Assembly (NCBI GenBank): GCA_021295965.1
Contig: JAGWBI010000005.1
Location: 85,763 to 129,460 of the forward strand
DNA from: Dehalococcoidia bacterium
GTDB lineage: Bacteria > Chloroflexota > Dehalococcoidia > Lucifugimonadales > UBA3495
Direction of reading: 5' to 3'
Length of the DNA: 43,698 bases
Shown here in pieces: positions 1 through 43,698 of the stretch (position 1 is the first letter of the stretch; every line of letters starts with the position of its first letter). Position numbers and translations under genes: made by a program. The notes under the pieces were generated by a model. That model was not told where the DNA came from, ran no database searches, and was given only the letters and a program-made list of their open reading frames with translations.

Positions 1-68
1 TGCCACCGTTGTCGGAGCATGGTTCGACTTGCTCACCATGAGCGGCTAAAGGGACTTTGCACAAGCCC
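1..68. repeat. Right half of a MITE-like palindromic element
   Basis: This stretch closely matches 31740-31808, starting with TGCCACCGTTG and ending with TTTGCACAAGCCC, with only a few differences. The copy at 31681-31808 is a complete imperfect inverted repeat of about 128 bp, so the window begins inside a second copy and shows only its right arm. No protein is encoded in it. Confidence 0.75.
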
Positions 69-88
69 AGGTGGGTACGCGTGAGGGC

Positions 89-117
89 TTGACGCGCATT
101 TGGTGCAACCATATATT
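89..117 (+). promoter_or_regulatory. Promoter of vapBC-like pair, probably leaderless
   Basis: TTGACG at 89-94 and TATATT at 112-117 are separated by exactly 17 bp. A start site 6-7 nt past the -10 box falls on the A of the ATG at 124, so the antitoxin mRNA may have no 5' leader. No convincing ribosome binding site precedes that ATG, which fits. Confidence 0.6.
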
Positions 118-123
118 CCGGGT

Positions 124-396
124 ATGACTACGCCAAACATCAAAACCACGTACACATTGGACGACGAATCGGCGCGTGCGCTGGCAAAGTTGGCGCAGCA
201 TTGGAATACAACCGAGTCCGAGGCGCTGCGACGCGCGTTGCTCCAGGTGGCTTCTAGTTACGGCCCTGTTATTTCCCCTGAAGAACGGTTAGCGGCGTTG
301 CACCGGCTGCAAAAATCGCTGGCGGAGCGGGGTGTTGACTTCGACGCTTGGGCGCGCGAGGCACGGGCGATACGACATGGTGACGACCCTGAATGA
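124..396 (+). CDS. VapB-like ribbon-helix-helix antitoxin
   Basis: Small protein of about 90 residues with an N-terminal segment (TTYTLDDESARALAKLAQHW, then TESEALRRAL) typical of ribbon-helix-helix DNA-binding antitoxins: one beta strand followed by two helices. The C-terminal half (about residues 45-90) should wrap the toxin. It overlaps the following PIN-domain gene by four bases, the usual coupling of vapBC operons. An upstream TTG at 100 could extend it by eight residues, but ATG at 124 was chosen because the promoter at 89-117 would place the transcript start on it. The predicted role is neutralising the downstream RNase and repressing its own promoter. The family assignment is by pattern only. 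Confidence 0.75.
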   Translation: MTTPNIKTTYTLDDESARALAKLAQHWNTTESEALRRALLQVASSYGPVISPEERLAALHRLQKSLAERGVDFDAWAREARAIRHGDDPE

Positions 397-764
397 TTCA
401 CCTGGACACCAGCTTTCTAATCCCAGCCTTGATACCGGATACTCAGCAAGACTGGCAGGTACGGAACTGGGTTAGTGAAAGCGAAACTATCGTTATCAGC
501 GCGGTGGCCTGGGCAGAATTTCTTTGCGGGCCACTGTCACAAAGCGACTTGAACGCAGCGCTTCAGATAGTTGAGCGGTACTTGGAGTTCACTACGGAGC
601 ACGCAGCTATTGCAGCTCGCCTGTTCAACACAACCGGCAGACGGCGCCGGATGATGGTGGACTGCATGATTGCCGCCGCCGCCATCGCCGATGACGCGCT
701 GTTAGCAACCACAAATACCGATGATTTTGGCAGGTTCACCGAACACGGTCTGCTGCTGGCTTAA
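393..764 (+). CDS. VapC-like PIN-domain ribonuclease toxin
   Basis: A 123-residue PIN-domain protein, the normal length for VapC. The acidic metal-binding residues are visible: Asp5 in MIHLDTSFL, Glu42 in AWAEF, Asp90 in VDCMIAAAA, and Asp110/Asp111 near the C-terminus in NTDDFGRF. PIN toxins are Mg-dependent endoribonucleases that cut tRNA or rRNA; the target here cannot be predicted. ATG overlaps the end of the antitoxin gene (frame shifted, four bases), so the two are translated together. All catalytic positions are present, so the toxin looks intact. Confidence 0.88.
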   Translation: MIHLDTSFLIPALIPDTQQDWQVRNWVSESETIVISAVAWAEFLCGPLSQSDLNAALQIVERYLEFTTEHAAIAARLFNTTGRRRRMMVDCMIAAAAIADDALLATTNTDDFGRFTEHGLLLA

Positions 765-857
765 TCTATCCAACAAATGCGGGAATGGCTGACCACGGAA
801 ATCGTATGTCGTATGCTCGTATTGGACATACCCCATACGGATTTAGCGGAGGTGATC

Positions 858-1526
858 ATGGTGCGAATCGGCATCAACATCCCCAACGAACTGATGAAAC
901 GGCTGGAGCCGTTGAAGCGGGAGCTGAACATTTCGCAGGTTTGTCGGGAGGCTCTTACGGCCAAAGCAGAAGGCCACGAACGGATGCTGTTTAGACTGGA
1001 GAATGACGACGTTGCTCTGGCAATCGACAGGCTCTTGGAACAGGAAAAGGAACTCTTGGCGGCGATCAGCTTCGACTGGCAAACGCTTGGCTGGGAAGAT
1101 GCAGCATGTTGGGTAAAGGCGGCAAGCGACGACAATTGGAACGATTTTCTGGAGGATATTGCATGGCTCGATGAAAACGACAAGCCGCATTGGGAAATTA
1201 GGCCATTATTTATAGATGGGGTGAAACATTTACACCACCGGGAGATGGAGCTACACGGCTGTATGGAGCAGGCGCGGCAACGAAACCCCGGCTTTGACCG
1301 CTGGTTGCGCCAGCGTCAAGGTGGCATCGATTACCAGGCCATTAAGCGGGAGTACATGACCGCTTGGACGGCATACATCAGCGCGGTGTGGGAACGCTAT
1401 CGCCAACCGCTGGTGGAATACCTAGAGACCGTGGAGAAGGAAAGGCTGGAGGCTTGGAGGAACCGGCCTCGACCAGATGTGCCGGCGCATATGCTGGCAG
1501 ACTTCCAAAGGCAAACTCACAACTGA
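858..1526 (+). CDS. Unknown protein with RHH-like N-terminus
   Basis: A 222-residue protein if started at ATG 858, which has a good ribosome site (GGAGG at 847-851). Residues 1-40 (MVRIGINIPNELMKRLEPLK, then ISQVCREAL) look like a ribbon-helix-helix DNA-binding segment: strand, helix, turn, helix. The remainder (about 45-222) is rich in Trp, Glu and Arg, mostly helical, without a motif I recognise; no signal peptide or membrane segment is seen. It lies just behind vapBC and may be part of the same accessory cluster. A longer start at 777 is open but would add 27 residues ahead of the RHH-like strand with a worse ribosome site. It could be an antitoxin-like regulator with a large effector domain; function is unknown. 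Confidence 0.6.
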   Translation: MVRIGINIPNELMKRLEPLKRELNISQVCREALTAKAEGHERMLFRLENDDVALAIDRLLEQEKELLAAISFDWQTLGWEDAACWVKAASDDNWNDFLEDIAWLDENDKPHWEIRPLFIDGVKHLHHREMELHGCMEQARQRNPGFDRWLRQRQGGIDYQAIKREYMTAWTAYISAVWERYRQPLVEYLETVEKERLEAWRNRPRPDVPAHMLADFQRQTHN

Positions 1527-1584
1527 CGCTGGCCCCCGCAGTCGCTACGCTAATACGCAATCGACAGATGCAGAGGAAACTCCC

Positions 1585-1857
1585 ATGGCCACAGTAAATT
1601 CCCCCCACGACATCAGCGTCATCGGTCGGGCCATTTATCAGGAACGAATCCTGCCCACCCTGTCTCCCTCTGATAAAGGCAAGGTCATCTTTATTGACAT
1701 CGAGACCGGGGGGTATGAAATCGACGCCGACGAATGCGCGGCGATGAAGCGCTTTATGGAACGGTTTCCCAACGCCATGGGTTGGTCGGAGCGAGTGGGC
1801 TATCCCTACGTGCACAGCTTCGGTTATTTCGGTGCTTCCCGGAAGGACGATGATTAG
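1585..1857 (+). CDS. Small partner of retropepsin-like protein
   Basis: A 90-residue protein starting at ATG 1585. Its core (IDIETGGYEID, then RFMERFP, then WSERVGYPYVHSFG) resembles small proteins commonly found just before clan AA aspartic-protease-like genes, with the pattern ID-E-TG-YE followed by a basic segment and a C-terminal VG-P-V-FG motif. It overlaps the next gene by eight bases, so the pair is translationally coupled. The arrangement resembles a toxin-antitoxin-type module, but activity for this pair is not established. No DNA-binding motif is obvious. Confidence 0.6.
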   Translation: MATVNSPHDISVIGRAIYQERILPTLSPSDKGKVIFIDIETGGYEIDADECAAMKRFMERFPNAMGWSERVGYPYVHSFGYFGASRKDDD

Positions 1858-2248
1858 CGGCTCTGTAATTGCGATTGCCGACCCTGCGGTCACTGGAAAG
1901 CCAATCATCAGCGTAACAGTCTCCAATGCTTCCGACGAGCAGCTTTCCATACCATTCCAGGCCGCCGTAGATGCCGGATTCACCGGCTTCCTGACCTTGA
2001 GACCAGAGGCAATTACCCAACCCGGCCTGCCCTTCATCGCAAACCAGCCGGCTGAGCTGGCAGATGGCGCAATCGGTCACTACGATGTCTATGCTGGACG
2101 TATCGTCTGGCACGATCAGCAGCGTCTTATCCCTATATTCAGCGTGGATAGCGACCCACTCGTTGGCATGGCCCTGCTTTGGAACAGCAGGCTCACCATG
2201 GACATCGTTCCAGACGGTCGGGTAACTATCACTCCCTTGCCGTCCTGA
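1850..2248 (+). CDS. Retropepsin-like clan AA aspartic protease homologue
   Basis: A 132-residue protein with the single-domain retropepsin pattern of bacterial clan AA proteases: an N-terminal strand (MISGSVIAIADP), the active-site-like loop AVDAGFTGFLTL around residue 41, an HYDVY-type strand, and the C-terminal DPLVGMALLW segment that is highly characteristic of the family. The catalytic triplet normally reads D-T-G or D-S-G; here it reads D41-A42-G43, so the Thr is lost while the Asp stays. The protein may be less active, or work as a binding protein. ATG overlaps the end of the upstream partner gene. Start chosen at MISGSV, the usual first residues of the family. Confidence 0.75.
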   Translation: MISGSVIAIADPAVTGKPIISVTVSNASDEQLSIPFQAAVDAGFTGFLTLRPEAITQPGLPFIANQPAELADGAIGHYDVYAGRIVWHDQQRLIPIFSVDSDPLVGMALLWNSRLTMDIVPDGRVTITPLPS

Positions 2249-2368
2249 CCGCCGGCCGATCCACAATGGGCGTTGAGGGATGCTACGCTGCGATTGTTCG
2301 ATAGCATTCCGCCCTGGCAGGGATGAACGATGCTCTGGCCGGCGACATCAATTCAGGAACGCAGCGCC

Positions 2369-2602
2369 ATGTCCGTGGACTACAAGAAAATCATCACCAT
2401 TGAGCCCGGAAAGCGCAGCGGACAGCCGTGCATCCGGGGGATGCGCATCACGGTGTATGACGTGCTGGAATACCTGGCCGGCGGCATGACCGAGGCGGAA
2501 GTTTTGGATGATTTTCCGGAACTAACCCACGAAGACATCCTGGCCTGCTTTGCCTTTGCCGCAGATCCCGAACGCCGTATCCGCCATCCGCAACCGCTGT
2601 GA
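2369..2602 (+). CDS. DUF433 antitoxin-like protein
   Basis: A 77-residue DUF433 protein. The family core is clear: ITIEPGKRSGQPCIRGMRITVYDVLEYLAGGMTEAEVL is present in order (residues about 8-45), followed by DDFPELTHEDILACFAFAADPER. DUF433 proteins are small helix-turn-helix antitoxins normally paired with a DUF5615 PIN-like toxin. Here the toxin gene begins in the right place, overlapping the stop codon, but is cut off after about a dozen codons (see 2599-2649), so this antitoxin is orphaned. Other DUF433 genes occur at 38337 and 39017. Confidence 0.85.
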   Translation: MSVDYKKIITIEPGKRSGQPCIRGMRITVYDVLEYLAGGMTEAEVLDDFPELTHEDILACFAFAADPERRIRHPQPL

Positions 2603-2649
2603 GATTGCTGTTCGACCAAAACTTGTCACCAGCCCAAACCACTCTTCTG
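2599..2649 (+). pseudogene. 5' remnant of a DUF5615 PIN-like toxin gene
   Basis: A GTG at 2599 overlapping the DUF433 stop begins MRLLFDQNLSPAQTTLL, the standard opening of DUF5615 toxins (the Asp in FDQN is the first metal ligand). After about 14 codons the reading frame enters sequence that is the antisense of the amidohydrolase 3' end at 2653, and no further DUF5615 features (the internal VTxDxDF-type motif) appear. The toxin is therefore deleted except for its first residues, with the breakpoint close to 2640-2652. Confidence 0.75.
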
Positions 2650-2652
2650 AAA

Positions 2653-4196
2653 CTACCGGCTCCGCACCACCTGCCCCGGCAGCGCCCCGGTATGCCGGCC
2701 GTTGTCAATCACCAGCGTCCCGTTGACGGCCACGTAGTCGATGCCCACCGGATATTGCAAGGGATCCTCAAACGTCGCCGGCGTGTCCACTGTGTCCGCG
2801 TTGAACAGCACCAGGTCGGCCTTCGCCCCGTTGCGGATTATGCCCCGGTCGGTGAGGCCGAAGCGTTGCGCCACTGCGCCCGTCATCTTGCGGATGGCTT
2901 CCTCCAAAGAAAACAACCTCTCGTTGCGCACAAACTGGGACAGCACGTAGGGATAGGTGCCGTAGGTGCGCGGGTTGGGCCGGCCGCCGGTGAGGATGGC
3001 ATCAGTGCCAATCATCTGCGCCGGATGCGACGCGATCTCGCGTATGTTTTCCACGTTGCCGGTGCGGGCGACGAAGGCTACCTGCAGGTCTTCCTCCAAC
3101 AACAGATCGCACACCGCGTCCACCATGCGCCCGCCACGGTGCTGCGCCAGCTCTTCCAGCGAGCGGCCTTCCCATTCCTTATTCTTGTCCGAGGCGATGT
3201 TGGCGAAGATATAGTTGTCCAGCGTCTGCCCGCCCCACTGCGGCTCCACCGCGCGCACCATCAGGTTGCGCACTTCGGGGTCGGCGATGCGGGTCAGCAA
3301 CGCCTGAGGGCCGCCGGCGTGCACCCAATAGGGCAGCAGCGAGTGAAGGATGGTGCTGGCCGCCGGATACGGATACTGGTCGTAGGTTACGTCCTGGCCC
3401 CGGTTGCGGGCCTCGTCCACCAGGGCCGTCATCTGCTCGCCCAGGCCGGCCACCGGGCTGTGGTAGTGGGAGATATGCACCGGCGCGCCGGAACGCCGGC
3501 CGATTTCCACCGCCTCGCGGAATGGGTCCAGCAGGCGGTCGCCCAGGGTGTAGCGAGCGTGGGTGCAGTAGAAACCGCCCTCCTCGGCGGCCACCGTGGC
3601 GATGGCGGCCAGTTCGTCGGTATCGCTGTACGCCCGCCGGTGGTGAAACCGAAGGCGCCGTCGCGCATCCCCTGGCGGGTCAAGTCTCGCATCGCGTTCA
3701 GTTCGGCGTCGGTGGGCAGGCGGGACGACCAACCCATGGCGGCGACCCGTATGGCGGCATGGGGCACGAAGTGCAGCACGTTGCAGGCCGAGTTGCCCTC
3801 AAACAGCGCCAGAAAATCGGCTACGCTGCTCCAGCGGACATCCGGCGCCTCGCCGTTCACCGCCGCCAGATAGACGAGCAACTGCTCAAGGCCGCGCGGC
3901 GTGGTCGGCGCATAGGACAGGCCGTCCATCCCCAAAGCCTCGGTGGTGACGCCCTGCCGTATCTTGGCCTCGTGGGCCGGCTCGGTGAGCAGTTTCAAAT
4001 CGGAGTGGGAGTGCATATCGATGAAGCCGGGGCAGATGACGTATCCGCTGGCGTTGATGACGCGCCCGGCGTCCACCGCCGATACGTCCCCGGTCATCAC
4101 CTGAACGGTATCGCCGGTCACGGCCACGCTGCCGCGATAGCCGGCCATCCCCGTGCCGTCAATCACCGTGCCGTTGGCAAATAGCAAGTCAACCAT
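2653..4196 (-). pseudogene. D-aminoacylase/N-acyl-D-amino-acid deacylase, frameshifted
   Basis: Two reading frames together give a full amidohydrolase of the D-aminoacylase family. The N-terminal part (from ATG 4196; 4202 also possible) has the metal site GFIDMHSHSD and runs to GAFGFTTG. The second part resumes at AYSDTDELAA and continues through GGFYCTHARY and GAPVHISHYH to the usual C-terminus EDPLQYPVGIDYVAVNG and HTGALPGQVVRSR. The break lies near 3632-3642. The family usually has about six more residues here (a LxYPPG-like stretch), so a deletion of roughly 16 bp fits. Ribosome site GGGAG lies before ATG 4196. The enzyme would hydrolyse N-acyl-D-amino acids using zinc. A real inactivation or an assembly error are both possible. 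Confidence 0.8.
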
Positions 4197-4235
4197 CGTC
4201 ATACTCCCGTCACAATCTCGACATCCCGCAGCAAT

Positions 4236-4263
4236 CCCGTCATTCCGGCGAAAGCCGGAATCC
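4236..4263. repeat. Dispersed hairpin repeat (GTCATTCC family)
   Basis: CCCGTCATTCCGGCG followed by AAAGCCGGAATCC. The core 4242-4261 folds into an 8-bp stem with a GAAA loop. Related sequences occur at 24030, 24105, 31178 and 34512 in both orientations, so this is a repeat family rather than a gene-specific signal. It lies in the gap between the divergently transcribed amidohydrolase and the SufT-like gene. Confidence 0.7.
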
Positions 4264-4321
4264 ATGTCCGCATCATACACCGCCGGTATGGCAATACCGC
4301 CCGTTCCACCCGAATATCGGC

Positions 4322-4327
4322 TATAAT
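4322..4327 (+). promoter_or_regulatory. Candidate -10 box for sufT-like/mrp
   Basis: A perfect TATAAT preceded by GGC, 35 bp before the ATG at 4362. No convincing -35 box is seen 16-18 bp upstream. GCTATAAT also precedes tsaD and the DUF433 gene at 38337, which suggests a promoter style with a dominant -10 element. Confidence 0.45.
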
Positions 4328-4361
4328 GGCTCGTAATTACCCACGGCAAAGGAGGCTCACC

Positions 4362-4670
4362 ATGCCGGCTACGGTGAATCCCGATGAAGTCTATGAGGCG
4401 CTCCGCACGGTCTATGACCCCGAAATCCCGGTGAACGTGGTGGACCTTGGCCTCATCTACGATGTCCAGGTCAGCGACGCCAACGACATCTTTGTACAGA
4501 TGACACTGACCTTCCCCGGCTGCGGCATGGGGCCCCACATCGCGCAACAGGCCGAGTGGGCCATCCAAGACGTCGAAGGCGTCGAGGAAGTCAACATCGA
4601 GCTGACCTTCGACCCGCCCTGGTCTCCCGACCTGATCAGCGAGGAAGCCCGCAACATGCTGGGCATCTGA
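4362..4670 (+). CDS. SufT-like DUF59/MIP18 iron-sulfur assembly factor
   Basis: A 102-residue protein of the DUF59 (MIP18/SufT) family. Visible hallmarks are YEALRTVYDPEIPVNVVDLGLIYDV near the N-terminus, MTLTFPGCGMG with the conserved Cys in the middle, and LTFDPPWSPDLISEEA near the end. These proteins help assemble or deliver Fe-S clusters. ATG 4362 was chosen because a strong AAAGGAGG site lies eight bases upstream. The next gene on the same strand is an Mrp ATPase; in many bacteria the DUF59 domain is fused to the N-terminus of Mrp, so here the two parts are separate neighbours. Confidence 0.9.
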   Translation: MPATVNPDEVYEALRTVYDPEIPVNVVDLGLIYDVQVSDANDIFVQMTLTFPGCGMGPHIAQQAEWAIQDVEGVEEVNIELTFDPPWSPDLISEEARNMLGI

Positions 4671-4685
4671 TACCGCATCAATTGA

Positions 4686-4710
4686 ACCCTCTCCCCTGGC
4701 GGGAGAGGGT
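4686..4710 (+). terminator. Strong hairpin after sufT-like gene
   Basis: ACCCTCTCCC and GGGAGAGGGT form a perfect 10-bp stem around the loop CTGGC, 15 bp after the SufT-like stop. No T-run follows, so it may be a processing or attenuating structure, or a dispersed repeat, rather than a classical terminator; the related mrp gene continues downstream. Confidence 0.45.
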
Positions 4711-4829
4711 CTAGATGCTGGGACATTCAGTCGCCGCTTGCCTTCGGAGGCGGTACGCCTCCCGCTTTTTGGACACGTTCCAACCCAGTTCGCCGCCGCC
4801 CGACCGCACGGTTACGGAGAGATCCGAAG

Positions 4830-5651
4830 ATGGCAACTCCACAGCAGCCCAACGCCCAGCAGAACGCTCGCCTGCAGCAGATCCGACGCCAGTGGGAGCA
4901 AAAACGGCAGATTACCGACCGCCTGGCCGCGGTGCGCACGACAATAGGCGTCTATAGCGGCAAGGGCGGCGTGGGCAAAACCACCGTGGCCTGCAACCTG
5001 GCGACGATGCTGGCCAAGCAGGGCGAGCGAGTCGGGCTGCTTGACGTTGATATCGACTGTCCCAACGTCACCCGCGTCATGGGCATGGTGGACACGCCGG
5101 ATTACCGCGACGGCCAGATCACTCCAGCCCAGGAACACGGGGTCAAAGTGGTGTCGATGGCCTTCTTCCAGGAGAATGAGGACGAGGCCATCATCTGGCG
5201 CGGCCCGATGATCCACAACGCCATCAACCAGTTCCTCCAGACCACCGACTGGGGCGAGTTGGACTATCTGATCGTTGACCTGCCGCCGGGAACCTCTGAC
5301 TCGCCCCTCACCGTGATGCAGACTTTGCCCATGGACGGGTTCGTCGTGGTCAGCACGCCCCAGGACCTGGCCATCATCGATGCCAAACGCTGTATCAACA
5401 TGATACGCAAGCTGAACCTGAACGTAGTCGGCATCGTTGAAAACTACTCCGGTGACATCTTCGGAGAAGGGGCGGGCCGCCAGCTGGCCGAGGACATCGA
5501 CGCCCCGTTCCTGGGCAGCATGTCCCTGCGCGGCTCCTACCGCGACACCAGCCAACCCACCGTCCTGGTGGACGAAACCGTCGGCGAAGAGTACGCCGCC
5601 GTCGCCGACCAGCTGCGGAGCAGCCTGAAAAGCTTCGGGCGCGAAGCCTGA
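4830..5651 (+). CDS. mrp: Mrp/NBP35-type P-loop ATPase
   Basis: A 273-residue Mrp (ApbC) family ATPase that scaffolds or transfers Fe-S clusters. The deviant Walker A motif YSGKGGVGKTT lies at residues 42-52, LLDVDIDCPNV at about 70-80 and LIVDLPPGTSD at about 147-156. The segment that in many Mrp proteins carries a CPxC cluster-binding motif reads VENYSGDIFGEG (203-214) without any cysteine, so the cluster site is missing, as known in some other lineages. A charged helical N-terminal extension (1-35) replaces the DUF59 domain, which is encoded by the separate upstream gene. ATG 4830 follows GGAGAG. Confidence 0.92.
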   Translation: MATPQQPNAQQNARLQQIRRQWEQKRQITDRLAAVRTTIGVYSGKGGVGKTTVACNLATMLAKQGERVGLLDVDIDCPNVTRVMGMVDTPDYRDGQITPAQEHGVKVVSMAFFQENEDEAIIWRGPMIHNAINQFLQTTDWGELDYLIVDLPPGTSDSPLTVMQTLPMDGFVVVSTPQDLAIIDAKRCINMIRKLNLNVVGIVENYSGDIFGEGAGRQLAEDIDAPFLGSMSLRGSYRDTSQPTVLVDETVGEEYAAVADQLRSSLKSFGREA

Positions 5652-5680
5652 TCGTTCGGCTTTGCGCCGAGAGGGTTGGA

Positions 5681-5926
5681 TTGAGGCCGCGCTCACGGCT
5701 GTTGCAAAGGGTCCTTTCTGGTGGTTCAGACGCCAATATCCGCTTCAACGACTTGGTTATCCTGCTCCGGCGTATAGGATTCGATGAACGGATAACCGGT
5801 AGCCACCACGTCTTTCGGAGGGCCGATGTTGCGGATAGGATCAACCTCCAACGCCACGGTAGCGAAGCCAAGTCCTACCAAGTGAGACAGGTCCGAGAGA
5901 TTATCTTGAAGTACGAGTTGCACTAA
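5681..5926 (+). CDS. HicA-like mRNA interferase toxin
   Basis: An 81-residue HicA-family protein with a double-stranded-RNA-binding-like fold. Recognisable parts are LLQRVLSGGSDANIRFNDLV (about 7-26), LLRRIGFDERITGSHHVFRR with the catalytic His in GSHH (about 28-47), and the closing segment AKSYQVRQVREIILKYEL. HicA toxins cleave mRNA. The TTG start at 5681 is assumed because no ATG lies in frame; GAGGG precedes it. The HicB antitoxin follows 17 bp downstream, giving the canonical toxin-first order. Confidence 0.82.
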   Translation: MRPRSRLLQRVLSGGSDANIRFNDLVILLRRIGFDERITGSHHVFRRADVADRINLQRHGSEAKSYQVRQVREIILKYELH

Positions 5927-5943
5927 TCAGGGGAAGCGAACTG

Positions 5944-6198
5944 ATGCCTAAGTACGAGGTTGTGATTTTTTGGAGCGATGAGGACAATGCGTACGTAACT
6001 TATGCGCCTGAGCTTCCAGGTTGCATGGCCCACGGCGACACTTATGAAGACGCGCTCAAAAGCATCATGGAAGCAATGGACCTTTGGCTCGAAGTTGCAC
6101 GAGAGTTCGGAGACCGGACGCCGGAGCCCAAAATCAGACAGATAGCGTTCGAGTACGAGACGGCCAAACCGGAACTGTCTACCGCATCAGGGGCGTAG
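5944..6198 (+). CDS. HicB-like antitoxin
   Basis: An 84-residue HicB-family antitoxin with the partial RNase-H-like fold: YEVVIFWSDEDNAYVTYAPELPGCMAHGDTYEDAL is typical, followed by an amphipathic helix MEAMDLWLEVARE. The C-terminal tail is short and no helix-turn-helix or ribbon-helix-helix domain follows, so self-repression may rely on other factors. It sits directly after the HicA gene with a GGGGAAG ribosome site. Confidence 0.85.
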   Translation: MPKYEVVIFWSDEDNAYVTYAPELPGCMAHGDTYEDALKSIMEAMDLWLEVAREFGDRTPEPKIRQIAFEYETAKPELSTASGA

Positions 6199-6216
6199 CT
6201 GCCAGCGGTCTCTCGC

Positions 6217-8058
6217 CTACGACGCCCGCCGTTCCAGTCCTTCTTCCAACGCCAGGCGTTCGCCCGGCACGCCCGGTGACAGTTCCGCCGGCGTATCGTC
6301 CACCACGTGCATCCGCAGCAGCGCGGACACTTCTTGCTGGATGGCTTCCTGGGCGAAGGGGTTCAGTTCACCCATCTGGCGGAATTTCCGGTAACGTTGC
6401 TTGACCAACTTGCCGGTGGATACGCGGCTCGCTTCCGCCAGGTGTTTGTAGATGGCGAATTCGAGGTTCGTCACGGCTTCGCGAGGGCTGTTGTGGGATC
6501 CGCCGGCGGGTTCGGGCACCACTTGGTCGATGATGCCAAGCTCCTGGCAGTCACGGGCGGTGAGCATGAGGGCTTCCGCGGCTTCCCGCGTCAGATAGCG
6601 CTCCCGGGACGGTCCGCCCACGGTGTGATGCAGTGAAATCGGGGAATAGATGGCGTATTGCTGCATCAGGATGCGGTCGCTGAGGCTCAGAGCCAGGGCG
6701 GCCTCGTTGCCGGCTTCGCCGATGATTACTGAAACCAGCGGGGTCGGCGCATCCAGCATCATAGAGAGGCTGCTGGCGATGGCGTTGCCAACGCCCTGCT
6801 CTTCCGACTCCAGTTTCGGATCGGCGCCCTGGGAGTCGATTAGGGTAACCAGCGGAAGGTTGAACCGGGCGGCGAGGCCGATCACCCTTTGGGCCTTGCG
6901 GAGGCCGCTGGGATGCAGAAGGTACCGCCCCCGGTCGCTGTCGTGGGAATGGCTGCGCTGCTGCCCGATGGCGGCCACCGGGTGTCCGCGCAGCAGGCCG
7001 ATGCCGCCGACCACGGTGCGATCGTCGCTGCTGACCCGGTCACCGCAGATCTCAAAGAAGTCATCCAGTATGTGCCTCATGTAGTAGAGTGCGTCGGGCC
7101 GTTCGTCGTGGGTCGCCGCGTTGAGCGATTCCCACGTCTCCGTATCCTCCGCCGCCACTGCCTGAAGACGAGAGACCGCCCGCCGGCTCAAACGGATCCC
7201 TTCCGGTTCCACCAGCAGATTAAGCAATTGGCTCAGCCGTTCCCGCAGTTCTTCCCGGTCCACGACGCTGTCCAGCAATCCTTGTCGCAGGTGGTGTTCG
7301 GCGGTATGCGCGTCCGGGGGCAACTGCTGGCCGGTGGCTTCAACAATCGTGCGTATGGGCGACAAACCCACCACGGAACCCGGTTCGGCGATGATGATGT
7401 CGGCCAGGTTGGCGAAGCTGGCGTAGGCCTGGCCGGTGGAAGGGTTGGACAAAACGGCGATGAACGGCGCCGCAACCTCGCGCAGCTTGTTGACCGCCGT
7501 GACGGTTTTGGCCATCTGCATCAGCGACAGCACGCCTTCTTGCGTCCTGGCTCCGCCGCCGGTGACCAGCGCCACCACGGGCAGGCTGCGGCGGGCGGCC
7601 AGCTCGAAGGCCAACGCCACCTTTTCCCCCACCACGCTGCTCATGCTCCCGCCCATGAAGCCATAGTCCAGCACCGCCAGCATGACGTTTCGCCCGCCGA
7701 TCCGACAGGTCCCCGTGACGGCGGCCTCAGTGAGTCCGGTGCGGTCCTGGGTTTCAGTCAGCTGGTCGTCGTAGGGCGTGCGGTTGGAAAAGGACAGGGG
7801 CGCTACCGAGCGAACGTAGCGGTTATGCTCGCGAAAGCTGCGCCGGTCGGCCAGCAGCTCGATGCGTTCCCGTGCCGAGAGGGTGTAATGAAAACGGCAG
7901 AAGGGGCAAACCCGGTAATCCAGGTATGCCCGGGAGTCGCTGATGGGCTCATGGCAGAACAGGCAGTGGTCATGCACCGCCGAAAGGTACATCTCCTCCA
8001 GCTCATCTCCATCGCTGAACAGATGCACCAGGAAATTCGTCAGATTGCGGACCGGCAC
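6217..8058 (-). CDS. Fused acetyl-CoA carboxylase carboxyltransferase (AccD-AccA)
   Basis: A 613-residue protein joining both carboxyltransferase subunits. The AccD half carries the N-terminal zinc ribbon, Cys32-x2-Cys35 and Cys51-x2-Cys54, then GGSMSSVVGEK, TGGGARTQEG and AEPGSVVGLSP. The AccA half begins about residue 300 with ALYYMRHILDDFFEICGDR, and continues through PLVTLIDSQGADP and a C-terminal helical region. The enzyme transfers carboxyl from biotin carrier to acetyl-CoA, the first step of fatty-acid synthesis; the biotin carboxylase and carrier genes are not in this window. GTG 8058 was chosen because GGAGG lies seven bases upstream. The 254 bp between this gene and tilS (8059-8312) contains no gene that I can see. 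Confidence 0.92.
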   Translation of the reverse strand: MPVRNLTNFLVHLFSDGDELEEMYLSAVHDHCLFCHEPISDSRAYLDYRVCPFCRFHYTLSARERIELLADRRSFREHNRYVRSVAPLSFSNRTPYDDQLTETQDRTGLTEAAVTGTCRIGGRNVMLAVLDYGFMGGSMSSVVGEKVALAFELAARRSLPVVALVTGGGARTQEGVLSLMQMAKTVTAVNKLREVAAPFIAVLSNPSTGQAYASFANLADIIIAEPGSVVGLSPIRTIVEATGQQLPPDAHTAEHHLRQGLLDSVVDREELRERLSQLLNLLVEPEGIRLSRRAVSRLQAVAAEDTETWESLNAATHDERPDALYYMRHILDDFFEICGDRVSSDDRTVVGGIGLLRGHPVAAIGQQRSHSHDSDRGRYLLHPSGLRKAQRVIGLAARFNLPLVTLIDSQGADPKLESEEQGVGNAIASSLSMMLDAPTPLVSVIIGEAGNEAALALSLSDRILMQQYAIYSPISLHHTVGGPSRERYLTREAAEALMLTARDCQELGIIDQVVPEPAGGSHNSPREAVTNLEFAIYKHLAEASRVSTGKLVKQRYRKFRQMGELNPFAQEAIQQEVSALLRMHVVDDTPAELSPGVPGERLALEEGLERRAS

Positions 8059-8312
8059 CTAAACCCCTCCTTTAGCTGCCGAGAAACCGACGATCGGCAT
8101 GTTTGTGAATCGTGCGGCTTTTGCTGTCAATCCGGCTACTTTGTATTATCCTCTTATTCTACACAATCATCGAATCGTCAATGCTAGAACCGGCCGTTAC
8201 CGTTTGGCGCGAATCCTGCTTCCCGAGCGGAACGACCGCCCAAAGGAGGCAGGAGTGGGCCGGGAATAGTTAGTCACAGGGCAATGCGGTTCAGGAATCC
8301 GTTGCGCTGCAT

Positions 8313-9821
8313 CTAGCCGGAAACGCATTCAAACCTCACCATAATGGCTGGATACTCATCGCCGTCCGATGGTGACACGGCGGCCCAGTCCGCAATCCGC
8401 ACCCCGGCAACCCAGGCGATGCCGCGCGGCGTGACCACCAGCGGCATCCGTTCCCGCCAGCCCCGGGGAACGCCGGCGTCGGTGAACAGATCCTGCAATT
8501 TGCGCGTGCCAGACATCCCCAAGGGCTGGATCCGGTCGCCGGCCTGCCAGGTCCGAACGGTAGCGCCTTCCGCCAACGCCGCCGGGGACAGGTACGCCGC
8601 CAGGGGGTCGCCCGTGTTCAGCGCCGCATCCGGCGGCAGCCTGACCGCCTGAGCCGTAACCTCCCACCGGTCTTGTTTGGTAACTGCAACTGCGATGGGC
8701 CCCATGGGCAGCGTCAACCGGAACGGCCGGCTCAGCGCCGGATACGGGCAGCCGTCGCGGGGTGCTGGCGCGGCCAGCGTTGCGCAGGGGCCCTTGGCGG
8801 AGAAACGATAACCCTTGGGAAGTTCCACCGTTTTCCCCGACCCGGGCGCAGCCACTATACGCGCCATCGCGGCCAGATGTCGCTCGGTCAGGCGGCGGTC
8901 CTGGCCGGTAACGGTAATCCACGCCCGACGCAACAGGACGTACTGCAACGCCGGGTGCGCCTCCGCCAACCGCTCCCGGTTCAGGTGCAGTATGCCTTCC
9001 TCGGTCACTGGTTTGGACGCGACTTCGGGCCACAGCAGCTCGGCCTGCTCCTCCATGTAATCCGCCTGGGCCGATGCGGTGCGGGAGAGGCGGCCCAGCG
9101 CCTCCACGATGCGCGGGTTCAACTGTTCTTTGAGCGCGGGCATCAGATCGTGGCGCACCCGGTTACGGGCGAACTCTCGCATATAGTTGGTGCTGTCGTC
9201 CCGGTAATCGATACCGTAATTTTGGCAATACGAAATGGTGTGATGCCGGGTCAATTCCAGCAGTGGACGCCATACCCGCAAATCCTGTTCTCTCCCGGCC
9301 GGGTACGGCCATTCATCCAACTCGCTCATCCCGCGCAGACCGTGCAGTCCGCTGCCCCGGGCCAGGTGCAGCAGCACCGTTTCCGCCAGATCGTCGGCGG
9401 TATGGCCCACTGCCACTAACCTTGCCCCTACCTGCTCGGCCACCCGAGACAGGAAGTCGTACCGCACATCCCGAGCGGCTTGCTCGAAGGAGCTGATGCC
9501 AAACTCCCGCTGGTATGCGCCCACGTCCACCTCATCGACGATACACTTGGACCACCTGCGTCGCACAAAATCCGCGTCATCGTAGGTCTCCTGACCCCGG
9601 AAATCATGGATCAGATGGGCGGCCTGAACCCTGAAACCGAACCGAATACTCGCAATCCTCAGTACCCGCATCAACGTGCAGGAGTCCGGCCCGCCAGAAA
9701 CGCCGGCGACCACCACGTCGTCTGGCCCCAATCCGGCCCGTCGCGCCATTGTTATAGCCGTCGTGTACAGCCGCATGGCAGGCCAGAATCCACGATCATT
9801 GCGCCGCTTGTTCCGGCCCAT
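8313..9821 (-). CDS. tilS: tRNA(Ile)-lysidine synthase
   Basis: A 502-residue TilS. The PP-loop ATP site VSGGPDSCTL lies at about residues 41-50, followed by AAHLIHDFRG, the VGHTADDLAETVLLHLARGSGL segment (about 125-146) and YCQNYGIDYRDDSTNYMREFARNRVRHDLMP, all typical of TilS. The C-terminal domain ends with QPLGMSGTRKLQDLFTDAGVPR (TilS_C signature). It ligates lysine to C34 of tRNA-Ile(CAU) so it reads AUA codons. It lies 12 bp after the phosphatase gene in a minus-strand run. ATG 9821 was used; a shorter start at 9776 is possible. Confidence 0.95.
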   Translation of the reverse strand: MGRNKRRNDRGFWPAMRLYTTAITMARRAGLGPDDVVVAGVSGGPDSCTLMRVLRIASIRFGFRVQAAHLIHDFRGQETYDDADFVRRRWSKCIVDEVDVGAYQREFGISSFEQAARDVRYDFLSRVAEQVGARLVAVGHTADDLAETVLLHLARGSGLHGLRGMSELDEWPYPAGREQDLRVWRPLLELTRHHTISYCQNYGIDYRDDSTNYMREFARNRVRHDLMPALKEQLNPRIVEALGRLSRTASAQADYMEEQAELLWPEVASKPVTEEGILHLNRERLAEAHPALQYVLLRRAWITVTGQDRRLTERHLAAMARIVAAPGSGKTVELPKGYRFSAKGPCATLAAPAPRDGCPYPALSRPFRLTLPMGPIAVAVTKQDRWEVTAQAVRLPPDAALNTGDPLAAYLSPAALAEGATVRTWQAGDRIQPLGMSGTRKLQDLFTDAGVPRGWRERMPLVVTPRGIAWVAGVRIADWAAVSPSDGDEYPAIMVRFECVSG

Positions 9822-9833
9822 GAGGCTAACCTG

Positions 9834-10460
9834 TTAGTACCCGGTCCGGTTGGCCGGGGCGAGGTGGTCCACGGCGTTGTATTGGTTGAGCCGACGGCCG
9901 CGCCGCCCGGTGGTGATGGTGGTGCGACTGCCCAGGCCCAGGTCCATGTAGTTGATGTTGGCCAGGGGCAGGTCGAGCACGGCGGCGACGATACAGCGAA
10001 TGGTGAAGTTATGGGTCACCGCAATCACCGTGTCCTCAACGTCGTGGGCGTCATCCATGTCAACGAAGGCGGCCATCGCTCGCTCCTGGACCATGCCCAG
10101 AGACTCGCCGTCGGGCATGGTGACGCTGCTGGCGTCCCGGCGCCAGCCCTGGTACAGGTCGGGCCACCCGTCGCGCATCTGCTGAATGGTCACGCCTTCC
10201 AGAGCTCCCATGTGCATTTCGGTAAGGCGGGGTTCCTCGGAAACTGCCAAGCCGGTTAAATCGGCCATTTCCGCCGCCACGTCACGGGCGCGTTTGAGCG
10301 GACTGGAGTAAATGGCCTCCGGGTTCCAAGCCAGGCTGGCTACCGCCAGTTCCCTAGCCTGTCGATGGCCTCGTTCCGTCAGCAGGGAGTTGGTGGAACC
10401 CTGCAGACGGCCGGCGGCGTTGATGTCGGTTTCGCCGTGGCGCACCAAGTGGAGTTTCAC
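9834..10460 (-). CDS. Histidine phosphatase family protein
   Basis: A 208-residue phosphoglycerate-mutase-like histidine phosphatase. The catalytic RHG motif is at residues 8-10 (LVRHGETDIN), followed by SSPLKRARDVAAE and the second catalytic His in VIAVTHNFTIR. Substrate cannot be assigned; such enzymes act on sugar phosphates, alpha-ribazole phosphate or other phosphomonoesters. ATG overlaps the stop of the upstream CNNM/CBS gene by four bases (ATGA), so the two are translationally coupled, and tilS follows closely. Confidence 0.88.
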   Translation of the reverse strand: MKLHLVRHGETDINAAGRLQGSTNSLLTERGHRQARELAVASLAWNPEAIYSSPLKRARDVAAEMADLTGLAVSEEPRLTEMHMGALEGVTIQQMRDGWPDLYQGWRRDASSVTMPDGESLGMVQERAMAAFVDMDDAHDVEDTVIAVTHNFTIRCIVAAVLDLPLANINYMDLGLGSRTTITTGRRGRRLNQYNAVDHLAPANRTGY

Positions 10461-11836
10461 CGAACCGCCTCCTGTCCGACTGCAGCCACGCGTTCCAACC
10501 GCACCTGGTCGATACGCGCCCCCGCCATGTTGATAACCGTAACCATCAAATCTCCGATCCTCACCCAGTCGGTTTCCCGGGGCAGTTCGCCCAGTTCGTG
10601 GAGCACCAAGCCGGCGATGGTTTGGTAATCGCCCTCCGGAACGGAGATGCCGGCGTCCTGCAGACGGTCGTTGATCTCGATGATGGTCAACCCTCCCTCC
10701 ATCAGGAAAGCTCCGTCATCCAATTCGACGATACTGCTGTCGGCCTCGGCCGACGGCGGGTCGTCGTCCACCACGGTCCCCACTATAACGCCGACGATCT
10801 GTTTCAGCGTGACCAGGCCCGCGATGCCTCCATACTCGTTGGTGACCATCATCATGGACAGGCGTTGCGCCTGCATGGAGTCAAAAGCGTCGGACACTGG
10901 CACCGTCTCCGGTATGAAGTCAACGGGCCGCATGGTGTCGGTTATTGAGTCATCCAGCCCGATCTGCCCCCGGCTCTGGGCGATGAGCACTTCCTTGTTG
11001 GAAATGACCCCCAGCACCGTTTCCTGGGAACCCTCGAACACCGGAAACCTGGTGTGGCTGTTTTCCGCGTATAACGCGAGGAACTCCCGCAGCGTGGTGC
11101 CCTTCTCTATCCAGACGATTTCGGTGCGCGGCGTCATGATTTCGCTCAGCCGCCGGTCCCGGAAGTTGAACACCCGATGGAGGCGCTCCGCTTCCTCCTG
11201 TTCCACCGCGCCCTGCTGGCTGGACAAGTCGATCATCATGCGGAGTTCGCCCTCGGTCAAGCCCGTTTGCCACGCATCCGGAGAGGTTCCCAAGAGCTTG
11301 TACATCAGATGCGGAACCACGGTGAACAGATAGATGAACGGGGTGCAGAGCAGCATCACCAGGGCCACCGGACGACCGGCCAACAGGGACCAACGCTCGG
11401 AGTAGGTGGCGGCCAGGGTCTTGGGCGTTATCTCGCCGAATATGGAAATCGCCACCGTCATTATCACTGTGGTCAGCAGGGCGGCGTATCCGGCGTTCTG
11501 CAGCAGGTCCGCCGCCAGGGCCGTACCGATGGCGGTGGCGAATATGGTGAAAGCATTCTGGCTCAGCAGTATTGTGGCGAAAAACTTCTCGTGCTGGGAC
11601 AGTACCCGGTTCACCACTCGAGCGCCGGCGTTCCCCTCCCCGTCCAGAAACTGGATACGTATCTTGTTGACCGCAACCAGCGCCGCTTCAGCGCTGGTGA
11701 AGAACGCCACCCCCAGAAAACTTATGACAAGCAGCGAAATCTGCAGGCCCAAGGGTACGCTCAACCCACCGTTCAAATCTCCGGCCTGCAAAAGAACCAC
11801 CCAGCGGGATAAACCATCGGGCGCAATGTCCAACAT
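10457..11836 (-). CDS. CNNM/CorC-type membrane protein with CBS pair
   Basis: About 459 residues from ATG 11836, in the order of the HlyC/CorC (CNNM, DUF21) family. An N-terminal region with several hydrophobic helices contains ISLLVISFLGVAFFTSAEAALVAV and GEITPKTLAATY. A pair of CBS domains follows (MTPRTEIVWIEKGTT and MRPVDFIPETVPVSDAF), then the C-terminal CorC_HlyC domain (GGLTIIEINDRL, then TIAGLVLHELGELP). Members move or sense Mg2+ or other divalent cations. An AGGAGG lies 12 bp before ATG 11836; an upstream ATG at 11890 is open but less likely. It is the first gene of the run CNNM-phosphatase-tilS. Confidence 0.88.
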   Translation of the reverse strand: MLDIAPDGLSRWVVLLQAGDLNGGLSVPLGLQISLLVISFLGVAFFTSAEAALVAVNKIRIQFLDGEGNAGARVVNRVLSQHEKFFATILLSQNAFTIFATAIGTALAADLLQNAGYAALLTTVIMTVAISIFGEITPKTLAATYSERWSLLAGRPVALVMLLCTPFIYLFTVVPHLMYKLLGTSPDAWQTGLTEGELRMMIDLSSQQGAVEQEEAERLHRVFNFRDRRLSEIMTPRTEIVWIEKGTTLREFLALYAENSHTRFPVFEGSQETVLGVISNKEVLIAQSRGQIGLDDSITDTMRPVDFIPETVPVSDAFDSMQAQRLSMMMVTNEYGGIAGLVTLKQIVGVIVGTVVDDDPPSAEADSSIVELDDGAFLMEGGLTIIEINDRLQDAGISVPEGDYQTIAGLVLHELGELPRETDWVRIGDLMVTVINMAGARIDQVRLERVAAVGQEAVR

Positions 11837-11982
11837 TGGGGCGTCAAACCTCCTGATGAGAACGCGGGCAGAGTTTGCCATCCCTGGCAACCAAAACCCC
11901 GATTTTGATTATTCGCGAAAAGGATAGCATTGGCGGCAGCCTACCGTAAAGTTGCCGCTCAACTCGAACCAGAGTCGCCGTC

Positions 11983-12009
11983 TTGATTCACACACCTCCC
12001 TGCTATAAT
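11983..12009 (+). promoter_or_regulatory. tsaD promoter
   Basis: TTGATT at 11983-11988 and an extended -10 TGCTATAAT at 12001-12009 (TATAAT at 12004-12009), spacer 15 bp. The predicted leader is about 27 nt to the ATG at 12043. The spacer is short, but the extended -10 with TG one base upstream compensates. Confidence 0.6.
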
Positions 12010-12042
12010 TTTCTCGTCATCAATCGGGACCGGTCAACATTT

Positions 12043-13131
12043 ATGCTTATTCTGGGTATTGAAACTTCTTGCGACGAAACTGCGGTCGGCGTGGTGGAAG
12101 ACGGCCGCCTGCTGCGGTCCAACGTGATCGCCTCGCAGGCGGCGTTGCACGCCGTTCACGGCGGCGTGGTGCCGGAACTGGCCTCCCGCCAGCACATCCG
12201 CGACATGCAGCCCACCCTGAACCGCGCTCTCTCTGATGCTGAAGTCACCCTGGAGGACGTGGACGCCGTCGCCGTTACCCACGGCCCCGGACTGGCCGGC
12301 GCGCTCATCAGCGGCGTCAACACGGCCAAGGCTCTGGCAATGACGCTGAACGTGCCGTTGCTCGGCGTCAACCACCTGGAGGGACATATCTACGCCGCGT
12401 GGCTGGCCGCCGCGAGCGATGCTGCGCCCGCCGACGAGCCGGGGTTCCCCCTGGCCTGCCTGGTCGCCTCCGGCGGGCATACCGACCTGATCCTGATGGA
12501 AGGCCACGGAGATTACCGACTGGTGGGGCGCACTCGCGACGACGCTGCCGGGGAAGCCTTTGACAAAGCGGCGCGGGTGCTGGGCCTGGGTTTCCCCGGA
12601 GGACCGGAAATACAGAAGGCCGCCGAGTCCCTGGCAACGTTCGACGAGGATGACGAAAACCACAGCCCACGGGAGGAGCAGGCCGCGGCGGCGCTGCCCC
12701 GAGCCTGGATGAGGGACACTCTGGATTTCAGCTTCAGCGGAGTAAAGACGGCTCTGCTGCATCGCGCTCAAGACGTTGGGCTGTATCCGCCGCCGGAAAT
12801 GGCTGATCCCGACGCGGACCGGCTGGTGGCGCGACTGGCCCACCAGTTCCAGGAGTCCCTGGTGGACGTAATGACCGCTAAACTGCTGGCCATGGCGGAA
12901 CGCTACCACGCCCGTGGGCTGATCCTGGGCGGCGGAGTTACGGCCAACGCTAGGCTCCGCCAGCGAGTGCTGGCCGATTCGCCCCTGCCGGCAGTCATAC
13001 CTCCGCCGGTGCTGTGTACCGACAACGGGGCCATGATCGCCGCCGGAGCCTTCTACCAGTACCAGCGGGGCGACGTCGCCGACATGACCCTGGACGTTGA
13101 CCCCTCGTTGCCTTTCGGTCAGCCCGCGTAG
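12043..13131 (+). CDS. tsaD: tRNA N6-adenosine threonylcarbamoyltransferase
   Basis: A 362-residue TsaD (Kae1/YgjD) protein. The N-terminal ILGIETSCDETAVGVV (ATPase fold), HGGVVPELASRQH (39-51), VTHGPGLAGAL and the metal ligands His111 and His115 in VNHLEGHIYA are present, as are GEAFDKAARVLGL, FSFSGVKTALLH and LILGGGVTANARLR. With TsaB, TsaE and TsaC it makes t6A37 in tRNAs that read ANN codons; those partners are not in the window. ATG 12043 starts the conserved domain; the 20 extra codons of the open frame upstream overlap the promoter and are excluded. lysS follows 64 bp downstream. Confidence 0.96.
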   Translation: MLILGIETSCDETAVGVVEDGRLLRSNVIASQAALHAVHGGVVPELASRQHIRDMQPTLNRALSDAEVTLEDVDAVAVTHGPGLAGALISGVNTAKALAMTLNVPLLGVNHLEGHIYAAWLAAASDAAPADEPGFPLACLVASGGHTDLILMEGHGDYRLVGRTRDDAAGEAFDKAARVLGLGFPGGPEIQKAAESLATFDEDDENHSPREEQAAAALPRAWMRDTLDFSFSGVKTALLHRAQDVGLYPPPEMADPDADRLVARLAHQFQESLVDVMTAKLLAMAERYHARGLILGGGVTANARLRQRVLADSPLPAVIPPPVLCTDNGAMIAAGAFYQYQRGDVADMTLDVDPSLPFGQPA

Positions 13132-13195
13132 GGCCAAAGACAGCGCTATTGCCTTTACAATACCCCGGCCCAGAATTACTATTCCAACGGTTATC

Positions 13196-14764
13196 ATGCC
13201 CGAGACACCTGAACCGACGCCGCCCGAACGGGAGGACAACCTCGGCAGCCTGGAGGCCAATCTGGCCAGCCGGCGAGTCAAGCTATCCCGCATCCGCGAA
13301 CGCGGCATAGATCCCTACCCACCCCGCGTCCAGCGCGATTGCACCGCCGCCGAAGCGGTGGCCCGGTTCGAGGAAGCCGAAACCGCCGGCCAAACTGAAA
13401 GCGTAGCCGGTCTCCATCTGGCCGGCCGCATCGTCTCCATGCGCGTGATGGGCCGTGCCGCCTTCCTGGACCTGCGCGATACTTCAGGCGTGGTGCAGGC
13501 CATGTTCCGCCAGAACGTCCTCGGCGACGAATACGCCCTGCTGCAAGACCTGGACCTGGGCGACTTCCTGGGCGTAACCGGCGACATGATGCGCACCCGC
13601 ACCGGCCAGGCAACCATCGAGGCCCACTCGCTAACCATCCTCGCCAAGGGGATGCGCCCCCTGCCCGAGAAGTGGCACGGCCTCCGCGACGTGGAAACCC
13701 GCTACCGCCAGCGTTACCTGGACCTCATCGCCAACCCGGAGATCGCCGATACCTTCGTCCAGCGCAGCCGCATCATCAGCGGCATCCGCCGGTTTTTTGA
13801 CAACCGGGGCTTCATCGAAGTGGACACCCCTATCCTGGTGCCCATTCCCGCCGGCGCCCACGCCCGCCCGTTCATCACACATCACAATGCCTTGGACGAG
13901 CAGTTGTACCTCCGCATCGCCACCGAGCTGTACCTGAAACGCCTCATCGTGGGCGGCCTGGACAAGGTGTACGAAATTGGCCGTGTCTTCCGCAACGAGG
14001 GCATTGACCAGGACCACAATCCCGAATTCACCCTCCTTGAGTCCTACGAAGCCTACGCCGACTACAACGCGGTGATGGAAATGGTGGAGTCGCTGGTGTC
14101 GTCTCTGGCCCAGGGCGTTCATGGCAGTATGCAGATCGCCATGGGCGACGACATCATCGACTTCACGCCGCCCTGGCCTCGGCTGTTTCTCCGGGAGGAA
14201 CTGCTGCGTCGCAGCGGAGTCGATATCGAGGACTATCCCGACGCGGAGTCGCTCACCCGCATATGCTGGGATCTCGGCCTGGAACCCGGTCCCCGAGAGG
14301 CTCGGGGCCGCCTCATCGACAAGATGCTGTCCGTGTACGTGGAGCCGCACCTGATCCAGCCTTCCTTCCTCACGGATTACCCCGAAGATATGTCGCCCCT
14401 GGCCAAGGGCCATCCCGATAAGCCCGGCTACGTGGAACGGTTTGAGGCTTTCGCCGCCGGCATGGAGATCGCCAACTCCTACACCGAGTTGAACGACCCC
14501 GAGGTTCAGCGCGCCCGTTTCGCATCCCAGGAACACCAGCGCGATGCCTACGGCGATGAGGAGGCCGACCGCACCGACGCCGACTTCCTCACCGCCCTGG
14601 AATACGGTATGCCGCCCACCGGCGGCCTGGGCATCGGCATCGACCGTCTCGTGATGCTCCTCACCGGCCAGTCCACCATCCGCGATGTGTTACTATTCCC
14701 GCAAATGCGCTCCCTCTCCAACGACGGCGGAAACGCGGCAACGCCGGATGATGCGACGGGATGA
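13196..14764 (+). CDS. lysS: Lysyl-tRNA synthetase, class II
   Basis: A 522-residue class II LysRS. A proline/glutamate-rich start is followed by the OB-fold anticodon-binding domain (VAGLHLAGRIVSMRVMGRAAF, about 62-82). The catalytic domain shows motif 1 (IRRFFDNRGFIEVDTPILVP), motif 2 (YEIGRVFRNEGIDQDHNPEF) and motif 3 (GLGIGIDRLVMLLTGQ). It charges tRNA-Lys. ATG 13196 was selected because it gives the normal family length. Its stop codon region overlaps an ATG (14761) in the following Uma2 gene, so the aminoacyl-tRNA synthetase and nuclease-like genes may be transcribed together. Confidence 0.96.
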   Translation: MPETPEPTPPEREDNLGSLEANLASRRVKLSRIRERGIDPYPPRVQRDCTAAEAVARFEEAETAGQTESVAGLHLAGRIVSMRVMGRAAFLDLRDTSGVVQAMFRQNVLGDEYALLQDLDLGDFLGVTGDMMRTRTGQATIEAHSLTILAKGMRPLPEKWHGLRDVETRYRQRYLDLIANPEIADTFVQRSRIISGIRRFFDNRGFIEVDTPILVPIPAGAHARPFITHHNALDEQLYLRIATELYLKRLIVGGLDKVYEIGRVFRNEGIDQDHNPEFTLLESYEAYADYNAVMEMVESLVSSLAQGVHGSMQIAMGDDIIDFTPPWPRLFLREELLRRSGVDIEDYPDAESLTRICWDLGLEPGPREARGRLIDKMLSVYVEPHLIQPSFLTDYPEDMSPLAKGHPDKPGYVERFEAFAAGMEIANSYTELNDPEVQRARFASQEHQRDAYGDEEADRTDADFLTALEYGMPPTGGLGIGIDRLVMLLTGQSTIRDVLLFPQMRSLSNDGGNAATPDDATG

Positions 14765-14769
14765 TTGCC

Positions 14770-15540
14770 ATGACGACGACTGCCTCGGCGAGCAAGCCGG
14801 AAATAGTAGAAGAAACTGCGCCATCGGTCTCCAATACGGCGGATATTGGGCTGTTTCCTATCAAACTGCGGCTCCCGGAGACGGTAATAGCGGCCGGCCC
14901 CGACGCTTGCGTCAACTGGTTCTGGGACCTTTGCCTCGCCAACCACGAATCCGTTTGGCAAATGGAACTCACCGCTGACGGAGTACTGGAACTGATGCCG
15001 CCCACCAATGACCCTTCCGATCTCCATGAAAATAGAACCTCCAGCAAGGTGTATGTCTGGGATGAAGAACAGGATTTCCCCGGCGTCCCAACCGGCCCCA
15101 CCTCTGGGTATCGCTTGCCCAACGGCGCGCTACGTGTCCCTGACGCGGCATGGACAGCGTTGGAAAATATCCGCTCCAGGCAGCCCGGCGATACCGGAGG
15201 GCGGCCCTACTGTCCCGATTTCGTCGTAGAAATCCGCTCCGCCTCACAATCGCGCCCGTCGGGTTTGACCGAACTGCTCAACAAGATGCAGGAATACATG
15301 GACAACGGCGCCAAGCTCGCTTGGCTCATCGACCCCATCGAGCGCGCCGTCCGCATCTACCGCGCCGGCGCTGCCGAACCGGAGTTCCTTGCCGACCCGG
15401 AGACCCTGGACGGTGAGGACGTGCTGCCCGGCTTCGTCTTTGAGGTGCGGCGGCTGATCTTTGACTTGGTGATTTCCCATGACGACAACTGCCCCGTCTG
15501 CCACTGTTGCGGCACAGGCGTCACCACCGCAGGCCCCTGA
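14770..15540 (+). CDS. Uma2-family (DUF820) nuclease, copy 1
   Basis: A protein of about 256 residues with the Uma2/DUF820 PD-(D/E)XK-like nuclease core: GYRLPNGALRVPDAAW, CPDFVVEIRSASQSRPSGLTELLNKMQEYMDNG and KLAWLIDP in order. Uma2 proteins are putative restriction-like endonucleases; their biological role is unproven. It is the first of three tandem copies. Relative to copy 2 the 3' end lacks 7 nt (near 15471), so the frame runs on for about 60 bases into copy 2 and gives an unrelated tail, SHDDNCPVCHCCGTG. ATG 14770 was chosen because copies 2 and 3 start with the same MTTTA; ATG 14761, overlapping the lysS stop, is an alternative. Confidence 0.85.
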   Translation: MTTTASASKPEIVEETAPSVSNTADIGLFPIKLRLPETVIAAGPDACVNWFWDLCLANHESVWQMELTADGVLELMPPTNDPSDLHENRTSSKVYVWDEEQDFPGVPTGPTSGYRLPNGALRVPDAAWTALENIRSRQPGDTGGRPYCPDFVVEIRSASQSRPSGLTELLNKMQEYMDNGAKLAWLIDPIERAVRIYRAGAAEPEFLADPETLDGEDVLPGFVFEVRRLIFDLVISHDDNCPVCHCCGTGVTTAGP

Positions 15541-16195
15541 TGCCGGCAGCATCAACCCGTTCCCCGTCAAACTGCGGCTGCCCCATGCTGTGATAACCGC
15601 CGGCGCCGATGCCTGCGAGAAGTGGTTTGTGGACTTGACCTTGGCCAACGAAGATGCTCCTTGGGTCATGGAACTGAACTCCGAAGGCGAACTGGAGTTG
15701 ACGATGCCGCCTTACGAACCGTCGGATGAACACGAAGGAGAGTTTTTCGGAGAATTGCGCCAGTGGAATATCAGCCGGGGCCGCCCCGGTGTCGCAACCG
15801 CCTCTGGAGGCGCTTATCGGCTGCCCAACGGAGCCATTCGTTACCCGGACGCGGCATGGACACACGCTGATAACCTGCACCCGCGTCCGGCAGATCCGCC
15901 TCGCGCTCGCCGTTACTGTCCCGATTTCGTAGTGGAAATCCGTTCCACTTCACAATCGCGTCCCTCAGATCTGACCGAACTGCTCAACAAGATGCAGGAA
16001 TACATGGACAACGGCGCCAAGCTCGCTTGGCTCATCGACCCCCTGGAGCGCGCCGTCCGCATCTACCGCGCCGGCGCTGCCGAACCGGAGTTCCTGGCCG
16101 ACCCGGAGACCCTGGACGGTGAGGACGTGCTGCCCGGCTTCGTCTTTGAGGTGCGGCGGCTGATCTTTGACTTGGGGCGGAGTGATTTCCCATGA
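15479..16195 (+). CDS. Uma2-family (DUF820) nuclease, copy 2
   Basis: A 238-residue Uma2/DUF820 protein. The low-complexity N-terminus MTTTAPSATVAAQ is shared nearly base-for-base with copy 3. The core has PYEPSDEHEGEFFG, AYRLPNGAIRYPDAAW (first acidic residue), CPDFVVEIRSTSQSRPSD and LLNKMQEYMDNGAKLAWLIDP. The first and last thirds are almost identical to the neighbouring copies, while residues about 55-150 vary most, including the segment GELRQWNISRGRPGVATASG. It overlaps copy 1 by 62 bases and copy 3 by four bases, so translation is coupled along the array. Confidence 0.88.
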   Translation: MTTTAPSATVAAQASPPQAPDAGSINPFPVKLRLPHAVITAGADACEKWFVDLTLANEDAPWVMELNSEGELELTMPPYEPSDEHEGEFFGELRQWNISRGRPGVATASGGAYRLPNGAIRYPDAAWTHADNLHPRPADPPRARRYCPDFVVEIRSTSQSRPSDLTELLNKMQEYMDNGAKLAWLIDPLERAVRIYRAGAAEPEFLADPETLDGEDVLPGFVFEVRRLIFDLGRSDFP

Positions 16196-16893
16196 CGACA
16201 ACTGCCCCGTCTGCCACTGTTGCGGCACAGGCGCCACCACCGCAGGCCCCTGATGCCGGCAGCGTCAACCCGTTCCCCGTCAAACTGCGGCTGCCCCATG
16301 CTGTGATAACCGCCGGCGCCGATGCCTGCGAAGAGTGGGTCGTGGATTTGACACTGGCAAATCACGATTCGCCCTACCGGATCGAACTCAACGCCAGCGG
16401 AGAACTGGAGCTGACGATGCCGCCCTACTATCCGGCCGACGAACAGGAAGGTGAAATGTACGGGAAGCTGTACATTTGGAACATCGCTAACGGGCGTCTC
16501 GGAACTGCAACAACCGCATCGAGCGCTTACCGTCTGCCCAACGGCGCCATCCGTTACCCTGATGCGGCCTGGACGGTGGCGGCCAACGTTCGTCCCCGGC
16601 CTGCCGAACCACCCCGCGCCCGACCCTACTGCCCCGATTTCGTCGTAGAAATCCGCTCCGCATCCCAATCCCGCCCGTCTGATTTGGCCGAACTGCTCAA
16701 CAAGATGCAGGAATACATGGACAACGGCGCCAAGCTGGGCTGGCTCATCGACCCCCTGGAGCGCACCGTCCGCATCTACCGCGCCGGCGCCGACGAACCG
16801 GAGTTCCTTGCCGACCCGGAGACCCTGGACGGTGAGGACGTGCTGCCCGGCTTCGTCTTTGAGGTTCGCAATCTGATATTTGACTTGGTTTAG
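16192..16893 (+). CDS. Uma2-family (DUF820) nuclease, copy 3
   Basis: A 233-residue Uma2/DUF820 protein with the same layout as copy 2: MTTTAPSATVAAQAPPPQ, then PYYPADEQEGEMYG, AYRLPNGAIRYPDAAW, CPDFVVEIRSASQSRPSD and LLNKMQEYMDNGAKLGWLIDP. It ends normally at FDLV without the tail seen in copy 1. Compared with copy 2 the changes concentrate in the middle, while about 130 nt at the 5' end and a long 3' stretch are nearly unchanged, which points to recent duplication or gene conversion. serS starts 13 bp downstream. Confidence 0.88.
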   Translation: MTTTAPSATVAAQAPPPQAPDAGSVNPFPVKLRLPHAVITAGADACEEWVVDLTLANHDSPYRIELNASGELELTMPPYYPADEQEGEMYGKLYIWNIANGRLGTATTASSAYRLPNGAIRYPDAAWTVAANVRPRPAEPPRARPYCPDFVVEIRSASQSRPSDLAELLNKMQEYMDNGAKLGWLIDPLERTVRIYRAGADEPEFLADPETLDGEDVLPGFVFEVRNLIFDLV

Positions 16894-16906
16894 CATCACT
16901 GTCCTT

Positions 16907-18187
16907 ATGCTCTCACTTGAACAAATCCGCAACGAAACCGACACGGTTCGCGCTGCCCTGGTACGCCGCGCCGAGGACGAGGATTGCCTCGACGAAATCC
17001 TGGCATTGGACGCCCGCCGGCGTTCCGCCATCACCGAAGGCGACGAGCTTCGCGCCCGTCGGAATCAGGTGTCCCGCGAGATCGGACGCGCCCGCTCCCA
17101 GGGCGGCCCGCCGCCGGACGACGTGGTCGCCGAGATGCGCCAGGTCGGCCAACGCATCAGCGTCCTTGAGGACGCTGTCCGCGATTTGGACGCCCGGATC
17201 AACGACGCCATGCTGGCCCTGCCTAACCTGCCCGACGCCAGCACGCCCGACGGACACGACGAAACCTCCAACATCGTGCTGCGCCACTGGGGCGAACCCG
17301 CCACGCTGGAATTTGAGGCGCAACCCCATTGGGACCTGGCCGAAAACCTGGGTATCATCGACTTCCAGCGCGGCGTAAAACTCTCCGGCAGCCGTTTCTA
17401 CACCCTGAACGGCTACGGGGCGCGGCTGGAGCGGGCCATCATCTCCTGGATGCTGGACCTGCACGGCGGCGAGCATGGCTATAACGAAGTGGCGCTGCCC
17501 ATCCTGGTCCGCCGGGAGATCATGGAAGGTTCCGGCAACCTGCCGCTGTTCGCCGACAATCTGTACCATGACGAAGAGGACGACCTGTGGTTGATCCCCA
17601 CGGCGGAAGTGCCGGTAACCAACCTGCACCGGGACGAGATACTTTCCGCCGACGAGCTGCCGCTGTACTACGTCGCCCACACGCCCTGCTTCCGGCGCGA
17701 GAAAGCCGCCGCCGGCCGGGACACCCGAGGCATCAAGCGCGTCCATCAGTTCAACAAGGTGGAGATGTACAAGTTCGTCTCGCCGGAAACCTCTTTCGAC
17801 GAACTGGAGTCATTGCTCGGCAACGCCGAAACCGTCTGCCAGCAGCTAAACTTGCCCTACCGCATCCTGCAGCTGTGCGCTGGCGACATATCCTTCCCAT
17901 CCGCCAAGTCCTACGACATCGAGGTCTGGGCCGCCGGATCCCAGGAATGGCTGGAAGTTTCGTCCTGCTCGAACTGCACCGACTTCCAGGCCCGCCGGGC
18001 CAACATCCGCTACCGGCCCGGCGTGGGAGAACGGCCCCGTTTCGTCCACACTCTCAACGGCTCCGGCTTGGCCCTGCCCCGCGTCATCATCGCCATACTC
18101 GAAAACAACCAGCAGCCCGACGGCTCGGTGGTCATCCCCGAAGTGCTGCGTCCCTACACCGGGTTTGACATCATCCCTGCGCCCTGA
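16907..18187 (+). CDS. serS: Seryl-tRNA synthetase
   Basis: A 426-residue class II SerRS. The N-terminal antiparallel coiled coil that grips the tRNA-Ser variable arm is visible (MLSLEQIRNETDTVRAAL, then residues about 35-100 rich in Arg, Glu and Asp). The catalytic domain contains PTAEVPVTNLHRDEIL, motif 2 CFRREKAAAGRDTRGIKRVH with HQFNKVEMYKF, and motif 3 LNGSGLALPRVIIAILENN. ATG 16907 begins the conserved MLSLEQIR; an upstream ATG at 16880 lies inside the end of Uma2 copy 3. It charges tRNA-Ser and also supplies the precursor for selenocysteine if present. Confidence 0.97.
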   Translation: MLSLEQIRNETDTVRAALVRRAEDEDCLDEILALDARRRSAITEGDELRARRNQVSREIGRARSQGGPPPDDVVAEMRQVGQRISVLEDAVRDLDARINDAMLALPNLPDASTPDGHDETSNIVLRHWGEPATLEFEAQPHWDLAENLGIIDFQRGVKLSGSRFYTLNGYGARLERAIISWMLDLHGGEHGYNEVALPILVRREIMEGSGNLPLFADNLYHDEEDDLWLIPTAEVPVTNLHRDEILSADELPLYYVAHTPCFRREKAAAGRDTRGIKRVHQFNKVEMYKFVSPETSFDELESLLGNAETVCQQLNLPYRILQLCAGDISFPSAKSYDIEVWAAGSQEWLEVSSCSNCTDFQARRANIRYRPGVGERPRFVHTLNGSGLALPRVIIAILENNQQPDGSVVIPEVLRPYTGFDIIPAP

Positions 18188-18205
18188 GTGGAGGAGATAA
18201 CCGCC

Positions 18206-18841
18206 ATGACGGACTATGCGCCCAATACCGGCCCGTCCACGCGGGCCGGTAAACGTCAAGAGTACGAAGTCCTGCTGGTCAGGGACTATGAATACCCTGG
18301 CTACGCGGTGTTCTGCCCCTCACTGGGTTGCGCCAGCCAGGGCGATACCCGCGAGGAAGCGCTGGAAATGATTGCCGACGCCATAGCAATGTACCTGGAC
18401 AGCTACGCCGAAGACGGCTTGGAACCTCCCTTCACACCCGACGCCATGGCTCCCACCGTCGCGGAATACCAGGCCGAGGGCTACGGCATCGAAATAGCCA
18501 CTGTGCTTCCGGCGGATTGGGACGCCATAATCGCCGACTGTAGCGCTGCGATTCAGCGCAATCCCAATGACGCCAAAGCGTACTTAACGAGAGGCGGCAC
18601 TTATCTCAACAAAAGGGAATACGACCGAGCCATCGCCGATTACACCACCGTTATATCCCTTACCCCCGACGACGCCGAAGCTTATTGCAGACGAGGCGAC
18701 GCTTATCGGAGCAGTGGGAAATATAACCGAGCCATCGCCGATTATGACGCCACACTGCGACGCGACCCGTACTACGATATTGCCTACGTCAGCCTGGAAA
18801 TGGCTTACGTTGCGTTATGGAAACGTGAGAAGAGCATCTGA
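18206..18841 (+). CDS. HicB-domain/TPR fusion protein
   Basis: A 211-residue fusion. Residues about 19-100 form a HicB-like antitoxin domain (YEVLLVRDYEYPGYAVFC, SLGCASQGDTREEALEMI, then an amphipathic helix). Residues about 102-205 hold tetratricopeptide repeats: DWDAIIADCSAAIQRNPNDA, AYLTRGGTYLNKREYDRAIA and AYCRRGDAYRSSGKYNRAIA show the 34-residue pattern with conserved W/Y, G, Y and A/P positions. TPR regions bind peptides or proteins. ATG 18206 follows GGAGGAGA at the right distance. The gene overlaps the following HicA-like gene by one base (TGATG). An antitoxin replaced at its C-terminus by a protein-binding TPR region instead of a DNA-binding domain is unusual. Confidence 0.82.
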   Translation: MTDYAPNTGPSTRAGKRQEYEVLLVRDYEYPGYAVFCPSLGCASQGDTREEALEMIADAIAMYLDSYAEDGLEPPFTPDAMAPTVAEYQAEGYGIEIATVLPADWDAIIADCSAAIQRNPNDAKAYLTRGGTYLNKREYDRAIADYTTVISLTPDDAEAYCRRGDAYRSSGKYNRAIADYDATLRRDPYYDIAYVSLEMAYVALWKREKSI

Positions 18842-19104
18842 TGCCGCCTCGCGTACCAGGTTTTAGCGTCGCAGACGTTCTGCGCGCTTTCCACAACGAT
18901 GGGTGGCAAATCGGGGAAGGCGGCAAGCACACGAAAGCAGAAAAGGACGGTCGGTCAGTGCCTATCACACGACATCATGGTAGAGACATTCTCCCCAACA
19001 CCATGGGCAGCATCATCGTGCAAGCCGGCTGGACCGTAAGTGAATTCCGCAACCTGGTCCGTGGTCGCAATCGCGACGGTAGCCGCCACAGCCGCAATCG
19101 CTAA
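18841..19104 (+). CDS. HicA-like toxin partner of the HicB-TPR protein
   Basis: An 87-residue HicA-family protein: FSVADVLRAFHNDGWQIGEGGKHTKAEKDGRSVPITRHHGRDILPNTMGSIIVQAGW follows the family layout (written here in outline). The catalytic histidine is at GGKHTK instead of the more common GSHH, and HHGRDILPNT matches the usual second strand. The tail RGRNRDGSRHSRNR is basic. It starts on the TGATG overlap with the HicB-TPR gene, so antitoxin precedes toxin, the reverse of canonical hicAB. Predicted mRNA interferase. Confidence 0.78.
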   Translation: MPPRVPGFSVADVLRAFHNDGWQIGEGGKHTKAEKDGRSVPITRHHGRDILPNTMGSIIVQAGWTVSEFRNLVRGRNRDGSRHSRNR

Positions 19105-19138
19105 CCTCTGTCAAGATTGATAGAACGGAGATAATTAT

Positions 19139-19954
19139 ATGTCCGGTATCTGGCCCGACAACATCCACTGCGTCGCCCTCATCACCTTCGATGTGGACGG
19201 TATCACCTCCTGGCTGAACCGCAACCCCGATTTCATCAACTACCCCAGCCTGCTCTCCATGGCCGAGTACGGCCCCAGCGTGGCTACGCCGCGCATCCTG
19301 GACATGCTGGACGCCCAGGGCATCCCGGGTAGTTTCTACATCCCCGGCATGGTTGCCGAAACCCACCCCGACCTGGTGCGGGAAATCGCCGGACGGGGCC
19401 ATGAAGTGGCCCACCACGGTTACATCCACGAACCGCCGGCCACTATGACGCCCGAGAAGGAGGAAGAAGTCCTCATCAAAGGCATCAGCATCCTGGGGGA
19501 CCTGACCGGCGAGGCTCCCGTCGGCTATCGCTCGCCAAGCTGGGAACTCAGCCCGGTTTCGCTGGACCTGCTGGCCAAGCACAACTTCCGCTACGACAGC
19601 AGCCTGATGGGCGACGACGCTCCCTATTTCGTATCCGGCGGCGACCCGCCCCGGCGCATGGTGGAGCTCCCCATCCACTGGCTATTGGACGACGCTCCCC
19701 ATTTCGCCTACGCGCCCTCCGCCAACCGCCTCGGCCCCATGCGCAACCCCGACGAGGTTTTCGACAGCTGGGCCGCCGAGTTTCGCGGTATCTACCGCTA
19801 CGGCCGCTGCTTCAACCTCACCATGCACCCCCAGTACATCGGCCGGCCCGGTCGCCTGCTGATGCTGGAACGGCTGATTGAATACATCAAGACCTTCCCC
19901 GGCGTCCGCTTCATGCGATCCGTGGACGTTGCCGAAATGTGGGAAAATAGCTAA
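19139..19954 (+). CDS. Polysaccharide deacetylase-family (NodB-like) hydrolase
   Basis: A 271-residue carbohydrate esterase 4-like protein. The metal site is visible: ITFDVDG (residues about 15-21, catalytic Asp pair) and HHGYIHEPP (His-x3-His-like, about 98-106); the later motifs are YRSPSWELSP (122-131) and the closing LTMHPQYIGRPGRL. No signal peptide is seen, so it is probably cytoplasmic, like the PuuE/allantoinase-like branch that hydrolyses small amides rather than cell-wall sugars. It immediately precedes the nitrile hydratase locus, so an amide or ureide substrate is plausible but is inference. GGAGA ribosome site before ATG 19139. Confidence 0.85.
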   Translation: MSGIWPDNIHCVALITFDVDGITSWLNRNPDFINYPSLLSMAEYGPSVATPRILDMLDAQGIPGSFYIPGMVAETHPDLVREIAGRGHEVAHHGYIHEPPATMTPEKEEEVLIKGISILGDLTGEAPVGYRSPSWELSPVSLDLLAKHNFRYDSSLMGDDAPYFVSGGDPPRRMVELPIHWLLDDAPHFAYAPSANRLGPMRNPDEVFDSWAAEFRGIYRYGRCFNLTMHPQYIGRPGRLLMLERLIEYIKTFPGVRFMRSVDVAEMWENS

Positions 19955-19958
19955 TCCA

Positions 19959-20072
19959 CTGTCATTGCGAGGAGCGTAGTCCGCCTGCGGCGGATGGCAA
20001 TCCCGTTCCCGCGGTGCAACACTCCCACGGTGCAAAAGCAACGAGATTGCCACGCTGCGCTCGCAGTGACAG
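19959..20072. repeat. Inverted-repeat element (GTCATTGCGAG family)
   Basis: CTGTCATTGCGAGG opens the element and CTCGCAGTGACAG closes it, giving 13-bp terminal inverted repeats with one mismatch across 114 bp. The interior holds GGATGGCAATCCCG and AGATTGCCACGCTGCG, which also pair in part. It looks like a non-coding palindromic element of the kind spread through many genomes. It sits between the deacetylase stop and the first nitrile hydratase gene, 19 bp before that gene's ATG. Confidence 0.65.
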
Positions 20073-20090
20073 TTGAGGAGTACAACCACC

Positions 20091-20371
20091 ATGCCCGCAG
20101 TACACGACCGGGGCGGCTGGCCCGACGACACGCCCATCGACCACACCGAGCACGAATACAGCGACTGGGTCAGGTCCTGGGCGCTCAGGGTATCCGCACC
20201 ACCGACGAAATGCGCCGCGCCATTGAAAGCCTGCCGCCGGAACGCTACGAAGCCCTGTCCTATTACGAAAAGTGGACCGCCGCCCTGGAAATCCTGCTGA
20301 TAGAGAAGGGGATACTGACCGAAGCAGAGATTGATGCCAAGGCGGCGGAGTTACGGGAGCACGGGCTATAA
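20091..20371 (+). pseudogene. Nitrile hydratase beta-subunit N-terminal domain gene, frameshifted
   Basis: From ATG 20091 one frame reads MPAVHDRGGWPDDTPIDHTE to EYSDW, which matches the start of nitrile hydratase beta N-terminal/accessory proteins. Then a different frame continues with VLGAQGIRTTDEMRRAIESL, YYEKWTAALEILLIEKGILT to the stop at 20371, again matching the family. The break lies at about 20165-20180. Alignment to the family's usual length suggests about 22 nt are missing. The gene cannot give a complete product without frameshifting or sequence correction. A truncated second copy of its last 100 bp lies at 21243-21344. The rest of the enzyme (beta C-domain at 22454, alpha at 25398) is intact. 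Confidence 0.78.
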
Positions 20372-20429
20372 TTGTGAGTGCCCACAACGATTTGGCTGGG
20401 CAATTCAGGTAGCAAGCAGGGAGCATAAA

Positions 20430-20789
20430 ATGACCACGTCGGAATCGACACAACAGAAAGTCGCAGGCAACCATCGGGCTCCGGCCGACCGTGCGGAGTT
20501 CGAGCAGCTTGCCGACGAGTGGGAACGCGACCGGCCGCGCGGCCTAGACCTGGCAGCAATGGCAATGCACCCTGCCTACCAAAGCATTATAGACATGGGC
20601 CTCCCGGCAGTGCCGTGGTTGCTGGCGAGGCTGGAACGACGACCAGGCCATTGGTTCCTTGCCCTGAACCGGATAACCGGAGCGCAGCCCGTTCCGCCAG
20701 AGAGTGAGGGCAATCTCAAAGCTATGGCAGGAGATTGGTTGCACTGGGGCAAGCAAAATGGATACGAGTGGTCAGATTACGTGGATTGA
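20430..20789 (+). CDS. Unknown small protein, partner of DUF7689-like gene
   Basis: A 119-residue protein. The conserved-looking parts are FEQLADEWERDRP, MHPAYQSIIDMGLPAVPWLL, HWFLALNRITG and the C-terminal WLHWGKQNGYEWSDY. I recall similar small proteins next to DUF7689-type genes, but know no function. It overlaps the next gene by 32 bases, so the two are translated together and probably act together, possibly as a toxin-antitoxin-like or defence-like pair; this is inference. The cassette sits between the broken nitrile hydratase beta-N gene and a duplicated fragment of it, so it looks inserted. GGGAG lies before ATG 20430. Confidence 0.65.
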   Translation: MTTSESTQQKVAGNHRAPADRAEFEQLADEWERDRPRGLDLAAMAMHPAYQSIIDMGLPAVPWLLARLERRPGHWFLALNRITGAQPVPPESEGNLKAMAGDWLHWGKQNGYEWSDYVD

Positions 20790-21216
20790 AGACCAGTTTC
20801 CTCAACTGGCAGTGGAAGGCTATGAAATCACCAGCGATCCAACCGATGATTACAACTGCATCGCTTATGCAGCAGGAGACACCACTGCTTGGTGGAGTCA
20901 TATCCTCGGCTACCGCTGGCCCAACGCCAGCCGCACTCCCTCAATCGATAGCCTCATCCAAGTGTTCAACGGGCTCGGTTTTGAGCTTTGTGATGATGCG
21001 CACGAAGAGCCTGGATTTGAGAAAATAGCGCTCTACGCAAAAAAGGGCCACTGGACTCACGCGGCTGTACAGCTGCCGGGCGGAGCCTGGAGCAGCAAGC
21101 TTGGCCCCGATGAAGACATCGGACATCGATCTCCTGAATCATTGAGCGGTGAGTCATACGGGCAAGTCCACTGCACAATGCGACGACCCAGGCCGGAAAT
21201 CGAACCCCCGCGGTAA
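20758..21216 (+). CDS. DUF7689-like protein
   Basis: A 152-residue protein. Recognisable family-like segments are YEITSDPTDDYNCIAYAAGD (about 21-40), WWSHILGYRWP, the central LGFELCDDAHEEPGFEKIALY and the C-terminal HAAVQLPGGAWSSKLGPDEDIGH. The pattern YNCIA, W-W, EKIALY, HAA-QL-W-SK-G is what I associate with the DUF7689 family, whose function is unknown. A conserved Cys (YNCIA) and His (THAA) could form a Cys-His active site like that of papain-fold hydrolases, but that is only a suggestion. Start at ATG 20758 overlaps the previous gene by 32 bases. Confidence 0.65.
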   Translation: MDTSGQITWIEDQFPQLAVEGYEITSDPTDDYNCIAYAAGDTTAWWSHILGYRWPNASRTPSIDSLIQVFNGLGFELCDDAHEEPGFEKIALYAKKGHWTHAAVQLPGGAWSSKLGPDEDIGHRSPESLSGESYGQVHCTMRRPRPEIEPPR

Positions 21217-21221
21217 CCACC

Positions 21222-21344
21222 ATGCCAACCGTCCAAAACAACAAATGGACCGCCGCCCTGGAAATCCTGCTGATTGAAAAGGGCATACTGACTGCCGAGG
21301 AAATCGACGCCAAAGCCGCCCAGTTGCGGCGGCAAGGGCTCTGA
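21222..21344 (+). pseudogene. Duplicated fragment of nitrile hydratase beta N-domain gene
   Basis: A 40-codon open frame whose residues 9-40 (WTAALEILLIEKGILTAEEI, then DAKAAQLRRQGL) repeat the C-terminal end of the beta N-domain at 20271-20371. The first 28 nt of the duplicated DNA are identical, the rest differ at scattered positions. The eight residues before it (MPTVQNNK) are not from the family. Together with the frameshifted copy at 20091 it brackets the 20430-21216 gene pair, so the pair sits between two copies of the same ~100-bp sequence. Confidence 0.75.
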
Positions 21345-21365
21345 TGCCGGCTTGGAACAAGTTAC

Positions 21366-22409
21366 GTGACACTCATGTGGGACGCACTTGGACTACCGCG
21401 CGAAACCAACGTGGATGGCCAATCTTGGAATCCCAACGGAATCTCGACTTTCTTTCATCAATCGAGTTTCCAGGATTACATCTATTGGGACGCCATCTAT
21501 TGGCGTACAGGTTACTTGGATCGTCAGGTCGGTGAGCACCGTGACCGGTTTGTCACAGAACTCGACCAGCGGTTCCACGTGGCAACTTTGGAAGACCGCG
21601 ACGAACGGGGGCGAATCTTGGCACGTTACTCTGACAAGAAGTCGCTTTGGTATCAGTGCGCGCGCTCGTTCGGTATGCGCGACCACATGATCATCGCCTT
21701 CGAAACTTCACGGACGCGACCCATGGATTCTGTTAATTTTCGAGACAAGCACGAGGTACGCCGGAATTACTACTCAACCAACCCAGAAGACAGAATGAAG
21801 GCCCAGACGGCTTTAGCGACTTGGACGCTCGGAAATGATCAAGTAAGCACAACCGATATTGAAGCTGTACTTGGGCACCCTTACTATGAGATTCTAGACC
21901 TACCGATTAATGACGCCCGGCCGGACATCGACAGCTCGGTAGCAACAGCCACTGACGATATTATCAACGAAGCAGTTCGATTGATGAAAACCCTACATGT
22001 ACGTCCGTACGCGTTCTGGATATCCGAGACTGAGCTTATGATGGCGGCTGCCAGGCCAAGTATAGGGTCAGGGCCATGGACGCGACAAGAGTTGGAACAG
22101 CAAGCTCCGTTGTTAGTGTCAGAGGCGGAAGGGGTAATGCGCCGAATCCCTAACAATCTAAGAGAACAGTCGAACAGAATTCGAGTAGCCTACGAGCCAA
22201 ACTACAGTTGGAACGAAATCATTGAGGCAGACGCCAAGCTGGTCCGTTGGCTGGAACGATTCCCCGATTATCAAGAACTACTAGAATCGGAAGGATATAC
22301 TAACGACGATAGAGAATTGCTCCACCGACTGATACGCCTCAGTCGATTCGGATACTGCTACGCTAATGTGGTAGGGGATTGGGCGTTTCGCTATCCGGAC
22401 GATAATTAG
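21366..22409 (+). CDS. Unknown protein, 347 residues
   Basis: A 347-residue (or 344 from ATG 21375) soluble-looking protein that I cannot assign. It begins LPRETNVDGQSWNPNGISTF, has a central acidic/aromatic region and a C-terminal part RIRVAYEPNYSWNEIIEADAKLV. No signal peptide, membrane helix or clear catalytic motif is seen. By eye its base composition is lower in GC (near 50%) than the flanking genes (about 62-65%), and its codon use is mixed, which suggests recent transfer. It lies between the nitrile hydratase beta-N and beta-C genes. Start GTG 21366 is assumed; no good ribosome site decides. Confidence 0.6.
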   Translation: MTLMWDALGLPRETNVDGQSWNPNGISTFFHQSSFQDYIYWDAIYWRTGYLDRQVGEHRDRFVTELDQRFHVATLEDRDERGRILARYSDKKSLWYQCARSFGMRDHMIIAFETSRTRPMDSVNFRDKHEVRRNYYSTNPEDRMKAQTALATWTLGNDQVSTTDIEAVLGHPYYEILDLPINDARPDIDSSVATATDDIINEAVRLMKTLHVRPYAFWISETELMMAAARPSIGSGPWTRQELEQQAPLLVSEAEGVMRRIPNNLREQSNRIRVAYEPNYSWNEIIEADAKLVRWLERFPDYQELLESEGYTNDDRELLHRLIRLSRFGYCYANVVGDWAFRYPDDN

Positions 22410-22453
22410 TCAGTAAATGTACAACTTCCTTCCGTAAGTCAGGCCTGATACTA

Positions 22454-22765
22454 ATGAACACCGCAACCGCCTCCCCCGACGAACCCATCCGCTACCCCGA
22501 CGGCGCCACCGTCCGCGTCCGCTCTGGCTCGCCGGCCCATCACTTCCGCACGCCGGCCTACATCCAGGGGCATACCGGCGTTGTCGATGCCCTCTGCGGC
22601 GTTTATCCGAACCCGGAGTCGCTGGCCCACGGGGGCGACGGCCTGCCCCGCCAGCCTCTCTATCGCATCCGCCTGCGCCAAACCGACCTCTGGTCCGACT
22701 ACGCCGGCAACCCGGCGGACACCCTGCTGGTGGATGTGTACCAGCACTGGCTGGAACCGGCCTGA
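22454..22765 (+). CDS. Nitrile hydratase beta-subunit C-terminal (SH3-like) domain
   Basis: A 103-residue protein equal to the C-terminal SH3-like barrel of nitrile hydratase beta, encoded separately as in thiocyanate hydrolase. The pattern includes RVRSGSPAHHFRTPAYIQGH, the VGVVDALCGVYPNPESLAHG-like loop, and the closing PLYRIRLRQTDLW, then VDVYQHWLEPA. This domain packs on the alpha subunit near the metal site. The matching N-terminal domain gene (20091) is frameshifted, so assembly of a complete beta is doubtful. It is followed 48 bp later by the first PLP-fold gene. Confidence 0.85.
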   Translation: MNTATASPDEPIRYPDGATVRVRSGSPAHHFRTPAYIQGHTGVVDALCGVYPNPESLAHGGDGLPRQPLYRIRLRQTDLWSDYAGNPADTLLVDVYQHWLEPA

Positions 22766-22813
22766 TTCGTGCTATCCTGCCGGCCAGCATCGCAATTGAG
22801 AGGGACATGAGGA

Positions 22814-23989
22814 ATGGAGCGACCGATATTTCAGCCTGTTGGCGCACCCACAGAGGAACTGGATACGCCGGCCCTGGTGGTTGATCTGGGGATAATGGCG
22901 CAGAACATTGCGGTCCTGCACAACGCTGTTCGCGCCTCTGACGCAGGGTCAGCCACTGGCAGCGTTCGAGTTCGCCCTCACGTCTCTTGCCACGGCTGCC
23001 CTGAAATCGCCCGGTTTCAGCTGGCCGCCGAAGGCAACGCCGGCGGCGTGGCGGTTGGTTCTCTGGGCGAAGCCGAAGCATTTGCCGCCGCCGGTGAAGA
23101 CACTTCCACCGGGGATGAGTCCGCGTCACCTTCCCGCGCAATCGACGACATACTGATAGCGGGACGGGTGGTCACCGCTGCCAAGATTCGCCGACTGATC
23201 TCCCTGGCCGGTCGAATCACGCTGAGCGTGGCAGTTGACGACCCCCGCAATGTTGGTGACCTATCGGAGGCTGCACAGGCCGCCGGCGTCACTCTGGGCG
23301 TATTGGTGGACATAGACGCCGGCTACGGGTTTGGCGGCGTTGCGCCCGGCCGCGATGCCGTTGACCTGGCGCGAACGGTTGCGGACGCGCCCGGATTGTC
23401 CTTCAACGGGATAATGGCCTACGAAGGCCCGTTGCCCATAACCGAACGCGCCGAACTGGAGGCCGAAACCCGTAGTCGTCTGCAGCCGGTACTGGATACG
23501 CGAAGCGACCTGGAGCAGGCCGGTATGGAGGTTGCGACGGTAAGCGCGGGCAGCACTTACAACTATGACATAGTCTCACAACTGTCGGGAATCACTGAGG
23601 TTCAGGCCGGGGTGTATCCCCTGATGGATGTGGAGACCTTGCGAATTCGTCCGGAATTGCAACGGGCGGCCACAGTCCTGGCAACGGTCATCAGCCATCC
23701 GATAGCGGGCCGGGCGGTACTGGACGCCGGTCACAAAACCACCGGGCCCGATTTCGGTGTACCCGTCCTGGAAGGGTTTCCGGGGGCCGTCGCCACCAGG
23801 TTCAGCGCGGAACACGGCATTATGGATTTGGACGGGCCGGCCACCGAGCAGTTGATGCCCAATGACAAAGTCCACCTGGTTCCGTATAACCTTGCGCTGT
23901 GCGTCAACCAGTATGACTACATACGCGCCGTGCGGGACGGCAAGCTGGTAGGGTATTGGTCCGTTGCCGGTCGGGGACGATTGGGGTAG
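22814..23989 (+). CDS. D-threonine aldolase/D-serine dehydratase-like protein lacking PLP Lys
   Basis: A 391-residue protein of the alanine-racemase-fold family (DSD1/D-threonine aldolase-like): ELDTPALVVDLGIMAQNI (about 14-31), RPHVSCHGCPEIARFQLAA (54-72) and the C-terminal VRDGKLVGYWSVAGRGRL. The position that in these enzymes is the PLP-binding Lys (usual RPHxKTHK) reads Ser58. The usual C-terminal H-x-C/D metal ligands (P-x-H-x-C/D) read N359 and A361 in VPYNLALCVN. An insertion of about 14 residues (GEDTSTGDESASPS region) is also present. It may therefore be a non-catalytic or altered-function paralogue of the gene at 24211. It lies between nitrile hydratase subunit genes. Confidence 0.82.
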   Translation: MERPIFQPVGAPTEELDTPALVVDLGIMAQNIAVLHNAVRASDAGSATGSVRVRPHVSCHGCPEIARFQLAAEGNAGGVAVGSLGEAEAFAAAGEDTSTGDESASPSRAIDDILIAGRVVTAAKIRRLISLAGRITLSVAVDDPRNVGDLSEAAQAAGVTLGVLVDIDAGYGFGGVAPGRDAVDLARTVADAPGLSFNGIMAYEGPLPITERAELEAETRSRLQPVLDTRSDLEQAGMEVATVSAGSTYNYDIVSQLSGITEVQAGVYPLMDVETLRIRPELQRAATVLATVISHPIAGRAVLDAGHKTTGPDFGVPVLEGFPGAVATRFSAEHGIMDLDGPATEQLMPNDKVHLVPYNLALCVNQYDYIRAVRDGKLVGYWSVAGRGRLG

Positions 23990-24029
23990 TTTCTCATTGC
24001 CGCAACTTCCTAAAGCCTGTTGACAAATT

Positions 24030-24130
24030 CCGTCATTCCCGCGAAAGCAGGAATCCAGCGAGTGTAAAATCTGGTTGACGTTCCTATCGCAGAGACCTTT
24101 CCTGGGCTCCTGCTTTCGCAGGAACGACGG
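24030..24130. repeat. Inverted-repeat element (GTCATTCCCGCG family)
   Basis: CCGTCATTCCCGCGAAAGCA opens and CTGCTTTCGCAGGAACGACGG (last part) closes a roughly 101-bp element with imperfect inverted ends. The same opening occurs at 34512. It fills most of the 221-bp gap between the two PLP-fold genes and encodes nothing. Confidence 0.6.
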
Positions 24131-24210
24131 TGTCTTTTCAAAATGCCAACACGCTCTAACGTTCACGGCTAGATTCAATTTAGATATTCGGCAACCTCGG
24201 AGGTACGTCC

Positions 24211-25314
24211 ATGCAGGAAGCGTATGAACCCCAACCCGGCACTCCGGTTGAGGAACTGGATACTCCATGTCTGATCCTGGACATGGATGCCCTGGATCAC
24301 AATATGGACGTGATCGCCGACTTCTATGGAGAACGCCACAGCAAGTTGCGTGGACATAGCAAGAATCACAAAAGCCCGGCCTTGGCTCTCCGGCAGATCC
24401 AGCGCGGCGGTACCGTCGGCGGGGTGTGCGCCGCCAAGGTTGCCGAGGCTGAGGTGATGGTGCAGGGCGGAGTGGCCAGCGTATTCGTCACCAGCGAGGT
24501 GGTTGCCCCACCCAAGATCGCCCGCCTCTGCGCCCTGGCAGACCAGGCCGAGGTCCTGGTGGCCTGCGAAAGCGAAGCCAATGCCCGCGACCTTTCCCAG
24601 GCTGCCACTGCCCAGGGAGTAAACCTGGGCGTGGTCATTGAGCAGGAAACCGGACTGCTCCGATGCGGTGTGCAAGAGGTGGAACCCGGCCTGGCTTTGG
24701 CCCGGACCATCGATTCACTGCCCGGACTCTCCCTGAAAGGCGTGATGAGCCACCAGATGATGTCGGAACCTTCCTCAGACCGGGAGGACCGGGTCACCGA
24801 GGCCCACCGTCTCATCCAGCCGGTTCTGGACCTTCGGGAAGCCATGGTTGCCGACGGGCTGCCGGTGGAAATCGTATCGACCGGCGAAACCTGGAGCTAC
24901 GATATCGCCGGAGAGATGCCTGAAGTTACCGAAATTCAGGGCGGCTCATACCTGGTGATGGAAACCTCGTACGAATATATCCCTGATTTTCACTTTGCCG
25001 GCAAGGTGCTGAGCACCATTGTCAGCGTCCCACGTCAGGGAACGGCGATAGGCGACGCTGGCGCTCGTGCGGTGTGCGGCATCAAGGGGTTGCCGCGAGT
25101 GGAAGGCCGCCCCGGGGTTGAAGCCGTTGCTATGGACACCGACCGCACCGTGTTTCAGGTGGCGGAGGGAGCCGAACTCGCCGTTGGCGACCAGGTAATA
25201 CTCCTTCCCGGCCAGCAGGACGCCATGGTCAGCCGCTGGGATCGTTTCATCGGCATACGGGACGGAATGGTGGAGGCGGTTTGGGATATCGAGGCACGGG
25301 GATGTCACAACTAG
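24211..25314 (+). CDS. D-threonine aldolase/D-serine dehydratase-like protein
   Basis: A 367-residue alanine-racemase-fold protein related to the gene at 22814: ELDTPCLILDMDALDHNMDV, then LRGHSKNHKSPALALRQ where Lys51 sits at the PLP-binding position, then VIEQETGLLRCGVQ and VSTGETWSYDIAG. The usual metal-binding His near the C-terminus reads Gln335 in LLPGQQDAMVSRWD, though D337 is kept. PLP chemistry on a D-amino acid or related beta-hydroxy compound is therefore likely but the exact reaction is unclear. GGAGG lies eight bases upstream of ATG. The nitrile hydratase alpha gene follows 83 bp downstream. Confidence 0.85.
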   Translation: MQEAYEPQPGTPVEELDTPCLILDMDALDHNMDVIADFYGERHSKLRGHSKNHKSPALALRQIQRGGTVGGVCAAKVAEAEVMVQGGVASVFVTSEVVAPPKIARLCALADQAEVLVACESEANARDLSQAATAQGVNLGVVIEQETGLLRCGVQEVEPGLALARTIDSLPGLSLKGVMSHQMMSEPSSDREDRVTEAHRLIQPVLDLREAMVADGLPVEIVSTGETWSYDIAGEMPEVTEIQGGSYLVMETSYEYIPDFHFAGKVLSTIVSVPRQGTAIGDAGARAVCGIKGLPRVEGRPGVEAVAMDTDRTVFQVAEGAELAVGDQVILLPGQQDAMVSRWDRFIGIRDGMVEAVWDIEARGCHN

Positions 25315-25397
25315 GGTTTTATTTCCGAAGGCCACCGCTCGCCAACGCATCTAGTCCTGATCCACAACCGCTCCAATAGAACATTGGGGAGAGACCT

Positions 25398-26012
25398 ATG
25401 ACCGCTACCCACACCGTTGACCACATCCACGACCAGCCCATGAGCGAAGTCGCCCTGCGCTCCGTCGCCATTGAGGCCCTGCTGGCCGAGAAGGGGCTGC
25501 TGACCGCCGACCAGGTGCAGGAGCAAGTGGACCGGATGGACCGCCGCACTCCCGCCGACGGCGCTCGGGTCGTAGCCCGCGCCTGGGCCGACGACGGCTT
25601 CAAGGCCCGTCTGCTGAATGACTCCCGGTCCGCCCTGGCTGAAATGGGGATCCGGCTTCCCGAAGAAACTCCGCACCTAACCGTGGTGGAAAACACCGAA
25701 AATGTGCATCACGTGGTGGTCTGCACATTGTGCTCGTGCTATCCGCGGATGCTGCTGGGCCGCCCGCCGGACTGGTACAAGAGCCTGGCCTACCGCGCCC
25801 GCGCCGTCCGCGATCCCCGGGGCGTGATGGCTGAGTTCGGCGCCGAGCCTCCCGCCGATGCCGAGGTCCGCGTGCTGGATAGCACCGCCGATATGCGCTA
25901 CCTGGTCCTGCCGCGCCGGCCGGCCGGAACTGAGGGAATGAGCGAGGAAGAACTCGCCGGGCTGGTCACCCGGGACAGCATGATCGGCGTGACCGGCGCG
26001 CTACAACCGTAA
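25398..26012 (+). CDS. Nitrile hydratase alpha subunit, cobalt type
   Basis: A 204-residue nitrile hydratase alpha (or thiocyanate hydrolase gamma-like) subunit. The metal-binding claw VCTLCSCYP (Cys109, Cys112, Ser113, Cys114) is intact, and the Thr in CTLCSC marks the cobalt form. It is followed by RPPDWYKSLAYRARAVRDPRGVM and a C-terminal PADAEVRVLDSTADMRYLVLP segment. The N-terminus up to residue 60 is a helical region (VAIEALLAEKGLLTADQV) typical of the family. It hydrates nitriles to amides together with a beta subunit, which in this locus is encoded in two pieces, one broken. GGGAGAG ribosome site at the right distance. A dedicated activator gene was not seen. Confidence 0.92.
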   Translation: MTATHTVDHIHDQPMSEVALRSVAIEALLAEKGLLTADQVQEQVDRMDRRTPADGARVVARAWADDGFKARLLNDSRSALAEMGIRLPEETPHLTVVENTENVHHVVVCTLCSCYPRMLLGRPPDWYKSLAYRARAVRDPRGVMAEFGAEPPADAEVRVLDSTADMRYLVLPRRPAGTEGMSEEELAGLVTRDSMIGVTGALQP

Positions 26013-26063
26013 CCGGCAACGGGGTCGCAATCAAGGTGACCGGCGCCGGCTGGAAGTCGTGAG

Positions 26064-26720
26064 CTAATCTACTTGAAAGTCGCTGTCCGTCAATTGGCGC
26101 CAGTAGATATCCCCGGCGTCTATGGCGGGCCGTATCCGCTCGTCAATCCTCTGGGCCGCGACGACGGCATGTGATGGTGTACTGGTGAATCGGGTCAGAA
26201 ACTCGGCGTTACGCAACGCGCGCCGGGTGTCTCTTTCGTCGGCCGTGTACGAGGCTTCCACTGCGACATAATGGGTAGCTCCGTCCTGGCCCAGGGCTTC
26301 GATCACCGCGTCGGCACCCAGAAAACTATCCAGTTCGTTAGCGGAGATCCCGGTGGTATCTGCCGCGTGAATGATCTTGGCGAGGTCGCCTTCACTCAGG
26401 ATACCCACGGGTTGCAAACTCAGAGCCAGGCAGATCCGGTAAACTGCCTTGCGTGCGCCATTGGCCGCATGGGCCGCCTTCAGAGGCCCGATATCGTCGC
26501 GGATTGCCTGAACGTTGCGTTCAATCCGCGTTACCGCCTCCCGCAGTTCTTCCTGACCGGAACGCAGTTCTTCCTGACCGGAACGCAGTTCTTCCTGACC
26601 GGAACGCAGTTCTTCCTGACCGGTTTCCAGATTGTCCAGCCGGCGATTGGTTTCGGCTTGACCTTCTTCAAGCCGCTGCAGACGGCGATTTGTTTCGTTG
26701 TTAGCGCCGTTGACCGTCAT
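26064..26720 (-). CDS. Coiled-coil protein with repeat tract and nuclease-like C-domain
   Basis: A 218-residue protein. The N-terminal 80 residues are an alpha-helical coiled coil (NETNRRLQRLEEGQAETNRR), with a block of four nearly perfect GQEELRS heptad-length repeats at about residues 36-60. The C-terminal domain (about 85-218) has the outline of a PD-(D/E)XK-like fold (ADAVIEALGQDG, YVAVEASYTADERDTRRALRNAEFL), which I recall from cyanobacterial and Chloroflexota hypothetical proteins; function unknown. Encoded on the minus strand directly after the nitrile hydratase alpha gene; no ribosome site of note. Confidence 0.7.
   Translation of the reverse strand: MTVNGANNETNRRLQRLEEGQAETNRRLDNLETGQEELRSGQEELRSGQEELRSGQEELREAVTRIERNVQAIRDDIGPLKAAHAANGARKAVYRICLALSLQPVGILSEGDLAKIIHAADTTGISANELDSFLGADAVIEALGQDGATHYVAVEASYTADERDTRRALRNAEFLTRFTSTPSHAVVAAQRIDERIRPAIDAGDIYWRQLTDSDFQVD
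26542..26623 (-). repeat. 21-bp tandem repeat inside coiled-coil gene
   Basis: The 21-bp unit beginning CGCAGTTCTTCCTGACC (plus strand) occurs at 26542, 26563, 26584 and 26605, with three exact copies and a fourth of 19 bp. It encodes one seven-residue heptad per unit, so copy-number change would lengthen or shorten the coil by two helical turns without changing the frame. Confidence 0.95.
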
Positions 26721-26761
26721 CTCGTTTTATCCCCAACACCAATATTATACGACGCAGCGGG

Positions 26762-27190
26762 TCACCCATCGATCTGGTTGATGCGGCGCAGGTGCCGCCC
26801 GCCCTCAAACTCGGTGGTTAGCCAAACGTCAACGATCTCCCGCGCCATCTCCCACGACACCAGGCGCTGCCCCATGGATAGCACGTTGGAATCGTTGTGC
26901 TGCCGGCCGTAGCGGGCGGACTCGGTATTCCAGCACAGGGTGCAACGCACGCCCGGCACACGATTGGCTACTATGGCCTCCCCGTTGCCGGAGCCGCCCA
27001 GCACGATGCCCCGGTCAACCTCGCCCCGCGCCACGGCCTCGGCCACCGGACGGATCCACTGCGGGTAGTCGGTGGACTCCTCGGAATAGGCTCCGTAGTC
27101 AATGGCCTCGTGGCCCAGGTACGCCAGCAGCGCCAGCAGCTTGCTCTTGTATTCAAACCCGGCGTGGTCGGAACCAATCGCAATCTTCAT
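26762..27190 (-). CDS. rpiB: Ribose-5-phosphate isomerase B-type sugar isomerase
   Basis: A 142-residue RpiB/LacAB-family isomerase. It begins MKIAIGSDHAGFEYK (active-site Asp in GSDHAG), and has VLGGSGNGEAIVANRVPGVR, where the catalytic base lies at the Glu of GSGNGE as in the mycobacterial type rather than the Cys of the E. coli type. It ends with NDSNVLSMGQRLVSWEMAREI. It interconverts ribose-5-phosphate and ribulose-5-phosphate in the pentose phosphate pathway. ATG 27190 was chosen over an upstream in-frame ATG at 27235. It is transcribed divergently from the alcohol dehydrogenase at 27301. Confidence 0.88.
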   Translation of the reverse strand: MKIAIGSDHAGFEYKSKLLALLAYLGHEAIDYGAYSEESTDYPQWIRPVAEAVARGEVDRGIVLGGSGNGEAIVANRVPGVRCTLCWNTESARYGRQHNDSNVLSMGQRLVSWEMAREIVDVWLTTEFEGGRHLRRINQIDG

Positions 27191-27225
27191 AACTATCCCG
27201 CTCCGGTGATGCCTGATACGCTGCC

Positions 27226-27260
27226 ATCCTAGCACAACCGTATCGGGTTTGTGCTAGGAT
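27226..27260. promoter_or_regulatory. Palindromic divergent promoter region (rpiB / alcohol dehydrogenase)
   Basis: ATCCTAGCACAA (27226-27237) and TTGTGCTAGGAT (27249-27260) are perfect 12-bp inverted repeats around an 11-bp spacer. Each arm contains TGCTAGGAT, an extended -10 element (TGnTAGGAT), facing outward: one toward rpiB on the minus strand, one toward the dehydrogenase on the plus strand. The sequences that would act as -35 boxes fall inside the other arm, so one regulator could control both genes. Confidence 0.6.
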
Positions 27261-27300
27261 ACCGCCAATCGGCAATGCCGCCAAACCGGAGGGAAATACC

Positions 27301-28407
27301 ATGAAAGGACGCATTGTTGTCGTTAAAGAGTACGGCCAGCCCTTTGAAATCCATGAATACGACGTGCCGGAACCCGAACCGGGGGCGGTGTTGCTGCGCA
27401 TGACCCAGGCCGGCATCTGCGGCTCCGACCTGCACACCTGGCGGGGCGACCAGACGCAAGAACACAATCCGCTGCCCGAAACCGGCCGTGTCATGGGACA
27501 CGAAGGCACCGGCGTCATCGAATACCTGGGCGATGGCATCGCCACCGACTACTGGGGCGCCGACGTGCAGGAAGGCGACCGCGTGGTGTACGCCGCCGTG
27601 TTCCCCTGCTACCACTGCCATATGTGCCTGCGGGGCGCGACCAACTGGTGCGCCAACCGCCAGTATCCCGCCGCCGGCAACTGGCCCTACTTCACTGGCA
27701 CCTACGGCGACTTCCTGTATCTGCCGCCGCGTCATCCCTTCTTCCGCGTCCCCGATGAGTTGCCCGACAACCTGCTCGGCCCGGTCAACTGCGCCATGGG
27801 CACCGTCACCACCGGGCTGGAGCGGGCCAACATGGGCCACGGCCAATCCGTGGTCATCATCGGCGCCGGCGGCCTCGGTCTCCACGCCACCGCCATGGCC
27901 AAGGAGAAGGGAGCCGACCGCGTTATCGTCCTGGACCGGCTGGAGAACCGTCTGCAACTGGCCGAGGAATTTGGCGCCGACCACACCATCAACGTCGAGG
28001 AATTCAACACTCCCGAAACCCGCGTCCGCCGGGTGCGCGAACTGACCCGGGGCCGTGGCGCCGACGTGGTGATGGAGCTGGTGGGCCGGGCCGACCTGCT
28101 GCGGGAAGGCATCGATATGCTCTCCAACGGCGGCACCTTCGTCGAAATCGGCGACATCGTGCGCGGCCAGGAGGTATCCATCGACCCGTCCAAGCTGCTC
28201 CAGGGCAAGAACATCGTCGGCAGCCTGATGTATCGCCCGGCCCTGCTGCCCGAACTGCTGGACTTCCTCGTCCGCAACCAGGACCGGCTCCCCTTCAACA
28301 AGCTGGTCTCCCACACCTTCCCCCTGGCCGAGGTCAACGAAGCCTTCGCCGCCGCCGAGTGGAGCCAGCGCCAGACGGAGATCACGCGGGCCATGCTGGT
28401 GCCGTAG
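27301..28407 (+). CDS. Zinc-dependent medium-chain alcohol dehydrogenase
   Basis: A 368-residue MDR (threonine dehydrogenase/sorbitol dehydrogenase-like) oxidoreductase. Catalytic zinc residues are Cys40 (GICGSD), and His67-Glu68 in MGHEGTG; the structural zinc lobe is Cys103, Cys106, Cys109 and Cys117 (FPCYHCHMCLRGATNWC). The NAD(P)-binding Rossmann motif GAGGLGLHA lies at about residue 188. It should oxidise a secondary alcohol or sugar alcohol with NAD(P). GGAGGG ribosome site. Its divergent neighbour is RpiB, which suggests carbohydrate metabolism, but the substrate is unknown. Confidence 0.88.
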   Translation: MKGRIVVVKEYGQPFEIHEYDVPEPEPGAVLLRMTQAGICGSDLHTWRGDQTQEHNPLPETGRVMGHEGTGVIEYLGDGIATDYWGADVQEGDRVVYAAVFPCYHCHMCLRGATNWCANRQYPAAGNWPYFTGTYGDFLYLPPRHPFFRVPDELPDNLLGPVNCAMGTVTTGLERANMGHGQSVVIIGAGGLGLHATAMAKEKGADRVIVLDRLENRLQLAEEFGADHTINVEEFNTPETRVRRVRELTRGRGADVVMELVGRADLLREGIDMLSNGGTFVEIGDIVRGQEVSIDPSKLLQGKNIVGSLMYRPALLPELLDFLVRNQDRLPFNKLVSHTFPLAEVNEAFAAAEWSQRQTEITRAMLVP

Positions 28408-28435
28408 CGAACAGGGCCAAAAAAGCAATTGCGAA

Positions 28436-28469
28436 TTGGCCAGAGTACGTGATCACGTGCTCTGGCCAA
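28436..28469. promoter_or_regulatory. 34-bp palindrome before the HRDC/GIY-YIG gene
   Basis: TTGGCCAGAGTACGTGA (28436-28452) and TCACGTGCTCTGGCCAA (28453-28469) are inverted copies, differing at one position. It lies 29 bp after the dehydrogenase stop and ends 13 bp before the ATG at 28483. No T-run follows the hairpin. An operator for a dimeric regulator, or recognition by the neighbouring nuclease, fits better than a terminator, although a terminator role cannot be excluded. Confidence 0.7.
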
Positions 28470-28482
28470 ACGGAGCACATAG

Positions 28483-29250
28483 ATGACCACCCGAAACCAG
28501 TGCCAGTTCTGGGACTGCGACGAAACAATACCTAGTAACCATTTCCTTTGCTCCGCTAGGGATCATTACGCCGGATACAAGGCGGGAACGACTGACCAAT
28601 GCCCGGCGTGCGGAACGTACAAAGACTCCGGTAATGCCGACTGTTGCATGTACGAGGAAATGCGTTCTCTGCGGCGCAAGCTGGCGCGTGCAAACAACTC
28701 GCAAGAATTCATAGTGTTCAGTAACGAAACACTGCAAGAAATGGCAAGGAATCGCCCGATGACCCCAGAGGCGATGCTGGAAATCACCGGCGTAGGCCCG
28801 TCCAAATTAGAACGGTATGGCGCGGATTTTCTCCGGCTGATGCGCGAGCGAGCCGGAGGTGACGCCAATCAACAGCATCCGCACCCGCAACCACACGCCA
28901 ATTCTGCGCAACGCGACGACCGTGAATTCCCGGCGGATAAAGACGCCGACCGATTTTTCGTGTACATCCTGTTGTTGAACAACGGCGAATATTATGTTGG
29001 ACAGACGCGGGAGATACACGAGAGGTTGCTCGAACATCGCAACAACCAGAGCCGAAGCACCAGAAGAAAAGAACCCAAGTTGCAATGGTTCACCACGGTT
29101 CGAACGCGTAGCGAGGCAGCCGACTTGGAAACAGAGCTACAGCAACTGAACTCCAACGCTAACGACCGACGGGAAATAAACCGATGGATTGTCGATTTCA
29201 AGCAACTGTATGACCAACTGGACTACACTCCTCACAAGCCACAGGCTTAG
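28483..29250 (+). CDS. Zinc-finger/HRDC/GIY-YIG protein
   Basis: A 255-residue protein of three parts. Residues 7-54 contain Cys pairs: CQFWDC, HFLC, CPACG and DCC, suggesting a zinc ribbon or finger. Residues about 60-125 match an HRDC-type helical domain of RecQ and RNase D proteins (LRRKLARANN, FSNETLQEMARNRPMTPEAM, ITGVGPSKLERYG). Residues about 158-235 show a GIY-YIG nuclease (FFVYILLLNNGEYYVGQTRE, then IHERLLEHR). HRDC domains bind nucleic acids, and GIY-YIG cleaves DNA, so it may be a single-protein nuclease; this domain order is not one I recognise. Ribosome site CGGAGC. Preceded by a 34-bp palindrome. Confidence 0.75.
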   Translation: MTTRNQCQFWDCDETIPSNHFLCSARDHYAGYKAGTTDQCPACGTYKDSGNADCCMYEEMRSLRRKLARANNSQEFIVFSNETLQEMARNRPMTPEAMLEITGVGPSKLERYGADFLRLMRERAGGDANQQHPHPQPHANSAQRDDREFPADKDADRFFVYILLLNNGEYYVGQTREIHERLLEHRNNQSRSTRRKEPKLQWFTTVRTRSEAADLETELQQLNSNANDRREINRWIVDFKQLYDQLDYTPHKPQA

Positions 29251-29358
29251 GCCACCATCCAAGAACGGCGTCTGCCTTACGGTAGTGTTGCGCCATCAAC
29301 CCGCAGGCAGAGGAGTTGAAGCATGATTGTCGAGTAAAAGCCGCGTTTCAAGAATGGG

Positions 29359-29673
29359 ATGCCCCCCTTCCATCCCGGCGAATTTCTGGCCGATGATCTC
29401 GAGGCAATGCAAATGTCTCCCGCCGAGTTTGACGCTTCCCTGTCCGTCCCTGCCGGCACCACGGCGCTGTTTCTGGACGGATGCATTGACATCACGCCGG
29501 AACTGGCCTTGCGTTTGTCCCGCTACTTTGGCGGAGGGGCAGAATTGTGGTTGAGCTTGCAGGCCGGCTACGACGTAAAAGTCTATGCGCGCAAGCACGG
29601 CCCGTCCATCGTTGCGCAGGTCGTGCCGATGCGCGACGAAGGCGGTAATTCGTACTTCGTATGGGGGCAGTGA
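29359..29673 (+). CDS. HigA-like antidote protein, copy 1
   Basis: A 104-residue XRE helix-turn-helix protein of the HigA/VapI family: FHPGEFLADDLEAMQMSPAE, then FDASLSVPAGTTALFLDG, and ITPELALRLSRYFGGGAELWLSLQAGYD. Such proteins normally pair with a HigB toxin directly upstream. Here only a short ATG-ATT-GTC-GAG-TAA stretch (29323-29337) with a good GAGGAG ribosome site precedes it, so the toxin is absent or reduced to its first codons. Start at ATG 29359 is assumed because the family begins this way. A second HigA-like gene follows. Confidence 0.8.
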   Translation: MPPFHPGEFLADDLEAMQMSPAEFDASLSVPAGTTALFLDGCIDITPELALRLSRYFGGGAELWLSLQAGYDVKVYARKHGPSIVAQVVPMRDEGGNSYFVWGQ

Positions 29674-29712
29674 ACTGGTCAAGACGGCTGATTGATGATC
29701 CAAGGATTCCGA

Positions 29713-30063
29713 ATGAGCAATAATGACGATACTCCCCCAGCACATCCGGGCAAAATACTAGCCGATGAGTTGGCCGAGCTCGCTATGTCCCCCGCCGATT
29801 TTGCCGCTGCGCTGTCCATTCCCGTAGCTACTGCGGAAGCGCTGCTGGCGCAGCGTATCGGCATAACCCCAGAGTTAGTGTTGCTCATTTCCCACTACTT
29901 CGGCACCACGGCCAGGTTTTGGACGGATTTGCAGAACGCATACGACCTGCACGTTGCCGAATGCAAACACGGCGCAGCCATCGCCGCCCAAATCAAACCC
30001 CTTCCCACTAGACCTATCCCTATCGCCGGCGAACCCGAGCCAGCGACAACCCCAAGCAACTAA
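29713..30063 (+). CDS. HigA-like antidote protein, copy 2
   Basis: A 116-residue HigA-family protein: HPGKILADELAELAMSPADF, then AAALSIPVATAEALLAQRIG, ITPELVLLISHYFGTTARFW and TDLQNAYDLHVAE. The final residues, rich in Pro and Thr, form an unstructured tail. It parallels the copy at 29359 and again has no HigB toxin. ATG 29713 was chosen for its AAGGA site six bases upstream; two earlier in-frame starts lack one. These may be solitary antitoxins or regulators. Confidence 0.8.
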   Translation: MSNNDDTPPAHPGKILADELAELAMSPADFAAALSIPVATAEALLAQRIGITPELVLLISHYFGTTARFWTDLQNAYDLHVAECKHGAAIAAQIKPLPTRPIPIAGEPEPATTPSN

Positions 30064-30093
30064 CCAACCGACCCAACCACAAGGAGACCTCCC

Positions 30094-31164
30094 ATGAAAT
30101 TCGGATTGATGTACGAAATCCAGGTTCCCGAACCCCACTACCCTGGCATCGAGGCCGACCGTTACAAGCAGGTCATGGCCCAGGTGGAACTGGCCGACGA
30201 TGTGGGCTTTGACTACTTCTGGACGGTGGAGCACCACTTCCTGCGGGAGTTTTCCCACTGTTCCGCGCCGGAAGTCCTCTACGGCGCCATCTCCCAGCGC
30301 ACCAAGCGCATCCGCATCGGCCACGCCGTCGCCCTGCTGCCCGGCGCGTACAACCACCCGGTCCGCGTCGCCGAGCGCGCCGCCGTGCTGGACATCGTCA
30401 GCGACGGGCGCATGGATCTGGGCACGGGCCGTTCCACCACCCTCATCGAGATGGACGGCTTCGAGGTTGACCCGGAGACCACCAAGTCCCAGTGGCGCGA
30501 GGCCATCGGCATGATCCCGCGGATGTGGACCGAAGATCCCTTCTCCCACGCCGGCGAGTTCTACAACATCCCGCCGCGCTCGGTGATCCCCAAGCCGGTG
30601 CAGGACCCGCACCCGCCCATGTGGATGGCGTGCAGCCAGCCCGCCTCCTTCGGCGAGGCCGGCGAGCTGGGCGTGGGCGTCCTCTGTTTCAACCTGGGAG
30701 GCCACGAGCAGCTGGTGGAACGGGTGGGCATTTACCGCGAGGCGGTCAAGAACGCTCAGCCCATTGGAAGCATGGTCAACGACAACATCGCCGCCCTGTG
30801 CATGGTCCACGTCGCCGAGAGCGACGAGGAAGCTTACGCATCCGCCGCCCGCGAGGGCGAGTGGTTTGTCGGCAAGGCCGAGGAACTGTACGCGCCCTGG
30901 GCCGGCCGCAACGTGCCTCAGAGCTATCAATTCGCCGTCAACGCCGTCCAGGAAGAGCGGGTGGACAAGACCGCCGACGACCACCTCGCCTCCGGCGCTT
31001 TTGCAATGGGCACGCCGGAAACGGTCATCAAGACCATCGAAAAGTACCAGGAAGCCGGCGTTGACCAGCTCCTCTGCTTCATGCAGATGGGCAACCTGCC
31101 CCACAGCAAGATCATGAACAGCATCCGCCTCTTCGGGAAGTACGTCATCCCGCACTTCCTGTAG
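30094..31164 (+). CDS. LLM-class flavin-dependent oxidoreductase
   Basis: A 356-residue luciferase-like monooxygenase (bacterial luciferase fold, TIM barrel). Typical elements are MKFGLMYEIQVPE, DVGFDYFWTVEHHFL (with His-His), VRVAERAAVLDIVSDGR and DLGTGRSTT, and the C-terminal YQEAGVDQLLCFMQMG. It would use reduced FMN or F420; the substrate cannot be read. Enzymes of this class are numerous in SAR202 Chloroflexota, which fits the proposed taxon. AAGGAG ribosome site before ATG 30094. Confidence 0.88.
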   Translation: MKFGLMYEIQVPEPHYPGIEADRYKQVMAQVELADDVGFDYFWTVEHHFLREFSHCSAPEVLYGAISQRTKRIRIGHAVALLPGAYNHPVRVAERAAVLDIVSDGRMDLGTGRSTTLIEMDGFEVDPETTKSQWREAIGMIPRMWTEDPFSHAGEFYNIPPRSVIPKPVQDPHPPMWMACSQPASFGEAGELGVGVLCFNLGGHEQLVERVGIYREAVKNAQPIGSMVNDNIAALCMVHVAESDEEAYASAAREGEWFVGKAEELYAPWAGRNVPQSYQFAVNAVQEERVDKTADDHLASGAFAMGTPETVIKTIEKYQEAGVDQLLCFMQMGNLPHSKIMNSIRLFGKYVIPHFL

Positions 31165-31177
31165 GCCGCCCCATTTT

Positions 31178-31203
31178 CGTCATTCCGGCTTTCGCCGGAA
31201 TCC
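31178..31203. repeat. Dispersed hairpin repeat (GTCATTCC family)
   Basis: CGTCATTCCGGCTTTCGCCGGAATCC forms an 8-bp stem (ATTCCGGC/GCCGGAAT, 31182-31201) with a TTTC loop, the inverse orientation of the hairpin at 4236. It follows the LLM oxidoreductase stop by 13 bp and may also help end transcription. Confidence 0.6.
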
Positions 31204-31235
31204 GGTCCCCTCTCCCAAGTCGTTTTGCGACCAAG

Positions 31236-31266
31236 CGTAGGGGCGGGTTTCAAACCCGCCCCTACG
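31236..31266 (+). terminator. Perfect palindrome, terminator-like
   Basis: CGTAGGGGCGGGTTT and AAACCCGCCCCTACG are perfect 15-bp inverted arms around one C, followed by TCGTTTTGTT. It can act as a terminator for the LLM oxidoreductase and, from the other strand, for the small gene at 31291-31593. Such palindromes also recur as dispersed elements in genomes of this kind. Confidence 0.6.
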
Positions 31267-31290
31267 TCGTTTTGTTGCTGCCAAGCGGTG

Positions 31291-31593
31291 TCAGTCCGAC
31301 GACGGCAGTTGTTTGGCCTCCTGCAACTCCATCGGCTCCCCGTCGAGCCGCAGGTCGCACTTGCCCGCCTTGGTAATGAGTACCGATACGCTGCCATCGG
31401 CTGAGGTGAGCCGCTTGCCCATGGTAACCTCCGGCGCGTCGTCCGCCGAAGTCACCCCGCCGAAATCCACGCTGGCACTCTTGACTTGCAGCAGAATATC
31501 GCCGTCGGTCAAATCCCCCTCGCCGCTGGCCTTACTGACGATCATCTCGGCCCCGCCGGGTCCGACGTAACGCTGTCCAGTCTTCAGATTCAT
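31291..31593 (-). CDS. Rubredoxin-knuckle-like repeat protein without most cysteines
   Basis: A 100-residue protein built from two related segments: LKTGQRYVGPGGAEMIVSKASGEGDL (residues about 3-28) and MGKRLTSADGSVSVLITKAGKCDLRLDGEPMEL (57-89). Both resemble the desulforedoxin/rubredoxin-like knuckle GKRYxCPxCGxExxVTKGG with LxCxGxPMEL, but the CxxC pairs are replaced by GPGG and SADG. Only one Cys (near residue 82, GKCDL) remains, so metal binding as in the family is unlikely. The closing KQLPSSD also fits related proteins. It lies between the LLM oxidoreductase and the cysteine-synthesis genes, and this family placement is my inference. Confidence 0.55.
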   Translation of the reverse strand: MNLKTGQRYVGPGGAEMIVSKASGEGDLTDGDILLQVKSASVDFGGVTSADDAPEVTMGKRLTSADGSVSVLITKAGKCDLRLDGEPMELQEAKQLPSSD

Positions 31594-31680
31594 CGCTGGA
31601 AATACCCCTCAGTTTCGCATTTGTTCGGTGGATTATAGACAGCCGCGCCCGGAACCGTCAACGCGAGGCGTCGAAACTCA

Positions 31681-31808
31681 GGGCTTGTGGAAAGTAATCA
31701 GCCTCTTTGGTTTCCGCTCATCCTGAGCCTGTCGAAGGATGCCACCGTTGCCGGAGGCATGGTTCGACAGGCTCACCATGAGCGGTTGGAGGGAATTTGC
31801 ACAAGCCC
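31681..31808. repeat. MITE-like palindromic element, complete copy
   Basis: The ends GGGCTTGTGGAAA (31681-31693) and TTTGCACAAGCCC (31796-31808) are inverted repeats with one mismatch. Inside, about 30-bp arms (31714-31743 and 31756-31785, beginning CCGCTCATCCTGAGCCTGTC and ending CACCATGAGCGG) also pair. Total length is about 128 bp and no protein is encoded. A second copy's right half lies at 1-68. The size and shape fit a non-autonomous miniature transposon or REP-like element. Together with its flanks it fills the 31594-31887 gap, where I see no gene. Confidence 0.72.
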
Positions 31809-31887
31809 CTTGGTCGAAACTCACCAGAAAATGCGAAAGGGGCAGCCCGAAGACTGCCCCGCGTTCAGTGTTTCGCGCACTACAGAA

Positions 31888-32838
31888 TCACCACCAGATT
31901 TTGCCCTGCGCCTCTTTCGCCAGCGTCTCGTAATCCTTCGTCCATAGCTGGCTGCTCAGGTACTTCCAGCCGCCATCGGCGAGGAGGCAAACCATGTTGC
32001 CGCCCTCCATGCGCTCCGCCTGTTTCAACGCGCCGGCGATCACCGAACCAGAAGAGATACCGGCAAAAATGCCTTCCTTGTCCATCAACTCCTTGGTCAT
32101 GTAGAAGGAGTCGAAACTGTTCACCAGCAGCCGATTGTCCAGCAGGTTGATGTCCAGGATCGGAGGGATGAAGCCGTCTTCCAGCCGGCGCAAGCCGGAG
32201 ATGAAGTCGTCCGGTTCCGGCGCTACGGCGATTATCTTGATGTCGCTGCGGTGTTCCTTGAGCCTTCGGGCGTTGCCCATGAGCGTCCCGCCGGTGCCCA
32301 GACCGGCCACGAACACATCAACGTCGGGCAGATCTTCCACGATTTCCTGGCCGGTGCCCTCGTAGTGGGCTTCGGGATTGCCTTCGTTGCCGTACTGGTA
32401 GAGCATCAGGTAGTCGTGGGGGTTCTTTTCCACCATCTCCTGGGCGACGACCACGCTGCCGTTAGTGCCCAGCGCGCCGTCGGAATAAACGATCTCCGCC
32501 CCGTAGGCTTCCAGCAGATGAGTGCGTTCCACCGACACGTTCTCGGGCATCACCACCTTGACCTTGTAGCCCTTCAGCCGCCCGATCATCGCCAGGGAGA
32601 TCCCGGTGTTGCCCGAAGTCGGCTCCAGAATGGTCCGGTTGGGTGAAATCTCGCCGTCGGCCTCGGCCCGTTCGATCATCTTCAAGCCGATACGGTCCTT
32701 GACGCTGCCGGTGGGATTCTGCCCCTCCAGCTTGGCGTAGATGCGCACATCCGGATTGGGGCTGAGGTTCTGCAACTCCACCAACGGGGTGTTGCCGATG
32801 GTGCCGAGCAGCCCTTTGTGTACGTTTTTGGTGCCCAT
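31888..32838 (-). CDS. cysM: Cysteine synthase, CysM-type
   Basis: A 316-residue PLP-dependent O-acetyl/O-phosphoserine sulfhydrylase. The PLP Lys is Lys47 in NPTGSVKDR, the substrate loop TSGNTGISLAM follows, and GLGTGGTLMG binds the phosphate. The C-terminus LLADGGWKYLSSQLWTKDY with a final Trp closely recalls the mycobacterial CysM that uses O-phosphoserine and a thiocarboxylated carrier protein (CysO). The MoeB-like gene just upstream supports such a pathway, but no CysO-like carrier or Mec-like peptidase gene is in the window. Gene order on the minus strand: MoeB-like, then cysM, with 28 bp between. Confidence 0.88.
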   Translation of the reverse strand: MGTKNVHKGLLGTIGNTPLVELQNLSPNPDVRIYAKLEGQNPTGSVKDRIGLKMIERAEADGEISPNRTILEPTSGNTGISLAMIGRLKGYKVKVVMPENVSVERTHLLEAYGAEIVYSDGALGTNGSVVVAQEMVEKNPHDYLMLYQYGNEGNPEAHYEGTGQEIVEDLPDVDVFVAGLGTGGTLMGNARRLKEHRSDIKIIAVAPEPDDFISGLRRLEDGFIPPILDINLLDNRLLVNSFDSFYMTKELMDKEGIFAGISSGSVIAGALKQAERMEGGNMVCLLADGGWKYLSSQLWTKDYETLAKEAQGKIWW

Positions 32839-32866
32839 GAATGGCCCTTCGGGTCCGGGGCGGGTC

Positions 32867-33715
32867 TTACACTGCGCCGGCGGCGATGGCGACCGGTTCC
32901 GGAACCTCGGCTACGCCGCAGAAAACCTCGTAGTCGATGAGTTCCGTCACGGTCGGATTGTCGCCGCACAGCGGGCAAGCGGGATTGCGCCGCAGGCGCA
33001 CCTCTCGGAACTGCATACTCAGGGCGTCAATCACCAGCAGGCGCGAGGAAAGGCCATCGCCGATGCCCAGGATGTGTTTCAACGCTTCCGTGGCCTGGAT
33101 GGAACCCACCAGCCCGGTCAGCGCGCCCAGCACTCCGGCCTCGGCGCAGTTGGGAACCATGCCGGGAGGCGGCGGAGCCGGGAACAGGCAGCGGTAGCAG
33201 CCTTCTCCGGGCAGGAACACCGTGGCCTGGCCATCGAAGATCAGGATGCTGCCGTCGATCAGCGGCTTGTTCAGCAGGTAGCAGGCGTCGTTCACCAGGT
33301 AACGGGTGGCGAAGTTGTCCGCGCCGTTGATGACGATGTCGTACTGGCCGATTATGTCAAAGGCGTTCTCGGAAGTCAGCCAGGTTTCGTGTAATACGAC
33401 GTTCACTTCCGGATTGTAGGACAGGATGTTGTCCTTGGCCGACTGCACCTTGGGGCGGCCCACATCAGGGGTGTGGTGCAGAATCTGGCGTTGCAGGTTG
33501 GACAACTCGACAACGTCAAAGTCAACGATGCCCAGTTTGCCGACGCCGGCGAGGGACAGGTACACGGCGGAAGGAGAACCCAGACCGCCGGCCCCGATTA
33601 TGAGCGCGCTGGCCTCCATCATCTTGCGCTGGCCGGCGCTGCCGACATCCTGCATGATGATGTGGCGACTGTAGCGTTTTACCTGGTCGGGGGTCAGGCG
33701 AAGGGGCTGGACCAT
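32867..33715 (-). CDS. MoeB/ThiF-type E1-like adenylyltransferase
   Basis: A 282-residue E1-like enzyme. Nucleotide-binding GAGGLGSPSAVYLSLAGVG, then VDFDVVELSNLQRQ and the Asp in INGADNFATRYLVNDACY are present. The catalytic-Cys motif VPNCAEAGVLG is intact, and two Cys pairs, CYRC and CPLC, form the zinc site. The tail ELIDYEVFCG is as in MoeZ/MoeB; no rhodanese domain follows. It adenylates the C-terminal Gly of a sulfur-carrier protein (ThiS, MoaD or CysO). With cysM it suggests carrier-bound sulfide for cysteine synthesis. ATG 33715 was chosen: GGGAGG lies eight bases upstream; a TTG at 33721 is too close to it. Confidence 0.9.
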   Translation of the reverse strand: MVQPLRLTPDQVKRYSRHIIMQDVGSAGQRKMMEASALIIGAGGLGSPSAVYLSLAGVGKLGIVDFDVVELSNLQRQILHHTPDVGRPKVQSAKDNILSYNPEVNVVLHETWLTSENAFDIIGQYDIVINGADNFATRYLVNDACYLLNKPLIDGSILIFDGQATVFLPGEGCYRCLFPAPPPPGMVPNCAEAGVLGALTGLVGSIQATEALKHILGIGDGLSSRLLVIDALSMQFREVRLRRNPACPLCGDNPTVTELIDYEVFCGVAEVPEPVAIAAGAV

Positions 33716-33892
33716 TTCCAATTCCTCCCTTGGGGTGGATTCTTCGTTGCAACGAAAAACCTGCGTCCTCGACCGTCAGGCGACGGCTTTCGGCGGGCGC
33801 AGGCGCGGCTCAAATCGCAAACCGCCTGCCCCTATGTGCTGGGACAGGCGCAGAGATCACGTGGCAGTTGGATTGACAGCATTAGATGGGAA

Positions 33893-33922
33893 AGTGTATC
33901 GCCGGGCCGGAAAACTTGTCAA
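33893..33922 (-). promoter_or_regulatory. Promoter of the moeB-like/cysM operon
   Basis: On the minus strand TTGACA (33922-33917) and TACACT (33898-33893) are 18 bp apart. Transcription would start near 33886 and leave an approximately 165-nt leader before ATG 33715. That leader holds GC-rich stem sequences and the 14-bp palindrome TTCGTTGCAACGAA at 33743-33756 just upstream of the ribosome site, which may be an operator. I do not recognise a known riboswitch. The leader fills most of the gap to the Rrf2 gene. Confidence 0.55.
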
Positions 33923-33939
33923 GGTACTGGCAAACTACG

Positions 33940-34410
33940 CTAAGCCGAGCCGGCGGGAACCGGGTCCGGCAAGGCCTGCCGATGGTCTCCTTCCGCAATC
34001 AGCGCGCTCTGCCGCTCGGCTAGGTGGGCCAGCGTGGTCGCTTCCAGCACCTGCTGGATGGATTCCTCCACCGATTGCCAGATTTCCTTCTGGGCGCACG
34101 AATCGGCGAACATGCAGTCCGTGGGCAAAGTGAGGCAGTCCAACGGGGATGAATTTCCATCCAGTTCCTGCATGATGTCGTACAGGTTGACGGTCTGCGG
34201 ATGCCGCGCCAGCAGGTGACCACCCTGAGGCCCGCGCCGGCTATGCACGAAACCGCTCTTGTTGAGGGTGGACATCAGCCGTTCCAGGTAGGGTTCGGGG
34301 ATGCCCTGGCGATACGCGATGGCCGCAGTCTGCACCGGGCCATCACCGTAGCGCATGGCCAACTCAACCAACGCCCGCACGCCGTAGTCAACTCGCATCG
34401 GGACGCGCAA
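33940..34410 (-). CDS. Rrf2-family (IscR/CymR-like) regulator
   Basis: A 156-residue Rrf2 transcription factor: MRVPMRVDYGVRALVELAMR opens the winged helix, recognition helix IPEPYLERLMSTLNKSGFVHSRRGPQGG follows. Three cysteines at residues 92, 99 and 105 (DCLTLPTDCMFADSCAQ) match the [2Fe-2S] ligands of IscR (92, 98, 104), so it probably senses Fe-S or sulfur state. It sits directly upstream of the sulfur genes (moeB-like, cysM) and is the likely regulator. The TTG start at 34410 was chosen: GGAGG lies seven bases upstream and the N-terminus matches family length; ATG 34398 is an alternative. Autoregulation is plausible. Confidence 0.88.
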   Translation of the reverse strand: MRVPMRVDYGVRALVELAMRYGDGPVQTAAIAYRQGIPEPYLERLMSTLNKSGFVHSRRGPQGGHLLARHPQTVNLYDIMQELDGNSSPLDCLTLPTDCMFADSCAQKEIWQSVEESIQQVLEATTLAHLAERQSALIAEGDHRQALPDPVPAGSA

Positions 34411-34433
34411 AACGACACCTCCGTTATGCGGTG

Positions 34434-34463
34434 ATTATAACCAATCGGATGCAGGTATGCCAA
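34434..34463 (-). promoter_or_regulatory. Promoter of Rrf2-family regulator gene
   Basis: On the minus strand TTGGCA (34463-34458) and a perfect TATAAT (34439-34434) are separated by 18 bp. Transcription would begin near 34427, leaving a short leader that includes the GGAGG before the TTG start. Confidence 0.65.
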
Positions 34464-34511
34464 CCTTGTCAGATTCTTTCCCAGGGCAGTCGCATTTGGG
34501 GCTCCACATAT

Positions 34512-34616
34512 CCGTCATTCCCGCGAAAGCGGGAATCCAGTGGCCACAATTGTTTGTTTCGTTGCAGATGTACTGACTTTCGGGTTACCGGACTCCGATT
34601 TTCACCGGAGAGACGG
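34512..34616. repeat. Inverted-repeat element (GTCATTCCCGCG family)
   Basis: CCGTCATTCCCGCGAAAGCG opens the element and CACCGGAGAGACGG closes it, about 105 bp. The opening is the same as at 24030 and similar hairpins occur at 4236 and 31178. Together with its flanks it fills the gap 34464-34657, where no gene is seen. Confidence 0.55.
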
Positions 34617-34657
34617 ATGAGATTATTTGAAATGCGATTGCCCTGGATTCTTTCCGC

Positions 34658-35071
34658 TTAACCGCTCGTCCTGCGGTCGTAAACTGTCATATACGTCCCG
34701 ATGCCGGTGGCTATCAGTTGGCCGTCCTCTCCGGTTATCTCCATGTCGCCGACGATGATGCGCCCGCCCCGGCTCTTGATGCTGCTGCGCGCGGTGAGTT
34801 CGCCGTCCCGGGCCGGCGCGATGAAGTTCAGCTTGAGCTCGATGGTCACGGCGTGCTCGCCCTCGTTCAGCGTCGAACGGCAGGCTCGAAAGAACGCATA
34901 GTCGGCCAACGCCACCAGAATCCCGCCCTGGACGACGCCAGCGCCTTGCCGGTGGCGGTCGGCCACGGTCATAAAGGCCGTACCAACGCCGTTGCGGGAC
35001 TCACCCGGCCGGATTCCCAGCATTTCGGCGAAGGGGCCATCCTGCGCCTCTGCCGGTCCTTGTTGACTCAT
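34658..35071 (-). CDS. PaaI-family hotdog thioesterase
   Basis: A 137-residue hotdog-fold protein: FAEMLGIRPGESRNGVGTAFMTV, then VVQGGILVALADYAFFRACRS with the catalytic-type Asp in LADYAFF, and KLNFIAPARDGELTARSSIK. PaaI-like thioesterases hydrolyse acyl-CoA, often phenylacetyl-CoA derivatives. The start was set to ATG 35071, which has AGGAG ten bases upstream; ATG 35080 is only one base from the site. A longer frame from 35137 is unlikely. It lies alone on the minus strand between divergent neighbours. Confidence 0.82.
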   Translation of the reverse strand: MSQQGPAEAQDGPFAEMLGIRPGESRNGVGTAFMTVADRHRQGAGVVQGGILVALADYAFFRACRSTLNEGEHAVTIELKLNFIAPARDGELTARSSIKSRGGRIIVGDMEITGEDGQLIATGIGTYMTVYDRRTSG

Positions 35072-35227
35072 CGGTCGCATGCTCCTTTGTGTTTCCAGTG
35101 GCCCGGCCCGCCGCAGGCGGGTCGGGACATCGGCCATTATACTTGCGGCCGTCGGTGCAATGTCTTCTGCCGCCGGCTATACTTGCTATCCGATATTTGA
35201 CGGCGCCGCCACTTATTGCCACCTACG

Positions 35228-35617
35228 ATGTCACCCATGACGAAAGGACTGCTCACCGCCCTGGGCGTGATGCTGATTTGTACGGTCGTGCCGGTGGCGC
35301 AACTGCTGCTCGCGCCTTTCGGCCCGTTCCTGGGCGCCTACTTCGGCATACGCGACATCAACACAACAGGGGACCAACCGTTGATGGCGGCGGCCAAGTT
35401 CGGCGCGGTGGTCGCCACGGCCTCAGCGGCGATACTGGTCGTCATCGCCATCGTATTGACCGCCCTGCTGGATATTCCCACGAGGTTCGTCATATTGACC
35501 TGGATCGCGGTGGTGGTTTTCTCGGCTTACGTGGCCGTTATGAGCACCCTGGGCGGCCTGTATCGCCTGATGAAGCAGCGGACGGCCGCCCCGGCCGCCT
35601 CCGCCGGGGCGGATTAG
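35228..35617 (+). CDS. Small membrane protein
   Basis: About 129 residues with three to four hydrophobic segments: LLTALGVMLICTVVPVAQLLL, FGAVVATASAAILVVIAIVL and FVILTWIAVVVFSAYVAVMST (each given in part). A loop (GAYFGIRDINTTGDQPLM) follows the first segment. No motif is recognised; it may be a DUF-type inner-membrane protein. ATG 35228 or 35237 both possible. It precedes larB by only three bases, which suggests an operon, perhaps with a link to nickel or metal traffic, although this is not shown by the sequence. Confidence 0.65.
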   Translation: MSPMTKGLLTALGVMLICTVVPVAQLLLAPFGPFLGAYFGIRDINTTGDQPLMAAAKFGAVVATASAAILVVIAIVLTALLDIPTRFVILTWIAVVVFSAYVAVMSTLGGLYRLMKQRTAAPAASAGAD

Positions 35618-35620
35618 CCG

Positions 35621-36397
35621 GTGGCGCTGACCGATGCAGAGCGGGGGGCGCTGGTTTCCCTGCTGGAAAGCGTCCGCGACGGCAGGATGGACGTTTCCGA
35701 CGCCGTAGCCGCCCTTCGTGACCTGCCCTACCAGGACTTGGGATACGCCCGGCTGGATCACCACCGACCCTTGCGTACCGGCTGGCCGGAGGTGGTGCTG
35801 GCCGAAGGCAAGACTGCGGAGCAAACCGCCGGCATCGTCGAAGCGATGGCCGGCCGCGGCCATCCGGTGCTGGTGACCCGCGCCGCGCCGGACGTTTATG
35901 ATGCCGTGGCTACTGCGGTTCCGGAGGCCCAGTACCACGAGTTGGCCCGGTGCATCGCGGTTCCTGACGCCCGGCCCGTGGCGCAGCGAGAGGTCGGTCT
36001 GCTCATCCTGACCGGAGGCACCGCCGACCTGCCGGTTGCGGAGGAAGCGACCATCACCGCGCAATTAATGGGTTGCAAAGTCACTCGCATCAGCGATGTC
36101 GGGGTTGCCGGGCTGCATCGTCTGCTGGCGCAGCGGGAGAGCCTGCAGGAGGCCCGGGTGATCATCGTCGTCGCCGGCATGGAGGCGGCCCTGGCCAGCG
36201 TGGTGTCCGGGCTGGTGTCGGCGCCGGTCATCGCCGTGCCCACCAGCGTCGGCTATGGCGCAAGTTTCGGTGGGATGGCCGCGCTGCTGGGGATGCTGAA
36301 CGCCTGCGCCCCCGGCGTTGGCGTGGTGAACATTGACAACGGGTTCGGCGCGGGTTACCTGGCGGCGCAGATTTGTCAGATGCCGGAGGCGGATTGA
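35621..36397 (+). CDS. larB: LarB, nickel-pincer cofactor synthesis carboxylase
   Basis: A 258-residue LarB (AIR-carboxylase-like) protein, beginning at GTG: LPYQDLGYARLDHHRPLRTG and WPEVVLAEGKTAEQT are typical of the N-terminal LarB part, followed by LILTGGTADLPVAEEA, ITAQLMGCKV and the C-terminal VGYGASFGGMAALLGMLNACAPGVGVVNIDNGFGAG segment (given in outline). LarB carboxylates and hydrolyses nicotinic acid adenine dinucleotide to start the synthesis of the nickel-pincer cofactor of lactate racemase; larC, larE and a LarA homologue are not in the window. Spacing of three bases from the membrane gene suggests co-transcription. Confidence 0.88.
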   Translation: MALTDAERGALVSLLESVRDGRMDVSDAVAALRDLPYQDLGYARLDHHRPLRTGWPEVVLAEGKTAEQTAGIVEAMAGRGHPVLVTRAAPDVYDAVATAVPEAQYHELARCIAVPDARPVAQREVGLLILTGGTADLPVAEEATITAQLMGCKVTRISDVGVAGLHRLLAQRESLQEARVIIVVAGMEAALASVVSGLVSAPVIAVPTSVGYGASFGGMAALLGMLNACAPGVGVVNIDNGFGAGYLAAQICQMPEAD

Positions 36398-36428
36398 GCG
36401 CACCCGGATTTTATGAACCCCGGATCTT

Positions 36429-37382
36429 ATGAACAATAAATGGCTGCTACTGGGGTTCCTGACGGCAGCGGTGTTCGGCGGGCTGGTGGCCTATGGCGAT
36501 TTTCGGCAAGTTGGGCAAATGCTCGTCAACTCCCCGTCGGCTTACGGAGCGTTCGCCCTGGCAGCCGGTTTGGCGCTGCTCAACTACGCCGTGCGCTTCC
36601 TGCGGTGGTCAATGTACCTACGCGCGCTGAGCATCTACGTGCCTTTGCGGGTGAGCCTGCCGGTGTTTCTGGCCGGGTTGGCATTGGCCATAACGCCGGG
36701 CAAGGTCGGCGAACTGCTCAAGAGCGTATGGTTGGACCAACGCTCTGGAGTCCCGGTAGCCACGTCTGCGCCCGCGGTGGTCATGGAGCGGCTCACGGAC
36801 GTCATATCCGTCGCCCTGCTGGGGTTGACCGGCGTTCTGCTGCTCCCGCCGGCCATGGCCATCGTCATCGGGGCGGTCCTGGTGGCAGGTATCGCCTTGG
36901 GCCTGCTGGCCGCCTCCCGGTATGGCACGATGGCGTTGCGGTTGCCCGTTCTGCGGAAGTGGCAGGAACCGCTGGCGCAGTCGCAGGAAGGACTGCAACG
37001 CCTGATGTCCCCGCGCCTGCTGACGGCGGCGGTAACCCTCGGCGCGCTGGCCTGGGCCGCTGAGGGCGTCGCGCTCTGGGTGATCATCGTCGGGTTGGGA
37101 GATTCCATCGCGCTGGGCGTGGCGTTGCCCATATCCGCGGCAGCGGCCCTGGTGGGCGCGGTAACCGCGCTGCCCGGCGGGTTGGTAGGCTTCGAAGGAA
37201 GCATGGTCGCGCTGCTGGGCCAGGCTGGGCTTTCTGCAACCGCGGCGGCGGTGGCGACACTGTTGACCCGGCTGGCGACGCTCTGGCTGGCCGTGCTCAT
37301 CGGCCTGGCGGCGTGGCTGTGGCTGACTCGGACAGGACGACGGCCAGATTCCGGGACCGAAATCGCCCATGAGCCAGATTAG
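36429..37382 (+). CDS. UPF0104/lysylphosphatidylglycerol-synthase-type membrane protein
   Basis: A 317-residue protein with about seven to eight hydrophobic helices, of the UPF0104/AglD (flippase-like domain of MprF) family. The characteristic loop LAITPGKVGELLKSVWL (about 86-102) is present, and PGGLVGFEGSMVALL occurs near the C-terminus. Such proteins move lipids or lipid-linked sugars; no catalytic synthase domain is present. The 5' region shows an exact duplication of a 16-bp start segment (36403-36418 and 36419-36434), so a second ATG at 36413 gives only an eight-codon frame. It overlaps the UbiA-type gene by 14 bases. Confidence 0.85.
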   Translation: MNNKWLLLGFLTAAVFGGLVAYGDFRQVGQMLVNSPSAYGAFALAAGLALLNYAVRFLRWSMYLRALSIYVPLRVSLPVFLAGLALAITPGKVGELLKSVWLDQRSGVPVATSAPAVVMERLTDVISVALLGLTGVLLLPPAMAIVIGAVLVAGIALGLLAASRYGTMALRLPVLRKWQEPLAQSQEGLQRLMSPRLLTAAVTLGALAWAAEGVALWVIIVGLGDSIALGVALPISAAAALVGAVTALPGGLVGFEGSMVALLGQAGLSATAAAVATLLTRLATLWLAVLIGLAAWLWLTRTGRRPDSGTEIAHEPD

Positions 37383-38274
37383 CGGCCTGCTGCGCACGGC
37401 GCGCCCCCGCCAGTGGGTGAAAAACCTGTTGGTGTTCCTGCCCCTGCTGTTCGCCGTGGACCTGGTGTGGTCACCCGGAGACTTGGCAACGCTCCTGCCC
37501 TACGCGCCGCGATTGGCGGTTCTGTTCGCCTCCTTCTGCGCGTTATCTTCCGCCGTGTACGTCATGAACGACGTCGCCGACCGCGAGGCCGACCGCCATC
37601 ATCCCACCAAGCGGAGGCGTCCCGTAGCGTCAGGCGTCCTGCCGGTGTGGTTGGCCGTGGCGGGTATTGTCGTACTTGCGGCCGGTGGAATGTTCGGGCT
37701 GCTCGCTATATCGGGCCAATTCGGGTGGTTGTTGGCTATTGGCGCCGTCTATCTGCTGGTCAACGTGGGCTATTCTCTCGCGCTCAAGCGGGTAGCCCTG
37801 GTTGACGTGATGCTGGTGGCGGGAGGATACGTGCTGCGGGCCGTGGCCGGAGCGGTGGCCGTGGGAGCCGCCCCGTCGCCGTGGCTGTACGCGGTGACTG
37901 CAGCCGGCGCGCTGTTCATCGTCGTGGGCCGGCGTTACGCCGAGGCGCGGCTGGCCGGCGCGGACCCGGACGCGCAGCGGGCCACGCTGCAACACTACGG
38001 CCCCCCGTTGGGCGGACAGTTGCTCATTCTCTCCGCCACCGCCGCGCTGGTCAGCTACACCCTCTACGCCGTGGAAGCCGACAACCTGCCCGACAACAAC
38101 ACCATGCTCCTCACCGTCCCTCTGGTGATCTTCGGCCTCTTCCGCTATCTCTACCTGCTCAACCACAGCAGAGACGCCGAATCGCCGGAAATCCTGATGC
38201 TGCGGGACCCGCCCCTGCTCGTCGCTATCGTGGCGTGGATAGTGGTTGCCGGGGCGGTGCTGGTGATCAACTGA
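37369..38274 (+). CDS. UbiA-type prenyltransferase (DPPR-synthase-like)
   Basis: A 301-residue integral membrane prenyltransferase. The first Asp-rich motif NDVADREADRHHPTKRRRP (about 65-83) with the KxxRP tail matches decaprenylphosphate phosphoribosyltransferase-like members; RPRQWVKNLLVFLPL opens the protein. About seven to nine hydrophobic helices follow. It transfers a prenyl or polyprenyl phosphate to a phosphoribose or aromatic acceptor; which one is not determined. Overlap with the upstream UPF0104 gene supports a common role in lipid-linked sugar or cell-envelope metabolism. Confidence 0.86.
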   Translation: MSQISGLLRTARPRQWVKNLLVFLPLLFAVDLVWSPGDLATLLPYAPRLAVLFASFCALSSAVYVMNDVADREADRHHPTKRRRPVASGVLPVWLAVAGIVVLAAGGMFGLLAISGQFGWLLAIGAVYLLVNVGYSLALKRVALVDVMLVAGGYVLRAVAGAVAVGAAPSPWLYAVTAAGALFIVVGRRYAEARLAGADPDAQRATLQHYGPPLGGQLLILSATAALVSYTLYAVEADNLPDNNTMLLTVPLVIFGLFRYLYLLNHSRDAESPEILMLRDPPLLVAIVAWIVVAGAVLVIN

Positions 38275-38291
38275 GCTCCGCTCTCCTGCGC

Positions 38292-38297
38292 TATAAT
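38292..38297 (+). promoter_or_regulatory. Candidate -10 box for DUF433 module
   Basis: A perfect TATAAT preceded by GC (GCGCTATAAT), 39 bp before ATG 38337. No clear -35 hexamer is seen at the usual distance. Confidence 0.4.
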
Positions 38298-38336
38298 CGT
38301 GTGACGTATTCCATTTATTCATAAGGTTCTGAAATC

Positions 38337-38603
38337 ATGGATTGGCGAGAACGTATCGTGACCACCCCCGGAGTGGTAGGCGGGCGGCCCCGCATCAAAG
38401 GAACCCGGTTGGCCGTGTCGCTCATCCTAGAGTTCATGTCCGCCGGGTCCAGCGAGGCGGAGATTCTTGAAGGCTATCCGCAGTTGTCCGCGGACGACGT
38501 GCGCGCCTGCCTGCGCTATGCTAGCGAGTCCTTGGAACCTCCGGTAACCTCGGAAATTGACGCTTGGATAAGGGAAGTCCCTTACGAAACTACACCCGAT
38601 TAA
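38337..38603 (+). CDS. DUF433 antitoxin-like protein
   Basis: An 88-residue DUF433 protein: MDWRERIVTTPGVVGGRPRI, then KGTRLAVSLILEFMSAGSSEAEI, GYPQLSADDVRACLRYA. The domain is a helix-turn-helix antitoxin. The DUF5615 toxin follows 23 bp downstream, so this pair looks complete. A second, 3'-truncated DUF433 gene with nearly the same N-terminus is at 39017. Confidence 0.88.
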   Translation: MDWRERIVTTPGVVGGRPRIKGTRLAVSLILEFMSAGSSEAEILEGYPQLSADDVRACLRYASESLEPPVTSEIDAWIREVPYETTPD

Positions 38604-38626
38604 CGACCTGATAGCATGAAGGTTAC

Positions 38627-38989
38627 ATGGCAAGATTGCTTGTGGATGCGAATATCCGTGGCAATGTTTTGGAGTTGCTCAGGGATGCGGGTCACGACGT
38701 ACTGTCGATTTATGAAGCTGCACGTGGTTTGACGGATGAAGAAGTTCTGGAATTAGCGGTCAGGGAATCTCGAATCTTGGTAACCTTGGATAAAACCGAC
38801 TTCGGGGCACTTATCTTTCAAGGTCAGTCACCCCATCCGCCCGCTGTAATTCTGTTTCGGATGCGCGGTATCACCTTGACTGATACACCGGAATTTATCA
38901 CGCGCAGCATCTCGACCCGGGATAACTGGGAGGGCTGTTTCTGGGTCATTGATGGGCGTAGCGTGAGGTCGCGTCCGTTTCCCGGTTGA
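38627..38989 (+). CDS. DUF5615 PIN-like toxin
   Basis: A 120-residue DUF5615 protein with a PIN-like nuclease fold: LLVDANIRGNVLELLRDAGHDV (first Asp in VDAN), then LTDEEVLELAVRESRILVTLDKTDFGALI, where the internal Asp of VTLDKTDFG is a metal ligand, and a C-terminal DNWEGCFWVIDGRSVRSRPFPG tail. Together with the DUF433 gene it forms an apparently intact toxin-antitoxin-like pair. AAGG lies five bases before ATG 38627. Confidence 0.85.
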   Translation: MARLLVDANIRGNVLELLRDAGHDVLSIYEAARGLTDEEVLELAVRESRILVTLDKTDFGALIFQGQSPHPPAVILFRMRGITLTDTPEFITRSISTRDNWEGCFWVIDGRSVRSRPFPG

Positions 38990-39016
38990 TGTGTCGGATG
39001 GTGGAGCAACTGTGCT

Positions 39017-39225
39017 ATGGATTGGCAAGAGCGCATCGTCACCGACCCAAAGATATTGTCGGGGCAACCAACGGTCAGGGGAACCCGGTTGTCGGTGGCG
39101 TTCATCCTGGACCAATTGGCGGACGGCGAGAGCGAGGCCAACCTATTAGCCGGCTATCCGCAGTTGTCGACGGACGATATACGGGCCTGCCTGCGCTACG
39201 CCGGCGGGCGTTTGGTAACTGGGGC
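39017..39225 (+). pseudogene. DUF433 antitoxin gene copy, truncated
   Basis: From ATG 39017 the sequence MDWQERIVTDPKILSGQPTV, RGTRLSVAFILDQLADGESEANLLAGYPQLSTDDIRACLRYAGG parallels the gene at 38337 through the DUF433 core, then changes to an unrelated frame at about 39215-39225. No stop closes it near the family's normal length; the frame stays open into the antisense of the Clp gene. It looks like a copy of the DUF433 gene that lost its 3' end and its toxin. Confidence 0.7.
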
Positions 39226-39500
39226 AGAACTGGCTTGGGGGGGCGGCTGTCCACGCCGTCAAGTATATCGCTCACCAATCGCCAAACTTGCCTACGCGCA
39301 GCCACGACGACGTGAAAGCAGCCGTCTGCCAATTAGACCGCCAGTATCCGACACTGCGCCTATCCAGCGACTTTGGGTACGCCGAAGTGTTGCATCGACA
39401 CTTTTACCGCGGCAATCTGCAAGCCCATCCGGTGCGGAACTCGTGGCGTCGCTCCCAGAGCCTTACTGCCAACCTGTTGTCCCTGATGCCAACACCATAA
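39226..39500 (+). other. Unassigned coding-like remnant
   Basis: A frame of about 90 codons, in which QNWLGGAAVHAVKYIAHQSP is followed by SHDDVKAAVCQLDRQYPTLR, then FGYAEVLHRHFYRGNL, ending in a stop at about 39500. It has no good start codon and no family that I recognise. It may be the C-terminal end of a lost gene. It follows directly on the truncated DUF433 copy. Confidence 0.35.
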
Positions 39501-39530
39501 CGCAGGGGCGAATAATCATTTGCCCCTGCG
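39501..39530 (-). terminator. Hairpin terminator of the Clp gene
   Basis: CGCAGGGGC and GCCCCTGCG are perfect 9-bp inverted arms with a 12-nt loop (GAATAATCATTT), ending nine bases beyond the Clp stop at 39539 in the direction of transcription. No long T-run follows on that strand, so efficiency is uncertain; position and structure fit a terminator. Confidence 0.55.
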
Positions 39531-39538
39531 CCTTTCGG

Positions 39539-42022
<2,484 letters not shown>

Positions 42023-42044
42023 AGCTATAGCCTCCTTGTTTGTA

Positions 42045-42392
42045 TTATTGCCGGCCCCGGGGCCGGGAAGCGCGACTGACGCTGCGAAGCTGAGCCACTT
42101 CTTCAGTCAGAGCTTCGACCTGGCTTTCCAATTCTTTTATGCGGTCGATCAGTTTCATGGCGACTTCCGCGCCCGCCAGATTGACGCCCATCTCGTCGGT
42201 GAAAGTCTTTATGCGGCGTAGCCGGTCCACGTCTGCCATGGAGTACAGTCGTTGCCGACCACCGGAACGCGAGGGCATCACCAGGCCCACGCGCTCGTAA
42301 TAGCGCAGGGTCTGGGCGTGGAGGCCCACCATGCGGGCGGCCACGCTGATGACGAAGCAGGGTTCGGTAGCGAAGTTGCTGTCCGGCATCAT
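42045..42392 (-). CDS. hspR: HspR-like MerR-family heat-shock repressor
   Basis: A 115-residue MerR-type regulator: CFVISVAARMVGLHAQTLRYYERVGLVMPSRSGGRQRLYSMADVDRLRRI (written in outline) is the winged-helix signature of HspR, followed by a dimerising coiled coil (LIDRIKELESQVEALTEEVAQL). HspR represses dnaK and clpB operons in Actinobacteria through HAIR inverted repeats. It lies between DnaJ (upstream) and the Clp ATPase (downstream), which fits. ATG 42392 has AGGAG eight bases upstream; ATG 42389 is next. Confidence 0.9.
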   Translation of the reverse strand: MMPDSNFATEPCFVISVAARMVGLHAQTLRYYERVGLVMPSRSGGRQRLYSMADVDRLRRIKTFTDEMGVNLAGAEVAMKLIDRIKELESQVEALTEEVAQLRSVSRASRPRGRQ

Positions 42393-42419
42393 CCGATTTG
42401 CTCCTTTGATTCTAACACT

Positions 42420-43343
42420 CTACCCATCGCCCGCGGCTTCGCGCAGTTGCTCGAACAGTTCCCGTTGCCGCTCCGTCAGGTTCTCAGGCAGCGTCACGTT
42501 GACCACGGCATACAGATTGCCGCGCCGGTCGGGATCGTTCAGGCGGGCCATACCCTGTCCCGCCAGGCGAAAACGCCGGCCGTTCTGCGTTTCCGGCGGC
42601 AATGTCAGTTCGACCTGGCCGCGCAGGGTTGGAACTTTGACGACACCGCCCAGCGCGGCATCGAAGACCGGTACGTCCACGGTGGTGTAAAGGTCGTCGC
42701 CCTGTCGCTCGAACTGCTGGTGCGGCAAACCCGATACCAGCAGGTTGAACTCGTCGCCGGAGTTGCCGCCGGCGGCGATGTGTACCCGCCCGCCGTCGGT
42801 GATGCCGGCCGGTATTTTCACCTCCAGCCGGCGGCCGTCGGGCAGGTTCACCAGCCGGGTGGTCCCCCGGTCGGCTTCCTCCAGCGTCACGTCCACCGGA
42901 ACGTCGGCCGGGCGTGGCCTGAACCGGTCGCCCCGGATACGCTGACCAATGTCGCCACCGATATCGGAGGCGAAACCGCCCAGCAGGTCCGACAGGGTTC
43001 CTCCGCCGGCAGTAAAGGTGAAACCACCCGGCGATTGGTCAAAGTTCCGGCCGCCGAAGTTCCCGCTCCGGAAAAACTGACTGAAGCCAGGGCCGGGTTC
43101 ACCCCGTTGCTCGAATTGCTCGGCCTGCTCCCAGCGTTCGCCGTAACGGTCGTACTTGGCCCGTTTGTCCGTATCCGAAAGCACCTCGTAGGCAGCGTTG
43201 ATGGACTTGAACCGCTCGGCGGCAGCATCGTCGCCCGGGTTCACGTCGGGATGGTGCTGCCGGGCCAGCCGGCGGTACGCCTGCCGTATCTCCTTCTCAT
43301 CGGCGTTGCGCGGGACCCCGAGGATGTCGTAGTAGTCAGCCAT
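42420..43343 (-). CDS. cbpA: DnaJ/CbpA-type co-chaperone
   Basis: A 307-residue J-domain protein: MADYYDILGVPRNADEKEIRQAYRRLARQHHPDVNP (J domain, HPD motif at about 33-35, written in outline), then a Gly/Phe-rich linker (residues about 70-115, RGEPGPGFSQFFRSGNFGGRNF), then two C-terminal peptide-binding domains (LPDGRRLEVKIPAGITDGGR and others). The zinc-finger CxxCxGxG region is absent, so it is of the CbpA type. It helps DnaK fold proteins. ATG 43343 was chosen as the family start; an upstream frame to 43427 overlaps the promoter. The operon order DnaJ-HspR-Clp is striking. Confidence 0.92.
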   Translation of the reverse strand: MADYYDILGVPRNADEKEIRQAYRRLARQHHPDVNPGDDAAAERFKSINAAYEVLSDTDKRAKYDRYGERWEQAEQFEQRGEPGPGFSQFFRSGNFGGRNFDQSPGGFTFTAGGGTLSDLLGGFASDIGGDIGQRIRGDRFRPRPADVPVDVTLEEADRGTTRLVNLPDGRRLEVKIPAGITDGGRVHIAAGGNSGDEFNLLVSGLPHQQFERQGDDLYTTVDVPVFDAALGGVVKVPTLRGQVELTLPPETQNGRRFRLAGQGMARLNDPDRRGNLYAVVNVTLPENLTERQRELFEQLREAAGDG

Positions 43344-43379
43344 CGTAGCGTCGGCCTGCACACAAATAACTTCCAATCC

Positions 43380-43408
43380 ATCATATATCACTATGTCCAC
43401 ATTGTCAA
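43380..43408 (-). promoter_or_regulatory. Promoter of the dnaJ-hspR-clp operon
   Basis: On the minus strand a perfect TTGACA (43408-43403) and TATGAT (43385-43380) are separated by 17 bp, the strongest promoter in the window. The start of transcription would lie near 43373, about 30 nt before ATG 43343. Confidence 0.75.
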
Positions 43409-43434
43409 ATAACTGATGTAATATCAATCATAAA

Positions 43435-43454
43435 CCTGATAAATATCTATCAAG
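43435..43454. promoter_or_regulatory. HAIR-like inverted repeat upstream of the heat-shock operon
   Basis: CCTGAT-N8-ATCAAG (43435-43454) resembles a degenerate HspR-binding HAIR site (typically CTTGAGT-N7-ACTCAAG). It lies 27 bp upstream of the -35 box rather than over the promoter, so it may be a distal operator or chance similarity in an AT-rich stretch. Confidence 0.3.
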
Positions 43455-43513
43455 AATGGGAGCCATCATACGATGGATTTGCGGGATCGCATGGATTGGC
43501 AAGACAAGACGGC

Positions 43514-43542
43514 TTGCCGCGTTTAACCAGGAGTGCTAAAAT
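43514..43542 (+). promoter_or_regulatory. tRNA-Asn promoter
   Basis: TTGCCG at 43514-43519, 17 bp, then TAAAAT at 43537-43542 preceded by TGC, which gives an extended -10 element. The start of transcription would fall near 43549, about 28 nt before the tRNA. Confidence 0.6.
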
Positions 43543-43576
43543 TATTTCACGTTGGGCCTGTGGCCCGGCGCTTTGC

Positions 43577-43651
43577 TCCCCTGTAGCTCAGCGGTAGAGC
43601 GGGCGGCTGTTAACCGCTAGGTCGCAGGTTCGAATCCTGCCGGGGGAGCCA
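43577..43651 (+). tRNA. tRNA-Asn (anticodon GTT)
   Basis: The sequence folds into a full tRNA: acceptor arms TCCCCTG (43577-43583) and CGGGGGA, D arm around TAGCTCAGCGGTAGAGC, anticodon arm GGCGG-CTGTTAA-CCGCT with anticodon GTT at 43609-43611, T arm with GGTTCGAATCC, and encoded CCA at 43649-43651. The anticodon reads AAC/AAU codons, asparagine. A promoter lies at 43514-43542. Confidence 0.96.
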
Positions 43652-43698
43652 TTTGCTGCTTGCAGCGCGGGGGTGACCAGCGGCGGATAGCGGTGCAT

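Follow-up and report, generated by a model that had tools for sequence, protein, structure and literature searches.

A characterised nitrile hydratase (NHase) with a split beta subunit is that of Streptomyces canus, encoded by AnhD-AnhE-AnhA (ScNHase; PMC7329996). The window, a 43,698 nucleotide stretch of DNA from a SAR202-type bacterium, resembles ScNHase, as far as the available part of that report describes it, in the order betaN-betaC-alpha, in encoding a cobalt enzyme and in that no activator gene was found. It differs in having a NodB-like gene upstream, an insertion hotspot and a pair of PLP genes between the subunit genes, and a broken betaN. Like thiocyanate hydrolase (2DD4) and, in the part of its description available, the toyocamycin NHase ToyJKL (PMC12648386), the locus encodes a three-subunit version of the NHase kind, but the substrates differ.

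The two PLP genes, PLP1 and PLP2, are full-length homologues of D-threonine aldolase (4V15, 7DIB) and of beta-hydroxyaspartate aldolase BhcC (6QKB). The D-threonine aldolase AxDTA forms a head-to-tail dimer that has a metal and loops facing the partner subunit. The loops have the sequences GLKS and INDEH, and a single AxDTA chain bears all the residues that are here distributed over two genes. We refer to PLP1 as A and to PLP2 as B; gene families were called by Pfam/NCBIfam profiles. Three layers overlie one stretch of the window: an NHase cluster, the cargo of a gap within it, and the PLP pair.

Nitrile hydratase genes and the NodB-like neighbour

All genes of the window named below lie on the + strand. 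The AnhA-like alpha gene (25398-26012) gave 269 bits with PF02979 (NHase_alpha) and has an intact cobalt-type CTLCSC claw at 25722-25739, a motif present in the alpha of all 70 retrieved NHase loci. The beta subunit is divided between an AnhD-like betaN (20091-20371), matched over the stretch 19994-20371 by PF21006 (NHase_beta_N) with 58.6 bits against a cut-off of 21.5, and an AnhE-like betaC (22454-22765), matched by PF02211 (NHase_beta_C) with 74.6 bits. The cobalt-type alpha and the split into N- and C-domain genes given in the preliminary description were thus borne out. The split is an ordinary arrangement and not peculiar to the window; with alpha left out of the matching, and with L069 and L098 ambiguous (two NHase-like sets each), the 70 loci comprised 38 with a split beta, 21 with a fused beta, 9 with betaC alone and 2 without betaC.

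That description had also compared the locus with thiocyanate hydrolase. For the architecture the comparison holds: the split is identical and the subunits resemble those of 2DD4, as would be expected if the NHase were actually a thiocyanate hydrolase. However, unlike thiocyanate hydrolase, the window's alpha failed the gamma-subunit model TIGR03887 (187.2 bits, cut-off 291.45) and passed the NCBIfam nitrile_alph model TIGR01323 (256.7 bits, cut-off 249.85), and the closest PDB structure for each of the three subunits was a nitrile hydratase (betaN being represented by that of locus L038). Identity as a thiocyanate hydrolase was rejected on the NCBIfam cut-offs, and we regard it as very unlikely.

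The betaN of the window spans two frames, the ATG at 20091 opening one while the conserved part sits in another, and the matched stretch falls 22 nt short of its L038 counterpart, suggesting that the gene was broken by an out-of-frame deletion. In the genus relatives with betaN beside betaC it is open in 10 of 10; an eleventh genus locus, L039, stands outside this count, its stretch being without betaC. The window therefore has the alpha and the arginines of a split-beta (AnhDEA) cobalt NHase and lacks an open, complete betaN. In the aligned sequences (L038 betaN was used), DEMRR of betaN, at window position 20204, matches Arg52 of 3QXE, and the arginine in HFRTP of betaC (22541-22555) matches 3QXE beta Arg149. 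The two essential beta arginines of NHase are given as Arg52 and Arg157 in the available text of PMC7587978, and we infer that Arg149 of 3QXE corresponds to Arg157. The organism's own genome gave a single PF21006 match only. Together, betaN, betaC and alpha would make a three-gene cobalt NHase converting a nitrile to an amide, with the metal carried by alpha and one essential arginine contributed by each of betaN and betaC.

Upstream lies a NodB-like hydrolase of the polysaccharide deacetylase / PuuE-like kind (19139-19954; PF01522, 61.6 bits) with the stretches TFDVD and HHGYIH. It scored under the cut-off of every named NCBIfam equivalog that it matched, failing those for allantoinase PuuE (TIGR03212; 86.1 against 424.6 bits) and NodB (TIGR04243; 39.8 against 240 bits). 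By hand tally, the orthologue lies at most 10 kb from the NHase alpha in 31 of the 40 family genomes with both genes; outside the family but in the same order, this distance was found in 0 of 7 genomes. The hydrolase would be a conserved companion of the NHase cluster, in agreement with its earlier assignment to these genes, and the order NodB-betaN-betaC-alpha recurs throughout the bacterial family.

Cargo in the betaN-betaC gap

The gap between betaN and betaC is an insertion hotspot where cargo genes arrive and leave. In the window it holds a small gene (20430-20789), without a Pfam or NCBIfam family over the stretch 20331-20789, which adjoins a DUF7689 gene (20764-21216; PF24738, 122 bits over the searched stretch 20704-21216). 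Homologues of the small gene were found in L032, in the same gap, and in L040, upstream of NodB. Beyond this pair is a headless second copy of the betaN tail (21238-21345), a direct repeat of 108 bp and 78% identity to 20265-20372, which is collinear with L041 into the next gene. The repeat likely marks a recombination junction of two cargo alleles.

That next gene is an orphan of 347 amino acids (21366-22409) whose GC content, 0.511, is the lowest among the nine genes. No Pfam or PADLOC match and no NCBIfam family was obtained for it, the sole NCBIfam match scoring 11.9 bits against a cut-off of 700, and an AlphaFold model from the single sequence had a mean pLDDT of 34.3 and was judged unusable. 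It was found in only 2 of 99 genomes (G000 and G011), both times in the betaN-betaC gap, and the G011 copy contains an internal stop; the DUF7689 gene of L032 is likewise split over two frames. The preliminary description had listed a DUF7689-type pair and an unknown low-GC gene and spoken of disturbance by insertions; all three points agree with these data, and the hotspot seems to carry both the DUF7689 pair and the orphan gene as passengers.

A defence role for the window's own cargo was rejected, as a PADLOC search with the orphan gene, the 119-aa gene and the DUF7689 gene gave no defence match. In relatives, the same gap holds PDC-M09A-like (L032, L035), HNH (L036) and PIN (L041) genes. 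The locus shows an insertion hotspot within a metabolic gene cluster, in which the conserved NHase cluster is separable from its passengers.

Distribution and placement of the PLP pair

PLP1 (22814-23989) and PLP2 (24211-25314) each matched Ala_racemase_N and D-ser_dehydrat, and both missed the BhcC equivalog cut-off (197 and 240 against 690 bits). Between them is an unstranded MITE-like interspersed repeat (24010-24140; inverted arms 24030-24058 and 24102-24130) with 48 matches in its own genome, itself counted.

When matches were assigned to A or B according to whichever query scored better, both genes were present in 64 of 99 genomes, A alone in one (G045, at a contig end) and B alone in none. 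A preceded B in tandem in 60 of these 64, with a median gap of 64 bp; in the 4 non-tandem genomes the two still co-occur, even unlinked (G029, G059, G082). The pair is an order-wide gene unit, old and normally free-standing.

The PLP genes might instead be part of an NHase pathway, making or using an amino acid whose nitrile or amide the NHase handles, and the preliminary description had placed all the genes in one pathway. Within the window's genus the layout is compatible with this: the pair lies inside the NHase locus in 11 of 14 genomes, and in the 10 whose contig includes alpha it is found between betaC and alpha on the same strand; each of the two genes is about 78-92% identical across these loci, and the gaps flanking the pair in the window (48 and 83 bp) would permit co-transcription. 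However, judged by the criterion that the preliminary description set for itself, the pathway link does not hold beyond this genus, within which the placement is retained; even there, G003 has the NHase cluster without the pair. Of the 53 other pair-holding genomes, 32 also carry alpha, and in none were pair and alpha seen together, alpha being on the same contig but more than 450 kb away in 4 and on another contig in 28 (a hand tally in which contig breaks might conceal a case). The retrieved DNA of 59 non-genus NHase loci contained no PLP match, and in related genera the pair is isolated among genes that include MetH, FTHFS and CoA-transferases, for the most part on the opposite strand. So while the NodB-to-alpha order suggested earlier recurs across the family, the PLP genes form part of it in one genus only. 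A single NHase-PLP pathway was rejected because the association was not seen beyond this genus, and we consider it decidedly unlikely. The pair would rather have moved into the NHase locus within this genus.

Divided active-site residues and a predicted heterodimer

The altered active sites that had been reported for the two paralogues were confirmed, and the alterations are reciprocal. At the Schiff-base position PLP1 reads RPHVSCHG (22973-22996), with no lysine, but it retains the partner-facing loops DxGxK and xEHG as DAGHKT (23723-23740) and SAEHG (23804-23818). PLP2 retains the lysine (HSKNHK, 24355-24372), but its loops are degenerate, reading DAGARA (25054-25071) and DTDRT (25135-25149) where relatives have xEH.

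Residues were counted in 129 sequences (48 A, 50 B and 31 single-gene relatives including AxDTA), leaving out three fragments and the distant D-serine-dehydratase-type L129 and L134, which have the lysine and triad and fell in the A clade. In A, Lys59 was absent in 47 of 48, with S, E, T, G, D, A or N in its place, while the Lys297/Glu322/His323 triad was kept in 48 of 48. All 50 B sequences kept Lys59, and 2 of them had the complete triad (Glu322 in 11, His323 in 24). Among the 31 single-gene relatives, Lys59 was present in all and the triad in 28. Because the sequences are related by descent, these counts do not represent independent events. For barrel against partner-facing sites, the A-minus-B entropy contrast was matched by 0 of 100,000 random site sets, in a test that ignores phylogeny; some of the single contrasts were weak (P 0.052 for the variability of the B loops exceeding that of random sets, P 0.039 for the A barrel sites). 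The metal ligands His347/Asp349 are replaced by Asn/Ala in PLP1 and read Gln/Asp in PLP2; unlike AxDTA, 47 of 50 B lack the metal histidine (34 Gln, 11 Tyr, 1 Met, 1 gap).

In a tree of 115 sequences, from which 14 sequences of eight loci had been thinned out, A and B were each monophyletic (SH-aLRT 99.8 and 100). As sister clades they obtained 30.8, and 95 with a third gene, L133, included; their sister relation is not supported without L133. In G060 both copies have the lysine and the triad, and the state before the losses may still be visible in this lineage. However, G060 A was not basal in the tree, so that G060 may represent a reversal or late retention rather than an intermediate.

Between the window and nine genus relatives, dN/dS was 0.14-0.18 for A and 0.07-0.12 for B. 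These values bear on whether the entire locus is decaying, the PLP changes being degeneration. The frame-broken betaN, the stop in the G011 orphan gene, the two-frame DUF7689 of L032 and the MITE-like insertion fit such decay, but PLP1 and PLP2 are open, conserved order-wide with invariant sites, and have dN/dS of 0.07-0.18, making pseudogenisation extremely improbable.

Since A lost the lysine but keeps the loops that act in trans, and B the opposite, we infer that the two proteins assemble into a heterodimer with a single composite site. The barrel bearing the PLP lysine would come from B, whose site would be completed by two beta-domain loops reaching over from A. The reverse combination, A barrel with B loops, would be dead, leaving the dimer with one working site. 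An obligate heterodimer formed by reciprocal loss, with this single site and kept across much of the order, is in our judgement the likely arrangement, given the residues, the co-occurrence and tandem order of the genes, and the two clades. The likely chemistry would be a metal-independent PLP reaction at an amino-acid alpha carbon, of the racemase or eliminase type. Weak PLP binding by A is possible, as some of its barrel residues are partly conserved (Thr233 in 37 of 48, Tyr187 in 23 of 48). An AlphaFold model of A from 10 genus sequences had a mean pLDDT of 54.6 and was judged unusable.

A could also be a separate homodimeric enzyme or binding protein without PLP, with its loops serving a new ligand, B being separate and the tandem reflecting duplication only. 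The purifying selection on A, its invariant residues outside the loops and the monomer-level data are compatible with this, and the conserved loops could serve something other than B's site. Nevertheless, the invariant loops of A are those acting in trans in AxDTA, and B has lost them; moreover, the genes were never found apart, save in the contig-end case, and co-occur when unlinked. We therefore think separate roles unlikely and prefer the heterodimer.

Serine palmitoyltransferase (LCB1/LCB2) joins an active subunit and a dead paralogue in one functional heteromer; its fold and those of deoxyhypusine synthase and AdoMetDC are other than that of A and B. In trypanosomes, according to the available parts of PMC3663545 and PMC5201418, deoxyhypusine synthase and AdoMetDC likewise pair an active subunit with a dead paralogue. 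Unlike these heteromers, A-B is a predicted pair from bacteria, in a D-threonine-aldolase-type family. In the open literature, among the matches listed and with subscription papers outside the search, there was no heterodimeric D-threonine-aldolase-type enzyme and no such pair in SAR202.

Both genes score as relatives of D-threonine aldolase and BhcC, which calls for caution in annotation, as neither is predicted to work alone. If the A-B heterodimer is real, the pair would be a natural record of a homodimer becoming an obligate heterodimer, and because complete single genes, the G060 pair with both residue sets and the divided descendants all exist, this path could be tested with real proteins.

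Nitrile hydratase subunits and the betaN frame

The window lies on contig 41 of its source genome (G000, a 3.23-Mb draft), and a homologue search with the nitrile hydratase alpha gene (25398–26012) gave Dehalococcoidia, SAR202 and Chloroflexi MAGs as its nearest named relatives. Alpha exceeded the threshold of the NCBIfam nitrile hydratase model; identity as a thiocyanate hydrolase was rejected, as alpha failed the corresponding NCBIfam model. The CTLCSC motif was present in 70/70 loci fetched by the alpha search. A split beta subunit is a common arrangement: beta was split in 38 of these loci and fused in 21, with betaC lacking a detected betaN in 9 and no betaC in 2. Alpha residues 57–108 also matched TIGR03793, which models NHLP RiPP leaders, at 74.7 bits (cut-off 50.9). 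Nitrile hydratase alpha and NHLP leaders are known to be related.

In the Pseudonocardia enzyme, Arg52 and Arg157 bond the modified cysteines (PMC7587978). The DEMRR motif of betaN, taken for this alignment from L038, a locus of the same genus, aligned to Arg52 of 3QXE, and HFRTP of betaC (22454–22765) aligned to Arg149. These motifs are likely to be the counterparts of the cysteine-bonding arginines. A characterised split-beta precedent is AnhD-AnhE-AnhA of Streptomyces canus, reported without an activator gene; AnhD resembles the beta N-terminus and AnhE the C-terminus, and Holo-AnhEA reached 4.17% of Holo-AnhDEA activity (PMC7329996). Both this system and the window combine separate genes for the N- and C-parts of beta with an alpha gene. 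The toyocamycin nitrile hydratase likewise has three subunits (PMC12648386). A profile search of the source genome found no separate PF21006-family activator, because the sole match was betaN itself. The same genome gave 13 amidase-family matches, some being fragments of one gene, and these amidases could further convert the amide product.

Family matches located the genes where the preliminary description had placed them, but betaN (20091–20371) is not a single open frame. The expected start at 20091 is in one frame and the conserved part (DEMRR at 20204) in another; compared with L038, the stretch that matches lacks 22 nt. BetaN is open in 10/10 genus relatives with betaC nearby. The break may be a genuine mutation or may stem from an error in the assembly.

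The NodB-like neighbour and variable sites

Orthologues of the NodB-like hydrolase (19139–19954), defined as best matches with E < 1e-70, were counted by hand in the 50 genomes of the family: 40 had both genes, and in 31 of these NodB was no more than 10 kb from alpha. Among the nine exceptions, NodB was at a contig end in G026 and G043, alpha was a distant homologue (52%) in G013, and the two genes were apart in G007, G015, G018, G021, G022 and G033. Proximity was seen in 0/7 genomes from the rest of the order (hand tally). NodB also adjoins a fused-beta nitrile hydratase in L084 and L085 (44% identity), from MAGs labelled Binatia and Desulfurellaceae. This recurrent proximity, including the fused-beta cases, makes a functional link between NodB and nitrile hydratase probable. 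In the genus member G007, the locus L039 carries an alpha of 79% identity with no betaC or PLP pair within its 20-kb stretch, and the best NodB match is ~530 kb from alpha.

Eleven genus loci (the window and 10 others) were compared at the betaN–betaC gap, which was occupied in five (the window, L032, L035, L036 and L041) and empty in six (L033, L034, L037, L038, L040 and L079); in L040 an insert sits between NodB and betaN instead. The cargo comprised DUF7689 with a small gene (window, 20430–21216, and L032), an orphan gene (window, 21366–22409, and L041), genes akin to PDC-M09A, a candidate defence family (L032, 5307–6314; L035, 4695–5705), HNH (L036) and PIN (L041). The orphan gene occurs in 2/99 genomes, each time in this gap. 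The window's second betaN tail (21238–21345) and orphan gene are collinear with L041, while its DUF7689 pair matches L032; we read the window gap as two cargo alleles that were probably fused by recombination. The hotspot genes are probably passengers, and as a phenomenon the hotspot is ordinary.

Another variable site may exist between serS and NodB. Directly before NodB, at 18188–19104, the window encodes a TPR protein that carries a HicB-like antitoxin domain (PF15919), followed by an 87-aa gene that we take to be HicA-like, and similar genes occupy the serS–NodB gap of the genus loci L041 and L035. Further upstream (14761–16893) are three tandem open frames (259, 238 and 233 aa) with near-identical stretches, presumably of Uma2 type.

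Distribution of the PLP-fold pair

PLP1 (A; 22814–23989) and PLP2 (B; 24211–25314) are near-full-length homologues of D-threonine aldolase and beta-hydroxyaspartate aldolase, separated in the window by a MITE-like repeat (24010–24140; 48 matches in the source genome, itself included). Copies were called by the better-scoring query, and fetched sequences were confirmed by tree. Across the 99 genomes, source included, 64 had both genes, one had A alone (G045, at a contig end) and none had B alone. The pair was tandem in 60/64, A first, with a median gap of 64 bp; the others were G029, G059, G082 and G094 (A at a contig end in the last). Outside the order, in a 301-genome phylum sample, the matches listed, of which 20 were fetched, looked like scattered single genes, except for one divergent couple in G290.

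The pair lies within the nitrile hydratase locus in 11 of the 14 genus genomes; ten of these have alpha on the same contig, and in G005 the contig stops within B. G003, G007 and G013 lack the pair. Among the 53 other holders, 32 have alpha, on another contig in 28 and >450 kb away in four (hand tally). The genus's A genes cluster in the tree with A of related genera (L104, L105 and L123), which suggests relocation into the locus rather than import.

Reciprocal loss of active-site residues

Residues were counted in 129 sequences (48 A, 50 B and 31 single-gene relatives) against the D-threonine aldolase AxDTA, whose partner-facing loops are GLKS and INDEH. The barrel lysine was kept in 1/48 A, 50/50 B and 31/31 single-gene relatives, and the partner-facing triad Lys297/Glu322/His323 in 48/48, 2/50 and 28/31 respectively. 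Seven different residues replace the lost lysine in A, as at a free site, and the loops of B are likewise variable. Mean entropy in A was 2.28 over the barrel sites and 0.53 over the loops; the corresponding values were 0.70 and 1.85 for B, and 0.98 and 1.31 for single-gene relatives. Compared with random site sets, in a test that ignores relatedness, A had more conserved loops (P = 0.00002) and more variable barrel sites (P = 0.039), B had more conserved barrel sites (P = 0.013) and more variable loops (P = 0.052), and the combined contrast was reached by 0/100,000 sets. Between the window and nine genus relatives, dN/dS was 0.14–0.18 for A and 0.07–0.12 for B.

The simplest reading of these sequence patterns is an A–B heterodimer with one working site, in which the barrel of B and the loops of A would form the sole functional site. 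A and B are each a clade (SH-aLRT 99.8 and 100); their grouping alone is unsupported (30.8), while A and B together with L133 are supported (95). In G060 (L112, G060:C5, 8022–10283) both copies keep lysine and triad. This possible intermediate may or may not represent the state preceding the losses, because its B is basal within B (SH-aLRT 75) but its A is not basal in the same tree.

Metal-assisted cleavage of the D-threonine aldolase type is unlikely for such a dimer, because the metal histidine present in AxDTA is missing in 47/50 B (Gln in 34, Tyr in 11, Met in one and a gap in one), and the PLP-stacking Tyr187 is replaced by His in 50/50. The column of AxDTA His193 is a gap in 32/50 B and the residues listed for the other B sequences do not include His, but this column says little, as it also varies in single-gene relatives (His in 3/31). 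We favour racemase or eliminase chemistry, in which Lys51 of B would act on one face and His, Glu and Lys of A on the opposite face. In related genera the pair is flanked by MetH, FTHFS, Asp/Glu racemase, CoA-transferases and ECH, mostly on the opposite strand, and these neighbours do not single out a reaction. Among the papers listed by a limited literature search, none gave a precedent for an active/dead-paralogue heteromer in this fold class. The pair would represent that known kind of heteromer, an active paralogue with a dead one, here in another fold class.
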